Shown in pieces: positions 1-64,000 of a stretch of DNA of 64,000 nt (positions within the stretch are counted from its first letter, which is position 1; each line of letters starts with the position of its first letter). The position numbers and the translations under genes were made by a program. Source of the DNA: Pseudarthrobacter sp. AL07 (GTDB lineage Bacteria > Actinomycetota > Actinomycetes > Actinomycetales > Micrococcaceae); the NCBI RefSeq assembly GCF_029960665.1, contig NZ_JASBRB010000009.1:1-64000 (forward strand). Reading direction: 5' to 3'. The notes below the pieces were generated by a model. The model did no database searches and was not told the origin of the DNA. It was given only the letters and a program-made list of their open reading frames with translations.

Positions 1-1062
1 GACACAGACCACCGAAACATAGCCCACGGTGGTACCCATCAGGATGGCACGGCGCGGAACGCCGCCCTTGGAGAGCTTGGTGAAGAACTTCGGCGCATCG
101 CCGTTGCGCGTGAGGGCAAACAGCATCCGCGAGGTGGTGTACAAGGCGGAGTTCAGGCAGGAGAGCACTGCGGTGAGGACGATGAAGTTCATGATGGTGG
201 ACACCGCCGGGATGCCCATGACGTCCAGCACGGCCGCATAGGGGCTCACCCCGACGCCCTCGGCATCCCACCTCTGGATCGCGACCACCACGAAGATCGA
301 GCCGACGTAGAAGGTCACCACCCGGGCCACGATGGAGCGCATGGCCTTCTTGACGGAACGCTCGGGGTCTTCCGACTCGGCGGCCGCGATCGTGATGATT
401 TCCGCCCCGGTGTAGAAAGCCACACAGGGAACGACGGCGGCCAGCACAGCTCCCCAGCCCAGCGGCGTGAACCCGCCGTGGTCAAACAGGTTGCCGATGC
501 CCGGGGTCGAGTCGGGCCACAGTCCGGTGATCCAGAGAACGCCCAGCCCCAGGAACAGGACGATGGCCACGACTTTGATGGAGCTGAACCAGTACTCGAA
601 TTCACCGAAGGAGCGGGCGGAAACCATGTTCGTGGCGCTTAGTACAACCATCAGGCCCAGGCTGAGCAGCCATAGCGGAACCATGGGGAACCACAGTTGG
701 ATGATCCGGCCGCCGGCAATCGCCTCGACGGCCACCACAATCACAAAGAAATACCAGTACATCCAGCCGGTAGCGAAGCCGGCCCGCTGCCCGAGTGCCT
801 GCCGTGCGTAGACGTAGAAAGATCCCACCACCGGACGCGCTACGGCCATTTCGGCCAGCATCCGCATGAGGAGCAAGGTGATAACGCCTGCGATCGCAAA
901 AGAGACGATGGCTGCAGGGCCGGTACTGCTGATCACAACGCCACTGCCGACGAACAGCCCGGCACCGATGACGCCCCCAATGGCGATCAGGTTCATATGT
1001 CTGTTCTTGAGGCCCTTGCTGAGACCGGCGTTGTCGGCCTGCCGGGGTTCGGCTTGATACAC
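1..1062 (-). CDS. Amino-acid permease, APC superfamily (3' end outside window)
   Basis: Proton-coupled amino-acid uptake carrier of the GabP/AnsP/CycA group in the cytoplasmic membrane. The frame stays open for 354 codons from a GTG at 1062, with GGAGG at 1067-1071 four bases upstream, and runs off the left edge. Relatives are about 460-480 residues, so roughly a quarter (C-terminal) is missing. Residues 24-41 hold the signature first membrane segment, with GGVIGAGLFVGSG. An EMAVARPVVGSF stretch follows the second segment, and a PCVAFYTGAEI segment and a SEDPERSVKKA loop are also typical. The substrate cannot be decided from the visible part. It is divergent from the downstream hydrolase. Confidence 0.9.
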   Translation of the reverse strand, partial: MYQAEPRQADNAGLSKGLKNRHMNLIAIGGVIGAGLFVGSGVVISSTGPAAIVSFAIAGVITLLLMRMLAEMAVARPVVGSFYVYARQALGQRAGFATGWMYWYFFVIVVAVEAIAGGRIIQLWFPMVPLWLLSLGLMVVLSATNMVSARSFGEFEYWFSSIKVVAIVLFLGLGVLWITGLWPDSTPGIGNLFDHGGFTPLGWGAVLAAVVPCVAFYTGAEIITIAAAESEDPERSVKKAMRSIVARVVTFYVGSIFVVVAIQRWDAEGVGVSPYAAVLDVMGIPAVSTIMNFIVLTAVLSCLNSALYTTSRMLFALTRNGDAPKFFTKLSKGGVPRRAILMGTTVGYVSVVCV

Positions 1063-1412
1063 GTTTCCTCCAAGATGCTCTGACGAAACCCGTTGAAGTG
1101 CACTTCGGTGCCCGCGCCACGAAGCGCGAAGCCAGGTCCACCGGAGGTAGCAGTCCGCAATGATAGCTGCCGAGTGATACCAATCACTCCTCCTGGTGTA
1201 GCCATAAACCTACGGAGATGCTGGAGAAGTGCACAGTGCCAGATCAAATAAAAAAGAGGGAGCCAGCGTGAAGGCTTGGGTCCAAAAGGTCCAGCGATGG
1301 CTGCAATCGGGCCCGGAAACGCACGCTCCAGCACCCCCCGTGGCCTACGCGTTCCGATAGTGGAAGCCGCGGAAGCCATGGGCGGGGCCGGTGCAGCAGG
1401 AGTCCCAGGACC
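1063..1412. other. Intergenic region between divergent permease and hydrolase genes
   Basis: About 350 bases without a convincing large gene. It must hold the promoters of both divergent genes. It also contains one possible 30-codon ORF, described separately. I see no riboswitch-like fold, tRNA or strong dyad here. Confidence 0.5.
1268..1360 (+). CDS. Possible 30-residue small protein
   Basis: A GTG at 1268 is preceded by a purine-rich GAGGGAG about five bases upstream, a good ribosome-binding site. The short frame is basic and tryptophan-containing at its start (VKAWVQKVQRWLQ) and ends at TAG 1358-1360. The first half could form an amphipathic helix. It resembles no family I know, and it could be chance, because 30-codon frames are common in GC-rich DNA. 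The only argument for it is the ribosome-binding site. Confidence 0.2.
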   Translation: MKAWVQKVQRWLQSGPETHAPAPPVAYAFR

Positions 1413-1430
1413 GTGAATAAACTGAACCCC

Positions 1431-2081
1431 ATGGACACCCTCATTCACGACTTACGGGACATCACCATCCGCAGCATCTCCGTCAGCGAGATGAACAACA
1501 ACGTGTATCTGCTGACCGCGAAAGCCAGCGGTGCACAGCTGCTGATCGATGCCGCGGACGATCTTCAGGCCATCCAGGCGATGCTGGCGGACTCGGCCGC
1601 TGATACTGCGGCTGAACCCAAGCTGGCACTCATCGCCACCACGCACCAGCACTGGGACCATGTCCGCGCACTGCCGGCGTTGGTGGAAGCGACGGGCGCA
1701 CCCACAGCGGCTGGAACGGACGACGCCGACGCGCTGCCGATACCCGTGGACCGGTCCCTGGAGCACGGGGATACCTGCGCCGTGGACGGCTTCGAGCTCA
1801 CCGCCGTGCACCTGCGCGGCCATACCCCGGGATCGATCGCGTATGTGTACCAGGACCCGGATGGGGCTGCCCACATCTTCAGCGGGGATTCATTGTTCCC
1901 GGGCGGCGTGGGCAACACCCAGCAGGATCCTGAGCGGTTCACGTCCCTGCTGGACGACGTCAACGCGCGGTTGTTCGAGGCCTACCCAGACGACACCGTG
2001 GTGCACCCGGGCCATGGCAGCCCCACCACCCTGGGCGTGGAACGCCCGCATCTCGGGGAGTGGCGCGCCCGCGGTTGGTAG
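1431..2081 (+). CDS. Metallo-beta-lactamase-fold hydrolase (glyoxalase II-like)
   Basis: A cytoplasmic binuclear-zinc hydrolase of the MBL superfamily, resembling hydroxyacylglutathione hydrolase-type proteins. The metal motif THQHWDH is at residues 71-77. The further ligands are visible as LRGHTPGS, the Asp of FSGDSLFPGG and the late VVHPGHG. Length is 216 residues, usual for a single-domain MBL protein. I chose ATG 1431; a GTG at 1413 would add six residues, and neither has a clear ribosome-binding site. The substrate is unknown. The gene converges on the DEAD-box helicase. Confidence 0.8.
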   Translation: MDTLIHDLRDITIRSISVSEMNNNVYLLTAKASGAQLLIDAADDLQAIQAMLADSAADTAAEPKLALIATTHQHWDHVRALPALVEATGAPTAAGTDDADALPIPVDRSLEHGDTCAVDGFELTAVHLRGHTPGSIAYVYQDPDGAAHIFSGDSLFPGGVGNTQQDPERFTSLLDDVNARLFEAYPDDTVVHPGHGSPTTLGVERPHLGEWRARGW

Positions 2082-2108
2082 GGCTTACGGCGATCGAGCC
2101 TACGTAAA

Positions 2109-2153
2109 GGTTTCGCTCCCCAATCGCCCGGTGGTTGAGCGGGGAGCGAAACC
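2109..2153. terminator. Long inverted repeat between convergent genes (bidirectional terminator)
   Basis: Perfect 13-bp arms, GGTTTCGCTCCCC (2109-2121) and its complement (2141-2153), around a 19-base loop. The loop contains GGTGGTTGAGC, also seen in the hairpin at 35699-35747, so it looks like a dispersed palindromic repeat. It lies between the hydrolase stop (2081) and the helicase stop (2167). Confidence 0.6.
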
Positions 2154-2166
2154 GAGGTAGTGCTGA

Positions 2167-4095
2167 CTAGCGGCTGCGGCGTTCGTTCGAGGCCGGAGCC
2201 GACGCGCGGCGGGGACCGCTGCGTGCCGGACGGCCACTGCCGCCACCGTTGCCGCCACCGTTACCGGCGTACGAGCCACCGGACGTGCCGCCGGTGTTGG
2301 AGGACCAAACAGCCTTGTTGCCGCCGTTGCCGGAGTTACCCGTTGAGGCACCGGCGCGCTGGCCGGATCCACCCGTGCGTGCACCGGCACCCGCAGTGCG
2401 GGCTCCGGCTGCGCGCTGGCCCGTTGCCGGACGTCCGCCGCGCTGTCCGCCGGTGGTAGCCGGGCGGCCCGTGCCGCCACGGGGAGCATCGCTGCGGGTA
2501 ACGCGTGAATCTGCACGGCCGTCTGAACCGCGGCCAGCCGCTGAACGGCCACCTGCTGCGGGGACGTCGTTGCGGTGCGTGGAGCCGGTGGCCCCGTGGC
2601 CGCGGGAGTTGCGGCGAGCAGCAGCTGCCGCAATGGCGCGGTCCTCGTTCTGCTCAGCTACACGGTCAAATGCTGCGCGTGCCTCGGTGCGGCCTTCATA
2701 GGCGACAGCGCGGCGCTCGGCGCGGGGAAGATCGGAGCGCGTCGGCTCAGCGGAGACGCGTCCACGTCCACCACGGCCGCCACGGCCACCGGCGGTGGGC
2801 CCTTCCTGGCTGCGGCGGGCGCGCTTGCGCTCGGCGTTGGCACCCGTGGAGGTGCCGCCACCCTGCTGTGCGGACTTCTTGGCGAGAAGAGCGGCACGGG
2901 TGCGCGGATCGATCTTGTCTGCCATTTCGCCCACGAGTTCGGCAACCAACGGGGAGTTGGCGGTGACGCGCTCGAAGTTGACCTCGACGCCGGCAGCCTT
3001 CATCAGCTTCTTGACGTCGGACTGCTGCTCCGGGAGGGTCAGCGTGACAACAGTGCCATCCGAACCTGCGCGGGCCGTACGGCCTGAGCGGTGGAGGTAT
3101 GCCTTGTGCTCTGTGGGCGGATCCACGTGGATTACCAGTTCGACGTCGTCCACGTGGACGCCGCGGGCCGCGACGTCGGTGGCTACCAGGACGCGGACGT
3201 CACCGGAGGAAAACTCGGCCAGGTTGCGGTCACGGGCGTTCTGCGAGAGGTTGCCGTGCAGATCGACGGCGGGGATCCCGGCGTCGGTCAGGGTTTTGGC
3301 CAGCTTGCGGGCGTGGTGCTTGGTCCGCATGAAGAGGACGCGGCGGCCGGCGCCGGAGGCGAGCTCGAAGATCAGCTGCTTCTTGACGGTCTGGTCGTTG
3401 ACCACCAGGACGTGGTGCTCCATGGTGGTCACGGCGGCCTGTGACTCGTCTACCGCGTGGGTCAGCGGGTTGGACAGGTAACGCTGGACGATCTTGTCCA
3501 CGCCGTTGTCCAGGGTCGCCGAGAACAGCAGGCGTTGGCCCTGGCTGGGGGTCATGTCCATGAGCTTCTTGACCACCGGGAGGAAGCCGAGGTCGGCCAT
3601 GTGGTCGGCCTCGTCCAGCACGGTGATCTCGACGCCTTCGAGGGTCAGGATGCGCTGGCGGATCAGGTCCTCCAGGCGGCCCGGGCAGGCGATGACGATG
3701 TCGACGCCGGCGCGCAGGGCCTTTTCCTGGCGGGCCTGGGAGATGCCGCCGTAGATCACGGTGGTGGTCAGGCCCATGGCCTTGGCCATCGGCTCGATGG
3801 TGGCGTTGATCTGGGTGGCCAGCTCGCGGGTCGGTGCGAGGACCAGGCCCATGGGGCGGCCGGGCTTGCGGAAGTGCTTGGCTTCCCGCTCAGCGAGTCG
3901 TGCTACAAGCGGGATGGCGAAAGCGATGGTCTTGCCGGAGCCGGTGCGGCCGCGGCCCAGGACGTCGCGTCCGGCCAAGGTGTCCGGAAGGGTCTTGACC
4001 TGGATGGGGAACGGCTCAACGATCCCTTGGGCGGTGAGGGTGTCGGCAAGTTCTTTGGGCGTGCCGAGGGCAGCAAAAGTAGTCATATATTTCAT
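2167..4095 (-). CDS. DEAD-box ATP-dependent RNA helicase (RhlE/CsdA type)
   Basis: An RNA helicase likely to act in RNA turnover, ribosome assembly or cold adaptation. The 642 residues hold the Q motif region (FPIQ, about 29-32), Walker A TGSGKT (51-56), PTRELA, the DEAD box in VLDEADHMADLGF, SAT in LLFSATLDN, and the C-terminal HRSGRTARAG. From about residue 400 the protein is a disordered, Gly/Arg-rich tail with RGG-like runs, usual for RNA-binding tails in actinobacterial DEAD proteins. The start is 4095 or, nine bases further in, the ATG at 4086; ribosome-binding sites are weak for both. A 5' leader of over 200 bases carries an intrinsic terminator, so expression is probably attenuated. 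Confidence 0.92.
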   Translation of the reverse strand: MKYMTTFAALGTPKELADTLTAQGIVEPFPIQVKTLPDTLAGRDVLGRGRTGSGKTIAFAIPLVARLAEREAKHFRKPGRPMGLVLAPTRELATQINATIEPMAKAMGLTTTVIYGGISQARQEKALRAGVDIVIACPGRLEDLIRQRILTLEGVEITVLDEADHMADLGFLPVVKKLMDMTPSQGQRLLFSATLDNGVDKIVQRYLSNPLTHAVDESQAAVTTMEHHVLVVNDQTVKKQLIFELASGAGRRVLFMRTKHHARKLAKTLTDAGIPAVDLHGNLSQNARDRNLAEFSSGDVRVLVATDVAARGVHVDDVELVIHVDPPTEHKAYLHRSGRTARAGSDGTVVTLTLPEQQSDVKKLMKAAGVEVNFERVTANSPLVAELVGEMADKIDPRTRAALLAKKSAQQGGGTSTGANAERKRARRSQEGPTAGGRGGRGGRGRVSAEPTRSDLPRAERRAVAYEGRTEARAAFDRVAEQNEDRAIAAAAARRNSRGHGATGSTHRNDVPAAGGRSAAGRGSDGRADSRVTRSDAPRGGTGRPATTGGQRGGRPATGQRAAGARTAGAGARTGGSGQRAGASTGNSGNGGNKAVWSSNTGGTSGGSYAGNGGGNGGGSGRPARSGPRRASAPASNERRSR

Positions 4096-4230
4096 GGTCT
4101 TTCAGGCGGTATCCATGCGGATATCGGCCCCCGATGCCGGTTGGCTCAAGGGTTTCGCCGAAGAAAAGTCAGGTGATCAACCGTGCTGCTGCCCAATTCA
4201 GGGCGGCGGCTGGGACCAAATGGAACGCGT

Positions 4231-4323
4231 TCATCGACGCAGGATGTGCCTCTCACATGAAAAAACCCGCTTTCCCAAATCAAGGGACTCCGATTTAAGG
4301 AGCAAGCGGGCATCACTGCACAT
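4231..4323 (-). CDS. Possible leader peptide of the DEAD-box helicase
   Basis: A 30-codon frame begins with ATG 4323-4321 and stops at TGA 4233-4231, in the helicase 5' leader. It runs straight through the terminator hairpin at 4259-4311, so a translating ribosome would unfold that hairpin. The first residues are MCSDARLLLK. A weak GGA lies five bases upstream. A six-codon frame (MELDVQ) overlaps its start in another phase. This is a candidate only: no family match, and the ribosome-binding site is poor. Confidence 0.3.
   Translation of the reverse strand: MCSDARLLLKSESLDLGKRVFSCERHILRR
4259..4311 (-). terminator. Intrinsic terminator/attenuator in the DEAD-box helicase leader
   Basis: Read on the minus strand, GCCCGCTT (4311-4304) pairs with AAGCGGGT (4272-4265), followed by a run of six T. 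Inside, CTTAAATC pairs with GATTTGGG (two G-T wobbles), giving one long hairpin. Alternative small hairpins, CTCC/GGAG and TCCC/GGGA, compete with it. It lies about 165 bases upstream of the helicase start and downstream of a good -10 element, so it is placed to stop transcription before the gene. Confidence 0.7.
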
Positions 4324-4334
4324 CAAGTTCCATA

Positions 4335-4340
4335 AGCGTA
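4335..4340 (-). promoter_or_regulatory. Extended -10 element for the helicase leader transcript
   Basis: On the minus strand TGG-TACGCT forms an extended -10. A TTGAAA lies 21 bases upstream, too far for a standard -35. Transcription would start around 4325-4330, just before the possible leader ATG at 4323. Confidence 0.4.
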
Positions 4341-4428
4341 CCATCCCTGCGCCCGGGCCTCTTTCAAATACGTGGTGCAGGAGGTGCAGGCGTTGCCTTT
4401 GCGTGCCCGGCAGGCGCAGGCTTGAGGC

Positions 4429-5154
4429 ATGACTCAACAGGGTGCGGACCACCACCACACAACGGACGACGGCGGCACCCTGCTTGGGGATGCACCCCAG
4501 CGCAGTGCCGCCGAAGTATGGGACGAAAGGTACCGGAGCAAGCCGAAATTCTGGAGCGGGAAACCCAACCCGCAACTGGTCCGCGAAGGCGCGGGACTCA
4601 GGCCGGGCAAGGCCCTGGACCTGGGCTGCGGCGAAGGGGCCGACGCCATCTGGCTGGCCCAGCAGGGCTGGACCGTCACCGCCGTCGACGTTTCCGCCGT
4701 CGCCCTGGAACGGGCGCTCGGCCATGAAAAGGCGGCCCTGGACCGGGAGAGCATGCACGCCGAGGGAGCGGGTGAAATTGCCAGCCGCATCCACTGGGAA
4801 CAGTGTGATCTGGAGGAGTGGCAGCCCGCGGCAACGTTTGATCTGGTGTCCTCCCAGTTCCTGCATTCCCCGCATCTGGCGTGGCAGGGTCCGCTGCGGA
4901 CGGCGGCTGCGGCGGTCAAGCCGGGCGGCACGCTGCTGATCGTGGGCCATCATCCGCACCGCCTGCCCCCGTGGGGAAACCACACCAGAGCGGAGATGTT
5001 CTACACCCCGGCGCAGCTCGTGACGGAGCTCGGCCTGGACTCGCCGGACTGGCAGCTCGAGGTCAACACCACGCGGGAGCGGGCAGCGTCAGGTCCGGAC
5101 GGCGAGGAAGCCATCATCGGGGACACCGTACTCCGCGCCACCCGCCTGGCTTGA
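4429..5154 (+). CDS. Class I SAM-dependent methyltransferase
   Basis: A 241-residue cytoplasmic methyltransferase. The SAM-binding motif I is ALDLGCGEGADAIWLA from residue 62, followed by an acidic motif II end (VTAVDVSAVALERA) and a motif IV-like FDLVSSQFLHS. WDERY...FWSGKPNPQL near the N-terminus is typical of the thiopurine-methyltransferase-like/tellurite-resistance group of small methyltransferases. A His-rich start (ADHHHTT) is unusual but short. The substrate is unknown. It is divergent from the helicase; its stop codon overlaps the first arm of a palindromic repeat. Confidence 0.82.
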   Translation: MTQQGADHHHTTDDGGTLLGDAPQRSAAEVWDERYRSKPKFWSGKPNPQLVREGAGLRPGKALDLGCGEGADAIWLAQQGWTVTAVDVSAVALERALGHEKAALDRESMHAEGAGEIASRIHWEQCDLEEWQPAATFDLVSSQFLHSPHLAWQGPLRTAAAAVKPGGTLLIVGHHPHRLPPWGNHTRAEMFYTPAQLVTELGLDSPDWQLEVNTTRERAASGPDGEEAIIGDTVLRATRLA

Positions 5155-5216
5155 GTTTTTGTCCAGATAAAGCGCCTTCGCCAGGCATTGGACGGCATTA
5201 TGTGGACAAAAACTCC
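5153..5216. repeat. Palindromic repeat, copy 1 (bidirectional terminator)
   Basis: Arms of 18 bp at 5153-5170 (GAGTTTTTGTCCAGATAA) and 5198-5215 with one mismatch. The same palindrome, with a different loop, occurs at 48240-48304. Both copies sit between convergent genes and supply T-runs for both directions. Here they are the methyltransferase (stop 5154) and an MFS exporter (stop 5221). Confidence 0.75.
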
Positions 5217-5220
5217 GGGG

Positions 5221-6597
5221 TTAGCGCGAAACCCGCGGCGCCACCGCAACCGCGGCGCCGGCCACCACTGCCGTCAGTGCGAAAACCCCCGCGAACGATT
5301 CCGCCGTCGTCGTAAACGCGGCGAACACGATGCCCGTGGCAGCGAGCGCCAGCGCCCCGCCCAGCGAGTCCGAAATGGACATCGCCGAGCTGTTGAAACC
5401 CTCGTTTTCCTTGGTGGACATGGCGAGTGTCATCACGCTGAGCCGCGGATACAGCAGCCCCATGCCGCCGCCGGCGAAGAGCCAGCCGGCAATCGCGACG
5501 GCGGCAGGCCAGTGGAGTGCCGACGTCGCCAACGTGAGGAGGATGGCCCCCAGCAGGAGCGCTGAGCCGATGCGCACGGCCACCCGGTGCTGCAGCCGGG
5601 CGCCGAGGCGGCCCTGGATGGCGGCAGCGGCGGCCCACGACAACGCGCCTCCCGTGAGCGCCAGGCCAGCGAACGTCGGCGGGAACTGGTACTCCTCGAT
5701 CAACAGGTACGGCAAGTAAACTTCGGCGCCGAAAAACGCGGCAGACGCCAGTCCGCGGGTCAGGATCACACCGGGCAGGCCGCGGCGGGCGAGCAGTGTT
5801 CCGCGAGGTACCAGCGGACGTACGGCTACAAGAGCAATCGCGACGGCGGCCGCAGCCAGGAGTGCCGGCGCGGCGGTGAAGCCCGCGATTCTGACTCCGG
5901 CGGAGAGGTTCAGCCCCAGTACAGCGAGCGCGGCGAGCGCTGCCCACGCGAGCCGACCCAACGCCCAGGGCGGGACCGGGGCCTGCTCAGAGGGCCGGTC
6001 AATGCCGCGGAGCACCGGAACGATCATCACCACAGCGGGAACCACCAGCCCTACCACTCCCAGGAACACCCAGTGCCAGCTCAGGACTTCCGCCACGATG
6101 CCGGCCGCGAACGGGCCAACCAGGGACGGTATCACCCAGGCGGCGGAGAAGGCAGCGAAGATCCCGGGGTGCAGGACGGCCGGGTAGACGCGGGCCACCA
6201 CCACGTAGAGCGCAACAGTCAGAGCACCGCCACCGAGCCCCTGCACCAGGCGGCCGGCAACCAGAATGGGCATGGAAACGGCCGTGCCCGCGATGATCAG
6301 GCCCAGCACGAACAGGGCAACTGAGGCATACAGCGGGACGGTTGGCCCGCGCCGGTCCGACCAGTTTCCGGCCGCCACCATGCCGATCACGCCGGTTGCC
6401 AGCGGACCGGCGAACGCAAGGGCATACAGGCTGGCGCCGTCGAGTTCACGGCTGACGACGGGCATAATGGTGGTCACCGCGAGCGATTCGAACGCCGCGA
6501 GGAACACGAGGGCACACGCGCCGATGGTCACCCACAGGTACGGTCGCTGCAGGATCCCGGCCGTAGGGTCTGTCGTTGGGAGCGTGGAATCGCGCAT
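5221..6597 (-). CDS. MFS multidrug-type efflux transporter (DHA2-like)
   Basis: A polytopic inner-membrane exporter of 458 residues. The first segment carries FLAAFESLAVTTIMPVVSREL, and the loop 2-3 motif A is seen as GNWSDRRGP. A VAGRLVQGLGGGAL segment (motif B/C region) is typical of proton-driven drug exporters. About 13-14 hydrophobic segments follow to VAVAPRVSR. The ATG is one base beyond the stop of the upstream MFS gene (TAAcATG), so the two are co-transcribed. The substrate is not predictable from sequence. Confidence 0.85.
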   Translation of the reverse strand: MRDSTLPTTDPTAGILQRPYLWVTIGACALVFLAAFESLAVTTIMPVVSRELDGASLYALAFAGPLATGVIGMVAAGNWSDRRGPTVPLYASVALFVLGLIIAGTAVSMPILVAGRLVQGLGGGALTVALYVVVARVYPAVLHPGIFAAFSAAWVIPSLVGPFAAGIVAEVLSWHWVFLGVVGLVVPAVVMIVPVLRGIDRPSEQAPVPPWALGRLAWAALAALAVLGLNLSAGVRIAGFTAAPALLAAAAVAIALVAVRPLVPRGTLLARRGLPGVILTRGLASAAFFGAEVYLPYLLIEEYQFPPTFAGLALTGGALSWAAAAAIQGRLGARLQHRVAVRIGSALLLGAILLTLATSALHWPAAVAIAGWLFAGGGMGLLYPRLSVMTLAMSTKENEGFNSSAMSISDSLGGALALAATGIVFAAFTTTAESFAGVFALTAVVAGAAVAVAPRVSR

Positions 6598-6598
6598 G

Positions 6599-7939
6599 TT
6601 ATCGGCGCGGCTGGGTGGAGTCGCCGATGTAGCGGTTCCGGCCCGCTCGGTAGCCGAACACCGCCGCCAGCGAACCGACCACCAGGAACAGCACCCCGGC
6701 GGCGGTGAACGATCCCGTGGCCTGGTGCAGCTGGCCCACCATCAGCGTGCCGGTGGAACCCAGCCCGTAACCCACGCCCTGCATCATCCCGGACAGGTGC
6801 GCAGCGGTGTGCCCGTCGCGGGTCCGCAGCATGATCATGGTCAGGGCCACCGCGGTGAGGCTTCCCTGCCCCAGTCCCAGCAGCCCGGTCCACGCCCAGA
6901 TGAGTTCCAGGGGTCCGAAGATGCTCAGCGCAAACCCGCAGCCGGTCATCAGCGCCACCACCACAGCGATGGCGCGCTGGTCACGGAATCCCGCCGCCAG
7001 CGCCGGGGCAAACAGCGAGCCCAGCATCTGGAGCACGATCGAAAGTGAAACCATCAGTCCGGCCGTTCCGCCGTCCACGCCACGTTCGCGCAGGATCGGC
7101 GCCAGCCATGCAAAGACGCTGAAGGACATCATGGCCTGCAGCACCATAAAGATAGTCACCTGCCACGCCACCGCCGAACGCCACACATTGATGCCGAGGT
7201 GGCCGTCCTGGTGCCGGACAGGGTGCTGGCGCAGCGCCACCGGCAGGAACAGCAAAAGTACGACGGCGGCAGGAACCGCCCAGAACCACAGAGCCGAGGT
7301 CCACTCCCCCGTCGCCGCGAAGACGGGGTATGTAAAGCCGGCTCCGAGGGCGGCCGAGGCGCAGATGGCCGTGGTGTACAGCCCGCCCATGAGGCCCAAC
7401 CGGTGCGGGAAATCACGCTTCACCAGCCCCGGAAGTAGGACGTTGCACAAGGCGATGGCGGCACCGCAGGCGGCAGTTCCGGCCAGCAGGGTTGGGAGGT
7501 GGCCGGCACCTGGCACCAGGCCGCCGATGTCCGTGGGCCGCAGCAGCAGCCCTGCCGTGAGCACTGACATGGCGGCGAGCAGGACTCGTTCGGCTCCAAA
7601 CCGGCGGGCCAGCACGGGGGCCAGCGGCGCGAAGACGCCCAGTAGCGTGACGGGCACGGTGGTGAGCACCACGACGGCCCAGCCCGGCAGGCCGGCGTCG
7701 GACGTGATCTCCGGAAGAACCGCCGCGAAACTGGAGAAAACCGTGCGGAGGTTCAGCCCGATAAGAACCAGGCAGAGGCCCAAGTATGCCAGGGCGCGGC
7801 GGCTGCTCTGGGGGCTTTCCGGACCGCCTCCCGACTGGCCCGGAAGGCGCGTAGGGGCTGCTGGGGGGACGTCGTCGATTTCGGCGTCGACCAGCAGTCC
7901 AGGCACGTCAACGTTGTCAGCACGGGTCACGGGGACCAT
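6599..7939 (-). CDS. MFS transporter, CynX/NimT family
   Basis: A second major-facilitator protein, resembling cyanate/nitroimidazole-type transporters (CynX, NimT). It has the typical FSSFAAVLPEITSDAGLPGW after the first membrane segment and LLGVFAPLAPVLARRFG in the next. About 12 hydrophobic segments are seen. I place the start at ATG 7939 (MVPVTRADNVDVPG, about 446 residues); the frame stays open to 7990. It is the first gene of a two-gene MFS operon. Its role is probably export of a small organic acid or drug, which is inference. Confidence 0.82.
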   Translation of the reverse strand: MVPVTRADNVDVPGLLVDAEIDDVPPAAPTRLPGQSGGGPESPQSSRRALAYLGLCLVLIGLNLRTVFSSFAAVLPEITSDAGLPGWAVVVLTTVPVTLLGVFAPLAPVLARRFGAERVLLAAMSVLTAGLLLRPTDIGGLVPGAGHLPTLLAGTAACGAAIALCNVLLPGLVKRDFPHRLGLMGGLYTTAICASAALGAGFTYPVFAATGEWTSALWFWAVPAAVVLLLFLPVALRQHPVRHQDGHLGINVWRSAVAWQVTIFMVLQAMMSFSVFAWLAPILRERGVDGGTAGLMVSLSIVLQMLGSLFAPALAAGFRDQRAIAVVVALMTGCGFALSIFGPLELIWAWTGLLGLGQGSLTAVALTMIMLRTRDGHTAAHLSGMMQGVGYGLGSTGTLMVGQLHQATGSFTAAGVLFLVVGSLAAVFGYRAGRNRYIGDSTQPRR

Positions 7940-8093
7940 TCTGTCACCACGTTGTCTTGACCTGTGCTCACCCGCCCACGCTAAGTACACGGAATGTTAT
8001 CCACATAGGCCGGAAAAGGGCTGGCGGCCCGGCTGAGGCGAACTTACTTTGGGAACAGCACGCAATGTCCAGCCACAACATTCTGGAGAAACC

Positions 8094-8503
8094 ATGAGCC
8101 TCGCACCATTGCAGGATCCGTCCGTTGCGCCCGGCCCGGCCGCGGCAAAAGCCCACGGCAGCGGCGAAGGCACAGCCAGCCTCGTCTTCAGCTTGGTTGC
8201 GCCCGCCAGCATTTTTTTGACCGGTCCGCTCAGCCGTGTGGCAGTACTCTACTCCGGCCCTTCTGACGGCGCGGGGAGACTGGATGTGTCTGCTCCCTGG
8301 GTGCTGTGGAGTTACCCGGTGATATTTACCCGGTGATATTTACCCTGCTGGCAGTGACGCTCGGCGTCGTTTCACTCCGCGTATTCGCGCGCCGATCCAC
8401 CGGCTGGCGGGCGGGCGTGGCTGCTTTGTGGATATCGGCGGCCGAGGTTGCGGTGGGTCTGCTGCTCGTGCTCAGGAACGGGGATTTCATGATCCTGCCG
8501 TAG
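8094..8503 (+). pseudogene. Small membrane protein, frameshifted by a 14-bp tandem duplication
   Basis: ATG 8094 has GGAG six bases upstream. The frame reads MSLAPLQDPSVAPG, then two hydrophobic stretches, and reaches VLWSYPVIFT. At 8314-8341 a 14-base unit is present twice, and the frame then ends at 8336. In the second frame the same words reappear (YPVIFTLLAVTLGVVSL) and run to 8503. Removing one unit restores a single protein of about 131 residues with three predicted membrane segments. The family is unknown to me. A start within the second frame (8306) might express the C-terminal half alone. Confidence 0.72.
8314..8341 (+). repeat. Perfect 14-bp tandem duplication
   Basis: ACCCGGTGATATTT occurs at 8314-8327 and again at 8328-8341, followed by ACCC, the start of a further unit. 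Fourteen is not a multiple of three, so copy number sets the reading frame of the membrane protein. Confidence 0.95.
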
Positions 8504-8619
8504 GTTCCGTGATGCTTTCTGAAGTATCCGGGCAACCGTTCTGACCTTCCAATGCCTAGGGTCCTGGGCACACGGGCTGGGCCCAGACCGCCGGCGCGCT
8601 CCCGGGTATTCTGGAAGGG

Positions 8620-9543
8620 ATGAGCGAATCCCCAGAATCCCCCCAGCCTCCGCATGTACCGCGCCCGGTGACGCCCGGAACCCAGGCGTCTTTCGGCACT
8701 TACGGCGGCAGGCCCGTGAGCTTCGTGCGCCGCGGTACCCGTCTCCAGGGACGCCGCCAGACGGCGTGGGAAGAGCACTCGGACCGGTGGGCGCTGGACG
8801 TGCCCCGGCACGTCGCCAACACCTCGGTCCACCCGGATTACACGTTCGACGCCGAGGCCGAGTTCGGCCGCAAGGCACCGCTCATCGTGGAAATCGGGTC
8901 CGGACTGGGCGATGCCATCTGCCACGCGGCCGAGGAAAACCCGGGCACGGACTTCCTGGCCGTGGAGGTCTATACGCCGGGCTTGGCCAACACCATCATC
9001 AAGATCAACAGCCGCGGGCTGAACAACGTCCGGGTGGTGGAAGCCAACGCGCCCGAGGTCCTCGCCACCATGCTGCCGGCCGGTTCCGTAAGCGAACTGT
9101 GGGTGTTTTTCCCCGACCCCTGGCACAAGTCACGGCACCACAAGCGCCGACTCATCCAGCCGGAGTTTGCCGAACTGGCAGCACGGGCACTCACCAAGGA
9201 CGGCCTGTGGCGGGTCGCCACGGACTGGTCCAACTACGCCGTCCACGTCCGCGACGTCCTGGCGGACTCGCCGGACTTCGAAAACCTCCACACCGGCGAG
9301 CGCCACGGACCCGAAAGCCCGCTCACCCAGGTATGGCAATCCGGCGTCGAAACCCTCGTGGGCGGAGCGCCCGTCCGCGAGGGCCGGGCGCCGGTAAGCA
9401 CCGCACACACCGGCCCCAACGAGGGCGTGGACGAAGCAGGCGGCTGGGCCCCCCGCTTCGAAGGCCGGATCCGCACCAGTTTCGAGGCGAAGGCCCACGA
9501 GGCCGGCCGGCTGATCTTCGACCTCTGCTACCGCCGGCGCTGA
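8620..9543 (+). CDS. trmB: tRNA (guanosine(46)-N7)-methyltransferase
   Basis: Transfers a methyl group from SAM to N7 of G46 in the tRNA variable loop. The SAM site is seen as IVEIGSGLGDAICHAA. The family signature NNVRVVEANAPEVL leads to VFFPDPWHKSRHHKRRL (the PDPWxKxRHxKRR block for tRNA binding and catalysis). WRVATDWSNYA is also typical. At 307 residues it is longer than the usual 210-240. The extra length is an N-terminal extension and an insertion near 255-275 (residues PVSTAHTGPNEG), common in actinobacterial TrmB. Its stop lies inside a small hairpin. Confidence 0.95.
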   Translation: MSESPESPQPPHVPRPVTPGTQASFGTYGGRPVSFVRRGTRLQGRRQTAWEEHSDRWALDVPRHVANTSVHPDYTFDAEAEFGRKAPLIVEIGSGLGDAICHAAEENPGTDFLAVEVYTPGLANTIIKINSRGLNNVRVVEANAPEVLATMLPAGSVSELWVFFPDPWHKSRHHKRRLIQPEFAELAARALTKDGLWRVATDWSNYAVHVRDVLADSPDFENLHTGERHGPESPLTQVWQSGVETLVGGAPVREGRAPVSTAHTGPNEGVDEAGGWAPRFEGRIRTSFEAKAHEAGRLIFDLCYRRR

Positions 9544-9550
9544 GCGCCGG
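9534..9550. terminator. Short hairpin over the trmB stop codon
   Basis: CCGGCGC (9534-9540) and GCGCCGG (9544-9550) pair around the TGA stop of trmB. It lies between convergent genes, with no T-run, so termination strength is uncertain. Confidence 0.4.
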
Positions 9551-9558
9551 AACCGGTG

Positions 9559-10005
9559 TCAGCTCGCTCTGATGGAAGCGACGATCTCCTTGAGCATCCC
9601 CAGCCGCGGCTCGATCTCCGGGTTCACATACGGCCAGATCACCACAACACCAAGGAAACGGTCGTTCTCCCAGACGCCCACGGTGGCCGCGATCCTCGCT
9701 TCGCCCGCCGGATCCGTGTACCCAACCACGACGGCGTACGAGGACTTTCCGGGAATGTTCAGTTCGCCTTCGGCCAGGATGGTCCCGGCGCGGTCTTCAA
9801 GGTAGAAGCCTGACATCAGGTGTGCCCAGCCGTTGGCCTGCGCGGCCCCGGTCACGGAGGTGTCGTCCTTGATGACCGTCACCAGGACGCCGCCCAGGAG
9901 GCCATATTGCTCGGTGTTTGGCCCGGCGGCGGAGTCCTCCAGAACCTGGGTGTGCTCGGGGAAGTCTGCCGTGAATCCCAGCGGGGATTCGATACGCACT
10001 GACAT
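9559..10005 (-). CDS. Small conserved protein, possibly Mog1/PsbP/DcrB-like fold
   Basis: A 148-residue soluble protein without signal peptide or membrane segment. It starts MSVRIESPLGFTADFPEHT and ends EIVASIRAS. The pattern of an opening strand (SPLGFTADFP), an amphipathic middle and a final helix EPRLGMLKEIVASI resembles the Mog1/PsbP/DcrB fold (LpqN-like proteins), but this is a weak inference. It lies 63 bases downstream of the WXG100-type gene on the same strand, so the two are probably co-expressed and may interact. No function can be assigned. Confidence 0.7.
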   Translation of the reverse strand: MSVRIESPLGFTADFPEHTQVLEDSAAGPNTEQYGLLGGVLVTVIKDDTSVTGAAQANGWAHLMSGFYLEDRAGTILAEGELNIPGKSSYAVVVGYTDPAGEARIAATVGVWENDRFLGVVVIWPYVNPEIEPRLGMLKEIVASIRAS

Positions 10006-10068
10006 GGTTGCTCCTTAGCGGTAAGTCTTGGCTGGGCTGGTTTGCACGTGCGGATCCGGCATGGGACG

Positions 10069-11658
10069 TCAGAGCTTCTCGAGCTTGGTGTCGTTCGGGA
10101 CCTTATAGTACGTGGACACGTTGGTGGTTGCCTTGTTCTCGGTTTTGACCTCCACCTCGCCGGCCTTGAGGTCAATGCCGAACTCGTTGGACGCCGTGAC
10201 CACGTGGTTCGCCTGGACGGTGGCGGAGCCTGCCTCGTAGAGCTTGGCGGCGTCCTGGCCGGCCGCAACGTTGTCCCCCAGCGCCACGTTGCGCATGTAG
10301 CTGTCGATCACGGCCGCGTTCTCCGGCGAGTACTCGACCTCGATCTTCACGGTGCCCTGCGCGCCTACCGTCAGGCTGGACTCAGCCTTGGCGCCCTGGA
10401 GGTCGGGGCCCGCGGTTGCGCCCTCCGCAACGGTGCCCTCCATGGATACGGCGATCGAGTCCATGTTGCCGTGCTTATCTAGGTTCACTTCCAGGCCGCC
10501 CTTGCCCGAGGCCTCGAATACCCTGCCGTCCAGGTTCAGCTTGCCCTGGGCGGACACCTCGGCACTGGCGGTTGCCGTGCCGTCCGTCAGGTTCCGCTCG
10601 TAGGCCAGGTCAAGCTTCGCCGAGCCCGAAGCGGGACCGGATTCGCCCTCGGCTTCCAGGGAGAGGGTTCCCTTGGCTTTGTCGTCGTGGCCGGTGGAGC
10701 CGTTGCCGTCCGCAGCATCGTTGATGGTGTCCAGGATGTAGCCAGGCGGGTTGCCGGCCACATCCTTGATCTCACCCACGCTGTCCGGCGGGAGATCCGT
10801 GTAAATCTGGTTGCGGGCGGCCATGGCCTCTTCAACGCTGCCGAATTTGTACTCGCGAGAGGCCTCCCCGTTGAGTGTGACCCCGGCCGTACCGGTGGTG
10901 TCGTTCACGCCTAGACCAACGTTGCCGTAGACCTTCATCGTGGCCGAACCATCAGCATTCTCCACCACCACGGTGCCTACCTCCGCGCCGGCGTGGAACC
11001 AAGCAACCCGGGCGTCAAGGGAGGCCTTGCCACTCTCCGTGTAGACGGGAGTTTCTGTCTTGGCGAGTTCACGGAGATGGGCACTGGCCTGGTCCTGGGC
11101 GGACTGGGGAATCCCGCCGTCCATCCTCATAAGGTCCTCGGCGAAGGGACCATTCTCGTCTTCGCCTTCGATCAGATATTTCCGGTCTTCCTCTGACAGG
11201 CCGGCCCACCACTTGGCCTGCTCTTCCGGGCTGGCCTTGAGCATGTCATCCAGGCCCTGTTTCAGCTCCTGGCGGTGGGCCTCAGCCGCTGCCGCCTTCG
11301 CTTTTTGTTCCTCCAGCCAGTTCTGCGCCCGGCTGCCCAGGTCCTTGAGCCTGTCCAGAATGCTGGGGCTGGGGCCACCGCCGCCGCTGCCGGTCTCTGC
11401 AGAGGACTGTTCCTGCTCGTTTGCGTGCTGCAGGAGCAGCTTGGAGTTGTGGCGGAGGCTCGATGCCACCCGCTCCAGGCTGGGGCGGTGGTTGCCCGAC
11501 CAGTCCTGCCGGAACAGCTCACCATCGGTGCCCTTCCACGGCGCGGACTGGATCTGGCCCTGCAGGGAGCTGGCCCGGCTGCTGAGCAGCGCCGCCGCCT
11601 TGTCAACAGCCTTCGCCAGCTCCCGAAGCTGACTGACGTCCGCGCCGTAAAAGGTCAT
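10069..11658 (-). CDS. WXG100-type protein with a long C-terminal domain
   Basis: A 529-residue protein. Residues 1-80 are two helices with WKG at 41-43 in the turn, the WXG100 pattern of ESX/type VII substrates. An Ala/Glu-rich helical linker follows (SRAQNWLEEQKAKAAAAEA). A beta-rich C-terminal part from about 230 has repeated VEVNLDKHG- and TVKIEVEY-like strands and ends in YYKVPNDTKLEKL. There is no signal peptide, as expected for a type VII client, but no ESX secretion genes lie in the window. I do not recognise the C-terminal domain. It is probably in one transcript with the 148-residue protein downstream. Confidence 0.72.
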   Translation of the reverse strand: MTFYGADVSQLRELAKAVDKAAALLSSRASSLQGQIQSAPWKGTDGELFRQDWSGNHRPSLERVASSLRHNSKLLLQHANEQEQSSAETGSGGGGPSPSILDRLKDLGSRAQNWLEEQKAKAAAAEAHRQELKQGLDDMLKASPEEQAKWWAGLSEEDRKYLIEGEDENGPFAEDLMRMDGGIPQSAQDQASAHLRELAKTETPVYTESGKASLDARVAWFHAGAEVGTVVVENADGSATMKVYGNVGLGVNDTTGTAGVTLNGEASREYKFGSVEEAMAARNQIYTDLPPDSVGEIKDVAGNPPGYILDTINDAADGNGSTGHDDKAKGTLSLEAEGESGPASGSAKLDLAYERNLTDGTATASAEVSAQGKLNLDGRVFEASGKGGLEVNLDKHGNMDSIAVSMEGTVAEGATAGPDLQGAKAESSLTVGAQGTVKIEVEYSPENAAVIDSYMRNVALGDNVAAGQDAAKLYEAGSATVQANHVVTASNEFGIDLKAGEVEVKTENKATTNVSTYYKVPNDTKLEKL

Positions 11659-11857
11659 AGTGGCTCCCCCGGAGAGTTATAAGAGTTAGATCAATCGCTG
11701 GACATATCGTCGCACGGCAATAAGTCTCCCGCGATGGGGATCACTACCCATAGCAGGAGCACCCGCCCCTCACCAGGTCCGGGACGGAACTGGGCGCGCG
11801 GACCGGAACTGTTCGCGGGTCTGTTCGCGGGTCGCCAAGCGTGGCACGATTGGGCTT

Positions 11858-12742
11858 GTGCAGGGGGCACACAAATATGCGCCGCTGCGGCGCCGGCCCG
11901 AAGGAACCGCCATCAAAAGAGAACTCAGGCAGGCCGCCGATGCGGCGGAGGGTGCCACTAATTCACGCACGTTGGAACTGCTCGCGCGGGCAGGGTTCGC
12001 GGCCAGCGGTGTCCTGCACTTCCTGGTAGGCCTCATCGCCATCCGGCTCGCCATGGGTGGCGGCGGAAGCGCCGACTTCAGCGGCGCCGTGTCAGAGCTC
12101 GCCAGCCAGCCCGCCGGGCCGTTCCTACTCTGGGCAAGCTTTGCCGCCTGCGCCGCCCTTGCACTGTGGCAGACCAGCGATGCCATCTTCGACTACAACG
12201 GACTGCCGACGAAGAAAAAGGCCGGCAAGAAACTCAAGGCAGCGGCACAGGCTCTGGTATTCGCCGGCTTGGCCCTGACGCTTGTCTCCTTTGCCATGGG
12301 AACCGGTTCCGGCGGTGACAACCAGAAGTCCGTGAGCGACTTCACCGCGACCGTGATGAAGGCACCCGGCGGTGTGGCACTCCTGGTACTGGTGGGGGTG
12401 GGAATTGCCGTCACCGGGGTGATCTATGGCATCCGTGGCATCAAGAAGTCCTTCGAGAAGCACCTGAAGATGCCTGCGGATCCCCGGGCCCGCACCGCCG
12501 TCAGCGTGCTGGGCGTGACAGGGTACGTTGCCAAGGGGACTGTCTTGTTCCTCACCGGACTGCTCATCACGATCGCCACCCTGCGCGCGCACCCGGAGGA
12601 ATCAACGGGCCTTGACGGCGGGCTCAAGGCCCTGCGGGAGCAGCCCTTCGGCGTTTACCTGCTTGCGGCGGTGGGCGCCGGACTGATCTGCTACGGCATC
12701 TACATGGTGGTCAGGGCGCGCCTGGCCAAGATGAACCAGTAG
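11858..12742 (+). CDS. DUF1206 family membrane protein
   Basis: An integral membrane protein of 294 residues with six hydrophobic segments in three pairs. Each repeat opens with a similar phrase: LARAGFAASGVLHFLVGLIA, then a middle copy around VALLVLVGVGIAVTGVIYGIRG, then VTGYVAKGTVLFLTGLLI. Three internal repeats of this type define DUF1206. The biochemical role is not established. The GTG start at 11858 follows a spacer without a strong ribosome-binding site. A Lys-rich loop (KKKAGKKLK) probably faces the cytoplasm. The gene is alone on its strand until the SRPBCC gene. Confidence 0.82.
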   Translation: MQGAHKYAPLRRRPEGTAIKRELRQAADAAEGATNSRTLELLARAGFAASGVLHFLVGLIAIRLAMGGGGSADFSGAVSELASQPAGPFLLWASFAACAALALWQTSDAIFDYNGLPTKKKAGKKLKAAAQALVFAGLALTLVSFAMGTGSGGDNQKSVSDFTATVMKAPGGVALLVLVGVGIAVTGVIYGIRGIKKSFEKHLKMPADPRARTAVSVLGVTGYVAKGTVLFLTGLLITIATLRAHPEESTGLDGGLKALREQPFGVYLLAAVGAGLICYGIYMVVRARLAKMNQ

Positions 12743-12773
12743 GCCACCAGTTCACCCCGGCTAGGGTGGGTCC

Positions 12774-13256
12774 ATGCCCCAGGTACGCGCCGAACGCCAC
12801 ATCCGCCTCGATCCGGAGACAGTCTTTGCCCTCTCCCAGACCACCGGTGCGTTCCGGCTCAAATGGGACCCGTTCATCTCCGCACAAGGTTTCCTGAACA
12901 GCGCAACATCCGCCGGAAAGGGCGTCCGGACGCGGACCGTGTCCCGCCTGGGCCTGGTGATGGTGAGTGAATACGTTTCCTATGCGCCACCCAAGAACGT
13001 GGGCATGACCATGGTGTCCGGACCGTGGTTCTTCGGGAATTTCGGAGGCGGCTGGCGGTTCACCGCGGACGACGGCGGCACCCGCGCCGTCTGGAAGTAC
13101 ACCTTTTCGTGCCGCCCAGCCTGGTTGCGGCCGGTGGCTGAGCGGATGGGCGCCTGGCTCCTGGGCCGTGAGATCAGCAAAAGGATCGAAGCGTTTGCCC
13201 GGGCCTGTGAGGACCCCGGACTCGTGGCGGAGTTCCGAGCCCTCCACGCACAGTAA
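12774..13256 (+). CDS. SRPBCC (START/Bet v1-like) family protein
   Basis: A 160-residue cytoplasmic protein of the SRPBCC helix-grip fold, whose members bind hydrophobic ligands. It starts VRAERHIRLDPETVFALSQT, the first strand and helix. WKYTFSCRPAW is the later strand, and RISKRIEAFARACEDP-type residues form the long C-terminal helix over the pocket. The ligand is unknown. It follows the DUF1206 gene by 31 bases on the same strand and converges on the anti-sigma gene. Confidence 0.75.
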   Translation: MPQVRAERHIRLDPETVFALSQTTGAFRLKWDPFISAQGFLNSATSAGKGVRTRTVSRLGLVMVSEYVSYAPPKNVGMTMVSGPWFFGNFGGGWRFTADDGGTRAVWKYTFSCRPAWLRPVAERMGAWLLGREISKRIEAFARACEDPGLVAEFRALHAQ

Positions 13257-13270
13257 TCCTGGCCAGGGGA

Positions 13271-13936
13271 TTACGGCACCGTGATGGTAGCAACGGCCTG
13301 CTGGGTTTCATCCCGCAGTTCCAGGCTGGCGATGCTGGCCAGCTGTACGGGCGTGGCGCCCGTAACCTTCACCCTCCCGCTGGGCGTTGCGGTCCAGGCA
13401 CAGGCCCGGTCCTCGCCGCCGTTGCGGTCCCGGATCCAGAGCGAGAGGGTTCCGTCCAGCGGCAGCTTGCTGCCGTCCACGGCCAGCTCGGTGCCCCATG
13501 CTTTCTTGGCAAGGTCGATGCTGAACTGCAGGCCATTGCCGGACTGGACCGAATAGCTGGCGTCCGGAGCCGGCGGCCGGCTGAGCAGCGGCGCCGCGGC
13601 CAGGCCCAAGGCGACGCACGCGGCGGCGACGGCGCCCACCAGCGCCGCCCACCGCCGTCGTAATTTGCGACGGCGGGTGGCCAGTTCATCGAGGACCGTG
13701 AGGGGCGCTGAACTGGCTGGCTCAGGGGCAACCCCGTGGCGGGCAGTCCCGGTCAGCGCCACCGCGTCCGGGACCGGCAGCGCGTCCAGCAGGGCCGGCA
13801 GGCTTTCGAACTCGGCGAGTTCGGTCCGGCAATCCGCACAGGACTCGAGGTGGGCTTCGAAACGTTGCGAATCCGCGGGGTCAAGCCCACCGAGTACATA
13901 GGCGCCCATCAAGTGATGCAGCTGAGAATCGGTCAC
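13271..13936 (-). CDS. Anti-sigma factor, zinc-finger/RskA type
   Basis: A membrane-anchored anti-sigma factor of 221 residues. The N-terminal zinc-binding domain carries H29-x3-C33-x2-C36 (HLESCADC). A basic run then precedes one membrane segment (WAALVGAVAAACVALGLAAA, about 95-115), followed by an extracytoplasmic RskA-like domain of about 90 residues ending ATITVP. Its ATG overlaps the sigma-factor stop by four bases (13933-13936). Co-translation of a sigma factor and its inhibitor is the normal arrangement, and signal-dependent proteolysis of the anti-sigma factor would release the sigma factor. Confidence 0.88.
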   Translation of the reverse strand: MTDSQLHHLMGAYVLGGLDPADSQRFEAHLESCADCRTELAEFESLPALLDALPVPDAVALTGTARHGVAPEPASSAPLTVLDELATRRRKLRRRWAALVGAVAAACVALGLAAAPLLSRPPAPDASYSVQSGNGLQFSIDLAKKAWGTELAVDGSKLPLDGTLSLWIRDRNGGEDRACAWTATPSGRVKVTGATPVQLASIASLELRDETQQAVATITVP

Positions 13937-14433
13937 CGTTCCACCCCCATTTCATCCAGGATGATCCGCAGCGCCCTGACCGCGTAGTAGGCGCGGGACT
14001 TCACGGTTCCGCTGGGGATGTTCAGCTGCACGGCGGCCTCGTTGACGGTGAAACGGCGGTAGTGGAGTGCCACGAGGACATCGCGGTGTTCGGCGCTGAG
14101 CCGGAGCAGCGCCTCCTCCATAAGCACACGGTTAAGGAGTTCATCCACGCGTTCCACGGCCTGCGCGGGATCAGCGAGGTCGCGTTCCATCACTTCGGCC
14201 GGGCGCCGTTGGGCTTTGCGGTAGTTGTCGATCATGATGTTCCGGGCGGTCCGGAACAGGTAGCTGCGCAAGCTTCCGGTGATATCCGGGGCCTGCTGCC
14301 AGACGCGCAGCACGGTCTCCTGAACCACGTCCTCCGCCAGCTGTGGGTCACGCGATGCGCTGAGGACAAAGCGGCGCAACGGTGCGCCGTGTTCGCGGTA
14401 GATCGCCGCCACCACGTCCTCATCCAGCGGCAT
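13933..14433 (-). CDS. ECF sigma factor (SigK/SigL-like)
   Basis: An extracytoplasmic-function sigma-70 factor of 166 residues. Region 2 runs from about 9 to 75 and includes DPQLAEDVVQETVLRVW and RSYLFRTARNIMIDNYRKA (-10 recognition). Region 4 runs from about 105 to 160, with LSAEHRDVLVALHYRRFTV and the helix-turn-helix NEAAVQLNIPSGTVKSR (-35 recognition). It is held inactive by the anti-sigma factor with which it overlaps. A broken Lipoprotein_15-type gene is divergent from it and may have been a target. Confidence 0.9.
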   Translation of the reverse strand: MPLDEDVVAAIYREHGAPLRRFVLSASRDPQLAEDVVQETVLRVWQQAPDITGSLRSYLFRTARNIMIDNYRKAQRRPAEVMERDLADPAQAVERVDELLNRVLMEEALLRLSAEHRDVLVALHYRRFTVNEAAVQLNIPSGTVKSRAYYAVRALRIILDEMGVER

Positions 14434-14646
14434 GCCGCCCCCTCCTGTCCCTGATCCAGTCCTCGCCCCTTAACTGCGGGCCCATGGTTCCCCTCTTCCC
14501 CAGCGAAACGCTGAAGCTCGGCGCATACATGCGATACAACGTCCGTGACCGGAAAACGGTTCACTTTGATCCATTCTTCACCCTGGCGCGTCGTGCCGGT
14601 TAGTGCCCCTTGATCCGTCACCGGGCCCCATCCGAGGAGTATCCCC

Positions 14647-14953
14647 ATGAAACAGTATCTGGGCACGGGTCTTGCAGCGCTGGCCGTCGTGGCCGCACTT
14701 TCCGGCTGCGGCGGCCAGGCCTGGAACCACCACAACCGCCGCCGCCGCCGTCGACCTCAGGGCAGCGTCCTCCAGCGCCGGCAACATCGTGGTTGATTCC
14801 GCTGGCATGAGCCTGTACTTCTTCACCAAGGATGTGAAGGACTCCGGCACGAGCGCCTGCACCGGAGAGTGCCTCACCGCGTGGCCACCGCTCCTCACTA
14901 CCGCGGGCACGCCGGCCGGGGAAATGATCCGGACCGCGTCGTCAGGCTACTGA
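14647..14953 (+). pseudogene. Frameshifted, truncated lipoprotein of the secreted-repeat (Lipoprotein_15) family
   Basis: ATG 14647 follows CGAGGAG. The frame gives a good lipoprotein signal (MKQYLGTGLAALAVVAAL then LSGC, Cys 21), then turns into an Arg-rich nonsense reading with a stop after about 49 codons. Omitting one G in CAGGCC (near 14717) restores GGQPGTTTTAAAAVDL and then the family core: VVDSAGMSLYFFTKD, KDSGTSACTGEC, LTAWPPLL. That frame stops at 14953 after a single repeat; relatives normally have two. So the gene shows one base insertion and a missing 3' half. It is divergent from the sigma/anti-sigma pair. Confidence 0.78.
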
Positions 14954-14963
14954 GCGTCCCGGC

Positions 14964-15008
14964 GCTTACGGATGGGCAGCTTACGGATGGGCAGCTTACG
15001 GATGGACG
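14964..15008. repeat. Three tandem 15-bp units at the 3' end of a minus-strand gene
   Basis: GCTTACGGATGGGCA occurs twice, followed by a third copy with two changes near its end. Read on the minus strand the units are in frame and each contains TAA, so the gene ending at 14996 is followed by two more in-frame stops. Confidence 0.9.
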
Positions 15009-15859
15009 CGGGGCAGCGGGACTGGAGGCGAAGGCGGCAGAGGCAGGGCCGGGGACTGCCCCTCACTGTTCAGCGGCCCACCGTGCACACCCGGCACGAC
15101 GGTTTCAGGTAGCGAAAGATCTGGCAGGGTCACCGCCGGTGCTGATCCCGAGGGGGCGGGAGTCTGCTGCGTGGCCTTGCTGGAACCGGATCCTGGGGCG
15201 GCCGGAACCGGCACACTGACGGCCGGTCCGGTGGGCCCTACGGCAGGGACTCCGGGCTGGACTGGCCCGGGGGTCTCCGCCGGCGCGGGGGCAGGCCCGC
15301 CGCTAACAGTGGACACGAATGATGTGACTGCATGGTTGACCTTGCCGATGGAATCCCTGATCCCCTGGTCGGAGGCAACAGCAACGGCGCCGCCGGCCGC
15401 CAGCGAGACGGCCACGGACATCGTGGTGAGGGTGATCCTGCGACGTGCACGACGGCGGGCGGCCAGCTCGTCGGTTGCCGCGGCGGGTTCGCCCGTTGCC
15501 CCCGGAGCGTCCGCGGCAGCTTCCACGGCGGGTGCCGCGGCGGGCTGCGGCCGGGGCACCACAACGGTTTCAGGGACCACCGCGAGGTGGCGAGTGGCTG
15601 CAGTGTGGCTCGATGCAGGCGTCGGGACAGGAGTCTGGGTCACGGCAGGGGCCTGTGCCTCGGCAGCAGCCTGGGCTGCGGCGGGCATTATGAGCGCGGC
15701 AACGGCAGCGGAGGGCGCCGGCTGCTCGGCCGCGAGCGCACGGAGTTCCAGCAGGGCGGAGCGGAGGGCACCGTCGTCGTCAAGCCCTGCCTCCAGCAGC
15801 AGCCTGTCAACAGAGGTGTCGCCGCGGGAACCGTTGCGTGTGCCTGCGGTATCACTCAT
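14996..15859 (-). CDS. Single-pass membrane protein, probable sigma-factor partner
   Basis: A 287-residue protein starting at ATG 15859 (MSDTAGTRNGSRGD), overlapping the sigma-factor stop by eight bases. Residues 18-55 are a leucine-rich acidic helix region (LLLEAGLDDDGALRSALLEL). A Pro/Ala-rich linker, a basic run (RRRARRR) and one membrane segment (ITLTTMSVAVSLAAGGAVAV) follow. The outer part is Pro/Ser/Gly-rich and disordered. There is no zinc-finger motif. Position and topology suggest an anti-sigma factor of an uncharacterised type. This is inferred from context only. Its final codons lie in a tandem repeat. Confidence 0.65.
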   Translation of the reverse strand: MSDTAGTRNGSRGDTSVDRLLLEAGLDDDGALRSALLELRALAAEQPAPSAAVAALIMPAAAQAAAEAQAPAVTQTPVPTPASSHTAATRHLAVVPETVVVPRPQPAAAPAVEAAADAPGATGEPAAATDELAARRRARRRITLTTMSVAVSLAAGGAVAVASDQGIRDSIGKVNHAVTSFVSTVSGGPAPAPAETPGPVQPGVPAVGPTGPAVSVPVPAAPGSGSSKATQQTPAPSGSAPAVTLPDLSLPETVVPGVHGGPLNSEGQSPALPLPPSPPVPLPRVHP

Positions 15860-16430
15860 GATCTGCCTGGTTTCTTCTAAGAGTCTGGTCCTTGAGGTTT
15901 TGCAGCGCCCTGCGTTGGAGCTGCTTGATGGCACCCGGGGACTTGCCCATGATGCCGGCCACCTGATCGATGGATAAGTCCGCCACCACCCGCAGTGCCA
16001 GGACCTCGCGGTGGTCATCGGCGAGTCCTTCAAGCAGGGCAGTCGCGCCGCCGCTGTGGCCTAAGGCGTGGTCCTCCGCGGACGCCGTGCTGCGCCCGTC
16101 CTGCAGGGGGTCGTACGGAGTGAAGTCCGGACGTCGTTCAACCCGCCGGTAGTAATCCACCATCCGGGCGTGGGCAATGGAAAAAACCAACGACTTGGCA
16201 CCCTGGAGCCCGCCGGTCAGCTCACCTATCTTCGGGAAAAACGCCAGGAACACGTCCTGGGTGACAGCCTCGGGATCGTCCACGCCGCGGGCCTTGAGGT
16301 AGCCCTGGACCGCTCCGGCAAAGGTTCGATAGACAGCGCCGAAGAGCACCGCCGGATCAGCACCGGCAGTGTCTGCGAATGTATCTATGTCTTCTTCGGC
16401 CAAAGTGTCCAGCACCAGTGGCTCCTCCAT
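15852..16430 (-). CDS. Second ECF-type sigma factor
   Basis: A sigma-70 family factor of 192 residues, distinct from the one at 13933. Region 2 holds YLKARGVDDPEAVTQDVFLA and GAKSLVFSIAHARMVDYYRR. Region 4 holds LLEGLADDHREVLALRVVAD and the helix-turn-helix LSIDQVAGIMGKSPGAIKQL. It has an acidic N-terminus (EEDIDTFADTAGADP). It overlaps the downstream single-pass membrane protein, as sigma/anti-sigma pairs do. The Pro-Ala-Val repeat protein upstream on the same strand may belong to the same regulon. Confidence 0.85.
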   Translation of the reverse strand: MEEPLVLDTLAEEDIDTFADTAGADPAVLFGAVYRTFAGAVQGYLKARGVDDPEAVTQDVFLAFFPKIGELTGGLQGAKSLVFSIAHARMVDYYRRVERRPDFTPYDPLQDGRSTASAEDHALGHSGGATALLEGLADDHREVLALRVVADLSIDQVAGIMGKSPGAIKQLQRRALQNLKDQTLRRNQADHE

Positions 16431-16521
16431 CCCGGGCAGCGGACTCGCTCATCCCGGTATTCGGCGCGGTGTGCTCCGCTGCTATCGGTCGGCTGCTGTC
16501 GGTCAGCGATCTTGTTGCCAA

Positions 16522-16569
16522 GTGGACTGCGGGAATCCGGGCCGTCCGGAGCGGGGTCCCGCAGTCCAC
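16522..16569. terminator. 13-bp inverted repeat between the repeat-protein gene and the sigma gene
   Basis: GTGGACTGCGGGA (16522-16534) and its exact complement (16557-16569) bracket a 22-base loop. It lies 17 bases beyond the stop of the gene at 16586-17230 and 91 bases before the sigma start. It could end the first transcript. No T-run follows, so a regulatory dyad is also possible. Confidence 0.5.
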
Positions 16570-16585
16570 ACTAGCTGAGCAGGTC

Positions 16586-17230
16586 CTAGCGGTTGGAAAC
16601 GGCGGGAGCGTCTACAACGTGGCCCGGCACGGCCGGAACAGCAGGAACGGCGGGAACGGCGGGAACGCCGACGACACCCGGAACTGCCGGAACGGCGGGG
16701 ACTGCAGGCACTGCGGGCAGTTCGGGGCGCTCAGCCTTTACGGCGACGGAACCCTCGCCGGAAGCGTCGGCGTCAGCGGAACCGGCACCCTTCGCAACAA
16801 CATCGGCGCAGAAGGCGTCAACGTTGCCTTCGCCCTCGGCGGCGATGACCAGCGAGGAGAAGCCGTCGGAGGACGCGTTCAGTCCACCGTGTGTGAAGGC
16901 GGTGCAGAGGCCAAAGGCTGCGGCACCAGCGGCGTCCACTGCGGTGCCGGCGGCGGCGGCGGCGTTGGCCCCGGCTGCGACCTTATCGCCGGAGACTGTT
17001 GCTTGGCCGGTCACTGCTGCATCGCCTGAGGCGTTTGCGGAGGCGGACTCGGTGGCGTCAGCGGCCAGCTTCGGGGCCGGGGCGCCGAGCAGTTCGTGGG
17101 CGGTCTGCTGCGCGTCGGACGGAAGGGCACCGGAAACGGCTGCAACGCCGGTTCCACCGACGGCCAGGGTGCCCGCGGCGAGAACTCCGGCGGCAATTTT
17201 ACTGGTGGCGAGAACAGTGAACAACGACAT
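16586..17230 (-). CDS. Exported Ala-rich protein with Pro-Ala-Val repeats
   Basis: A 214-residue protein from ATG 17230 (MSLFTVLATSKIAAGVL). A hydrophobic N-terminal segment (IAAGVLAAGTLAVGGTGVAAV) looks like a signal peptide or anchor. An Ala-rich middle contains two cysteines (FGLCTAFTHGGL, VDAFCADVV) in a conserved-looking core. The last 40 residues are PAVPAVP-type repeats, encoded by many near-identical 9-base units between about 16610 and 16710. A proline-rich tail of this kind suits crossing or binding the cell wall. I do not recognise a family. It precedes the sigma gene on the same strand. Confidence 0.65.
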   Translation of the reverse strand: MSLFTVLATSKIAAGVLAAGTLAVGGTGVAAVSGALPSDAQQTAHELLGAPAPKLAADATESASANASGDAAVTGQATVSGDKVAAGANAAAAAGTAVDAAGAAAFGLCTAFTHGGLNASSDGFSSLVIAAEGEGNVDAFCADVVAKGAGSADADASGEGSVAVKAERPELPAVPAVPAVPAVPGVVGVPAVPAVPAVPAVPGHVVDAPAVSNR

Positions 17231-17365
17231 ATGACACTCCAAAACCTAGAGAACAATTCAGATCCGGCTCCGTAAGGAACCCTTCACCCCCTACATCGCT
17301 GGCCGGACCGGGAAAGTTACGGCGCCTCCAAAAATTCTTCCCGGCCCGGGACTGTGGTGCGGGAC

Positions 17366-18217
17366 CTAAGCGTCGATCATCTCGTCGTCGTCCGCTTCCT
17401 CGAACTCAACGGCGGCGACGATTTCCTGGGTCTCCGGGTTGATCATGAACGCCTCTTCGTCATCCTCCACCATGATGAAGTCGCCGTGGTCCGTGGTGAA
17501 GTGCCAGGCCAGCGTCTTCTCGCCGTCGTGCATGTAGTTGGGGTCGCCCATGGTGATCTTCTGCAGCGTGTAGCCGGCGATGTCGCAGAGTTCGCGGATG
17601 ATGACCTCAAAATCCGGGGCGTCCTCCAGCGCTTCCTCGTCGGCCGCCGCATGGCGCTCCTCAAGGTTGGGGATGAGCGCAACCTGACGCTCGATGTACG
17701 CGTCAAGCTCCTCGTCGTCGAGCACCAGCAAGCCCTCCTGGCGCAGGAGCCAGGCGGCGTTGAGGGCGGTGATGTTTTCAGTTTCGAACAGCTCCTCGAA
17801 CTCGCCGTCGAGCTCTTCGATGGTGCGCACGGCGCCGTTGGGCTCTTCCTCGGTGTCCAGGTCGCCGTCGAGGTAGCGCTCTTCGTCCTCTTCGGACAAG
17901 GCATCAAACGCCGCAACGGTCCGGTTGAAGAGTTCCAGGTGGGCCGTTGCGCCCATCCCGGCGAGGCCCTCGCGGATGAGCGGGTCCACCTCGTCCCGGT
18001 CCGCGGTGAACACGTACTGGGCGAAACCGCCCTCCAGGGACTGCGTGACGTAGAAGTCCACGTAGTAGCTGCCGAGCGCCGCGGGCGCGATCTCGCCGGC
18101 GTCGAGCAGTTTCCCGTACATGGCGTTCACCACGTGCACGTTGGCGTCTACGACCTCCTCGCTGCCTGCATCGATGCTGGCCTTGGTCAGGACGACAGAG
18201 TTCTGGCTCATGGTCAT
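17366..18217 (-). CDS. Acidic DMP19/DUF4375-like protein
   Basis: A soluble, very acidic protein of 283 residues. The ATG at 18217 is chosen because GAGGAA sits five bases upstream; an in-frame GTG at 18229 would overlap that site. The N-terminal half (DANVHVVNAMYGKLLDAGEI, YYVDFYVTQSLEGGFAQYVF) resembles DUF4375, the fold of the DNA-mimic protein DMP19. The second half is dominated by Asp/Glu (EEDEERYLDGDLDTEEE, EFEEADDDEMIDA). The family match suggests a DNA mimic that sequesters a DNA-binding protein, but that role is inference. It is divergent from the SNF2 helicase. Confidence 0.7.
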   Translation of the reverse strand: MTMSQNSVVLTKASIDAGSEEVVDANVHVVNAMYGKLLDAGEIAPAALGSYYVDFYVTQSLEGGFAQYVFTADRDEVDPLIREGLAGMGATAHLELFNRTVAAFDALSEEDEERYLDGDLDTEEEPNGAVRTIEELDGEFEELFETENITALNAAWLLRQEGLLVLDDEELDAYIERQVALIPNLEERHAAADEEALEDAPDFEVIIRELCDIAGYTLQKITMGDPNYMHDGEKTLAWHFTTDHGDFIMVEDDEEAFMINPETQEIVAAVEFEEADDDEMIDA

Positions 18218-18346
18218 GGGATTCCTCACTGCTGAATGCTTCGGTGCTGCTCAGGACACTTTCACGCTACGTCGGCGGGGGCGCCGCTGTGTTGAGGCGG
18301 AAGTGAACGTCAGGCGAAGTTTCAGGCTCCCGCCGGGCGAACTAAG

Positions 18347-21300
18347 ATGAAGCAGATAACCTCCGATCGGACACGGCACCCCCGTGGCCAGCTGAAAGTA
18401 GCGCGCACCATGCCATCCCAACCGGACGAGAGTGCGGCACTGGCAATACAGACCCCCGCCATTAACGACCGCTCCCTCGCGGCCGGATTGGCGTATGCCA
18501 TGGGCAGCCGGGTTTCCGGAATGTCGTTCGACGCCGCCACCGGGCTGATGCTGGGCAAGGTCCGCGGAGGTGCCGACGTCCCTTACTCCACCACGGCCAA
18601 GCTGGTCCGGAAAACGGGCGGCTGGAGCTGCACCGTGGGCGTGTGCAGCTGCCCCGTCCGCAAGGACTGCAAACACGTGGCCGCGCTGCTGTTCGCCGCC
18701 GAGGACAACCCGGCCATCCGCGTCCAGCTCCTTGCCCCGGCTGAGGTTTCCCGGCTTTCCCGCCAGCCCGCCAGCCTGGACCTGGCCGACTGGGAGCAGG
18801 CCCTGAGCCCGCTCATCTCCCAGCCGGGCATCACCCAGTCCATCAGCGGCATCCCGCTGGCCCTCCAGTTCGAGATCGAGGACCCGGCGCCGCACTTTTC
18901 CTACACAGGCCGCCGCGACCCGCTCCGCAGCGTGCGCCAGCTCAAGGCCCGGCCCGTGATCATGGGTGCCAAGGGCAAGTGGATCCGCGGCGACGTCTCC
19001 TGGAACACCCTGAGCTACCTGAACTTCCGCCGCGAATGCAACGAGGCGCACATCGAGTGGATGCAGGCATTCCTGGCCGCACACACCGCCGCCGCCAACC
19101 GGGTTCACAACTCCTCCGCGCTGTGGCTGGGCCTGAACACGTTTGCTGGGAAGAACATGTGGAGCCTGCTCGCCGACGCCAGAAAGATCGGCCTCGCGCT
19201 GGTTCACAGCCGCGGCACCGAGCCCGTTCGGCTCGCGGAGTCCCCCGCCGCCGTCGGGCTTAATTTGAGCCGGTACGGCCACGAACCTGCGGTGGGGCAG
19301 TCCCAAAATGAAGCAGCCGACGACGGCGGGCTGGAGCTTGCGCCCACCATCACCGTGGAGGGGGAAGCCGTTGATCCGGCGTCTGTGGGGACCATTGGCC
19401 GCCCCGCGCACGGCGTCTTCCTGACCACCGGCGGGGAGGCATTGCCAGGTGTTTCAGCGGAGAACGTGATCACGCTGGCCGCGCTGGAAAACGGGCTGAG
19501 CGAGGAACTGCTGACGTTCGTGACGGCCGGCAGCACCCTGCACATTCCGGCGAAGGACGAGACGCGTTTCCTCACCGGCTTCTACCCGAAGCTCAAGCAG
19601 GCCGCCCGGGTCACTGCGACGGACGAGTCGGTGGCGCTGCCCGCCCTGGCCCTCCCCACCCTCTCCCTGCTGGCCAACTATGGCGCGGACCACCGGGTCC
19701 GGCTGCATTGGGAATGGCACTACAAGTCCGGAAACCTGGTCACGGCCCAACCGCTGTGGCGGCACCCCGGCGACCACGGCTACCGTGACGACACCGCCGA
19801 GGCCCGCATCCTGGAGGGCATCGGCCAGCCGTGGAACGTTGTTCCGGCCCTGGGCGAATCGGCGTCCGGCGGCTGGGGCACGCCGCGCCTGTCCGCGTCT
19901 GCCGAACTCAGCGGCCTGGACACGCTGGCGTTTACCGAGGACGTCCTCCCCGAGCTCCGGAACACGCCGGACGTTTCGGTGGATACTGCCGGGAACATCG
20001 CCGACTACCGCGAGGCCGAGGAAGCCCCGGTGGTTTCCATCTCCACCAAGGCCACGGAACAGCGCGACTGGTTCGACCTTGGCATCCAGATTTCACTTGA
20101 GGGCCAGCCGGTGTCGTTCGCGGCCGTGTTCTCCGCTCTGGCGGCGGGCCAGACCAAGATGCTCCTGCCCAGCGGCGCCTACTTCTCGCTGGACCTCCCC
20201 GAACTGCATCAGCTCCGCGCCCTGATCGAGGAAGCCCGCTCACTGCAGGACAATAAGGACGCCCCGCTGCAGATCAGCCGCTTCCAGGCCGGGCTCTGGG
20301 ACGAGCTCGCGCAGCTGGGCATTGTGGATGAGCAGGCCACTGCCTGGCGTGAGGCCGTGGGTGGGCTGCTCGAAGGCGGGATCAACGGGCTGCCACTGCC
20401 TCCCTCCCTCAATGCGGAGCTGCGGCCGTACCAGCTGGAAGGCTTCAACTGGCTCAGTTTCCTGTACCGGCACAGTTTGGGCGGGATCCTCGCGGACGAC
20501 ATGGGCCTCGGCAAGACCGTCCAGGCCCTCGCCCTGATGTGCGCCGCGAAGGAGCAGGCTGCGTCTGTGTCTGAGCGTGCTGATTCTGTCTCTGGGGCTG
20601 CTGATTCTGTCGGGGCGCCATCTTCAGCGCCCGACGGCGGGACTCCCTTTTTAGTGGTGGCCCCCACCAGCGTCGTAGGCAACTGGGCAGCGGAAGCCGC
20701 ACGCTTCGCTCCCGGCCTCACGGTTCGCATCGTGAGTGAAACGTTCGCCAAGAACAGCCAGGACGCGGCCGTTGAACTCGCCGGCGCGGACATCGTGATC
20801 ACGTCCTACGCCCTGTTCCGGATCGACTACGATTCCTATGCCTCCAAGACCTGGGCGGGGCTGGTGCTCGACGAAGCCCAGTTCGTAAAGAACCACCAGT
20901 CCAAGGCCTACCAGTGCGCCCGGAAGCTGCCCGCCGCCTTCAAGCTGGCCATCACCGGCACCCCGCTGGAGAACAACCTCATGGAGTTCTGGGCTCTAAC
21001 GTCCATCGTGGCGCCGGGCCTGTTCTCCAGCCCCAAGCGGTTCGCCGAGTACTACCAGAAGCCAGTGGAAAAGAACGGCGACAAGGGGCAGCTGGACAAG
21101 CTCCGCCGTCGGGTCCGTCCGCTGATGATGCGCCGCACCAAGGACCAGGTCATCCAGGACCTGCCGCCCAAGCAGGAGCAGATCCTGGAGGTGGTGCTGA
21201 ACCCGCGCCACCAAAAGGTTTACCAGACGCACCTGCAGCGCGAACGGCAAAAGATCCTGGGCCTGATCGAGGATGTGAACAAGAACCGCTTCACCATCTT

Positions 21301-21880
21301 CCAGTCCCTGACCCTGCTGCGCCAGCTCAGCCTGGACGCCTCTCTGGTGGACCCGTCGCTGTCCGGCGTCCGCTCTTCGAAGCTCGACGTGCTGTTTGAG
21401 CAGCTGGAGGATCTGGTTGCGGAGGGCCACCGGGCGCTGATCTTCAGCCAGTTCACCGGCTTCCTGGGCAAGGTCCGCGAGCGGCTTGTGGAGGAGAAGA
21501 TCGAGTTCTGCTATCTCGACGGCGGCACCCGCAACCGCACCGACGTGGTCAACGAATTCAAGAACGGCAGCGCGCCGGTGTTCCTGATCTCGCTCAAGGC
21601 CGGCGGTTTTGGCCTGAACCTGACCGAGGCCGACTACGTGTTCCTGCTGGATCCCTGGTGGAACCCCGCGTCCGAGGCGCAGGCCGTGGACCGGACGCAC
21701 CGGATCGGGCAGGCGCGGAACGTGATGGTCTACCGGCTCGTCGCCAAGGACACGATCGAGGAAAAGGTCATGGCATTGAAGGCCCGGAAGTCACAGCTGT
21801 TCGCGGACGTCATGGAAGGCGACGCCTTGTCCAGCGGGTCTATCACGGCCGAGGACCTCGCGGGCCTGTTCAAGGACTGA
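18347..21880 (+). CDS. SNF2-family DEAD/DEAH helicase with SWIM zinc finger
   Basis: A large DNA-dependent ATPase of the Swi2/Snf2 (RapA-like bacterial) group, 1177 residues. A SWIM zinc finger lies at C100-x-C102-x5-C108-x-H110. The ATPase core starts near 690, with Walker A DMGLGKT (about 717) and DEAQ in place of DEAH (about 842). The second lobe has SQFTGFLGKVRERL, ISLKAGGFGLNLTEAD and DRTHRIGQ. Between Walker A and motif Ia lies a low-complexity insert with ADSVSGAADSV. Such proteins remodel protein-DNA complexes or recycle RNA polymerase. ATG 18347 is used; an ATG at 18410 is a possible shorter start. Confidence 0.92.
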   Translation: MKQITSDRTRHPRGQLKVARTMPSQPDESAALAIQTPAINDRSLAAGLAYAMGSRVSGMSFDAATGLMLGKVRGGADVPYSTTAKLVRKTGGWSCTVGVCSCPVRKDCKHVAALLFAAEDNPAIRVQLLAPAEVSRLSRQPASLDLADWEQALSPLISQPGITQSISGIPLALQFEIEDPAPHFSYTGRRDPLRSVRQLKARPVIMGAKGKWIRGDVSWNTLSYLNFRRECNEAHIEWMQAFLAAHTAAANRVHNSSALWLGLNTFAGKNMWSLLADARKIGLALVHSRGTEPVRLAESPAAVGLNLSRYGHEPAVGQSQNEAADDGGLELAPTITVEGEAVDPASVGTIGRPAHGVFLTTGGEALPGVSAENVITLAALENGLSEELLTFVTAGSTLHIPAKDETRFLTGFYPKLKQAARVTATDESVALPALALPTLSLLANYGADHRVRLHWEWHYKSGNLVTAQPLWRHPGDHGYRDDTAEARILEGIGQPWNVVPALGESASGGWGTPRLSASAELSGLDTLAFTEDVLPELRNTPDVSVDTAGNIADYREAEEAPVVSISTKATEQRDWFDLGIQISLEGQPVSFAAVFSALAAGQTKMLLPSGAYFSLDLPELHQLRALIEEARSLQDNKDAPLQISRFQAGLWDELAQLGIVDEQATAWREAVGGLLEGGINGLPLPPSLNAELRPYQLEGFNWLSFLYRHSLGGILADDMGLGKTVQALALMCAAKEQAASVSERADSVSGAADSVGAPSSAPDGGTPFLVVAPTSVVGNWAAEAARFAPGLTVRIVSETFAKNSQDAAVELAGADIVITSYALFRIDYDSYASKTWAGLVLDEAQFVKNHQSKAYQCARKLPAAFKLAITGTPLENNLMEFWALTSIVAPGLFSSPKRFAEYYQKPVEKNGDKGQLDKLRRRVRPLMMRRTKDQVIQDLPPKQEQILEVVLNPRHQKVYQTHLQRERQKILGLIEDVNKNRFTIFQSLTLLRQLSLDASLVDPSLSGVRSSKLDVLFEQLEDLVAEGHRALIFSQFTGFLGKVRERLVEEKIEFCYLDGGTRNRTDVVNEFKNGSAPVFLISLKAGGFGLNLTEADYVFLLDPWWNPASEAQAVDRTHRIGQARNVMVYRLVAKDTIEEKVMALKARKSQLFADVMEGDALSSGSITAEDLAGLFKD

Positions 21881-21905
21881 TCTCTCGTTCGCGTCCCGGG
21901 GCCGT

Positions 21906-22646
21906 CTAACTGCAGGCTGTCAGGATACCGGCGATCGCGTCGTGCTCGGCCTGAGTGACCCACAGGCTGTAGTTGGCCTTCACTGCGGTCTGGCGGGCGA
22001 CGTATTCGCACCGGAACGCCGTGTTTGGCGGGAGCCAGGTGGCCGCATCCTTATCGCCCTTGGCGCTGTTGGCAGGCCCGTCGGCAGCCATGAGGTTCAG
22101 GGGATCGTTGGCCAGCTGCCTGCGCTGTTCGGCGCTGAGCTGCTGGGCGCCCTTCTGCCAGGCGTCGCTGAGGGCGATGACGTGGTCGATCTGGACGGCG
22201 GAGCTGGTGGTGTTGCCGCGGACAAAGTTGATGGTTGCGCCGGTGTACTTATCGGCCAGGGTACCGGTGGCAACGACGCAGTTCTGTGTGCCGGGTTTGA
22301 ACGTCTCACCGTCGAGGTCCCTGGCGAGGATGTCGTTTCGGGTGTCGCAGCCGTTCCGGTCGACGTCGGCCCAGGCGGGGCCGAATTCCTCGCGGCTGTA
22401 GCCGGTCTTGGGGGCACGTCCCTTCACCGGGATGGTTTCCAGCTGGGCGAGGGCCGTTGCCACGTCGGCTGGGCTCACAGATGATTCGCCGGAGTTGCCC
22501 GCCGGCGGTGCTTCCCTTACAGCTTCGGCCACCTTGTTTGCCGCCTGCGTTGCGGCCTGGGCGGCGGCGTCACAACCGGCGAGGGCTGTGGAGAGAAGCA
22601 GAGCGGTGAACAGAGTCAGTGCTTTGGCGGCGGCGGAGCGGTTGAT
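21906..22646 (-). CDS. HNH-family nuclease lipoprotein (DUF1524), probable ATC start
   Basis: A secreted nuclease-like protein. The DUF1524 core carries AVQIDHVIALSDAW (HNH His), DPLNLMAADGPANSAKGDKDAATW and FRCEYVARQTAVKANY. From the GTG at 22532 the protein would have no export signal. The frame stays open upstream and encodes a basic start, a hydrophobic helix (LTLFTALLLSTALAGC) and a lipobox Cys at codon 25. There is no ATG, GTG or TTG in frame there. An ATC at 22646-22644, seven bases after AAGGA, is the best-placed start. Either a rare ATC start or a mutated ATG is implied. It is divergent from the DUF222 gene. Confidence 0.75.
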   Translation of the reverse strand: MNRSAAAKALTLFTALLLSTALAGCDAAAQAATQAANKVAEAVREAPPAGNSGESSVSPADVATALAQLETIPVKGRAPKTGYSREEFGPAWADVDRNGCDTRNDILARDLDGETFKPGTQNCVVATGTLADKYTGATINFVRGNTTSSAVQIDHVIALSDAWQKGAQQLSAEQRRQLANDPLNLMAADGPANSAKGDKDAATWLPPNTAFRCEYVARQTAVKANYSLWVTQAEHDAIAGILTACS

Positions 22647-22741
22647 GGTTAGGTCCTTCTGGAGTGCGGTGGAGGTGAATACGCTACTGGCGCGGGGCGT
22701 TCTGCTCTGTCATGCCGGGGTGTGGAGTCTGTCACCCTAAA

Positions 22742-22761
22742 ATGTCGGACCCCCTCGACAT
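22742..22761. promoter_or_regulatory. Inverted repeat just upstream of the DUF222 HNH gene
   Basis: ATGTCG (22742-22747) and CGACAT (22756-22761) with an eight-base, C-rich spacer, ending nine bases before the ATG at 22771. A TAAAAT that could act as -10 overlaps its left arm (22738-22743). The dyad would lie in the 5' leader or overlap the transcription start, suiting an operator or RNA hairpin. Confidence 0.45.
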
Positions 22762-22770
22762 GATGGAGGT

Positions 22771-24390
22771 ATGGACAACACGGCTGCGGCAGAGATTCTG
22801 GAGACCATCGCGGCCTCTGCTTTGCAGCTGGCCGGGGTGCTTCGAGGGACGGCCGCCAGCCCGGCAGCCGGCCTGGCCGCGGGCTCGGCCGCCAGCCCGG
22901 CTGCAACTGGTCCGGCTGATGCCCCCTCAGTGACTGGTCCGTCCGCTACGGGTGGGGACCAGGCTCGCTGGCAGGCTGAGCTTTGCCTGACCGTCCTGAC
23001 CGGAACTGTTGGGATGGAAGCCATGGTCGCTGCCGTAAAGGTCCATGCCGCCAGCGGTTACGACGACGCCGCCCAGACCATCGCGGCCCCCATCACTTCC
23101 CCTCAGGAGCAGACCGCCCAGGACATGGGCATCGTGGCCGAGGTCGCCTGCGCCCTGACCGTCAGCGAACGCGCGGGTGACGCGCTGCTGGGCGAAGCAC
23201 ATCGTCTGACCACCGCTCTGCCACTGACCCTCGCCGCCCTGGAAGCAGGGGCCATTTCGTGGCAGCACGCACGGATCATGATTGACGAAACACTCAACCT
23301 GGATCCCGCCGGCGCGGCCGCGTTGGAAGCGCATTTCCTGGACCCGGACGCGCCCAACCCGGTGAGGGGCCCGGCCGGGGAGATGATCCCGTCCCGATTC
23401 CGCGCCAAAGCCCGGACCTGGCGCGAACGCCACCACCCGGACAGCATCGAAAAACGCCACACCCGCAGCGCGGCGGACCGGCGCCTTGAATACTCCCCGG
23501 ACCGGGACGGCATGGCCTGGCTCTCCGCCTACCTCCCGGCCGATCAGGCCTCCGGGATCTGGGACCGCGCCACCACCGCCGCCCGCGCGCTGCAGGGCCC
23601 CACGGAGTCCAGGACCCTCACCCAGCTCCGCACCGACAGCGCCGCGGTTTGGCTTCTGGGCGGGCAAGCCGATCTGATCCCGTCACCCAAGGCCCAGGTC
23701 CTCGTGACCGTGCCGGTGTTTGCGCTGATGGGCCTGACTGATGAACCCGCGATACTCGATGGGTACGGGCCCATCCCGCCGTCCATGGCCCGCGCCCTGG
23801 TTGCCGACGGCGCCGATTCGTTCCACCGGGTCCTGACCGACCCCCGCGATGGAGCACCGCTGGAAATCGGCCGTGAAAGCTACCGAATCCCCAAAGCCAT
23901 GCGCCAGTGGCTCCGCCTTCGGGACGGCAAATGCCCCTTCCCCGGCTGCAGCAACCAGTCCCTGGACAACGAAGCCGACCACCTCCTCGCCTGGCACCAG
24001 GGCGGCACCACCGGGATCCGCAATCTCGGTCAGCCTTGCCCCAGGCACCACCGGCTCAAACACACCACACCCTGGAAACCCACCACGGCGAGTTCCACCG
24101 AACCGCCCGGCTGGATTTCTCCCACAGGCCGCCACTACGCCAGCGAACACCCCGACTGGGAACCACCCATCTGGCCAAGCCAGATAGTGCACCAACTGCC
24201 CCATAAGGAACCTGACCCTGCCCTGCCCGAAAGCCGTCTGCCGGCAGACCCAGAGCCGGAGCGGAAATGGCTGCGCCGCCTCCAAGAACCAGAGCCGGCA
24301 CCTTTCCCGTCCGTACCCGACTTCCTCTGGCTGACACAACAGCCTGGTGCCGGTGCGGCACCTCCAGTCCCCTGCGTTAGCATTGGCTGA
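22771..24390 (+). CDS. DUF222 / 13E12-repeat HNH endonuclease-like protein
   Basis: A 539-residue protein of the DUF222 plus HNH class, present in many copies in actinobacteria. An Ala-rich N-terminus leads into the helical DUF222 region (ARWQAELCLTVLTGTVGMEA; WQHARIMIDETLNLDPAGAA; RFRAKARTWRERHHPDSIEK). The HNH zinc site follows near 388-430: CPFPGCSNQSLDNEADHLLA, then NLGQPCPRHHRLKH. A proline-rich tail closes it. The family's physiological role is not established; a nuclease function in mobile elements or DNA repair is possible. A dyad lies directly upstream. Confidence 0.88.
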   Translation: MDNTAAAEILETIAASALQLAGVLRGTAASPAAGLAAGSAASPAATGPADAPSVTGPSATGGDQARWQAELCLTVLTGTVGMEAMVAAVKVHAASGYDDAAQTIAAPITSPQEQTAQDMGIVAEVACALTVSERAGDALLGEAHRLTTALPLTLAALEAGAISWQHARIMIDETLNLDPAGAAALEAHFLDPDAPNPVRGPAGEMIPSRFRAKARTWRERHHPDSIEKRHTRSAADRRLEYSPDRDGMAWLSAYLPADQASGIWDRATTAARALQGPTESRTLTQLRTDSAAVWLLGGQADLIPSPKAQVLVTVPVFALMGLTDEPAILDGYGPIPPSMARALVADGADSFHRVLTDPRDGAPLEIGRESYRIPKAMRQWLRLRDGKCPFPGCSNQSLDNEADHLLAWHQGGTTGIRNLGQPCPRHHRLKHTTPWKPTTASSTEPPGWISPTGRHYASEHPDWEPPIWPSQIVHQLPHKEPDPALPESRLPADPEPERKWLRRLQEPEPAPFPSVPDFLWLTQQPGAGAAPPVPCVSIG

Positions 24391-25310
24391 GCCCTGTCGT
24401 GCAGCCGGGAAGCAGCTGCGGGAAATCGCTTTCCCTCATGTGCTGCATGGAATTCTGACTTGGCATCGACTCGGAGATTCCCGTGCGCACCGAAGCCACC
24501 GCTTCAGATTCAATCCGTGAACCTGCAGCATCCAGCGTCCTGCCACTCAGCGCGGATGCCTTCAGGACTCCCTACCGGGATCCCATCTGGGACGGCCCCA
24601 CAGATCCCGTCCTGGCGCCCGACCACCTGACCGGCGACTGGGTGCTTTTCTACACGCAGCGACGGGCCACGGAAACCGGGCTGACCGGCGTCGGGTGGGT
24701 CCACGGCAGGGCCATGGGAGTGGCCCGCTCATCCGATGGCGGACGCACTTGCGCATATCACGGAACCCTGGACGGACTGGACCGGCACCGCATCCATTGT
24801 CCAGCTCGCCAGCCGGGACCTGGTTACCTGGGAATACTTGGGTGCCATCGACCTGGACTCGCCGCACGTCATCGACGCCGCCGTCGCCCTTTGAGGGGAT
24901 GGCCAATATCGGCTCTGGTACAAGGACGAGGCCCGCGGATCCAACACGTACAGTGCTGTAACCAGCACGCCCGCCGAACCGACGTCGTGGATTCTTGAAG
25001 GACTGGCGATTCCGGGGCGCCCCCACGAGAGACCCAAGGTGTTCAGGCTTGGAGGCCAGTTTTGGATGATCGTGGACGAATGGCGCGGGCAGGCGGTCTA
25101 CCGTCCTGAAGATGCCTCTGGTGGCTGGACCAGGCAGGAGTACCGTGAGGACCTCATCCTGACGGCTCCTGAAACGGCCGAACTGCGGAACTATAAGCCA
25201 GCGGCTGCTGACACCGGTCCCGATGTTCGGCCCTTCGCCGGGCTCGCGCCGGGCGGCGCCAATGGGCCCTTCGCCGGGCATATCTATTTGAGTTCAGGCC
25301 CCACTGGTTA

Positions 25311-26681
<1,371 letters not shown>

Positions 26682-26872
26682 CGGAGGGCAGCTATTGCCG
26701 TCTGGTTCCAACTGTATGGCTGCAGTTCCGCGATGGGTTTCTGGCTGGTTAAATCGACGTTTCACTCACGGGCACGCGAGTTTCACAGGCCACTCAAACG
26801 AACTTTGGATACAGGGAATTCCGGCACCGCAGCATGTAAACAACTCCGCGCCTGGATGCTGCAACAACGCAA

Positions 26873-26905
26873 GCGGCCACCGACCCTTGCCGGGTCGGTG
26901 GCCGC
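26873..26905 (-). terminator. Terminator downstream of gdhA
   Basis: A perfect 14-bp stem, GCGGCCACCGACCC (26873-26886) with its complement (26892-26905), and a five-base loop. On the minus strand it is followed by TTGCGTTGTT. It lies 25 bases past the gdhA stop. Confidence 0.85.
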
Positions 26906-26930
26906 TATGAGCGTCAGTGTGGGATGTGCG

Positions 26931-28277
<1,347 letters not shown>

Positions 28278-28428
28278 TCAAACTCATTGAATATTCAACT
28301 CAGCATGGTACCAACCATTGCCCCTACGGAACTTTCTGTCGCGGTCGCAATCGACTTCTGCGCCCGAATGGCGACATTACTGCCGGCGGGTTGGCCGGGT
28401 GGGCACCTGCCGTGAAACCATACGGACC

Positions 28429-29286
28429 ATGGCCCAGAAGATTGCGTACCAGGGTGAGCCCGGCGCCAACTCCAATATCGCGTGCATGCAGATGTTCCCA
28501 CAGCTGGAAAGCGTTCCCTGCGCCAGCTTCGAGGATGCCTTCGAGCTGGTCTCCAGCGGCGAGGCAGAACTGGCAATGATTCCGATTGAGAACTCGATCG
28601 CCGGCCGGGTGGCGGACATCCACATCCTGCTCCCCCAGTCGCACCTGCAGATCGTGGGCGAGTTCTTCCTGCCCATCCACTTTGACCTGCTGGGCATTCC
28701 GGGCAGCACCATCGAGGCCGCCACCGAGGTCCACAGCCACATCCACGCCCTGGGCCAGTGCCGCCGCCTGATCCGTGAGGCCGGGCTGCGTCCGGTCATC
28801 GCCGGGGACACTGCCGGCTCCGCCCGGGAGGTCCGGGAATGGAACGACCCCACCAAGCTGTCCCTCGCTCCCCCGCTCGCAGCCGAGATCTACGGCCTCG
28901 AGGTGCTGGCATCACGGGTCGAGGATGACCCGTCCAACACCACCCGCTTCGTGGTCTTGGCGCGGGAGAAGGAACTGCCCACCCGGGATGAGCTGCCTGG
29001 ACCGGCGGTGACCAGCTTTGTGTTCCGCGTCCGGAACGTCCCATCGGCGCTGTTCAAGGCCCTGGGCGGGTTCGCCACGAACGGCGTCAACATGACGCGG
29101 CTGGAGAGCTACATGGTGGGCGACGAATTCGCCGCCACGATGTTCATGGTGGACGTCGAAGGCCACCCCGAGGACGTGCCGTTGCGCCTGGCCCTTGAGG
29201 AGCTGGACTTCTTCACCACCGAAGTCCGCATCCTGGGCGTCTATCCCGCTGCCGAATTCCGGACCGCGCAAACGGTCACTCCCTGA
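28429..29286 (+). CDS. pheA: Prephenate dehydratase
   Basis: Converts prephenate to phenylpyruvate in phenylalanine synthesis. The catalytic domain begins MAQKIAYQGEPGANSNIACM and contains the IPIENSIAGRV loop and the HFVV-type TTRFVVLAREK region that holds the conserved Thr-Arg-Phe (TRF). A C-terminal ACT regulatory domain starts near 190 (TSFVFRVRNVPSALFKALGG) and has the ESYMVGDEFAATMFMVDVEG phenylalanine-binding part. ATG 28429 gives 285 residues, normal for a monofunctional enzyme. The frame is open to 28318, but that extension is not conserved-looking. Confidence 0.95.
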   Translation: MAQKIAYQGEPGANSNIACMQMFPQLESVPCASFEDAFELVSSGEAELAMIPIENSIAGRVADIHILLPQSHLQIVGEFFLPIHFDLLGIPGSTIEAATEVHSHIHALGQCRRLIREAGLRPVIAGDTAGSAREVREWNDPTKLSLAPPLAAEIYGLEVLASRVEDDPSNTTRFVVLAREKELPTRDELPGPAVTSFVFRVRNVPSALFKALGGFATNGVNMTRLESYMVGDEFAATMFMVDVEGHPEDVPLRLALEELDFFTTEVRILGVYPAAEFRTAQTVTP

Positions 29287-29298
29287 TCCCGGGCCGCG

Positions 29299-31590
29299 TC
29301 ACTCCCTGGCGCGGCCGTCCGCGCTGTCGCCGTCTCCCGCGGGCTCAACCTCCGCAGCGTCCACATCCGCAGGCTCAACCCGCTTGATGGAGCCCGTGGC
29401 CGGCGCTGCCGGAGGGGTGAGCACGGAAGCGTAGTCATGCTGGTTCGAGTAGGTCAGGAAGCCCAGGTGGGCCTCGTAACGGTCCAGGACGTCGTCGATT
29501 ATTTGCTGGTGAGTTACGCCCATCAGGTCGTAGCCCTCGGAGCCAGTCTGGGCGAAGACTTCCACGCGATAGTAGACGTCGGTTTCACGGGACATGCGCC
29601 CGCCGAATATAGGCACCGGGGCTTCCACGGCCTGGACCTGATACAAGAAGTCGCGGTGGTCCGGTATCGTGACCAAAAGCGCGTAGCTGGAGATGCCGGG
29701 GTGTTCGTTCGCGACGATGTCCAAGGTGGCGTTGTGTCCCTGAGCAATGAATTCCCCAACCAGTTCCGCCAGGGCCGGTTGTGCGGTGCGTTCCATAAAC
29801 AGGGCCACCTCTTTCTTCGACGGGTAGGACCGTATCCCTGCCAGCCGCTGGCGCCAGGTGCGGTCCCGCACGTGGCCTCCGTGCACCGCCATTGCCTGCC
29901 TGCGCAGCACCTGGCCCTCACGCTCTGCCCGCTCCATCCGCAGTGCCTTGGAGAAGGAAGCCATCACCAGCCAGGCGATGATCGTCACCGGCAGGGCGAA
30001 GATCAGCGTCGCGTACTCCATGGTGGTCACGCCGCCAGCCACCAGCATCGCGATGGTCAGCACCGCCGTGAGCGCTGCCCAGAAGATGCGCAGCCATTTG
30101 GCCCCATCCTGCGAAGGATCCGGGATGGTGGAGGAGAAATTGGACATCACCATGGCGCCGGAGTTGGCGCTGGTGACATAGAACAGTACGCCGGACAACG
30201 TCCCCAACCCGATCAGGAAACCGGCGCCGGGGAACATACCCAACAACGCATACCAGCCCTGTTCCGGGCTGTCGATGGCCAGCTGAGCGAACTCGGTATT
30301 CCCGCTGAGGACCTCGTGCATGGCGCTGTTGCCGAAGATGCTCACGATCAGGAAGTCACACAGCACCGGGGCGGTGATGGCTGCGATGACGAACTCCCGC
30401 AGCGTCCGCCCGCGTGAGATACGGGCCAGGAACAGGCCCACAAACGGCCCCCAGGCAAGCCAGAACGCCCAGAAGAACAACGTCCAGCCAGCCATCCACT
30501 CCGAGCCGCCCTCCTCGTACGCAAAGGTCTGCAGGGTGCGGTCGGGCAGGGTGAAGATGAACCGGCCGATGTTCTCCACCAACGAGTTGAGCAGGAAGGA
30601 GGTCTGGCCGGTCACCAGGATGTAAAGCAGCATGGCCGCGGAGCTCCAGATATTCAACTCGGAAATCCAGCGGATCCCTTTGTCAACCCCCGACGTACAC
30701 GCCGCGATCGTCAGGACGACGGCAACAATCACCAACGCGATCTGCAGGGCCAGGCCTTGCTCCAGGCCGAACAACAAGGCGAAACCGACATTCAGCAACA
30801 CCACGCCGATCCCCATGGACGTGGCCACACCGAAGACAGTGCCGACGAGGGTGACGATGTCGATCGCGTCGCCGATCCCGCCCCGGACCCGCTTTCCCAG
30901 CAACGGATACAGGGCCGCCCTGATGGACAGCGGCATGCCCCAGCGGTAAGCGAAGTACCCCATGGCCATACCGAGGAGCGCATACATGGCCCAGCCCGCC
31001 ACGCCATAGTGGAACATGGTCCACACCACGGCGTCCTGGGCCGCCGCCGGAGTCTGTCCCTGGCCCGCCGGCGGGTTCATATACTGGCTAATGGGCCCGG
31101 TCACCGAGAAGAAAAGCATGTCGATGCCCACACCGGCCGCGAATAGCATGGCCACCCACGTGAAAAGCTTGTACTGCGGGCGGGAGTGGTCCGGACCGAG
31201 CCGGACCGAGCCTTCCTTGGACAGTGCCACCCACAGCACAAACCCGATCACCACTGTGACGGTGAGGACGTAAAACCAGCCGAGGCTCTCCGCGACCCAG
31301 GCCACCACCGTCTTCATGGTGCCGGCCGCACCCGTCGGCGTGAGCATCGCCCAGACAGAGAAGGCGATGATGATGGCTGAGGCGATGATGAAGACGCGCC
31401 AGTTGACCCTGGGCCCGCGGTCCTGAATGAGTTCGGCGAGCGCCTCGCTCAGTTCCTGGCTGGAGACGGGAGGGCGGTTGTGGAAGTCGGGGCCGTTGTG
31501 CCGCCGGTCCGTGCCGCCGAGTTGGGTGCGCGGGATCAGCTTCTTCGGTGACCCGTCCTGGGTGTGACGCGCGTCTCCTTGTTCGGCCAT
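29299..31590 (-). CDS. BCCT-family betaine/choline/carnitine transporter
   Basis: A secondary transporter importing compatible solutes such as glycine betaine or choline. Of its 763 residues about 50-560 hold twelve membrane segments. The BCCT signature aromatic stretch is WTLFFWAFWLAWGPFVGLFL, with GSEWMAGW before it and the GIGVVLLNVGFALLFG segment upstream. A soluble C-terminal domain of about 200 residues, as in BetT-type proteins, is likely to sense osmotic stress. A charged disordered tail (VEPADVDAAEVEPAGDGDS) ends it. The N-terminus is unusually long (about 60 residues before the first segment). The stop is 13 bases from the convergent pheA stop. Confidence 0.93.
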   Translation of the reverse strand: MAEQGDARHTQDGSPKKLIPRTQLGGTDRRHNGPDFHNRPPVSSQELSEALAELIQDRGPRVNWRVFIIASAIIIAFSVWAMLTPTGAAGTMKTVVAWVAESLGWFYVLTVTVVIGFVLWVALSKEGSVRLGPDHSRPQYKLFTWVAMLFAAGVGIDMLFFSVTGPISQYMNPPAGQGQTPAAAQDAVVWTMFHYGVAGWAMYALLGMAMGYFAYRWGMPLSIRAALYPLLGKRVRGGIGDAIDIVTLVGTVFGVATSMGIGVVLLNVGFALLFGLEQGLALQIALVIVAVVLTIAACTSGVDKGIRWISELNIWSSAAMLLYILVTGQTSFLLNSLVENIGRFIFTLPDRTLQTFAYEEGGSEWMAGWTLFFWAFWLAWGPFVGLFLARISRGRTLREFVIAAITAPVLCDFLIVSIFGNSAMHEVLSGNTEFAQLAIDSPEQGWYALLGMFPGAGFLIGLGTLSGVLFYVTSANSGAMVMSNFSSTIPDPSQDGAKWLRIFWAALTAVLTIAMLVAGGVTTMEYATLIFALPVTIIAWLVMASFSKALRMERAEREGQVLRRQAMAVHGGHVRDRTWRQRLAGIRSYPSKKEVALFMERTAQPALAELVGEFIAQGHNATLDIVANEHPGISSYALLVTIPDHRDFLYQVQAVEAPVPIFGGRMSRETDVYYRVEVFAQTGSEGYDLMGVTHQQIIDDVLDRYEAHLGFLTYSNQHDYASVLTPPAAPATGSIKRVEPADVDAAEVEPAGDGDSADGRARE

Positions 31591-31652
31591 GAAATCCCAT
31601 GCTAGTCTACGTGCCGAATCGAGTCAGCGAATCGGGCTCGATGCCCCGCCGG

Positions 31653-33608
31653 TCATGCCTCCTGGGACGGCTCTCCCTTCTCACGGAGCGGTAGCAGCGG
31701 GGCGAAAAACGCGGCGAATTCCGCCGTCGCGCCCAACGGCAGGACGTTGGCCACGTACTGGTCAGGCCGCACCACCACAACCACCCCGCCGCGGTCCAGG
31801 CCGCGGAGCTCGAAGATGTCAGCTGCAGGATCGGTGGCGTAGACCTTCTCGTAGTCCGTCAGCCGGAACGGCCCGACTGACGGCTTGAACACTGCCGGGA
31901 CAGCACCGATATCAACGCTTGTGTGATCCTGCTGGTAGATGACCTTCACGTCGAACCACGCGTCCCGGTCAGCGCCCGACGGCGTCGCAGCCAGCGGCGA
32001 ATCCGGCGAGTTCGCGATCCACTCGGCGAAGTCAGCGGCGGATGAGGGCGGCGCCTGCTGCCCCGCCGTCAGCTGTTCTGTGGGCGATGTCGCCGCATCG
32101 GGTGCTGCCGGGCCGGCGAAGACGTAGATGCGCCACCGGCCGTCCGCCGTGGCGTGGTGGCCGAGATGCGTCGGGTTGCCGTCGCATACCCGCACCACTG
32201 GCGCGGACTTGAACCGTTTGCCGATGGGGAAGCCGGCGGCCAGGTGCTGATGCAGAGGTTCCGCGGTGACCATGGACGGGGTGTACTGGGTCATGAAGCC
32301 CGCGGGGAACTCGGCCGTGCTGACGTAGAAGTCCTCAAGCTCAGAGGGGTTCGCAAACTCCTCAGGCTTCTTCGCCATCATGGTGGACCACTCTTTGTCG
32401 AAGTCAATAAGGTTCTTCGCCACCACCTGGCGCTCCGCCGAGTAGGTGGCCAGCAGGCTTGCCGGGCTGCGGCCCTCAAGCACGTGTCCGAGCTTCCAGC
32501 CGAGGTTGAAGCCGTCCTGCAGGGAGACATTCATGCCTTGGCCGGCCTTGGCGCTGTGCGTGTGGCACGCATCACCGGTGATGAACACGCGGGGCGTGCG
32601 CGTCCCGCGCTGGTCCGGCAGGACGTCGTCGAACCTGTCCGTGAGGCGGTGGGCGACCTCATACACGCTGTGCCAGGCGACGTTGCGGACGTCCAGGGTG
32701 TACGGGTGCAGGATGGTGTTAGCGTGGCCGATGATCTGCTCGATAGTGGTGCGGCGCACCGCCCCGTGGTCCTCCGGCACGACCTCGCCGAGGTCAACGT
32801 ACATGCGGAAGAGGTGGCCGCCTTCGCGTGGGATCAGCAGGATGCTGCCGCCCGCACCGGACTGGATGGCGCATTTTGTGCGGATGTCGGGGAAGTCGGT
32901 GACGGCGAGGACGTCCATGACTCCCCACGCGTGATGGGCCTGGTCGCCGGCCATGGTGCAGCCGATCGATTCGCGCACCTTGCTGCGGGCGCCGTCCGCG
33001 CCGACGACGTACCTGGCGCGGACCACCCGCACCTGGCCCTCCTCAGGGCCTGAACTGTGGACGAGCCTGACTGTGACGGGGAAGTCGCCGTCGCCAATTT
33101 CGAGGCTGCGGAATTCATAGCCGTAGTCGGGCGACATCCGTGCTGGCGCGTTGGCCATGTATTCGGCGAAGTAGTCCAGCACACGGGCCTGGTTGACGAT
33201 CAGGTGCGGGAACTCGCTGATGCCTGTGGGGTCGTCCGGCGTGCGGGCCGCGCGGGCGATCCGGGAATGGTCGGCGGGGTCCGGTTTCCAGAACGCCATT
33301 TCGGTGATGCGGTACGCCTCAGCGATGATGCGCTCCGCGAAACCGAACGCCTGGAAGGTCTCGACGCTGCGGGCCTGGATTCCGTCCGCCTGGCCGATGA
33401 CAAGGCGCCCGGGGCGGCGCTCCACGATGCGCGTCGTAATGCCGGGGAACCGGGAAAGCTGGGCCGCAGTGAGCATGCCTGCGGGGCCCGTGCCGACGAT
33501 GAGCACGTCCACTTCGTCGGGAAGTTCGGCAGGGCGGTCCAGACCGACGCCGGATGCTGACTGGACCCGCGGGTCACCGGATACGTAACCGTGGTGGTGG
33601 AACTGCAC
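31653..33608 (-). CDS. mobA: 3-hydroxybenzoate 4-monooxygenase (FAD-dependent)
   Basis: Hydroxylates 3-hydroxybenzoate to protocatechuate with NADPH and O2. The 651 residues follow the phenol-hydroxylase-like plan. An N-terminal FAD fold has VLIVGTGPAGML; the DGARSK motif is at about 190; the second FAD motif is GDACHTHSAKAGQGMN. A thioredoxin-like C-terminal domain includes DIFELRGLDRGGVVVVVRPD. From memory of Comamonas MobA the match runs end to end, starting MQFHHHGY and including QADGIQARSVETFQAFGFAE. GTG 33608 has GAGGAAA upstream. Two dyads lie just upstream, suggesting control by an IclR-like regulator not in this window. Related phenol hydroxylases are the alternative. Confidence 0.85.
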   Translation of the reverse strand: MQFHHHGYVSGDPRVQSASGVGLDRPAELPDEVDVLIVGTGPAGMLTAAQLSRFPGITTRIVERRPGRLVIGQADGIQARSVETFQAFGFAERIIAEAYRITEMAFWKPDPADHSRIARAARTPDDPTGISEFPHLIVNQARVLDYFAEYMANAPARMSPDYGYEFRSLEIGDGDFPVTVRLVHSSGPEEGQVRVVRARYVVGADGARSKVRESIGCTMAGDQAHHAWGVMDVLAVTDFPDIRTKCAIQSGAGGSILLIPREGGHLFRMYVDLGEVVPEDHGAVRRTTIEQIIGHANTILHPYTLDVRNVAWHSVYEVAHRLTDRFDDVLPDQRGTRTPRVFITGDACHTHSAKAGQGMNVSLQDGFNLGWKLGHVLEGRSPASLLATYSAERQVVAKNLIDFDKEWSTMMAKKPEEFANPSELEDFYVSTAEFPAGFMTQYTPSMVTAEPLHQHLAAGFPIGKRFKSAPVVRVCDGNPTHLGHHATADGRWRIYVFAGPAAPDAATSPTEQLTAGQQAPPSSAADFAEWIANSPDSPLAATPSGADRDAWFDVKVIYQQDHTSVDIGAVPAVFKPSVGPFRLTDYEKVYATDPAADIFELRGLDRGGVVVVVRPDQYVANVLPLGATAEFAAFFAPLLPLREKGEPSQEA

Positions 33609-33644
33609 AGGCTTTCCTCACTTCGTTGTGTGGCTGGGTGCATT

Positions 33645-33680
33645 AAGTTCGATAATAGAACTTGAAGTTCCATATACGAA
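33645..33680. promoter_or_regulatory. Two tandem TTC-N7-GAA operator-like dyads upstream of mobA
   Basis: AAGTTC-N7-GAACTT (33645-33663) is a perfect 6-bp dyad. TTC-N7-GAA recurs at 33668-33680, exactly 20 bp on (about two helical turns). The first site reads GTTCGATAATAGAAC, close to the GTTCGATAATCGCAC site known for IclR-family regulators such as PcaR. They begin 37 bases upstream of the mobA start codon. Confidence 0.6.
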
Positions 33681-33766
33681 TAAACGCGCTGAAATGGAAT
33701 TCTACGCGTCCGTGATGCAAGCCACAACCTGCCAGTGGCGATGGTGGGCCGGGACCGGCGGAGCCG

Positions 33767-34213
33767 TTACCCCATCGCCGGCGCTACTGACGCCCCGGAG
33801 CTGAACTGGCGGCGGGCCCAGCGGGCGAGTTTCTTGCCCTTGCCCTTCCACCAGTTGTCCTCGTCCTTGTCGTGGTGCAGGCGGAAGATGATCGCCACCA
33901 TCACGAACATCGACATGCCAACGTCCATCCAGGACCAGGCCAGCGCGTCAATCAGCACGCTCATGCCGGCGGCGATGATGGACGGAACGGCCAGCGTCCG
34001 GAAGACCGTGCTGGCCACATAGCGCCGGTGCGACCTCGGCACGGACAGCGCCCGCACCATGTCAAAGCACATGCAAACCACAACGACGGTCTGACCGATG
34101 GAAAGCAGGATCAGCCCGGCACTGGACCCTGCGAACATAACGACTGAAGAACCAAACACGCGAAAACCCCCAAAGGCTCGAACCTGCACTGTGAGACCTA
34201 GCTGTAGTTCCAT
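33767..34213 (-). CDS. Small membrane protein of unknown function
   Basis: A 148-residue protein with three predicted membrane segments: AGLILLSIGQTVVVVCMCFD (about 32-51), a second around 72-90 (TLAVPSIIAAGMSVLIDALA) and VGMSMFVMVAIIFRL. The C-terminus is basic and charged (HHDKDEDNWWKGKGKKLAR), probably cytoplasmic. ATG 34213 gives the longest form; an ATG at 34138 (MFAGSSAG) is also possible. It follows hspR by 41 bases on the same strand but has no known link to heat shock. I do not recognise the family. Confidence 0.6.
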   Translation of the reverse strand: MELQLGLTVQVRAFGGFRVFGSSVVMFAGSSAGLILLSIGQTVVVVCMCFDMVRALSVPRSHRRYVASTVFRTLAVPSIIAAGMSVLIDALAWSWMDVGMSMFVMVAIIFRLHHDKDEDNWWKGKGKKLARWARRQFSSGASVAPAMG

Positions 34214-34254
34214 TCAAGCCATTGGGGGTGGTCCGGTCACGAGTAGTGGGTACT

Positions 34255-34680
34255 CTAGTTTCCCAAAGCCCTGGGCCGCCAGACCACCACGGCCTGGGAC
34301 CGGGCGCGAGGGCGCTGGCCGCGAGCCAGGCTCACCACGTCGCCGGCGGCACCGGCCGCGAAGATCCGCGAATCAAGGGGATCCCGACGGCGGACCAGCT
34401 CCTCGGTCAGCTCGCCCACCCTGCGCTGCAGCGCGGCCACCTGGTTCTCGAGTTCCAGGATCCGTTTGATGCCTTCAAGGGAGACACCTTCGTGGGACAG
34501 CCGCTGGACTTCACGCAGCATGTTGACGTCCCGCTGCGAGTAGCGGCGCGACTTCCCCGGCGCCCGGCTGGGCGAGACAATGCCCAGCCGGTCATACTGC
34601 CGGAGCGTCTGCGGGTGCATATCCGCCAGTTCAGCCGCGACGGAGATCACGAAGATCGGCTGGTCAGCGCTGATATCCAC
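34255..34680 (-). CDS. hspR: Heat-shock repressor HspR (MerR family)
   Basis: Represses the dnaK operon and other chaperone genes by binding HAIR operators, with DnaK as co-repressor. The 141 residues open with VISVAAELADMHPQTLRQYD, then RLGIVSPSRAPGKSRRYS (MerR helix-turn-helix and wing). A coiled coil follows (LELENQVAALQRRVGELTEE) for dimerisation. The C-terminal tail is basic. It is the last gene of the dnaK-grpE-dnaJ-hspR order usual in actinobacteria, 15 bases after dnaJ, giving autoregulation through the operators upstream of dnaK. Confidence 0.94.
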   Translation of the reverse strand: MDISADQPIFVISVAAELADMHPQTLRQYDRLGIVSPSRAPGKSRRYSQRDVNMLREVQRLSHEGVSLEGIKRILELENQVAALQRRVGELTEELVRRRDPLDSRIFAAGAAGDVVSLARGQRPRARSQAVVVWRPRALGN

Positions 34681-34695
34681 GGTTTGCTCCGTTGC

Positions 34696-35670
34696 TTAGA
34701 GCCGGGCCTTGGCGGCCAGGCCCTCACGGACATCGGCGCCTGCGGTGGCTTCGGCAAAGGCCTTCACGGCTGCTTCGGCTTCCTTGTTCAGATTCTTCGG
34801 AACCGCGACGTCGATGGTCACCAGGAGATCACCGGTTACCTTGGAGGTCTTCACCCCGTGGCCTTTGACCCGGAGCGTTCGTCCCGAGGGCGTGCCGGCT
34901 GGAACGCGGACCTTCACGGTCTCACCGTCGATCGTGGGGACCTGGATGTCGGCGCCCAAAGCAGCTTCCGGGAAGGTGACCGGGACATGGATGCGGAGGT
35001 TGTCGCCGTCGCGCGTGTAAAACTCGTGGGGCTTGACGGACACGGCCACCATCAGGTCGCCGTTGCCGGCAGGCCCTGGCTGGCCCTTGCCACGGACGCG
35101 CACTTTCTGGCCGTCCTTGATGCCGGCGGGAACGCGGACGTCAATGACGTCACCGCTGGGTTCGCGCAGGCCGATGGTGGTGCCACGGATGGACCCGGAG
35201 AAGGAAATGCTGGTGGTCGCTGTACGGTCGGCACCCTTCGAAGGCGGACGCTGGAAGCCGGTCTGGCCGCCGAACCCGCCGCCGCCAAACAGGTCCGCGA
35301 ACTCGGGCGGGATGCCGCCTGACCGGTTGAACCCGCTGGGCTGACGCCCTTGGCCACCGGTGAACAAGCCGCCGAACATGTCCTCGAAGCCGCCGTTGCC
35401 GCCGCCGGCCCCGCCCGGAGCGAACCTGGCGCCGCCGCCCATGGCCCGGATGGCGTCATACTGCTGGCGCTCATCCGGATCAGATAACACCGAGTAGGCC
35501 TCGGAGATGTCCTTGAATTTCTTCTCCGACGCAGCGTCCCCTGAGTTTGTATCCGGGTGGTGCTGGCGGGCAAGTTTCCGGTACGCCTTCTTGATGTCGG
35601 CGTCGGAAGCGTCCTTGGCGATACCAAGGATCGCGTAAAAGTCCTTGTCCACCCAATCCTGGCTAGCCAA
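34696..35670 (-). CDS. dnaJ: DnaJ/CbpA-type co-chaperone (no zinc fingers)
   Basis: Stimulates DnaK ATP hydrolysis and delivers clients. A J domain lies at about 9-75 with HPD at 38-40 (RQHHPDTN). A Gly/Phe-rich linker follows (GGGARFAPGGAGGG...GGLFTGGQGR). The two beta C-terminal client-binding domains start at about 150 (TTSISFSGSIRGTTIGLRE; VRVPAGIKDGQKVRVRGKGQ). The four CxxCxGxG repeats of type I DnaJ are absent, so this is a type II protein of 324 residues. The upstream gap to grpE (85 bases) carries a long hairpin. Confidence 0.93.
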   Translation of the reverse strand: MASQDWVDKDFYAILGIAKDASDADIKKAYRKLARQHHPDTNSGDAASEKKFKDISEAYSVLSDPDERQQYDAIRAMGGGARFAPGGAGGGNGGFEDMFGGLFTGGQGRQPSGFNRSGGIPPEFADLFGGGGFGGQTGFQRPPSKGADRTATTSISFSGSIRGTTIGLREPSGDVIDVRVPAGIKDGQKVRVRGKGQPGPAGNGDLMVAVSVKPHEFYTRDGDNLRIHVPVTFPEAALGADIQVPTIDGETVKVRVPAGTPSGRTLRVKGHGVKTSKVTGDLLVTIDVAVPKNLNKEAEAAVKAFAEATAGADVREGLAAKARL

Positions 35671-35698
35671 TGGCGTTTCCTTTCAAAAGGTTATGGGG

Positions 35699-35747
35699 CG
35701 GTGGTTGAGCTTGCCGAAACCCTGGGTTTCGACAAGCTCAACCACCG
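35699..35747. repeat. Long palindromic repeat inside the dnaK operon (grpE-dnaJ gap)
   Basis: CGGTGGTTGAGCTTG (35699-35713) pairs perfectly with 35733-35747. Inside it CGAAACCC pairs with GGGTTTCG, so nearly all 49 bases fold into one hairpin. The element belongs to a GGTGGTTGAGC/GTTTCGA repeat type; the terminator at 2109-2153 shares the words. In the mRNA it would sit between grpE and dnaJ. Confidence 0.8.
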
Positions 35748-35755
35748 GAGTAATG

Positions 35756-36442
35756 CTAGGCCGGGACGGCCACAATCACCTGTGCTGCGCGGAGCACGCG
35801 GTCCCCTGACTTATAGCCGGAGCGGAGCACCTGACTGACGGTGTCAACCTCGATGTCTTCGCCGGGCTGCTGGATGAGGGCCTCGTGGATCGTGGGATCG
35901 AACTCCACTCCGGTCTCATCAATGCGGACCAGGCCGTACGTCTTCAGCGCGTTCTCCAATTTGGTGGCGATCGCGGCGAACGGGCCGTCGGTCAGGTCAC
36001 CGTGCTGGCGGGCGGCATCGACATCGTCAAGTACCGGAAGCAGGGAGTTCAGGACGCCGATGACGGCCATCTCTCCTGCCACGGCCCGGTCGCGCTCAAC
36101 GCGCTTGCGGTAGTTGACGTATTCAGCCTGGAGCCGGAGAAGATCGTTCTTCATCTCGGCGGCTTCAGCCTGTCCTGCACCCTGTGCCACCGAGTCCTCG
36201 GCCGGCACCTCGATGCCGTTGAGGATCTCCTCGGCCTGGGCGAGTGCATCGCCGTCACTGTCCACAGGCTCGCCCACCGGGGACTCGCCTGCCGGCGCGT
36301 CAGCGGGCTGCTCACCCTCCGGGTGCCGGGCCTGCCCGGTCACCGGATCAACCTTGCGGTTATCCCGGATGACCGGCTCCTGGTGGCCGCTGCCCTGGTC
36401 TGGTGAAGAGTTGTGCTCTTCCTCGTTACCGTGGTGCGGCAT
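35756..36442 (-). CDS. grpE: Nucleotide-exchange factor GrpE
   Basis: Releases ADP from DnaK. The 228 residues have a long charged, disordered N-terminus (SSPDQGSGHQEPVIRDN) and then a coiled coil (AEMKNDLLRLQAEYVNYRKR). The C-terminal beta domain has the family signature region PTIHEALIQQPGEDIEVDTV followed by LRSGYKSGDRVLRAAQVIVA. It starts two bases after the dnaK stop, so the two are translationally coupled. Confidence 0.95.
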   Translation of the reverse strand: MPHHGNEEEHNSSPDQGSGHQEPVIRDNRKVDPVTGQARHPEGEQPADAPAGESPVGEPVDSDGDALAQAEEILNGIEVPAEDSVAQGAGQAEAAEMKNDLLRLQAEYVNYRKRVERDRAVAGEMAVIGVLNSLLPVLDDVDAARQHGDLTDGPFAAIATKLENALKTYGLVRIDETGVEFDPTIHEALIQQPGEDIEVDTVSQVLRSGYKSGDRVLRAAQVIVAVPA

Positions 36443-36444
36443 GG

Positions 36445-38379
<1,935 letters not shown>

Positions 38380-38381
<2 letters not shown>

Positions 38382-38407
38382 TTTACTCAGGACGCAAGCG
38401 ATGTCAA
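38380..38407 (-). promoter_or_regulatory. dnaK promoter
   Basis: On the minus strand TTGACA (38407-38402), a 16-base spacer and TAAAGT (38385-38380) form a near-consensus SigA-type promoter, about 64 bases upstream of the dnaK start. HspR sites flank both sides. Confidence 0.75.
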
Positions 38408-38443
38408 TCCAAGGTTGAGCGGACTCCGCTCAACCTTGGATTG
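38405..38443. promoter_or_regulatory. Perfect 39-bp palindrome holding a second HspR-type operator
   Basis: CAATCCAAGGTTGAGCGGA and its exact complement flank one central base. Its core, GTTGAGC-N7-GCTCAAC (38414-38434), is a second HAIR-like site. Its edge touches the -35 of dnaK. It may also fold as a terminator for the acidic-repeat gene upstream. Confidence 0.7.
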
Positions 38444-38538
38444 TTGGGTCACGGCTTCTTCGGGCTATCCCCTGATTTCCGGGGTTTTTATGTCGAAATT
38501 CCGTTTCCCTGGCGGTAGTACGCTGTGCGTGAACGGCA

Positions 38539-38898
38539 CTACGGCTTCTTGTCTTCGTCCACTTCCACCCCGCGGGCGCTGTCAACAGAGCCGGCATTGC
38601 CGTAGTCGCCTTCGGGATAGTCGCCTTCCTCGTTTTGATTCTCGGCGCCGCCCGCCGTGCCGGCTTCGCCGTAGTCGCCTTCCGGATAGTCACCCTCCTC
38701 GGGCTGGCTCCCCGTGCCGCCGACGCCAGCCTCGCCGTAATCGCCTTCCGAATAGTCACCCTCCTCGGGCTGGCTCCCCGTGCCGCCGACGCCAGCCTCG
38801 CCGAAGTCGGCCTCCTCATACTGGTCACCTTCGCCCTCCATACCGGGTTCGGTGCTGCCCTTGCGGCGTTCTTCTTCAGGTGCGGTGTTCTCACTCAT
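38539..38898 (-). CDS. Acidic repeat protein (22-residue repeats)
   Basis: A 119-residue, disordered, strongly acidic protein from ATG 38898 (MSENTAPEEERRKG), with AAAGGAGAG a suitable distance upstream. The centre is three tandem repeats of about 22 residues, pattern GEAGVGGTGSQPEEGDYxEG then DY, the last more diverged (AENQNEEGDYPEGDYGN). It has no cysteine, no signal peptide and no hydrophobic core. The first two repeats share a 52-base identical stretch, so the array is recent. It lies just upstream of the heat-shock promoter on the same strand. The function is unknown; resemblance to hydrophilin-like stress proteins is a guess. Confidence 0.75.
   Translation of the reverse strand: MSENTAPEEERRKGSTEPGMEGEGDQYEEADFGEAGVGGTGSQPEEGDYSEGDYGEAGVGGTGSQPEEGDYPEGDYGEAGTAGGAENQNEEGDYPEGDYGNAGSVDSARGVEVDEDKKP
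38686..38803 (-). repeat. 66-bp-period coding repeat
   Basis: A 52-base stretch at 38686-38737 recurs unchanged at 38752-38803. It encodes successive 22-residue repeats of the acidic protein. Confidence 0.9.
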
Positions 38899-39012
38899 GA
38901 CGTGATCTCTCCTTTGAGTTCCGCGTCCATCCGGGCGCATTTGGAGTCTACTCAGCCCAGGCGGCGCGAAACAGGGGTGGCCGCAGACGCCAGGGCGTAC
39001 TGCGGGTTTCCG

Positions 39013-39744
39013 TCAGGCGCCGAGCCCGGCAATCCCCGCGAGGACGGTGAGGTGGTGTTCAAAGAGTTCGTCGCGGGCACGGAAGGTGTCCGCCCCGTAC
39101 TGGCCAAAGACCTCGAAGCTCACCGTTCCAAAGAGTGAAGTCCACACGAGCGTTCCGTTTGCCATAACTTCGTTCGGCACGGCGAGCCCGAGTCCCGCGC
39201 GGATCGCTTCCAGGTCGGCAGCCAAGACGGAAGGCACGACGGCGGTGCGTACCGCCGTCGTTATCTTGCCCGCCCGGTACGCACTGTCGAGATTGCCGAC
39301 CAGGCTGTAGATCACGCGCGTGCCGGGCGTCGTGGTCTGGCCGGCGGGCGCCCGGTAGCCGGGCACCGGGCTGCCGAACAGGAGTCCGTAGCGCGCGGGC
39401 TCCCGCAGCGCCCAGGTCCTGACGGCCCGGCCGAGCGCCTTGAACCTGCCATCAAAGTCGCGCTCCGGCAACGCGTTCACGGCAGCATCCACGGCGTCGC
39501 GGAGCTCGCTGTAGGCGTCCACCAGAAGCAGCGTGAGGAGCTCGTCACGGTTGGCCACGTAACGGTAGACAGCGGAGGAGACAACGCCCAAGTCCCTCGC
39601 CACGGCGCGGAGCGACAGGGCTGCCGCGCCGTGGATTGCCAAGTGCTCCCGACCCAGCCGGACGATGTCGGCAATCGTCTGGGCCCGTGCGCGCTCCCGC
39701 GGTGTCCGAAGGGTGGTTTCCGCGTCCGCGGCAGGGTCATTCAT
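39013..39744 (-). CDS. TetR/AcrR-family transcriptional regulator
   Basis: A dimeric repressor of 243 residues. The N-terminal helix-turn-helix is within TIADIVRLGREHLAIHGAAA, LSLRAVARDLGVVSSAVYRY and VANRDELLTLLLVDAY. The C-terminal ligand domain with WALREPARYGLLFGSPVPGY is the WHG (TetR_C_33) type. It is divergent from an NAD-dependent epimerase-type gene. Two identical dyads in the shared intergenic region are its likely operators, so it should control that gene and perhaps itself. Confidence 0.9.
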   Translation of the reverse strand: MNDPAADAETTLRTPRERARAQTIADIVRLGREHLAIHGAAALSLRAVARDLGVVSSAVYRYVANRDELLTLLLVDAYSELRDAVDAAVNALPERDFDGRFKALGRAVRTWALREPARYGLLFGSPVPGYRAPAGQTTTPGTRVIYSLVGNLDSAYRAGKITTAVRTAVVPSVLAADLEAIRAGLGLAVPNEVMANGTLVWTSLFGTVSFEVFGQYGADTFRARDELFEHHLTVLAGIAGLGA

Positions 39745-39783
39745 TTGTCCAGCATCGCATAAAGCAGAGCAGTGTCAACAATT

Positions 39784-39845
39784 GAGAGCAGCGCTCTTGA
39801 CAGCCTCTGAATGAAGGTGCACGCTACTGGGAGAGCGGTGCTCTC
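39784..39845. promoter_or_regulatory. Two TetR-type operators bracketing the epimerase promoter
   Basis: GAGAGC-AGC-GCTCTT (39784-39798) and GAGAGC-GGT-GCTCTC (39831-39845) are the same 15-bp dyad, centres 47 bp apart. TTGACA (39797-39802) and CACGCT (39820-39825) lie between them as -35/-10 with a 17-base spacer. One site overlaps the -35, the other the expected start site. Confidence 0.65.
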
Positions 39846-39870
39846 TATTAGAAGTCCATGAGGAGAAGTC

Positions 39871-40758
39871 ATGACCGATGTCAACGTTGTTACCGGAGCC
39901 GGCCCCGTGGGTTGGACGGTCGCTGAACAGCTCGCAGGCCAAGGAAGAAACGTCAGGATCCTCACGCGCTCCGGCGGCGGCCCCGAGCATCCGCTGGTTG
40001 AACGTGTGAAAGCGGACGTCCAGGATGCCGCCCCTGTACCAGCGGCCGAGCAAACGGTGCTGGCCGCTGCAGGCGAGGCGGGCGCCGTCGTTGTCTTCCC
40101 CGAAAGCCTTTACTCGTACAGCGAGCCGCACCGAGCTATGACAGAAGCGGGTCCGCGGACCGCCGAGGGCGGCAAGCGGGGTGTCCGGACCAAACTCCTG
40201 GAGGCGCGGGACGCCTCTCCGACCAATACCGTCAGCGTGGTTGCCGGCGATTTCTTTGGCCCACGGGTGCGGACCTCACATGCCGGCGAGCGCATGGTCC
40301 CCGCCGTGCTGGCCGGCAAGAAGGTGTGGGCCATCGGGAGCGCGGACCAGCCCCATTCGTTCACGTTCGTCCCGGACCTGGCGGCGGCTATGATCCATGC
40401 CGCGGGGACGCCGGCGCTGTGGAACAAGGTGTGGCACGCGCCCACCGGGCCGGCAGTACCACAGCGGCAGTTGGCCACAGCGTTCACGGAAGCCGGCGGT
40501 GCGGCGTCGCCCACGTTGGGAGCCATCCCGGGTTGGGCACTCCGGGCCATGGGTGCCTTCTCGAAGGATCTCCGGGAGCTCGCCGAAACCCTCTACCAGT
40601 TCGATCAGCCGTTCGTGATGGACTCCGCGGCGAGCCAGGCCGCGTTTGGCCTGCGCCCGACCCCCCTGCCGAGGCAGCCGCGGCCACGGTGGCCTGGTGG
40701 CGCGCGCAGGCCTGAGGCTTGTGCTTACCGGCGGCCGGCACCCTCTGACGCGGGATGA
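39871..40758 (+). CDS. NAD-dependent epimerase/dehydratase-type protein, C-terminally frameshifted
   Basis: An extended short-chain dehydrogenase-like protein. The N-terminus has the nucleotide fold VVTGAGPVGWTVAEQLAGQG and RILTRSGGGPEHP. Later family words are ESLYSYSEPHRAMTE, VVAGDFFGPRVRTSHAGERM and FVPDLAAAMIHAAGTPALWN. Two faults are visible. Between DVQDAAPV and LAAAGEAGAVVVFPE about 35 residues expected between the fold and the Tyr region are missing. Near 40667 the frame is off by one: adding a base gives the expected end (AEAAAATVAWWRAQA, stop 40715), whereas the actual frame reads an Arg/Pro-rich tail to 40758. It is likely to be poorly functional. RBS GAGGAG precedes ATG 39871. Confidence 0.7.
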   Translation: MTDVNVVTGAGPVGWTVAEQLAGQGRNVRILTRSGGGPEHPLVERVKADVQDAAPVPAAEQTVLAAAGEAGAVVVFPESLYSYSEPHRAMTEAGPRTAEGGKRGVRTKLLEARDASPTNTVSVVAGDFFGPRVRTSHAGERMVPAVLAGKKVWAIGSADQPHSFTFVPDLAAAMIHAAGTPALWNKVWHAPTGPAVPQRQLATAFTEAGGAASPTLGAIPGWALRAMGAFSKDLRELAETLYQFDQPFVMDSAASQAAFGLRPTPLPRQPRPRWPGGARRPEACAYRRPAPSDAG

Positions 40759-42941
40759 AGATCGGGCTCCACCGGGCCAACATCCCGCCGCACCCCCACA
40801 TCCAGCTCAGGCCTGCCCAGCTTGCCGGGCCACCAGATGCTCGGGCCGATGTCGTACGCCAGCGCGGGGACCAGGAGCGAGCGCACCAGCACAGTGTCCA
40901 GCAGCACGCCGAACGCCACAATGAAGGCGAGCTGTACCAGGAACATGATGGGGATGACCCCCAGCGCGGCGAACGTGGCGGCGAGCACCACACCGGCAGA
41001 GGTGATCACGCCGCCGGTCACGCCAAGTCCGCGCAGGATGCCCGGCCGCGTCCCGTGCTTCAGCGATTCCTCCCGCACCCGGCTCATCAGGAAGATGTTG
41101 TAGTCAACGCCCAAGGCCACCAGGAACACAAACCCGAACAGCGGCACAGTGGCGTCAGCGCCGGGGAATCCCAGCAGGCTGTTGAAGACCACAGCCGAAA
41201 CGCCCATGGCTGCCCCATAAGACAACACCACGGAGAGCACCAACAGCACCGGCGCCACCACGGAGCGAAGCAGCAGCATCAGGATGAACAGAATGACCAC
41301 CAGCACGATGGGGATAATGATCACCAGGTCGCGCTGGGCAGTGATGTTGGTGTCCAGGGCCGTGGCGGTCACACCGCCAACCAAAGCGCCGGCGTCGACC
41401 GTTTTTACGTCCTGGCGCAGCGCCTTGACCGAGTCCTCCGCCTCACTGGAATCCGCGGCGTAGTTCAGCGTGGCATTGATCAGCACCTTGCCGTCGTGGA
41501 CGTCGGGAGCGCTGGTAGTCCCGGGGGCGCCGGTGATCGGCACACCGCCTTCAGCCAGGAGGTAGGCGTCCCCCACGCCGTCGGCCGCTTTGACCTTTAC
41601 CAGCACCTCATCGGCTTTGCTCTCGTCCGCAATGACGACGGCGGGGCTGCCGCTGCCGGCGTCGAAATGCCGCGCCAGCGCGTCCTGGCCGTCCACCGCA
41701 TTGGATGCGGTGAGAATGACGTCGGTCTGCGGCACGCCGTTGGCCTTCAGCTGCAGCACGCCGGCCGAAGCCACCACCAGGAGGAGGACCGATGCTACCC
41801 AGACCGTGCGCGGGCGGCGGGAAACCAGCGAACCGGTGGCCCGCCAGATGCCTTTCTGCCCCTCCAGGCCGGTGACCAGTTCGGGCTCACGCTCGCCCGC
41901 CGGAACCAGCTTGGGGCGGAACGGCCAGAACGCGGCCCGGCCGAGGAGCGCCATCAGAGCGGGCAGGAGGGTCAGCGCGGCGAACAGCGAGCAGAGGATG
42001 CCGGCGGCCGCGACAGGGCCCAGCGCCTTGTTGGAGTTCAGGTCCGAGAACAGCAGGCAGAGCAGGGCAATGATGACGGTGGCGCCGGATGCCAGGATCG
42101 GCTCGAACGATGCCTTCCACGCCGTTAGCACGGCTGCGGTCCGGTTGCGCGTGTGGGTCAGGGCCTCCCGGAACCTCGCCACGTACAGCAGCGCATAGTC
42201 CGTGGCCGCGCCGATCACCAGGATGGACAGGATGCCCTGGCTCTGGCCGCTCAACTGGATCCAGCCGAGCTTGGCCATGCCGAAAACGAGCAGAATGGCG
42301 GCGCACAACGCAAAGACCGAGGTGAGCAACACGGCGAGGGGCAGGAGAAGCGAGCGGTAGACGATGAGCAGGATCAGGAACACCGCACCGAGTGCCACCA
42401 GGAGCAGGATGCCGTCGATGCCGGCGAAGGCGCCGACCAGGTCTGCGGTCAGGCCCGCGGGGCCGGTGACGAAGGTCTGCATGCCTTCAGGGGCGGAATC
42501 CGCCAAAAAGTCCCGCAACTCCTGGACGGATTCCTTCAGCTCACCGGTGGACCCGATCGGAACGATGAACTGGACCGCTTTCCCGTCTTCCGAAGGGATG
42601 GGTCCGATCACAGCGCTGCCTGATTCGAGGCCCTCCAGTCCCGTTTTCAGGGATGCCAGTTCGCCAAGCGCCGCGGGGCTTATAGCGTCGCGGTTCTCGA
42701 TGACGATAACGGCCGGCACTTGGTCTGAATCACGGAACTTCGCCTGCCAGTCCTGCGCGGCGGTGGCTTCGGCGCTGGCCGGCAGGAAGGAAGCCTGGTC
42801 ATTGGAGGAGACCTCGTCGAGGCGCCCGAAGGTGGGTCCGCCCACCCCGGCGATGGCCAGCCACGTAAGCACCAACAAAACGGGAAGCAGCCAGCGAAGC
42901 CAGAACGGTACCCTCGCGCTGTGCTGGGGACTTGATTTCAT
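40725..42941 (-). CDS. MMPL/RND-superfamily transporter
   Basis: A membrane exporter of 738 residues with the MMPL plan: one segment at the N-terminus (FWLRWLLPVLLVLTWLAIAG), an extracytoplasmic domain (about 40-170), five segments, and the same repeated in the second half (from WVASVLLLVVASAGVLQLKA). Proton-relay-type stretches include VIGAATDYALLYVARFREAL and FLVALGVDYNIFLMSRVREE. Substrates in the family are lipids or drugs. It is divergent from a MarR-family gene; a dyad in the gap suggests that MarR represses it. Its 3' end overlaps the frameshifted tail of the epimerase gene. Confidence 0.9.
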   Translation of the reverse strand: MKSSPQHSARVPFWLRWLLPVLLVLTWLAIAGVGGPTFGRLDEVSSNDQASFLPASAEATAAQDWQAKFRDSDQVPAVIVIENRDAISPAALGELASLKTGLEGLESGSAVIGPIPSEDGKAVQFIVPIGSTGELKESVQELRDFLADSAPEGMQTFVTGPAGLTADLVGAFAGIDGILLLVALGAVFLILLIVYRSLLLPLAVLLTSVFALCAAILLVFGMAKLGWIQLSGQSQGILSILVIGAATDYALLYVARFREALTHTRNRTAAVLTAWKASFEPILASGATVIIALLCLLFSDLNSNKALGPVAAAGILCSLFAALTLLPALMALLGRAAFWPFRPKLVPAGEREPELVTGLEGQKGIWRATGSLVSRRPRTVWVASVLLLVVASAGVLQLKANGVPQTDVILTASNAVDGQDALARHFDAGSGSPAVVIADESKADEVLVKVKAADGVGDAYLLAEGGVPITGAPGTTSAPDVHDGKVLINATLNYAADSSEAEDSVKALRQDVKTVDAGALVGGVTATALDTNITAQRDLVIIIPIVLVVILFILMLLLRSVVAPVLLVLSVVLSYGAAMGVSAVVFNSLLGFPGADATVPLFGFVFLVALGVDYNIFLMSRVREESLKHGTRPGILRGLGVTGGVITSAGVVLAATFAALGVIPIMFLVQLAFIVAFGVLLDTVLVRSLLVPALAYDIGPSIWWPGKLGRPELDVGVRRDVGPVEPDLHPASEGAGRR

Positions 42942-42992
42942 GATTCCTGCTTCGCTCGGGGTGGCCGCGGTATACTTTATTCCATCCTAGAG

Positions 42993-43011
42993 TATCTCCA
43001 CCATGGAGATA
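42993..43011. promoter_or_regulatory. MarR-type operator between MMPL and MarR genes
   Basis: TATCTCCA-CCA-TGGAGATA, a perfect 8-bp dyad with a three-base centre, lies in the divergent intergenic region near probable promoters (TATACT at 42971). Size and symmetry suit a MarR dimer. Confidence 0.65.
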
Positions 43012-43129
43012 AATACTTTGGTTGGGTTTCCTGTTTGAACGACGCATCTGGCATCGCTGCAGTAATATCCGTCAGGGCACCAGACAGGCTCACGGGCACA
43101 GGCAGGCAAGCGAGCGTAGGAGGCGGAAC

Positions 43130-43639
43130 ATGACGGACGAATCGTTCCAGCGCCCACCGAACTCGGCACCCTTTGCCCTTGTTCGCCTGCTCCAGGACTT
43201 CACTCTGGAGGCCAACCGCTACGTGGACACCGCTGGCGGCCGCAACGACATGCACCGGACGGACCTCAATGCGCTGGCGGCGATCATGCGGCACACCGCC
43301 AAGGGCCTGGTGGTCACGCCGGGCATCCTGCGCAAGGAACTCAACCTCAGCTCCCCCGCCACCACCGCCCTCATCGACCGGCTGGACAGTTCGGGGCACG
43401 TGGTCAGGGAGCGTCTCGGGCCGGACCGGCGGCAGGTCCAGCTCCGCATGACACCGAAGGCGTTCCGGGACGGCAGTGCCATGTTCATGCCGCTTTCGCG
43501 CCACATGGGTACCGCCATGGCGGATTTCTCGCCCGCCGAACTGGAGCTCGTTACGCGGTTCATGACCGCCATGGTGGACGCCACCGTCGCGGCCCGTGAG
43601 GATGCGGCCAGCGGCGGCCCCGCCGCCCCAGCCAAGTAG
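43130..43639 (+). CDS. MarR-family transcriptional regulator
   Basis: A 169-residue winged-helix repressor. The start is ATG 43130, just after TAGGAGGCGG. The DNA-binding domain has LAAIMRHTAKGLVVTPGILR, KELNLSSPATTALIDRLDSS (recognition helix) and GHVVRERLGPDRRQVQLRMT (wing). Flanking helices FALVRLLQDFTLEANRYVD and FTAMVDATVAAREDA form the dimer interface. It is divergent from the MMPL exporter and should respond to an exported compound. It could also be co-transcribed with the methyltransferase 44 bases downstream. Confidence 0.9.
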   Translation: MTDESFQRPPNSAPFALVRLLQDFTLEANRYVDTAGGRNDMHRTDLNALAAIMRHTAKGLVVTPGILRKELNLSSPATTALIDRLDSSGHVVRERLGPDRRQVQLRMTPKAFRDGSAMFMPLSRHMGTAMADFSPAELELVTRFMTAMVDATVAAREDAASGGPAAPAK

Positions 43640-43683
43640 GAAGGTTCCGTCCGTTTTCCACTGCGGAGGGGTAGCGTTTCACT

Positions 43684-44505
43684 ATGAGTGCGCAGCAGCC
43701 TGACGACGACGATGTGTACACGCACGGCCACCACGATTCTGTGGTCCGCGCCCACGCCTCCAGGACCGCGGAGAACTCCGCGGCCTTTGTCATTCCGCAC
43801 CTCACGCCCGGGGTTTCAGTGCTCGACGTCGGCTGCGGCCCGGGGAGCATCACCTGCGATTTCGCCGGGCTGGTGTCGCCCGGGAAGGTCACCGGCCTGG
43901 ACCGGTCGCCGGACATCATCGCCCAGGCCACGGCATTGGCCGCCGAGCGCGGCGTGGCCAATGCGGAGTTCCTGGCCGGCAATATCTATGACCTCGATTT
44001 CGAGGACGAAACGTTCGACGTCGTCCATGCCCACCAGGTGCTCCAGCACCTGACCGACCCGGTGGAGGCGTTGCGCGAGATGCGCCGGGTGGCGAAGCCG
44101 GGCGGCATTGTGGCAGTGCGCGACGCCGATTTCCACGGCATGAGCTGGTACCCCGCGGTCCCTGAGCTGGACGAATGGATGGACCTGTACCAGCGGATCG
44201 CACGACGCAACGGGGCCGAGCCCGACGCCGGCCGCCGGCTCGTGTCCTGGGTCCAGTCCGCAGGCTTCGGCGACGTGGCGCCCACCAGCAGCAACTGGCT
44301 GTATGCCACCGGGCAACAGCGGAGATGGCAGGCCAGGGTCTGGGGTGAACGGGTGCTGCACTCGGCCTTCGCGGAGCAGGCCCTTGAGTACGGCTTCGCA
44401 AATCCAGCGGACCTGGCCCGGATTTCGGCTGGCTGGCACCGCTGGGGATCCACCGACGACGGCTGGTTCCTGATCCCGAACGGTGAGGTCATCGCCCGGG
44501 CGTGA
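43684..44505 (+). CDS. SAM-dependent methyltransferase (UbiE/Methyltransf_11 type)
   Basis: A 273-residue class I methyltransferase. Motif I is VSVLDVGCGPGSITCDFAGL, followed by VTGLDRSPDIIAQATALAAE, and FDVVHAHQVLQHLTDPVEAL as motif IV. RRVAKPGGIVAVRDADFHGM is the motif V/VI region. A C-terminal region with YQRIARRNGAEPDAGRRLVS resembles actinobacterial small-molecule methyltransferases. No substrate can be assigned. It follows the MarR gene closely on the same strand. Confidence 0.85.
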   Translation: MSAQQPDDDDVYTHGHHDSVVRAHASRTAENSAAFVIPHLTPGVSVLDVGCGPGSITCDFAGLVSPGKVTGLDRSPDIIAQATALAAERGVANAEFLAGNIYDLDFEDETFDVVHAHQVLQHLTDPVEALREMRRVAKPGGIVAVRDADFHGMSWYPAVPELDEWMDLYQRIARRNGAEPDAGRRLVSWVQSAGFGDVAPTSSNWLYATGQQRRWQARVWGERVLHSAFAEQALEYGFANPADLARISAGWHRWGSTDDGWFLIPNGEVIARA

Positions 44506-44602
44506 TTTCCACATAGGCATCACAACGCCTATCCACCCCGCTCTGGCCGCCATAACGTCGGCATATGAGCCATTACGGAGAGAACGAATACTGGGCAGAG
44601 CC

Positions 44603-44639
44603 TTACACCGCCGAGGTTGACCAACTAGACTTGGTCAAC
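44603..44639 (+). promoter_or_regulatory. Leaderless promoter and operator of the toxin-antitoxin pair
   Basis: TTACAC (44603), a 17-base spacer and TAGACT (44626-44631) form a promoter whose start would fall at about 44638-44640, the antitoxin ATG. GTTGACCAA-N6-TTGGTCAAC (44616-44639), a perfect 9-bp dyad, overlaps the -10 and ends at the ATG, as expected for antitoxin autorepression. Confidence 0.65.
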
Positions 44640-44876
44640 ATGGGACAATACAACGTCCAAGAGGCAAAAACGCGCCTGTCTGAGCTGTTGAATCTTGTTG
44701 AAAACGGCGAAGATGTGGTCATTGCCAAGGCAGGCCGCCCCGTGGCCCGGCTTGTGAAAATCGAGCGCCCCCACAAACGCGAACTGGGCTTCCTGGCGCC
44801 CCTTCAGATCCCTGACGGGTTCTACGAGCCGTGGACCGACGAGGAAATGGGTGTAGTGACGGGTGGCGATCATTGA
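44640..44876 (+). CDS. Phd/YefM-family antitoxin
   Basis: A 78-residue antitoxin beginning MGQYNVQEAKTRLSELLNLV, then ENGEDVVIAKAGRPVARLVK, the classical Phd/YefM DNA-binding and dimerisation fold. The C-terminal part (LGFLAPLQIPDGFYEPWTDE) should wrap the toxin. ATG 44640 directly follows the operator dyad and fits a leaderless start; an upstream in-frame ATG at 44565 would translate through the promoter. The stop overlaps the toxin ATG by one base (TGATG). Confidence 0.9.
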   Translation: MGQYNVQEAKTRLSELLNLVENGEDVVIAKAGRPVARLVKIERPHKRELGFLAPLQIPDGFYEPWTDEEMGVVTGGDH

Positions 44877-45265
44877 TGCGCCTGCTCCTGGACACCCATG
44901 TTTTCCTGTGGGCTCTCGCCGAACCCAAGAAACTGTCCACCAAAGCCAGGAACGCCATTACCAAGCTAGAGAACTCGGTCTATGTCTCGCCCATGACCGC
45001 CTACGAACTGTCGTTCAAACACCATCAAGGCAAGCTGCCGTCGGGGGCAGCGATAGTGGCAAGCTTCGGACGGCAGGTGGCCCACCTGTACGCCTCAGAG
45101 CTGGCCATCTCCGCTCCGCATGCGGTGGCCGCCGGTCAGCTGGACTGGGAACACAAGGACCCCTTTGACCGGATCCTGGCTGCGCAAGCCATGGTGGAGG
45201 GACTGACGCTGGTGACGGCAGATCAGGAGCTTCACGCCTTTGAGCCCGTGACCACACTGTGGTGA
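44876..45265 (+). CDS. PIN-domain toxin (VapC type)
   Basis: A 129-residue ribonuclease toxin from ATG 44876. PIN acidic residues are visible: D6 in LLLDTHVFLWAL, a Glu in SPMTAYELSFKHHQG, D in DPFDRILAAQAMVEG and D in LTLVTADQELHAFEPV. It is the partner of the Phd-type antitoxin, translationally coupled by a one-base overlap. PIN toxins cleave tRNA or rRNA; the target is unknown. It ends just before a LysE-type exporter. Confidence 0.9.
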   Translation: MRLLLDTHVFLWALAEPKKLSTKARNAITKLENSVYVSPMTAYELSFKHHQGKLPSGAAIVASFGRQVAHLYASELAISAPHAVAAGQLDWEHKDPFDRILAAQAMVEGLTLVTADQELHAFEPVTTLW

Positions 45266-45306
45266 GGGCGGCATTCTTGTGGTGCTGACCGCACTAAACT
45301 TGGCAG

Positions 45307-45930
45307 GTGGAATTCTCCCTTTGGCTCGCCCTCGCCGGCGCCGGTCTCCTGATCAGTTTCACGCCGGGCGCCGGTGCCATCAACACCATGAGCAACTCGC
45401 TGACGTCCGGGTTCCGCCGCTCCATCTGGGGGATCCTTGGCCAGCAGGCAGCGCTGGTTGTCCACGTGGTGATCGTGGCGTTGGGCGTCGGCGTGCTGGT
45501 GGCCAGCTCCCCGGTGGCCTTCAACGTGATCCGCTACGCCGGCGCCGCCTATCTGGTGTACCTGGGTATCCGCCAGTTCCTGAGCAAACCGGAACTGGAC
45601 CAGGAACAGGCCGACGCCCTCCGGAATGAGCCGGCCTGGTCAATGTTCCGACGCGGCCTCTGGGTCAACCTGCTCAATCCGAAGGCCATCGTTTTCTTCC
45701 TCGCGTTTATGCCACAGTTCATCCGCCCGGAACAGCCCCTCCTGCCCCAGTACCTTGTGCTCACGGCCACCGTGGTGGTGATCGACATCCTGGTCATGTG
45801 GTTCTTCTTCGCTTTTGCCGCCAAATCCTTCCAGCGCTTCACGCAAAACGCCCGCGGCCAGAAGATCCTCAGCCGGATCTTCGGGGTGCTCTTTGTGGCG
45901 GTCGGCATTCTCCTCGCGCTGATCCACTAG
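45307..45930 (+). CDS. LysE/RhtB-family exporter
   Basis: An inner-membrane exporter of amino acids or related metabolites, 207 residues with about six segments. The RhtB signature is near the N-terminus: LISFTPGAGAINTMSNSLTS and GFRRSIWGILGQQAALVVHV. It has VNLLNPKAIVFFLAFMPQFI, a family hallmark. The GTG start 45307 is used (VEFSLWLALAGAGLL). The substrate is probably an amino acid such as threonine, homoserine or a related compound. Confidence 0.88.
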   Translation: MEFSLWLALAGAGLLISFTPGAGAINTMSNSLTSGFRRSIWGILGQQAALVVHVVIVALGVGVLVASSPVAFNVIRYAGAAYLVYLGIRQFLSKPELDQEQADALRNEPAWSMFRRGLWVNLLNPKAIVFFLAFMPQFIRPEQPLLPQYLVLTATVVVIDILVMWFFFAFAAKSFQRFTQNARGQKILSRIFGVLFVAVGILLALIH

Positions 45931-46139
45931 GCCTGGCCACCGCGCATTTCACACTGCTGGCCGCACTGCCGTCCGCCGTTTTTCGCTCTGGCACAACATC
46001 TCCGGCGCGATTGTGGCAGCATGGCTGGCCCGGCGACCGCTGCGTGACGCCTAGCGGGAGCTGCCTGGAGGCATCGCCGCGCACGTCTGCACTGTCCTCG
46101 GCCAGGCGGCGCCGCGACAGCGGCTGATGCAGCAGCAGG

Positions 46140-46145
46140 TACGCT
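46140..46145 (+). promoter_or_regulatory. Likely -10 for a leaderless pabB transcript
   Basis: TACGCT ends seven bases before the ATG at 46153, so transcription would begin at or beside the start codon. No ribosome-binding site precedes the gene. Confidence 0.45.
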
Positions 46146-46152
46146 CTATTTC

Positions 46153-48234
46153 ATGACCCCCGCACCTGTGATCATCGCCATTGACGGGCGATCCGGCGCA
46201 GGCAAAACCACTCTGGCTATCGAACTCGCCGCGCAGCTACGGAACCATCACAAAGTCGCGCTGTTCCACCTTGAAGATATCTACCCGGGCTGGAATGGCC
46301 TCACCGCGGGCATCGAGCGCTACGTTTCCACCGTGCTCACACCCTTGAGCCGCGCCGAGCCCGCCACCTGGACCAGCTGGGACTGGGACAGGCATTACGA
46401 CGGCGACACCCGGGTCACGCTGCCCGCCGAGATCGTGATCATTGAGGGAGTGGGGGCAGCCGCCGCCGATGCCAGGCCCATGCTCAGCGCCGTCATCTGG
46501 GCCGACGCGCCGGACGACATCCGCCGGAAGCGGGCCTTGGACCGCGACGGCGGAACGTATGAGCCGTTTTGGGACCAATGGGCCGCGCAGGAGAACGCGT
46601 GGCTCGCCGCCGACGACGTCCGCCGCCAAGCCGATATTCGCGTCCGCAACAATGCCGATGGTTCCGCCACCGCCGACGTCATGCAGGCCCTCGTGTACCT
46701 GCCCGCCCTCGGACCGGCGCTTGTTCCCGAGCTTGCCGCCCGCCGCGGCCTCAGGCTGCGTGCAGAACGGCTGGTCGCCAGGCCTGACGCCGCCGTACTC
46801 TTCGAGAACCTGTTCGGCGGCTCAGCGAACGCCGTCTGGCTGGACTCCTCCAACGCCGGCATCGCCAACGCAGACACCGAGCGCAACCGCTTCAGCATCC
46901 TCGCGGACAACGGCGGAACGTACGGCCAGGCGGTCACGCACCGGTCCGGCGAAAGCGTGATCACGGCCGGCTCCGCCACGGCGCGCGTGCCGGGACCGTT
47001 CTTCCGCTGGCTGGACACCGTCTGGGGACGCCGGGCGGTCCGCACTCCGGAGGGCTACCCGGGCGACTTCACCCTGGGCTGGCTGGGCTGCCTGGGCTAT
47101 GAGCTCAAACGCGAAACCGGCGGGACGGACGTAGCGGCGCCGACTCCCGACGCGGCCCTGATCTTCGCGGGCCGCGCCGTCGTTCTGGACCACGTTGAAG
47201 GAACGGCCTGGCTCCTGGCACTGGAAGCGCCCGACGCCGACGGCTGGCTGGCCGACGCCCGCGCCGCCGTCGCCGGCTCCGCAAGCACCACGGGCTCTGG
47301 CGCTCAAAGCACGCACCCCGGCGGCAGCAACGTCGTCGTGCGTTCCGTTGGGTCCGCATTCAGCAGCCGCGACACGGAGCGCTCCTACCTGGCCAAAATC
47401 GAAGCCGCCCAGTACGAAATCCATGAGGGCAACTCCTACGAGGTGTGCCTGACCACCACGCTCACGGCCCGGCTGCCCGCCGCCGCGGCCGCCCCCTGGC
47501 CCACGTACCTCGCGCTGCGGCGGAAGAACCCGGCGCCGTTCGCCAGCTACCTGCGGTTCGGCGGGCTGACGGTGGCCAGTACGTCGCCTGAGCGGTTCCT
47601 GAGGATAACGTCCGACGGCGGCATGCGCGCCGAACCGATCAAGGGTACCCGCCGCCGGGGTGCTGATCCGGAGCGCGACAGGCAGCTCCGGGAGGACCTG
47701 GCGGCCTCGCTGAAGGACCGTGCGGAAAACATCATGATTGTGGACCTGCTGCGGAACGACCTTAGCCACTTCGCTGAGCCCGGATCGGTGACAGTCAGCA
47801 GGCTGTGCGAGATCGAAAGCTACGCCACCGTGCACCAGATGGTCAGCACTATCGATGGGCAGCTCCTGCCCGGAGCGCCGCGAGCCGAGGCGGTGGCCGC
47901 ATGTTTCCCTGCCGGCTCCATGACCGGCGCCCCGAAAATCAGCACCATGGCAATCCTGGACCGGTTGGAGGAAGGCCCGCGGGGCCTGTATTCCGGCGCG
48001 ATCGGCTACTTTTCGCTCAACGGGGCCACGGACCTGGCGGTGGCGATCCGTACTTTGATCACCACGGCGCAGCCCGGTGGTAACGGCGGCGAACAAGGGG
48101 CGACGGCGGAACTCACCCTCGGCATCGGCGGCGCCATCACTGCCGACTCGGTACCTGGCGAGGAGTACGACGAAATCCGGGTGAAGGCGCACGGTGTGCT
48201 GTCCGCGCTGGGTGCGGACTTTCCCACCGCCTGA
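46153..48234 (+). CDS. pabB: P-loop kinase-like domain fused to aminodeoxychorismate synthase component I
   Basis: A 693-residue fusion. Residues 1-200 are a P-loop nucleoside-kinase-like domain: VIIAIDGRSGAGKTTLAIEL (Walker A GRSGAGKT, 12-19), VALFHLEDIYPGWNGL, VIIEGVGAAAA and a lid-like DIRRKRALDRDG. The rest is PabB: an N-terminal region (FENLFGGSANAVWLDSS) and the chorismate-binding domain. PIKGT near residue 494 carries the catalytic Lys that marks ADC synthase rather than anthranilate synthase. Later words are MIVDLLRNDLSHFAEPGSVT and GSMTGAPKIS. It makes 4-amino-4-deoxychorismate for folate with an amidotransferase not in this window. The kinase domain's role is unknown. Confidence 0.9.
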   Translation: MTPAPVIIAIDGRSGAGKTTLAIELAAQLRNHHKVALFHLEDIYPGWNGLTAGIERYVSTVLTPLSRAEPATWTSWDWDRHYDGDTRVTLPAEIVIIEGVGAAAADARPMLSAVIWADAPDDIRRKRALDRDGGTYEPFWDQWAAQENAWLAADDVRRQADIRVRNNADGSATADVMQALVYLPALGPALVPELAARRGLRLRAERLVARPDAAVLFENLFGGSANAVWLDSSNAGIANADTERNRFSILADNGGTYGQAVTHRSGESVITAGSATARVPGPFFRWLDTVWGRRAVRTPEGYPGDFTLGWLGCLGYELKRETGGTDVAAPTPDAALIFAGRAVVLDHVEGTAWLLALEAPDADGWLADARAAVAGSASTTGSGAQSTHPGGSNVVVRSVGSAFSSRDTERSYLAKIEAAQYEIHEGNSYEVCLTTTLTARLPAAAAAPWPTYLALRRKNPAPFASYLRFGGLTVASTSPERFLRITSDGGMRAEPIKGTRRRGADPERDRQLREDLAASLKDRAENIMIVDLLRNDLSHFAEPGSVTVSRLCEIESYATVHQMVSTIDGQLLPGAPRAEAVAACFPAGSMTGAPKISTMAILDRLEEGPRGLYSGAIGYFSLNGATDLAVAIRTLITTAQPGGNGGEQGATAELTLGIGGAITADSVPGEEYDEIRVKAHGVLSALGADFPTA

Positions 48235-48239
48235 CCCCC

Positions 48240-48304
48240 GGAGTTTTTGTCCAGATACTGCGGGATAAACGCCCCAAAAGCCCCATTATCTGGACAAAAA
48301 CTCC
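48240..48304. repeat. Palindromic repeat, copy 2 (bidirectional terminator)
   Basis: Perfect 18-bp arms GGAGTTTTTGTCCAGATA (48240-48257) and 48287-48304, loop of 29 bases. This is the second copy of the element at 5153-5216; the arms match and the loops differ. It lies between convergent pabB (stop 48234) and cardiolipin synthase (stop 48310). Confidence 0.85.
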
Positions 48305-48309
48305 AAGAG

Positions 48310-49842
48310 TTACTGGACGGTAGCCGTCAGCCGGGCCACGTTGTCGATGTACCGGGCCGCGAGGGGGCGTTGGATCCAGTCCTCAAGCTTGAGCTCTTTC
48401 GAAATATCACGGTAGGTGTCTTCCACCGCGCGCATGTTGCGTACGGTTTCCGCGCCGAGCAGCATCACCGAGACCTCCATGTTCAGCGAGAACGAGCGCA
48501 TATCCATGTTGCTGGAGCCCAGGACCGCCACTTCGTCGTCGATGGTGAAGTGCTTGGCGTGGAGCACAAAGGGCGCTTTGTAGAGGTAGATCCGGACGCC
48601 TGCCTCCAACAGCGCCTCGTAATAGGAGCGCTGGGCGTGATGGACCAGGAACTGATCGCCCTTCTCGGAGACGAACAACTCCACGTCCACGCCCCGCTGG
48701 GCCGCTGTGGTGATGGCGTAGAGCAGGGAATCGTCGGGCACAAAATACGGGCTGCAGATGGAGATCCGGTGCTGCGCAGAATAGATCAGGGTGTTGAAGA
48801 GGCGCAGGTTGTTTTCGGTGATGAACCCGGGGCCGCTCGGCACCACCTGGGCTGTGACGTTGCCCGGTTCGGGGTTGGCCGGGAGCTGCAGCTGATGTTC
48901 CAGCGACTCGTCGGTTTCGCTCAGCCAGTCCGTGGCGAAAACAACGTTCAGTGTGGTGACGATCGGTCCGCGCAGGCAGGCCATCAGCTCCACCCATTCG
49001 CGGCCGGCTTTGCGGTGTTTGGGGTTGTTGTAGGAAGGCTCGATCAGGTTCTGCGAGCCCGTGAAGGCGAGTTCGCCGTCGATCACCATGATCTTCCGGT
49101 GATTACGGAGGTCCGGGCGCCGCCACTGGCCCTGGGTCGGCAGCAGCGGGAGCATGCGCCGCCACTGGATCTTCCCGGCTTTGAGTCGGGTGAGGAGGTT
49201 GCGGTAACCCTTGACCCGGAGTGTGCCGATGTGGTCGAACAGCACCCTGACTTCCACGCCGCGCTCGGCCGCCTCCTCGAGGGCGGTCAGCAGGTCATCG
49301 GTGATGTGGTCCGTACTCATGATGTAGAACTCGGCGTTAACGAAATTCTTGGCCTTGCGCACGGCCTCGGTCATGGCCAGGATCGAGTCCGGATACCCGG
49401 GAATGAGGTCAACCGAGTTGCCGTCCACCATAGGGAGGGAGCCGAGCCGCTGGTTCAGTTCGCCGGCGGACTTCACCCATTCGGGCCCCGTGTATTCACT
49501 GACGACGTCGGCGAGCGCCGAGATCCCGGACCGCACCCGGGTGTTGATGATCTCCTGCTGCTGGCGGCGGCGGCGGGACAGCTTGAAGTTTCCGAACAGC
49601 AGAAAAAGGACCAGCCCCAGGAAAGGTATGAAGAAGATGCCCAGCAGCCAGGCCATGGCCGTGGTGGGGCGTCTGTTGCCGGGGATGATGCCGATGGCCA
49701 GGACCCGGATCAGCAGGTCTGCCATGCTGAGCACCACCACCAACCACGTTGGTGCGGTACCGAGAAGCGAAATTGGCCACAGCACTGGAATACCCCCGGA
49801 TTGCGTGCACCCGCGGACCGGTTCCGGCGGGGCAATGACCAC
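48310..49842 (-). CDS. cls: Cardiolipin synthase
   Basis: Joins phosphatidyl groups to make cardiolipin at the membrane. Of 510 residues the first 90 hold two membrane segments (TWLVVVLSMADLLIRVLAIG; GIFFIPFLGLVLFLLFGNFK). Two phospholipase-D HKD motifs follow: HRKIMVIDGELAFTGSQN in the first half and HAKHFTIDDEVAVLGSSN in the second. NAEFYIMSTDHITDDLL and CSPYFVPDDSLLYAI are also family blocks. The length and two-HKD plan fit bacterial Cls. The first residues before the membrane segment are uncertain. It stands between the folate genes with no obvious link to them. Confidence 0.93.
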   Translation of the reverse strand: MVIAPPEPVRGCTQSGGIPVLWPISLLGTAPTWLVVVLSMADLLIRVLAIGIIPGNRRPTTAMAWLLGIFFIPFLGLVLFLLFGNFKLSRRRRQQQEIINTRVRSGISALADVVSEYTGPEWVKSAGELNQRLGSLPMVDGNSVDLIPGYPDSILAMTEAVRKAKNFVNAEFYIMSTDHITDDLLTALEEAAERGVEVRVLFDHIGTLRVKGYRNLLTRLKAGKIQWRRMLPLLPTQGQWRRPDLRNHRKIMVIDGELAFTGSQNLIEPSYNNPKHRKAGREWVELMACLRGPIVTTLNVVFATDWLSETDESLEHQLQLPANPEPGNVTAQVVPSGPGFITENNLRLFNTLIYSAQHRISICSPYFVPDDSLLYAITTAAQRGVDVELFVSEKGDQFLVHHAQRSYYEALLEAGVRIYLYKAPFVLHAKHFTIDDEVAVLGSSNMDMRSFSLNMEVSVMLLGAETVRNMRAVEDTYRDISKELKLEDWIQRPLAARYIDNVARLTATVQ

Positions 49843-49877
49843 AGCTTAGCCGCGGTGGGCCCTACTAAGCTGGAGCC

Positions 49878-50819
49878 ATGACTTCTCCTGCGCCCGTGGT
49901 GCTCGTTTTCCTTGACCCCGCGTTCCCGGACGGCCGGCTGGCCGACGCTTCACAGCCCCAGCTGATGGCCACGGACCAGGGTGCCACCCGCGGCGACGGC
50001 GTGTTCGAATCCATGCTCGCGGTGGGCGGCGCCGTCCGGAAGCTCCAGGCTCATCTGGATCGGCTGGCGGGGTCGGCCCAGGCCCTTGACCTGGTGATCC
50101 CGGCGCAGGACGTGTGGCGGGCAGCCATCTCCACGGGCGTTGCGGAGCACCGCACCCAACACCCTGCTCCCTCGCCAGGCGAGGACGAGGTGGTGGTGAA
50201 ACTCCTGATTACCCGTGGCCCGGACGGCGCGGAGTCCCCTACGTGCTGGGTTCAGGTCTCCCCGGTGGGCGCCCTCGGCCGCCGCCAGCGCGAAACCGGG
50301 ATCGACGTCATCCTCCTGGACCGCGGCTACAACAGCGACGTGGCTGAGCGTGCCCCGTGGCTGCTGCTGGGCGCCAAGACCCTGTCCTACGCCACGAACA
50401 TGGCCGCCCTGCGGTACGCCCACAAACAGGGCGCCGAGGACGTCATCTTCACCTCCTCAGACGGCCGGGTCCTGGAGGGTCCCACGTCCACTGTGCTGCT
50501 GGCACATCTGGAAACCTCCGACGACGGCGCCGGCGCCACCCGGACGGTGCGCCGGCTCATCACCCCGCAACTGGACAGCGGGATCCTCCCCGGGACCTCC
50601 CAGGGTGCCCTTTTCGCGGCGGCCAAGACGGCCGGGTGGGAGCTCGGGTATGGTCCGCTGGAACCGCAGGACCTGCTGGGTGCCGACGCCGTATGGCTGA
50701 TTTCCAGCATCAGGCTGCTTGCACCTGTGAACCACATTGACGGCAAGGAAGTGGGAACGCCTGCCGTACAGAAGCAGCTGACGGCCGAACTCAACGCATT
50801 GTTTGCCGGGGTTCAGTAG
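49878..50819 (+). CDS. pabC: Aminodeoxychorismate lyase / class IV aminotransferase
   Basis: A fold-type IV PLP enzyme that splits aminodeoxychorismate to 4-aminobenzoate and pyruvate. The 313 residues hold DQGATRGDGVFESMLAVGGA near the N-terminus, the catalytic Lys in LLLGAKTLSYATNMAALRYA, and GAEDVIFTSSDGRVLEGPTS further on. ITPQLDSGILPGTSQGALFA is the later PLP/phosphate segment. A branched-chain or D-amino-acid aminotransferase is the alternative; the nearby pabB supports PabC. A tandem 18-bp repeat follows its stop. Confidence 0.82.
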   Translation: MTSPAPVVLVFLDPAFPDGRLADASQPQLMATDQGATRGDGVFESMLAVGGAVRKLQAHLDRLAGSAQALDLVIPAQDVWRAAISTGVAEHRTQHPAPSPGEDEVVVKLLITRGPDGAESPTCWVQVSPVGALGRRQRETGIDVILLDRGYNSDVAERAPWLLLGAKTLSYATNMAALRYAHKQGAEDVIFTSSDGRVLEGPTSTVLLAHLETSDDGAGATRTVRRLITPQLDSGILPGTSQGALFAAAKTAGWELGYGPLEPQDLLGADAVWLISSIRLLAPVNHIDGKEVGTPAVQKQLTAELNALFAGVQ

Positions 50820-50880
50820 TTCGTTGGGATTCAGCAGTTTTCCGGGATGCAGCAGTTTTTCGCCGTTCAGCAGGAGGGCC
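50809..50880 (+). repeat. Four degenerate 18-bp tandem units over the pabC stop codon
   Basis: Units of 18 bases such as GGATTCAGCAGTTTTCCG start at 50809, 50827, 50845 and 50863. They are in frame with pabC and read GVQ-stop, GIQQFS, GMQQFF, AVQQEG. The stop TAG in unit 1 replaces the CAG of the other units. Confidence 0.6.
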
Positions 50881-50887
50881 TGAGGCC

Positions 50888-51355
50888 ATGGCGGTTCGCA
50901 GTGCGGGGATCCTGCTGTACCGGCGGGGAGCAGACGGGCTGGACGTATGGATAGCGCACATGGGCGGACCGTTCTGGGCGCGCAAACAGACCCAGTCCTG
51001 GTCGGTTCCCAAGGGCGAATACCTTCCCGACGAGGAACCCCTGGTGGCCGCCCTCCGGGAATTTGCCGAACAGATCGGCACGCCGCCGCCGGCCGTTGAC
51101 TACTTCGAACTGGGCGCCTTCCGGCAACCGTCCGGAAAGATTATTACGGTGTTTGCGGCTGAGTCTGACTTCCAGCCGGATGGGATTGTGAGCAACACGT
51201 TTCCGCTGGAGTGGCCCAGAGGATCCGGCATCATCCAGGACTTTCCCGAGGTGGACGACGCCCGGTGGGTGACGGAAACCGATGCCCGCGGCAAGCTGGT
51301 CAAGGGCCAGCTTCCGATCCTGGACGCGCTCCTGCAGCGTCTTGAACGGCACTGA
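50888..51355 (+). CDS. NUDIX hydrolase
   Basis: A 155-residue Nudix pyrophosphohydrolase starting MAVRSAGILLYRRGADGLDV. The Nudix box is GEYLPDEEPLVAALREFAEQ then IGT. It fits the G-x5-E-x7-REUxEExGU pattern, except that the second Glu of the EE pair is Gln. The first metal-ligand Glu of that pair is kept. VPKGEYLPDEEPLVAA and ITVFAAESDFQPDGI resemble a group of uncharacterised NTP-PPase-like Nudix proteins. The substrate is unknown. It lies 68 bases past pabC. Confidence 0.85.
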   Translation: MAVRSAGILLYRRGADGLDVWIAHMGGPFWARKQTQSWSVPKGEYLPDEEPLVAALREFAEQIGTPPPAVDYFELGAFRQPSGKIITVFAAESDFQPDGIVSNTFPLEWPRGSGIIQDFPEVDDARWVTETDARGKLVKGQLPILDALLQRLERH

Positions 51356-51439
51356 ATTGATCCGCCCCAGACCCGCGGCGGGTACTGTCGGGCGGAACTG
51401 CCCTTTTGGTCCGTCGCGCAGGTCCGTATGGTTTGATGC

Positions 51440-51913
51440 ATGAACTCTGACACAGAGCCGACCAACACATTGACGTTTGACGAATGCTGGGAGTTGCTGG
51501 CCGATGACATGCTGGGGCGCCTGGCCCTGGTAGTGGACGGCCATCCGGAGATCTTTCCGGTCAACTACGTGCTGGACCGCAAAAGCATTGTCTTCCGCAG
51601 CGCCGGTGGCTCTAAACTGTGGGGCGCCCAGGCGGACCGTCCCGCGGCGCTGGAGATCGACGGATACGATCCCCGCACGGAGATCGCATGGAGCGTGGTG
51701 GTGCGCGGAGACACCGCAGTGATCGAGGCCCAGGCCGAGAAGGACGCCGTTGACGCCCTCCATCTGGAGCCCTGGCAGCCCTGGCAGCCCGGGCCAAAAG
51801 ACTACTACATCCGGCTGACCCCGTTTGCACTGACCGGCCGGCGTTTCCGGGTCACCAAACCGGACGTCTGGAACACCCGGTTGTCGGACCGCCGTCGTGC
51901 TTCCTTCGAGTAA
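51440..51913 (+). CDS. Pyridoxamine 5'-phosphate oxidase-fold protein
   Basis: A 157-residue split-barrel flavin-type protein (Pyridox_ox_2 group). It opens FDECWELLADDMLGRLALVV and has IFPVNYVLDRKSIVFRSAGG, the typical flavin-phosphate strand-turn. IAWSVVVRGDTAVIEAQAEK and YYIRLTPFALTGRRF follow. PWQPWQPG looks like a small internal duplication. Members bind FMN, F420 or heme, and the cofactor cannot be told here. It starts with ATG 51440 and ends 19 bases before the thiolase. Confidence 0.83.
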   Translation: MNSDTEPTNTLTFDECWELLADDMLGRLALVVDGHPEIFPVNYVLDRKSIVFRSAGGSKLWGAQADRPAALEIDGYDPRTEIAWSVVVRGDTAVIEAQAEKDAVDALHLEPWQPWQPGPKDYYIRLTPFALTGRRFRVTKPDVWNTRLSDRRRASFE

Positions 51914-51932
51914 CGCGGGCGACAGTCACCCC

Positions 51933-53198
51933 ATGAGCCACGATTCTCACGTCCCCGTCATCCTGGGCGGCGCAAGGACCCCCTTCGGCAAGTTCCGCGG
52001 CAGCCTGTCCGGGCTCACCGCCAGCGAACTGGGTGCCCACGCCATCCGGAACGCACTGGAACGGTCCGGGGTGGTGCCGGAACAGATCCAGGCCGTCATC
52101 GTGGGGCAGGTTATCCAGGCGGGCGCCGGTCAGGGACCCGCCCGGCAGGCCAGCCTCGCCGCCGGCATCGGCTGGGATGTGCCCACCGTGACCATCAACA
52201 AACTGTGCCTGTCCGGGCTGACCGCCGTGATCGATGCCGCCCGGATGATCCGCGCCGGCGAGGCTGATTTCATTGTGGCGGCAGGCCAGGAATCCATGAC
52301 CAACGCCCCACACCTGCTGCCCCGGCTCCGCAGCGGCGTCGCGATCGGTGACGCGCCGCTGCTGGATTCGCTGAACTTTGACGGCCTGCAGGACCCCGTC
52401 TCAGGTGAACTGATGGGCTCCGCCACCGACGCCGGGAACGTCCGCCTGGGCATCAGCCGCGAGGACCAGGACGCCGTGGCCGCCTTTTCGCACCAACGGG
52501 CAGAGGCCGCCCGGGCGGCCGGCATCCTGGCTGAGGAGATCGCTCCGGTGGAGGCCCCGCAGCGGCGGGGACCCGCCGTCGTGATTAATTCCGACGAGGG
52601 CATCCGCGCCGGCACCACAATCGAGACGCTGGCGGCACTGAAGCCCGCCTTCTCCAAGGATCCGGCCGCCACCATCACCGCCGGTTCTGCCTCCCCGCTG
52701 TCCGACGGCGCGGCCGCCGTGGTAGTGGCCAGCAAGGCAGCAGCGGAAGCGGCCGGCCTCAGTTGGATCGCGGAAATCGGCAGCCACGGCCAGACCGCCG
52801 GACCGGACGGTTCCCTGCATTCCCAGCCGTCCCGCGCCATTGAGCGGGCCCTGAAACTTGAAGGGATGACCATTGACGACGTGGACCTGATTGAGATCAA
52901 TGAAGCCTTCGCCTCGGTGGTATTGCAGTCCGCCACGGACCTGGGGATCGACGCGGACAGGATCAACGCCGACGGCGGCGCCATCGCCTTGGGCCACCCG
53001 GTGGGCGCATCGGGGGCCCGTCTGGTCCTGCATCAGGCACTGGCGCTGAACCGGCGCGGCGGCGGGACAGGAGTGGTCGCCTTATGCGGCGGCGGTGGCC
53101 AGGGCGAGGCCCTGATCCTCAAAGCCCGACCCACACCCCTCCTCCAAAGCAACGCGGGGTCACTTAACGCCCATGCGGAGGCTTTGGACGGGCGCTAA
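51933..53198 (+). CDS. Acetyl-CoA C-acetyltransferase (thiolase)
   Basis: A thiolase II-type enzyme condensing or cleaving acetoacetyl-CoA. The 421 residues include the catalytic Cys in VTINKLCLSGLTAVIDAARM, NEAFASVVLQSATDLGID, GGAIALGHPVGASGARLV (His) and VVALCGGGGQGEALIL (second Cys). Family members end near GEALILKA. Here about 23 extra residues (ARPTPLLQSNAGSLNAHAE and onward) are encoded by a palindromic repeat that also supplies the TAA stop. ATG 51933 is chosen; the frame opens at 51897 inside the previous gene. Confidence 0.92.
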   Translation: MSHDSHVPVILGGARTPFGKFRGSLSGLTASELGAHAIRNALERSGVVPEQIQAVIVGQVIQAGAGQGPARQASLAAGIGWDVPTVTINKLCLSGLTAVIDAARMIRAGEADFIVAAGQESMTNAPHLLPRLRSGVAIGDAPLLDSLNFDGLQDPVSGELMGSATDAGNVRLGISREDQDAVAAFSHQRAEAARAAGILAEEIAPVEAPQRRGPAVVINSDEGIRAGTTIETLAALKPAFSKDPAATITAGSASPLSDGAAAVVVASKAAAEAAGLSWIAEIGSHGQTAGPDGSLHSQPSRAIERALKLEGMTIDDVDLIEINEAFASVVLQSATDLGIDADRINADGGAIALGHPVGASGARLVLHQALALNRRGGGTGVVALCGGGGQGEALILKARPTPLLQSNAGSLNAHAEALDGR

Positions 53199-53214
53199 GT
53201 GACCCCGCGTTGCT
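53148..53214. repeat. Palindromic repeat spanning the thiolase 3' end
   Basis: AGCAACGCGGGGTCACTTA (53148-53166) pairs exactly with 53196-53214; six further pairs inside hold with one mismatch, around a 17-base loop. The left arm is in the coding frame; the right arm contains the TAA. It should terminate transcription before the acyl-CoA ligase, or form a hairpin in a joint transcript. Confidence 0.8.
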
Positions 53215-53245
53215 GTCAACCACTCCACTAGCCGGACAGGACACC

Positions 53246-54829
53246 ATGAACACTTCACCTACCGCCGAAGAGGGTTTCGGGACCATCTCTGTTGCCGCAA
53301 TTCTGGCTGAATCCGCCGCACGCTTCCCGGACTCCGTGGCCCTCGTGGTGGGCGAGGAGCGGGTGACCTACAGCGAACTCTGGGAACAGACGCGCGCGTA
53401 TGCAGGTGCGTTGCGGGACCGTGGCGTGGGGCACGCCAGCCGCGTGGCCCTGCTGATGCCCAATGTTGCTGATTTCGCCCGGGTCTACTACGCGGTCCTC
53501 GCGCTGGGCGGCGTGGTGGTGCCGTTGCATGCGCTGCTGAAGGGCAGGGAGATCGAGTACATGCTGCGCGACAGCGGCGCGCAGCTGCTCGTCTGCGCCG
53601 GACCGCTCCTTGAGGAAGGTGCCAAAGGCGCCGCGGCCGCGGGCATCGACGTCGTGACCGTCCTGGTGCCGGAGGGGCCCGAGGGCGCCGCCCGGCTGGA
53701 GACCGAAGCGGCAGGAGCCGAGCCCATCAGCACCTGGCTGCCGCTGCGGCCCTTCGAGACGGCCACGATTCTGTACACATCCGGGACCACCGGCCAGCCC
53801 AAGGGCGCCTTGGGCAGCCACTTCGCCCTTGTGGAACAGACCAATACGCTGCTGACCAGCACGTTTGATCTCCGCCGCGGTGACGTCATCTTCGGCGGAC
53901 TGCCGATGTTCCACACCTTCGGCCAGACGTGCGTCCTCAACACCGGGCTGCGGGCGGGAGCCACCATCGTGATGCTGCCCAAGTTCCGCGGGGACGCAGC
54001 CCTGGATGTCCTCGCCCGGCACAACATCAACGTCTTCTTCGGCGTGCCCACCATGTACATCGCCATGCTCGAAGCCGCCCGCACCAACACCGGCCGGTCC
54101 AACGCCCTGCGCTACTGCATCTCCGGCGGCGCGTCCCTGCCGGTGGCGGTGATGGACAGGTTCAAGACGGAATTCGGCTCGGACATTTACGAAGGCTACG
54201 GACTGACAGAGACGTCCCCGGTTGCCACCTTCAACCATGTAGGCAAAGCGCCGCGGCCCGGAACGGTAGGCCAGGCCATTTGGGGAGTCCAGGTGGAGAT
54301 CGCCCGCGCGGACGTCCAGGATGCCATCGAACTGCTGCCCACGGGGGAGTTAGGCGAGCTGGTGGTCCGGGGGCACAACCTCTTCAAGGGCTACCTCAAC
54401 CGGCCCGAGGCCACCGCCGAGGCTGTGGTGGACGGCTGGTTCCGGACCGGCGACCTGGGCACCAAGGACGGGGACGGTTACCTCCGGATCCTGGACCGGA
54501 AGAAGGAGATGATCATCCGGAACGGCTTCAACGTCTACCCGCGCGAGGTAGAGGAAGTCCTCAGCCGGCACGAGGCAGTCCTGAGCGTTGCCGTCTATGG
54601 CGTCCCCGACGAAACCCATGGGCAGGAGGTGGCGGCCGCCGTCGTCCTCAATCCGGGCAGCAGCGCCACCGTTGATGAGTTGCGGGACTTCGCCGCCGCG
54701 GAATTGGCGGCGTATAAGTATCCGCGGATCATTACCCTAGTCATCGAATTCCCCACCGGCCCCAGCGGCAAGGTCCTCAAGCGCGAACTCACCGCCCGAT
54801 ACAGCGCCGCCCATACTCCAACAGGGTGA
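53246..54829 (+). CDS. Acyl-CoA synthetase (AMP-binding family)
   Basis: Activates a carboxylic acid, probably a fatty acid, to its CoA ester through an acyl-adenylate. The 527 residues carry the P-loop-like ILYTSGTTGQPKGALGSHFA, YEGYGLTETSPVATFNHVG, DGWFRTGDLGTKDGDGYLRI and ILDRKKEMIIRNGFNVYPRE. The C-terminal catalytic Lys lies in GPSGKVLKRELTARY. The start is ATG 53246 with AGGACA upstream; the TTG at 53210 lies in the preceding repeat. With the thiolase before it, it suggests fatty-acid or acyl-CoA metabolism. Confidence 0.92.
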   Translation: MNTSPTAEEGFGTISVAAILAESAARFPDSVALVVGEERVTYSELWEQTRAYAGALRDRGVGHASRVALLMPNVADFARVYYAVLALGGVVVPLHALLKGREIEYMLRDSGAQLLVCAGPLLEEGAKGAAAAGIDVVTVLVPEGPEGAARLETEAAGAEPISTWLPLRPFETATILYTSGTTGQPKGALGSHFALVEQTNTLLTSTFDLRRGDVIFGGLPMFHTFGQTCVLNTGLRAGATIVMLPKFRGDAALDVLARHNINVFFGVPTMYIAMLEAARTNTGRSNALRYCISGGASLPVAVMDRFKTEFGSDIYEGYGLTETSPVATFNHVGKAPRPGTVGQAIWGVQVEIARADVQDAIELLPTGELGELVVRGHNLFKGYLNRPEATAEAVVDGWFRTGDLGTKDGDGYLRILDRKKEMIIRNGFNVYPREVEEVLSRHEAVLSVAVYGVPDETHGQEVAAAVVLNPGSSATVDELRDFAAAELAAYKYPRIITLVIEFPTGPSGKVLKRELTARYSAAHTPTG

Positions 54830-54922
54830 TCAGGCGGGAATGATGCGGGGAAACGCGCGTTGGTTACGGAACATGACGACGGCGGCGGTGCGGCGGGGCG
54901 GGGCGAGTGTTACGTTTTTGGG

Positions 54923-55004
54923 GAGTAATGAGAACCGGCGCCAAGCCCTGACTGGCCGGTCGGCAACCCTCCCTTTCGCGGCGGGGTGCCTCAGGTGAAT
55001 ACTC
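54923..55004 (+). ncRNA. SAM-IV riboswitch
   Basis: An S-adenosylmethionine-sensing leader. GAGTA (54923-54927) and TACTC (55000-55004) pair as P1. The conserved internal words are CGGCAACCCTCC (54961-54972) and GCGGGGTGCC (54981-54990), followed by CAGGTGA. These match the SAM-IV consensus of actinobacteria as I recall it. It lies 48 bases upstream of the DUF1737-rhodanese-metZ operon, a methionine/sulfur operon, the expected target. Binding of SAM should reduce expression. Confidence 0.82.
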
Positions 55005-55052
55005 GGCATATCGACCCATTCGAGCTGCAAGCGTGAAAGAAGGAGTTCCGTC

Positions 55053-55322
55053 GTGTCTGACGCCCCCGCCCCTGCCCCTGCCCCTGAAGAGAAACTGTCG
55101 TACCGGCTTGTCACCGGGCCGGACGACAGGTCTTTCTGTGAACGGATTTCCACTGCCCTGGCCGAAGGGTACGTCCTGCACGGCAGCCCCGCCGCCACGT
55201 TCAACGGCACCAGCGTGATTGTTGCGCAGGCACTGATCCTCCCGGCAGCCATCGCAACGTCGGACGCCGCCGTGGCCACCGCCGTTGAAGACCTCGATTT
55301 CGACGGCGAGGGCCACGCATGA
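55053..55322 (+). CDS. DUF1737 domain protein
   Basis: An 89-residue protein starting at GTG 55053, with AAGGAG seven bases upstream. After a Pro-Ala-rich N-terminus the core is YRLVTGPDDRSFCERISTAL and AEGYVLHGSPAATFNGTSVI, the DUF1737 pattern, and the tail is acidic (EDLDFDGEGHA). DUF1737 has no established function. It is the first gene after the SAM-IV riboswitch and overlaps the rhodanese gene by four bases, so it probably belongs to sulfur or methionine metabolism. One cysteine is visible (FCERI). Confidence 0.75.
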   Translation: MSDAPAPAPAPEEKLSYRLVTGPDDRSFCERISTALAEGYVLHGSPAATFNGTSVIVAQALILPAAIATSDAAVATAVEDLDFDGEGHA

Positions 55323-55732
55323 GCTACGCCGGAGACCTCACCCCGCAGGAAGCCTGGGCCAAGCTGGAGCAGGGCGCCATTTTGGTGGACGTCCGGACCG
55401 AAGGCGAATGGGCCCACATCGGCATCCCCGACACCAAGGCCACGGACAACGATCCCCTGTTCATCCCGTGGACCTTCCCCGGCGGCATCCCCAACCCGGA
55501 ATTCATCGCCGACCTGACACAGCAGGCACCGGAGGACGACGGCGCCGAACTGGTGTTCCTCTGCCGCTCCGGCCAGCGCTCCATCGCCGCCGCCATCGCC
55601 GCGACGCAGGCCGGCTTCACCGCTTACAACGTCCTTGAGGGTTTCGAAGGCGAGCCGGACCGCTACGGCGAGCGCACCGTCAACGGCTGGAAGAACCGCG
55701 GCCTCCCCACCAACCTGGGAATAGCCAAGTGA
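55319..55732 (+). CDS. Rhodanese-like sulfurtransferase
   Basis: A single-domain rhodanese of 137 residues. The active-site loop is in LVFLCRSGQRSIAAAIAATQ, the Cys followed by RSGQRS. The N-terminal part has LTPQEAWAKLEQGAILVDVR and the VRTEGEWAHIGIP loop. Persulfide on the Cys would carry sulfane sulfur. It overlaps DUF1737 upstream and metZ downstream, which suggests delivery of reduced sulfur to MetZ; that is inference. The length is normal for a single-domain rhodanese. Confidence 0.88.
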   Translation: MSYAGDLTPQEAWAKLEQGAILVDVRTEGEWAHIGIPDTKATDNDPLFIPWTFPGGIPNPEFIADLTQQAPEDDGAELVFLCRSGQRSIAAAIAATQAGFTAYNVLEGFEGEPDRYGERTVNGWKNRGLPTNLGIAK

Positions 55733-56937
55733 CCTTCAACCCCGACGCCGCCGGCTGGAGCGCCGAAACGCAGGCCGTCCGCGGCGGGCTGGACCGCACG
55801 AACTTCCAGGAGACCACCGAGCCGGTCTTCCTGAACTCGGGCTTCGTCTACGAGTCCGCTGCCGCCGCCGAGCGCGCCTTCACCGGCGAGGACGAACGCT
55901 TCGTCTACTCCCGGTACGGCAACCCGTCCGTGGCCACCTTCCAGGAACGCCTTCGCCTGCTCGAAGGCACCGAAGCGTGCTTTGCGACGGCATCTGGCAT
56001 GTCAGCTGTGTTCACCGCACTGGGCGCCCTGCTGGCGGCCGGGGACCGGGTGGTTGCCGCGCGCTCACTCTTCGGCTCCTGCTTTGTGATCCTGAACGAG
56101 ATCCTGCCGCGCTGGGGCGTGGAAACCGTGTTCGTTGACGGCCCGGACCTCGAACAGTGGGCTGCTGCGCTGTCGGAACCCACCACCGCAGTGTTCTTCG
56201 AATCGCCATCCAACCCGATGCAGGAAATCGTGGACATCGGCGCGGTCAGCGAACTGGCGCACGCCGCCGGGGCCACCGTCGTCGTCGACAACGTCTTCGC
56301 CACTCCCCTGCTGCAGCGCTGCGGCCAGCTGGGCGCGGACGTGATTGTGTACTCCGGCACCAAGCACATCGACGGCCAGGGACGCGTCCTGGGCGGAGCC
56401 ATCCTGGGCACCAAGGAGTTCATTGACGGCCCGGTCAAGCAGCTCATGCGGCACACCGGCCCGGCCCTCTCCGCGTTCAATGCCTGGGTGCTGACCAAAG
56501 GACTGGAGACCATGGCGCTGCGCGTGAATCACTCCTCCGCGTCCGCGCTGCGGCTGGCCAAATGGCTCGAAAAGCAGCCGGCAGTCAGCTGGGTTAAGTA
56601 CCCGCTGCTCGAGTCCCACCCGCAGTACGAACTTGCCGCCAAGCAGATGAAGGCCGGCGGCACCGTCCTCACGCTGGAACTTGCGACGACGGGTGGCCGC
56701 TCGGGCAAAGAAGCCGCCTTTGCGCTGCTGGACGCCTTGCGGATCATCGACATCTCCAACAACCTGGGCGATTCCAAGTCCCTCATCACCCATCCGGCCA
56801 CCACCACGCACCGCGCCATGGGTCCCGAAGGCCGCGCCGCCATCGGGCTCAGCGACGGTGTGGTGCGGCTGTCCGTGGGCCTGGAGGACGTGGACGACCT
56901 CATCGGCGACCTGGAGCAGGCCCTGAAGCACATCTGA
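55729..56937 (+). CDS. metZ: O-succinylhomoserine sulfhydrylase
   Basis: A PLP enzyme of the Cys/Met metabolism family that forms homocysteine from an activated homoserine and sulfide. The 402 residues contain SGFVYESAAAAERAFTGEDE, YSRYGNPSVATFQERLRLLE, EACFATASGMSAVFTALGAL and the PLP Lys in DVIVYSGTKHIDGQGRVLGG. SHPQYELAAKQMKAGGTVLT and NLGDSKSLITHPATTTHRAM follow. GTG 55729 overlaps the rhodanese stop. It is controlled by the SAM-IV riboswitch at 54923. O-acetylhomoserine could be the true substrate. Confidence 0.9.
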   Translation: MTFNPDAAGWSAETQAVRGGLDRTNFQETTEPVFLNSGFVYESAAAAERAFTGEDERFVYSRYGNPSVATFQERLRLLEGTEACFATASGMSAVFTALGALLAAGDRVVAARSLFGSCFVILNEILPRWGVETVFVDGPDLEQWAAALSEPTTAVFFESPSNPMQEIVDIGAVSELAHAAGATVVVDNVFATPLLQRCGQLGADVIVYSGTKHIDGQGRVLGGAILGTKEFIDGPVKQLMRHTGPALSAFNAWVLTKGLETMALRVNHSSASALRLAKWLEKQPAVSWVKYPLLESHPQYELAAKQMKAGGTVLTLELATTGGRSGKEAAFALLDALRIIDISNNLGDSKSLITHPATTTHRAMGPEGRAAIGLSDGVVRLSVGLEDVDDLIGDLEQALKHI

Positions 56938-56955
56938 CGGCAGGCGGCGGCCAGT

Positions 56956-57858
56956 TCAGGCACCTGGCTGGCGGAGCTGCCGGGCCGCCGTCTCCCGGAC
57001 CGCGTCGGTCAGCTGGTTGAGCACCGGCGAGTCGATTTTCCACCGCTGCCAGTACAACGACACGTCCACGGGCTCGGCCCGTGCCAGCTCAACAAGGCCG
57101 CCGTTCCGGATGTCGGCCAGGCACTGCTGCTCCGGCAGAAGTCCCCACCCCAGTCCCAGCCGGATGGCCTGCGCGAACTCGGCCGACGACGGCACATAGT
57201 GCCGCGGCGCGGTGAGTTCCGCGCCGGTCAGCCTGCGGAAAAACCCGTCCTGCAGGTCATCCTTTCGGTCAAAGTCCACCACCGGGGCCTGGCTCCCTGC
57301 AACAAGTTCCGGCCCGTCGGGCCACCAGCGCCGGAGGTAGCCGGGACTTGCCACCGCACGGTACCGCAGGGAACCCAGCCGTTCCACGCTGCAGCCCTGG
57401 ACCGGTTCCGGCGTTGCGGTAACCGCGGCCATCACCGATCCTGCCCGGAGAAGCTGGGTGGAATGCTGCTCATCTTCCCTGCGGAGTTCGAAGCACGCGC
57501 CGAGGTCCGGCGGCAGACTTGCAAGCGCAGGCATGAACCAGGTGGAGAGTGAGTCCGCGTTCACCACCAAGGGGATGGGCGCCATCGGCCGGTCCCGGCT
57601 CGTCCCTAGCTCCTGCTGGGCGTCCCATTCGAGCTGCCGGACCTGCCTGGCGAACCGCAGGATGGCTTCCCCGGCAGTTGTGGGCCGGACGGGGTTGGTG
57701 CGCTGCAACAGGATCTGGCCGGCCGCGTCCTCCATCGCCTTGAGCCGTTGGGAAATTGCCGACGGCGTGACGTACAGGCTCCGTGCCGCCGCCTCAAGCG
57801 TCCCCTCATCCACCACCGCCGCGAAAGTCCGGAGCTGCTCAAACTGGAACATCTTCAT
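56956..57858 (-). CDS. lysG: LysR-family regulator LysG/ArgP
   Basis: A LysR-type activator of lysine/arginine export, 300 residues. The helix-turn-helix is within LRTFAAVVDEGTLEAAARSL, YVTPSAISQRLKAMEDAAGQ and the VRPTTAGEAILRFARQVRQL linker helix. The effector domain starts near 92. The N-terminus MKMFQFEQL is like ArgP/LysG. It is divergent from a LysE-type exporter gene, the classical lysG-lysE arrangement. ATG 57858 lies at the edge of an operator-like half-site, so the transcript may be leaderless. Confidence 0.9.
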   Translation of the reverse strand: MKMFQFEQLRTFAAVVDEGTLEAAARSLYVTPSAISQRLKAMEDAAGQILLQRTNPVRPTTAGEAILRFARQVRQLEWDAQQELGTSRDRPMAPIPLVVNADSLSTWFMPALASLPPDLGACFELRREDEQHSTQLLRAGSVMAAVTATPEPVQGCSVERLGSLRYRAVASPGYLRRWWPDGPELVAGSQAPVVDFDRKDDLQDGFFRRLTGAELTAPRHYVPSSAEFAQAIRLGLGWGLLPEQQCLADIRNGGLVELARAEPVDVSLYWQRWKIDSPVLNQLTDAVRETAARQLRQPGA

Positions 57859-57892
57859 TAGCTTTCCTTAATAGAGCTAAGAATATTTAGCT
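57858..57892. promoter_or_regulatory. LysG operator half-sites
   Basis: TTAGCT (57858-57863)-N11-AGCTAA (57875-57880) fits the T-N11-A pattern of LysR operators. A third half-site, TTAGCT, follows at 57887-57892, upstream of lysE. Confidence 0.6.
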
Positions 57893-57928
57893 GGAGTAAT
57901 CCTACGTCCGGCCCGTACGTTGGAGGAT

Positions 57929-58552
57929 ATGGATCTGACTGCACTTATAGGCCCCACCGCGCTGGGCTTCAGCACGGGCCTTGCCCTGATCGTGACCATC
58001 GGCAGCCAGAACGCCTTCGTGCTCCGGCAGGGCATCCGCGGCGAGCATGTGGCCGCCGTCGTCCTAATCTGCAGCGTCTCCGATGCGCTGCTCATCGCTG
58101 CGGGCATCGCCGGAGTGGGGGCGCTGCTCCAGTCGAGCCCCGTGATCGTGGACGTGGTCCGGTTTGCCGGAGCCGCCTTCCTGGTGGGCTACGGCATCTT
58201 GGCCGCGCGCCGGGCACTGCGTCCGGGGGCGTTGACGGCATCGGCGCGCCAGCCCGCCGTCGGCCTCGGCGCCGCCCTCAGCACGGTGCTGGCCCTGACC
58301 TGGCTCAACCCGCACGTCTACCTGGACACTGTGCTGCTGCTCGGATCGGTGGCCAACCAGCAGGCGCACGATTTGCGATGGTGGTTCGGGGCCGGGGCCA
58401 TCGCCGCCAGCGTCGCCTGGTTCAGCGCGCTGGGTTTCGGGGCCAGGGTCCTGCGGCCCTTCTTCGCGCGGCCCTCATCGTGGCGCATCCTGGACGGGCT
58501 CGTCGCCGTGGTCATGCTCACGCTGGGTGTACGCTTGGCGATCGGTGCGTGA
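57929..58552 (+). CDS. lysE: LysE/ArgO-type lysine/arginine exporter
   Basis: An inner-membrane exporter of basic amino acids, 207 residues with six segments. Family words are STGLALIVTIGSQNAFVLRQ at the N-terminus, LICSVSDALLIAAGIAGVGA, and ALTWLNPHVYLDTVLLLGSV. ATG 57929 has GGAGGAT immediately before it. The regulator LysG is divergent, and the operator half-sites lie in the 70-base gap. The pair should prevent a toxic rise of lysine/arginine, as known from Corynebacterium. Confidence 0.93.
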   Translation: MDLTALIGPTALGFSTGLALIVTIGSQNAFVLRQGIRGEHVAAVVLICSVSDALLIAAGIAGVGALLQSSPVIVDVVRFAGAAFLVGYGILAARRALRPGALTASARQPAVGLGAALSTVLALTWLNPHVYLDTVLLLGSVANQQAHDLRWWFGAGAIAASVAWFSALGFGARVLRPFFARPSSWRILDGLVAVVMLTLGVRLAIGA

Positions 58553-58660
58553 CGTCGATGTTCCTTAGCGCGAACGGACACTGCCGTTGACCTTGGAGAC
58601 GGTGCGTCGGGCACGTGCGGAGGCCGGCGCGAACTGCGTCAGGGGAACGTTCAGGAGAGC

Positions 58661-59887
58661 TCAGGACTGGCGCACCCGCAGCAGCTCCGGGGCCTCGTCC
58701 TCCGCCAGCAACCCGGAGGTGCCGCGCATCGTCACTTCCACGGCGTGGGCAACCACGGCCCCCAGCCCGCCGTCGTCGGGTCCTGTTTTTTCCATTGCTG
58801 CGTCCCGGACCCTGCGCTGTTCGTTTGAGCCGGTGCCGCGGGCAATGATGTCCTCAACACCCTGCCGGGCCAAGGCGAGCTCGTCCTGTTCGGCGAGGAC
58901 AGGCGCCAGATAATCCACTAAAGACCGTACGACGTCGACGGCGGGCGCCGGCCGGAAGGTCCCGAAATCCAGCAGCTCACCGCTCATGCCGCTGCTGCTC
59001 GCCTGCCACGCCGCCATCCGCAGCAGCACCGTGGGCACCGGGGCCGGATCCACGCCGTCGCGCCATTCGCGGCTGGCCGATTCGACCAGGGCCCGGACCA
59101 GCACCGCGATCAGGGCAGCATCCTCGGCACGGAGGCAGACATCGGCCACCCGGACCTCTACGGTGGGGTGGTTCCGGGACAGGCGCGCGTCGAAGTAAAT
59201 CATGCCTTCGTCCAACAGCACGCCGCTGTCCAGCAGGCGCGTTACCACCCGCCGATATGCGGAATATGTCGTGAAAATTGCCGAGGGGCCGGACGTGGGC
59301 CAGCGGTTCCAGGCCTGGGTGCGGTAACTCTCGAATCCCGTGCGCACCCCGTTCCAGAACGGCGAGTTGGCGCTCAGGGCTGTGAGGACAGCAAGCTTGT
59401 CCCGGATCCTGTCCAGCACCGCCACGCCCTCGTCCTTGGACTCGATGAAAGTGTGAACGTGGAAACCGCAGGTCAGCTGCTCCTGCGCAGTCAGACCGAA
59501 GCGTTCCAGCATCCGGGCATAGCGGGGGTCCGGGGTGGTGTGACTGGCGAGGCCAAACGGAGAGGTGGCCAGCGCGGCCACCCCTGCCCCGTTTTTGGCC
59601 GCCGCCTGGTCCGCCAGCAGCCGGCCGGCCCGGATCTGCGGCAGCAGTTCTGCGTACTCGAGGCAGGGCCGGGTCTGGGTCTCGATCTGCTCAAGCTTCA
59701 GCTCGGCAGTCAGGCCTGTCCCCTCGTCGTGCGCGGTTTGGTCCGTACCTGCCATCACATAGTGGCGCTCCGGGGCGTCGTCGGCAGCCATCCGGCGGCC
59801 GGACAGCATCGCATCCGCCAGGGCAAGCGGCTCCCCCGTGTCCGGATCAACGATCAGGAGCTCTTCCTCGACGCCGAATGTACGCAT
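58661..59887 (-). CDS. YbdK-type carboxylate-amine ligase (glutamate-cysteine ligase family)
   Basis: An ATP-grasp-like GCS2 enzyme of 408 residues from ATG 59887 ([20 protein letters not shown]). Signature words are [70 protein letters not shown] and [20 protein letters not shown]. It joins glutamate to an amine or cysteine with ATP. Actinobacteria use mycothiol, so the true substrate is uncertain. The ATG is close to a TATAAG sequence, and the transcript may have little or no leader. It is divergent from the PDDEXK-type gene. Confidence 0.85.
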
Positions 59888-59937
59888 GCTTATATTGTGC
59901 TGCAACGGGCAAGGACGCGGCAGCCCGCGGGGTCGGC

Positions 59938-60029
59938 GGATTCTGCTCAATCATCGGGCATGCACGAGCGGTGAGGCCCGGAATGCCGCGGCCTGAAGCC
60001 GGGCCAGCGCGAATGATGGTGCAGAATCC
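59938..60029 (+). repeat. 92-bp palindromic direct repeat, copy 1
   Basis: The ends GGATTCTGC and GCAGAATCC pair, and an inner GGCCCGG/CCGGGCC stem gives a folded element. Copy 2 at 60924-61015 differs at one base. The two copies, in the same orientation, flank one gene. Confidence 0.9.
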
Positions 60030-60097
60030 GACGCGGGATTTCCACATGGCAAGACTTGGCTCTCCAAACGGGGCCAGAATCGTGGCTAGCTCGATCC

Positions 60098-60922
60098 ATG
60101 GATCCCTTGGACTTTCTGAAATCCCTGGGCGGTGTGGCCCGGGTTGGCACGCTTCGCCGGGAAGGCCATTCCGAACGCGCCGTGCGGAGCCTGGCAACGG
60201 CCGGAGCCGTCCAACCGAGGAAGGGCGTCTGGGCGCTCCCTGGCGCCGACCCCGAATTCCTGCAGGCCATCGTCGACGATTCGCTGGTGACCTGCGCATC
60301 CAGCGCGTCCCGCTACGGGCTGTGGCTCAAAGACAAACCCGGTTGCCTACACTTGGCCAGCAAACACAGACGCGGCGGGCATTCGCCGAGGCACGGCCGT
60401 CTCCGTTTCGAACCTCACTACCGCCTGCCGATCGCGAGCCTTGAAGACACCGTTATACACGGTTTGACCTGCCTGAACGAAGTCGACGCCGTGGCGTTGG
60501 CACAGTCGGCCATGCAGCAACACGGGGTGACCCGGGCAATCCTCGAGTCCGAGCTGGCAGCCAAGTACTACGGAACAGCACGGAGTCGGCTGGCCAAAGC
60601 AGATGGGCTGTCTGAATCGGTGCCGGAAATCAGCGCACGCCTGCTGTTCGAATCGGCGGGGTTCCAGTTCCGCAGGCAGGTGCAGATCCCAGACGTCGGG
60701 CGCGTGGATATCCTGATCGAGGGCTGGCTCATTGTGGAAGTCAACGGTTACCAGTTCCACAGCTCGCGCGCGGCCTGGCGCAAGGACATGACCCGGTCCA
60801 ACACCGCGCAGACCCAGGGTTATGCAGTCCTGAGCTATGCTCCCGAACAGATCTGGAACAGCCCGGACACGGTCCTGCAGGAAATCCGGGCGGTTCTGGA
60901 GCGTGGCAGGCCTCACGGGTGA
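60098..60922 (+). CDS. Winged-helix (AbiEi-like) plus PDDEXK-type DUF559 protein
   Basis: A 274-residue protein from ATG 60098 (MDPLDFLKSLGGVARVGTLR). The N-terminus resembles the winged-helix antitoxin-type domain of AbiEi (SERAVRSLATAGAVQPRKGV, WALPGAD). A middle segment (ASSASRYGLWLKDKPGCLHL) follows. The C-terminus is a Vsr/DUF559-like nuclease fold: FRRQVQIPDVGRVDILIEGW, LIVEVNGYQFHSSRAAWRKD, MTRSNTAQTQGYAVLSYAPE. The Asp of VDILIE and E-V-N form the expected catalytic core, with Asn where EVD/EVK is common. Its role is unknown; such proteins are frequent in actinobacteria. Near-identical 92-bp repeats flank it. Confidence 0.8.
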   Translation: MDPLDFLKSLGGVARVGTLRREGHSERAVRSLATAGAVQPRKGVWALPGADPEFLQAIVDDSLVTCASSASRYGLWLKDKPGCLHLASKHRRGGHSPRHGRLRFEPHYRLPIASLEDTVIHGLTCLNEVDAVALAQSAMQQHGVTRAILESELAAKYYGTARSRLAKADGLSESVPEISARLLFESAGFQFRRQVQIPDVGRVDILIEGWLIVEVNGYQFHSSRAAWRKDMTRSNTAQTQGYAVLSYAPEQIWNSPDTVLQEIRAVLERGRPHG

Positions 60923-60923
60923 A

Positions 60924-61015
60924 GGATTCTGCTCAATCATCGGGTATGCACGAGCGGTGAGGCCCGGAATGCCGCGGCCTGAAGCCGGGCCAGCGCGAAT
61001 GATGGTGCAGAATCC
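60924..61015 (+). repeat. 92-bp palindromic direct repeat, copy 2
   Basis: Same as 59938-60029 except for one C to T change in the CGGGTATGC region. It begins one base after the stop of the PDDEXK-type gene and ends eight bases before the stop of the convergent murA-like gene. Its palindromic shape suits a bidirectional terminator. Confidence 0.9.
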
Positions 61016-61023
61016 GACGAAGC

Positions 61024-62547
61024 CTAGTCCTGGAAGTACTCCACCTTGGCGCCGATGGTGTTGAGCCGTTCCGCCAGGTCCTCGTAGCCGCGCTCGATCA
61101 CGTAGATGTTCCGCAGCTCCGACACTCCTCGTGCCGCGAGCATGGCCAGCAGCAGGCAGGCGGCGGGGCGGAGTGCCGGCGGGCAGCCCACCTCGGCGGC
61201 CCGCCACTTCGTGGGGCCATTGACGTAGATTCGGTGCGGGTCCAGCAGCTGCACCTGGGCGCCGAGCCGGTTGAGTTCGGTGAGATAGATGGCCCGGTTC
61301 TCGTAGACCCAGTCATGGATCATGGTCTGGCCATGGGCGTTGGAGGCAATGACCGCGAAGAACGGCAAGTTGTCGATGTTCAGGCCGGGGAACGGCATCG
61401 GGTGGATTTTGTCCTCCGGAGCCCGCAACTCGGACGGTTTGGTAGTCACATCCACCAGCCGGGTGCGGCCGTTGCGCGCCACGTACTCGCCCGAAATCTC
61501 CAGCTGCTGGCCCATCTGCTCCAGCGTGGCCAGCTCGATCTCCATGAACTCGATGGGGACGCGGCGGATGGTCACCTCTGAGTTGGTGACAATCCCTGCC
61601 GTGATGAGGCTCATGGCCTCGATGGGGTCCTCGGACGGGAAATATTCAATGTCGACGTCGATGAGCGGCTGCCCGGTGATCTTCAGCGTGGTGGTGCCCA
61701 CGCCGTCGATCTTCACGCCCAGCATCTCGAGGTAGAAGCAGAGGTCCTGGACCATGTAGTTGGGGCTGGCGTTGCGGATGACGGTGGTGCCGCGGCGGTG
61801 CGCCGCTGCCATGATTGCGTTCTCGGTGACGGTGTCTCCGCGCTCCGTCAGCACAAAGGAGCGGTCATGCGTGTCCGGCGGCGGAGCCTGCACGGCGTAG
61901 AAACCGGCCGTGGCTTCCACTGAGAGCCCGAACTGGCGCAGCGCCTGCATATGCGGCTCAACGGTGCGCGTGCCCAGATCGCACCCGCCCGCATACGGCA
62001 AGCGGTATTCCGCGGATTCGTCCAGGAGCGGGCCCAGGAGCATGATCACGCTGCGTGTGCGCCGCGCGGCGTCCACATCCATGGCGTCAAGGTCCAGGAC
62101 GGCCGGGCGGCGGAGCTGGAGATCGGTGTCGTTAAGCCACGTGCACTCGACGCCGATGCTGGTCAGGACCTCCACGATCCGGTTGACCTCTTCGATCCGG
62201 GCGAGGCGGCGCAGGACGGTGGTGCCGCGGTTGATCAGGCTGGCGCACAGCAGCGCCACACCGGCGTTTTTGCTGCTGTTGACATCCACCGCCCCGGAAA
62301 GCGTGCGGCCGCCTTCGATCCGCAGGTGCGTCATCTGCGGTTTGCCCATTTTGACGATGCTGCGGTCGAGAATGGCTTCGAGCCGCTGGATCATTTTCAG
62401 GCTCAGGTTCTGCTTGCCCTGCTCCATCCGGGCGACGGCGCTTTGGCTGGTTCCCAGCGCGCCCGCGAGCTGGCCCTGGGTCCAGCCTTTCTCGGTCCGG
62501 GCGTCCCTGAGTGTGGCGGCGATATGCTCGGCGGTTTCCTGAATCAT
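61024..62547 (-). CDS. murA: XRE helix-turn-helix fused to MurA-type enolpyruvyl transferase
   Basis: A 507-residue two-domain protein. Residues 8-62 form an XRE/Cro-type helix-turn-helix (RDARTEKGWTQGQLAGALGT; SQSAVARMEQGKQNLSLKMI). The rest is UDP-GlcNAc 1-carboxyvinyltransferase. It has SSKNAGVALLCASL (Lys-Asn of MurA), the catalytic Cys 189 in YAGGCDLGTRTVEPHM, NYMVQDLCFYLEMLGVKIDG and a PAACLLLAMLAARGVSEL end. MurA makes the first committed precursor of peptidoglycan. The normal enzyme lacks the N-terminal domain and is about 420-440 residues, so this is probably a paralogue. Whether both halves act together is unknown. Confidence 0.9.
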   Translation of the reverse strand: MIQETAEHIAATLRDARTEKGWTQGQLAGALGTSQSAVARMEQGKQNLSLKMIQRLEAILDRSIVKMGKPQMTHLRIEGGRTLSGAVDVNSSKNAGVALLCASLINRGTTVLRRLARIEEVNRIVEVLTSIGVECTWLNDTDLQLRRPAVLDLDAMDVDAARRTRSVIMLLGPLLDESAEYRLPYAGGCDLGTRTVEPHMQALRQFGLSVEATAGFYAVQAPPPDTHDRSFVLTERGDTVTENAIMAAAHRRGTTVIRNASPNYMVQDLCFYLEMLGVKIDGVGTTTLKITGQPLIDVDIEYFPSEDPIEAMSLITAGIVTNSEVTIRRVPIEFMEIELATLEQMGQQLEISGEYVARNGRTRLVDVTTKPSELRAPEDKIHPMPFPGLNIDNLPFFAVIASNAHGQTMIHDWVYENRAIYLTELNRLGAQVQLLDPHRIYVNGPTKWRAAEVGCPPALRPAACLLLAMLAARGVSELRNIYVIERGYEDLAERLNTIGAKVEYFQD

Positions 62548-62681
62548 CTACAAGAAATATCACGGATGAGCTAAGGCCAGAGTATTTGGCTCTCAAATCC
62601 CGGCGCGTCGGCCGGAATACCCGCCCCATGCGATATTCGATACACCGCACACTGCAGGCAGGCCGCCCCCGCAGGATCGAG

Positions 62682-63476
62682 CTAACGCCAGACGAAGTTC
62701 CACGTCCCCATCGCGGCTGCGGCAACCACGGCCGCCGCCGCGATCAGCACGCCGCCCGCCAGCACCCAGGCGTCCAGCGTCGAATAGGTGGATTCCCGGG
62801 CCCATGTCCGCTGCCCGGTGCCAAAACCGCGCGCTTCCATGGTGATGGCCAGACGGGATGCGCGGCGGATGGCTTGGACCAGGAGCCCAAAGCTCTGCCC
62901 AAGGGTGGCCCGCAGCCGTTTCAGCGGGGTGCCCTGCGAGCCCACCCCGCGGGCCCGCCGCGCCATGCCGATGGTCTGCCATTCCTCGGCCATGAGTCCC
63001 ACCAGGCGCATCGCGGCCAGCGTGCCGAGGACAAACCGGTGCGGCAACCGGGCTCTCTGGGCCAGCGCGTCGGCGAGATCGGTGGGGTCCGTGCAGGTCA
63101 TGAGCAGGATCGCAGGGAGGGCAATCGCGAGGCCGCGGAGCATAAAACCGATTCCCAGCTGCAGGGAACCTTCGCTGATGGACCAGATCCCGACGTCGAG
63201 CAGTACAGCGCCGCTATCGGCCGCGACGATCGCTGTGCTCCAGCCGCCCAGGGCTGCCGCTATGATGAGCGGCCAGCCTCGCTGCCACGCGAGGCGCAGG
63301 GTGAGGCCAGCCAGCGGGAAGAGCGCCAGTTCCGCCGCAATCGCCACCGAGGCAGACACCCAGTCGATGGAGAGCGCCAGCACCAGTGTGATGAGGAAAA
63401 CGACGGCGAACTTGGCCAACGGGTTGGCGCGCGTCAGCAGTGCCTGGTTGCCGCGGAGAGTCAGGGCATCCCTCAT
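62682..63476 (-). CDS. ecfT: ECF transporter transmembrane component EcfT
   Basis: The membrane coupling subunit of an energy-coupling-factor vitamin transporter, 264 residues with about six hydrophobic segments. The N-terminus is LLTRANPLAKFAVVFLITLV. The two Ala-Arg-Gly motifs that contact the ATPases are visible as RRARGVGSQGTPLKRLR and MEARGFGTG. The ATG (63476) overlaps the stop of the ATPase gene by four bases (63473-63476). The vitamin-binding S component is not in this window. Confidence 0.92.
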   Translation of the reverse strand: MRDALTLRGNQALLTRANPLAKFAVVFLITLVLALSIDWVSASVAIAAELALFPLAGLTLRLAWQRGWPLIIAAALGGWSTAIVAADSGAVLLDVGIWSISEGSLQLGIGFMLRGLAIALPAILLMTCTDPTDLADALAQRARLPHRFVLGTLAAMRLVGLMAEEWQTIGMARRARGVGSQGTPLKRLRATLGQSFGLLVQAIRRASRLAITMEARGFGTGQRTWARESTYSTLDAWVLAGGVLIAAAAVVAAAAMGTWNFVWR

Positions 63477-64000
63477 GCCGCACCCGCTTCCTGGCGGGCG
63501 CCGCCGCGTGAGACCGGGCCAAGCCGCAGTTCGGCGCCGCCCAGGACGGCGCTGAATTCCTGGTCGTGGGTCACGGAAACCACGGAGGTCCCGGCGTCCA
63601 GCAGTTCGGAAAGGAACGATGCGAGCTCGGCCCAGGTATTGGCGTCCTGGCCGAACGTCGGCTCGTCCAGCACCAGCACACGCGGGTGGGCTGCCAGGAC
63701 GGTGGCCACCGATAGGCGCCGCTTTTCGCCGCCGGACAGTGTGTACGGATTGGCGTCCACCAGGTGCGTCAGGCGCAGCCGTTCCAGCAGCTCTTCAACC
63801 CGCTCCTCGCCATGGCCCAGATGCCGCGGACCGAACATCAGTTCGTCCAGCACCCGGCCGGTAACGAACTGGTGCTCGGGCTCCTGGAACACGGTTCCGA
63901 TGCGGGAAATCAGCTGGTTGGCTTTCCATTTGAACGGATCGATCCCGGCGCCCGCGGAAAGCTCGACGGCGGCAGACACCTTCCCGGCCACCGGCGCCAG
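63473..64000 (-). CDS. ecfA: ECF transporter ATP-binding protein (5' end outside window)
   Basis: The ATPase of the same ECF transporter, visible for the last 176 codons and open to the right edge. The Q-loop FQEPEHQFVTG, the ABC signature LSGGEKRRLSVATVLAAHPR, Walker B VLVLDEPTFGQD and the switch His in VVSVTHDQEF are seen. The Walker A lies outside the window. Actinobacterial EcfA is often a two-domain fusion, so much may be missing. It overlaps ecfT by four bases. Confidence 0.9.
   Translation of the reverse strand: MAPVAGKVSAAVELSAGAGIDPFKWKANQLISRIGTVFQEPEHQFVTGRVLDELMFGPRHLGHGEERVEELLERLRLTHLVDANPYTLSGGEKRRLSVATVLAAHPRVLVLDEPTFGQDANTWAELASFLSELLDAGTSVVSVTHDQEFSAVLGGAELRLGPVSRGGARQEAGAA

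Follow-up and report, generated by a model that had tools for sequence, protein, structure and literature searches.

A DUF559 nuclease gene bracketed by matched palindromic elements: a probable REPtron-like system in Pseudarthrobacter and related Actinomycetes

In the 64,000-nucleotide stretch of Pseudarthrobacter sp. AL07 DNA analysed here (the window), a gene for a Vsr/EDxHD-type nuclease with an AbiEi-type domain lies between two nearly identical palindromic elements. Gene and elements probably form a REPtron-like system in which the nuclease acts on a cognate palindrome that is lineage-specific to the gene. The gene is bracketed by the element and the bracket is conserved among orthologues. 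The two palindromes of a pair change together, their dispersed copies are tied to the presence of the gene, empty states of the site exist, and phylogenies indicate co-transfer of gene and elements. From this pattern we infer an action of the nuclease on the palindrome, be it binding, cleavage or mobilisation.

The nuclease gene (60098-60922, forward strand, 274 aa) runs from an ATG at 60098, or alternatively a TTG at 60056, to a TGA at 60920-60922. The upstream element (59938-60029, forward strand) is REPIN-like, with two inverted arms of 16-17 nt and a variable interior. The downstream element (60924-61015, forward strand) is 91/92 identical to it, and the two 92-bp copies form a direct repeat with a register of 986 nt and a single mismatch. 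The original prediction had placed such an element on both sides of the gene in the same orientation, with the second copy starting one base past the stop codon; both statements are confirmed, the TGA ending at 60922 and the copy starting at 60924. The site is bordered on the left by a glutamate-cysteine ligase family gene (ybdK-like, 58661-59893, reverse strand), which served as the source of the host tree, and on the right by a murA-like EPSP synthase gene (61024-62547, reverse strand). The murA-like protein has an N-terminal helix-turn-helix (PF01381, E 1e-12). Of 2437 palindrome pairs spaced 500-1800 nt apart in the 64-kb window, four score high enough to pass the cut-off, each of them the 92-bp pair or an overlapping variant of it.

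The 92-bp element is an imperfect palindrome with 17-nt terminal arms that are 88% complementary and separated by 58 nt; members of the family end in GGATTCTGC/GCAGAATCC. As single-stranded DNA the upstream copy folds with -31.4 kcal/mol (z -4.2; 0/200 shuffles as good), and the other strand of the downstream copy gives a z of -2.6 (3/200 shuffles as good). Seven palindromes from seven loci, those of L014 and L025 being of the 92-bp type, fold with z values of -5.5 to -16.2. Alignment of the elements shows conserved terminal arms and variable interiors. At one arm position 34 sequences have a G-C pair and 27 a C-G pair, and double-change cells number 68 versus 26.5 in shuffles, with 0/500 shuffles as high. 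Counted per arm pair, double changes are not in excess (7 pairs versus 6.2 shuffled; 180/500 shuffles). The covariation set comprises 65 elements because six of the 71 (two each from L019 and L023, one each from L016 and L035) were left out of the alignment, A1, to ease its construction; L002 is excluded from the element collection as the same place as L038.

Strong hairpins near a stop codon would also be expected if the elements served as RNA hairpins or bidirectional terminators and so insulated the nuclease gene. This explanation is very improbable. RNAalifold predicts no common fold or consensus pairs on A1, a further copy lies 5′ of the gene, and copies are dispersed. A terminator or known RNA is rejected on the lack of any Rfam match at E <= 1 within 59400-61500 and of any T run, by eye, at the hairpin of the window copies.

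Searching 198 genomes of the host genus at the DNA level provided 30 orthologous loci (L001 and L003-L031), and the element is present at the gene in every one of them. Both sides carry it in 26/30 loci by HMM and in 28/30 by model or by eye. The two loci without a full bracket are a degraded gene (L009, truncated and with several broken arms) and a contig end (L017, where the contig stops within the gene and the other half, L051, carries the downstream copy). The second copy is degraded in L008 and shortened in L012. The upstream copy ends 18-56 nt ahead of the position matching TTG 60056 in 26 loci, and the downstream copy lies 1-48 nt past the stop codon in 23/26; the reading frame as walked enters or passes the downstream element in L004, L010 and L011. 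murA is found beside the gene in 29/30 loci (the L017 contig stops first) and ybdK in 27/30 (not in L021, L027 and L030). The orientation of the pair is not fixed: it is direct in most loci and was called inverted in L005, L016, L021, L027 and L028. Genes that are truncated, internally deleted or split (L009, L026, L017/L051) have flanking elements that remain whole or in part.

Bracketing persists among orthologues down to about 61% protein identity and is therefore of long standing rather than a recent accident. Within a locus the copies are 98.9% identical in the window and 96.7% in L025, but 47-74% in 20/26 loci, so that homogenisation of copies is sporadic and recent. The near identity of the window copies had been taken to suggest a recent event. 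A recent duplication of gene plus element is rejected on the presence of the same bracket in these distant orthologues; only the near identity of the copies themselves is recent, the two copies of the near relative L003 being 64% identical.

Copies of the element are not confined to the bracket. A strict element pattern was found in 46 of 196 genomes surveyed (G196 and G197, with L021 and L026, are outside the survey) and its reversed-pattern control in none. Genomes were counted as gene-bearing when they carry an orthologue of at least 56% identity, as do 29 of the 196 (G159 was counted from fragments). The pattern occurs in 29/29 gene-bearing genomes, with 214 hits (mean 7.4, range 1-19), and in 17/167 gene-less genomes, with 42 hits (mean 0.25; eight in G045 and five in G043). 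The association gives a Fisher p of 5e-23, uncorrected for host phylogeny. Since 26/29 gene-bearing genomes have at least three strict hits, these contain at least one copy outside the bracket. A covariance model, with up to 22 candidates scored per genome, detects elements in 59/196 genomes and agrees in kind. The REP-like association proposed at the outset thus finds support in an element family that is both dispersed and tied to the gene. Two outcomes would have spoken against it, elements abundant everywhere and genes without elements, and neither is seen, since gene-less genomes seldom have elements and 0/29 gene-bearing genomes lack them. In one genome three elements of the 92-bp family stand in tandem about 220 bp apart (G079:C1, 2132007-2132535), an arrangement like that of REPIN clusters.

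The same arrangement appears from genome comparison to be widespread in actinobacteria, with DUF559 paralogues bracketed by different palindrome pairs. The genome of the window has four PF04480 genes, two of which (L054 and L055) are bracketed by palindromes unrelated to the 92-bp family, and 100/101 genomes of the host genus carry one to seven DUF559 genes. Where loci have, as judged by eye, neighbouring sequence in common, the two flanking palindromes differ jointly from one lineage to the next. Further bracketing pairs occur in the order and class, for example at L104, L109, L124, L128 and L158. A pair score combining the palindrome quality of each side with the local identity between sides is at or above the cut-off of 40 for 22/72 DUF559 genes, the window gene included (6/28 in the host genus and 16/44 outside), and for 0/1500 random cross-pairings, which reach a maximum of 38. 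The other 50 genes fall below the cut-off, some of them with imperfect arms that match by eye; no candidate pair is present at L106, L117 and L146. A few passing genes are weak, as in L148, where a poor palindrome coincides with a local repeat. Of 74 loci entered, 72 were scored, L058 and L105 being without a suitable ORF. Omitted from the statistic were L059 and L061 (murA-type genes already represented by L007 and L013), L131-L143 and L151 (PF18741 matches within ORFs of great length), and, as contig ends, L065 and L066, the latter with a pair that matches by eye. Twelve of the 17 named loci, from Arthrobacter, Paenarthrobacter, Pseudarthrobacter and a Micrococcaceae MAG, pass, and in these every pair among the best three per locus brackets the DUF559 gene. 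Paenarthrobacter aurescens TC1 carries an orthologue of the window gene (L093).

A second genus, represented by three genomes, has its own element. The pattern CGAAAGCGCA...TGCGCTTTCG occurs 15, 16 and 14 times in these genomes and 0 times in the control, and the genes concerned have PF18741 matches below the model cut-off. Two interior subtypes exist, GTACG around the L158 gene and GCAC around its paralogue, the L222 gene, and the counterpart L223. In two of the genomes 29/31 classified copies fall in the two subtypes, and 22/24 copies not marked as bracketing have one or the other. The 14 copies of the third genome are outside this classification, and several have another interior.

Gene-less strains with one copy of the element had been proposed as a telling observation, and the near relatives L032 and L033 have exactly one at the same site, between murA and ybdK, with the nuclease gene absent. 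Twenty further gene-less genomes, taken from among the nearest plus a few others, were inspected. In L204 and L205 an apparent scar remains, made up of the first nine bases of the element, and L219 retains a right arm. A short gap of 59-81 nt is found at 6/20 sites (L215 has a short palindrome by eye). A different palindrome family with GCGCGAACTGGCAG arms occupies 8/20 (L202, L203, L206, L207, L208, L211, L217 and L221), and a third family 2/20. L218 has a 0.9-kb stretch (94-983) between murA and ybdK that contains neither a DUF559 match nor a recognised element. The scan for palindromes at empty sites compared arms at a fixed phase and is one that overlooks the window's own pair. The GCGCGAACTGGCAG-arm family brackets ybdK on both sides in L202, L207, L208 and L217, and no partner gene for it was found in the examined loci. 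At the solo-element site of contig C74, too, other palindrome families occupy the same place in relatives. One intergenic site (L229, L237, L241 and L246 versus L038) holds families that differ among genomes, GATTCTGC, CATCGATTGCTCC or one with an L055-like core, in the manner of a hot spot.

Gene-bearing and gene-less genomes are intermixed on the ybdK tree, which was built without L021, L027 and L030 (no ybdK match), and the gene must therefore have been lost or gained several times. In the tree of the nuclease gene (23 loci), L004, L006 and L007 group with the L001 clade (support 1.000). In the ybdK tree L001, L003, L005 and L008 form a group that excludes L004, L006 and L007 (support 1.000). 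The elements of L004, L006 and L007 are in 6/6 cases nearer to those of the gene clade than to those of the host clade. The conflict between the trees, together with the kinship of the elements, indicates that the unit travels with its elements and has moved between clades along with them, by homologous recombination or otherwise. Insertion with target duplication was not caught, and alignment of filled versus empty sites gave no clear junction.

The element could instead be a bystander, an ordinary REP or MITE that is moved by another enzyme and collects at intergenic sites, the gene being incidental. The same intergenic sites do carry other palindrome families in relatives, and one such family flanks ybdK on both sides. 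This is nevertheless quite unlikely, given the presence of elements in 29/29 gene-bearing versus 17/167 gene-less genomes, the occurrence in many genera of matched pairs that flank different DUF559 paralogues, the tracking of the clade of the gene rather than that of the host, and the failure of any other palindrome pair in the window to pass the cut-off.

The product of the gene matches PF04480 (DUF559, E 9e-9) in Pfam, and PF18741 under the cut-off of that model. PADLOC and NCBIfam give no match for it; PADLOC calls AbiEi for one paralogue of the second, independent genus. The structure model (mean pLDDT 84.8) has two halves. Residues 174-272 of the model resemble I-Bth0305I, the closest solved nuclease fold (Z 12.5 over 96 residues, 20% identity), and residues 172-272 resemble Vsr of E. 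coli (Z 11.4). Residues 1-169 have a modest predicted likeness to the AbiEi antitoxin (Z 6.9, rmsd 6.2), which is the top Foldseek match (E 9e-4). The product had been described from the start as AbiEi-like and PDDEXK nuclease-like, and the model supports the nuclease fold. Residues E177, D204, E214, H221 and D230 are invariant in an alignment of 16 sequences. A simple motif, E-x-D/N-G followed by H, Y or Q, is found in 31/44 loci examined (in L111 the match falls elsewhere in the protein, but the motif is also present), and the remaining 13 have close variants of the active-site motif by eye.

A nuclease domain nearest to I-Bth0305I, movement of the gene between clades at one conserved site and the existence of empty alleles could all be accommodated by homing, in which the nuclease cuts gene-less murA-ybdK alleles and repair then copies its gene into them, while the palindromes are just recognition sites or borders. 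A homing gene normally interrupts its own target, whereas here both palindromes are intact beside the gene, and the palindrome family is dispersed. Homing is given a low probability.

A TCCACAT motif (60041-60047, forward strand) lies 57 nt 5′ of the ATG and is DnaA-box-like or a putative promoter part. It is frequent 5′ of related genes: in the interval from -250 to +200 relative to the called start it is found, mostly at -57, in 20/24 murA-locus orthologues, 24/28 genes of the genus and 2/38 outside. The sequence TTNTCCACA, which we take to be the actinobacterial DnaA box, is found in 7/24, 16/28 and 9/38 of the same sets (background 0.02 per 450 nt). Expression of the nuclease gene may be tied to replication.

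The position of the upstream copy next to the TCCACAT motif and the AbiEi match of the N-terminal half would also suit an operator, with the AbiEi-like domain repressing its own gene through the palindromes, the dispersed copies acting as regulatory sites and the nuclease not acting on them. AbiEi antitoxins are described, in the available part of the source, as autoregulating through inverted-repeat binding (PMC7319586). An operator does not readily explain a second copy near the stop codon in 28/30 loci or a gene that travels with both copies, and with a length of about 55-100 bp, interiors that vary and hairpins of z down to -16 the elements are more than an ordinary operator. It is an unlikely explanation, if the least unlikely of the alternatives, and like homing and the bystander it is given lower weight than the REPtron-like reading.

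Under the REPtron-like reading, the AbiEi-like half would recognise the cognate palindrome as a single-stranded DNA hairpin, a cruciform or a duplex dyad, and the nuclease half would nick or cut it. Cutting would spread the short elements and, now and then, the complete element-gene-element unit. The gene could be deleted by recombination or slippage between its flanking copies, with one element or a scar left behind. A broader proposal, to which we give somewhat less than an even chance, is that such units form a class of selfish DNA new to bacteria. Nucleases of the Vsr fold, equipped with AbiEi-type recognition domains, would mobilise cognate hairpins together with the genes that encode them. 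The class would have converged on the HUH-based REPtrons, would comprise many parallel nuclease-palindrome specificities across Actinomycetes and might be timed to replication via the DnaA-box-like promoter motif. If this is true, a non-HUH nuclease with matched palindromes would account for repeat families of Actinomycetes, the large DUF559/AbiEi family, found in nearly every genome of the host genus, would gain a function, and many natural protein-palindrome pairs would be at hand for the study of DNA hairpin recognition.

Several known systems share features with the one described here. No literature joining DUF559 genes to palindromic repeats was found in a search that left subscription papers and preprints mostly outside. 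VsrA of Caulobacter contains a DUF559 domain and, in the part of the report available, is associated with a cytosine methyltransferase and has a proposed role in mismatch repair, with no repeats described there (PMC12907096). The nuclease fold is common to Vsr and the window protein; no methyltransferase is among the immediate neighbours of the window gene. I-Bth0305I is an EDxHD homing endonuclease. The window gene differs in having no intron or intein seen, an AbiEi-like N-terminal half and bracketing palindromes, and it is intergenic at the murA-ybdK site. AbiE, a type IV toxin-antitoxin system, has in AbiEi an antitoxin whose fold the N-terminal half modestly resembles. It differs in that the C-terminal half of the window protein is a nuclease and that an AbiEii nucleotidyltransferase toxin gene is absent beside the window gene, whose neighbours are the ybdK-like and murA-like genes; a toxin-antitoxin operon is rejected, as no toxin partner adjoins.

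The nearest parallel is RAYT/REP. In the available portions of three reports, the nuclease gene lies beside or between cognate palindromes with non-autonomous copies elsewhere, and a genome may have several co-evolving gene-repeat pairs (PMC3116915, PMC3733652, PMC8266576). A gene flanked by its repeat and a repeat that is dispersed and tied to the gene are common to both systems, as are, for REPINs so described, two inverted conserved arms. REPIN excisions have been seen by population sequencing (PMC3116915, in the part available); nothing comparable was seen for the window system. In these sources REP-type repeats go with a HUH enzyme, and CGTC repeats, a large group, are given without a dedicated enzyme in what is available of PMC3733652. 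RAYTs, as portrayed in these sources, are HUH/Y1 transposases; the window protein matches DUF559 and the Vsr-like PDDEXK fold and not an HUH/Y1 tyrosine transposase. The elements are about 55-100 bp, and in the 92-bp family the repeat does not end in a GTAG or CGTC tetranucleotide. The window system is placed outside RAYT/REP because both the enzyme fold and the GTAG tag differ, and outside AbiE because the partner gene is missing. It is a repeat with a putative dedicated nuclease and belongs neither to these nor to the other families compared here.
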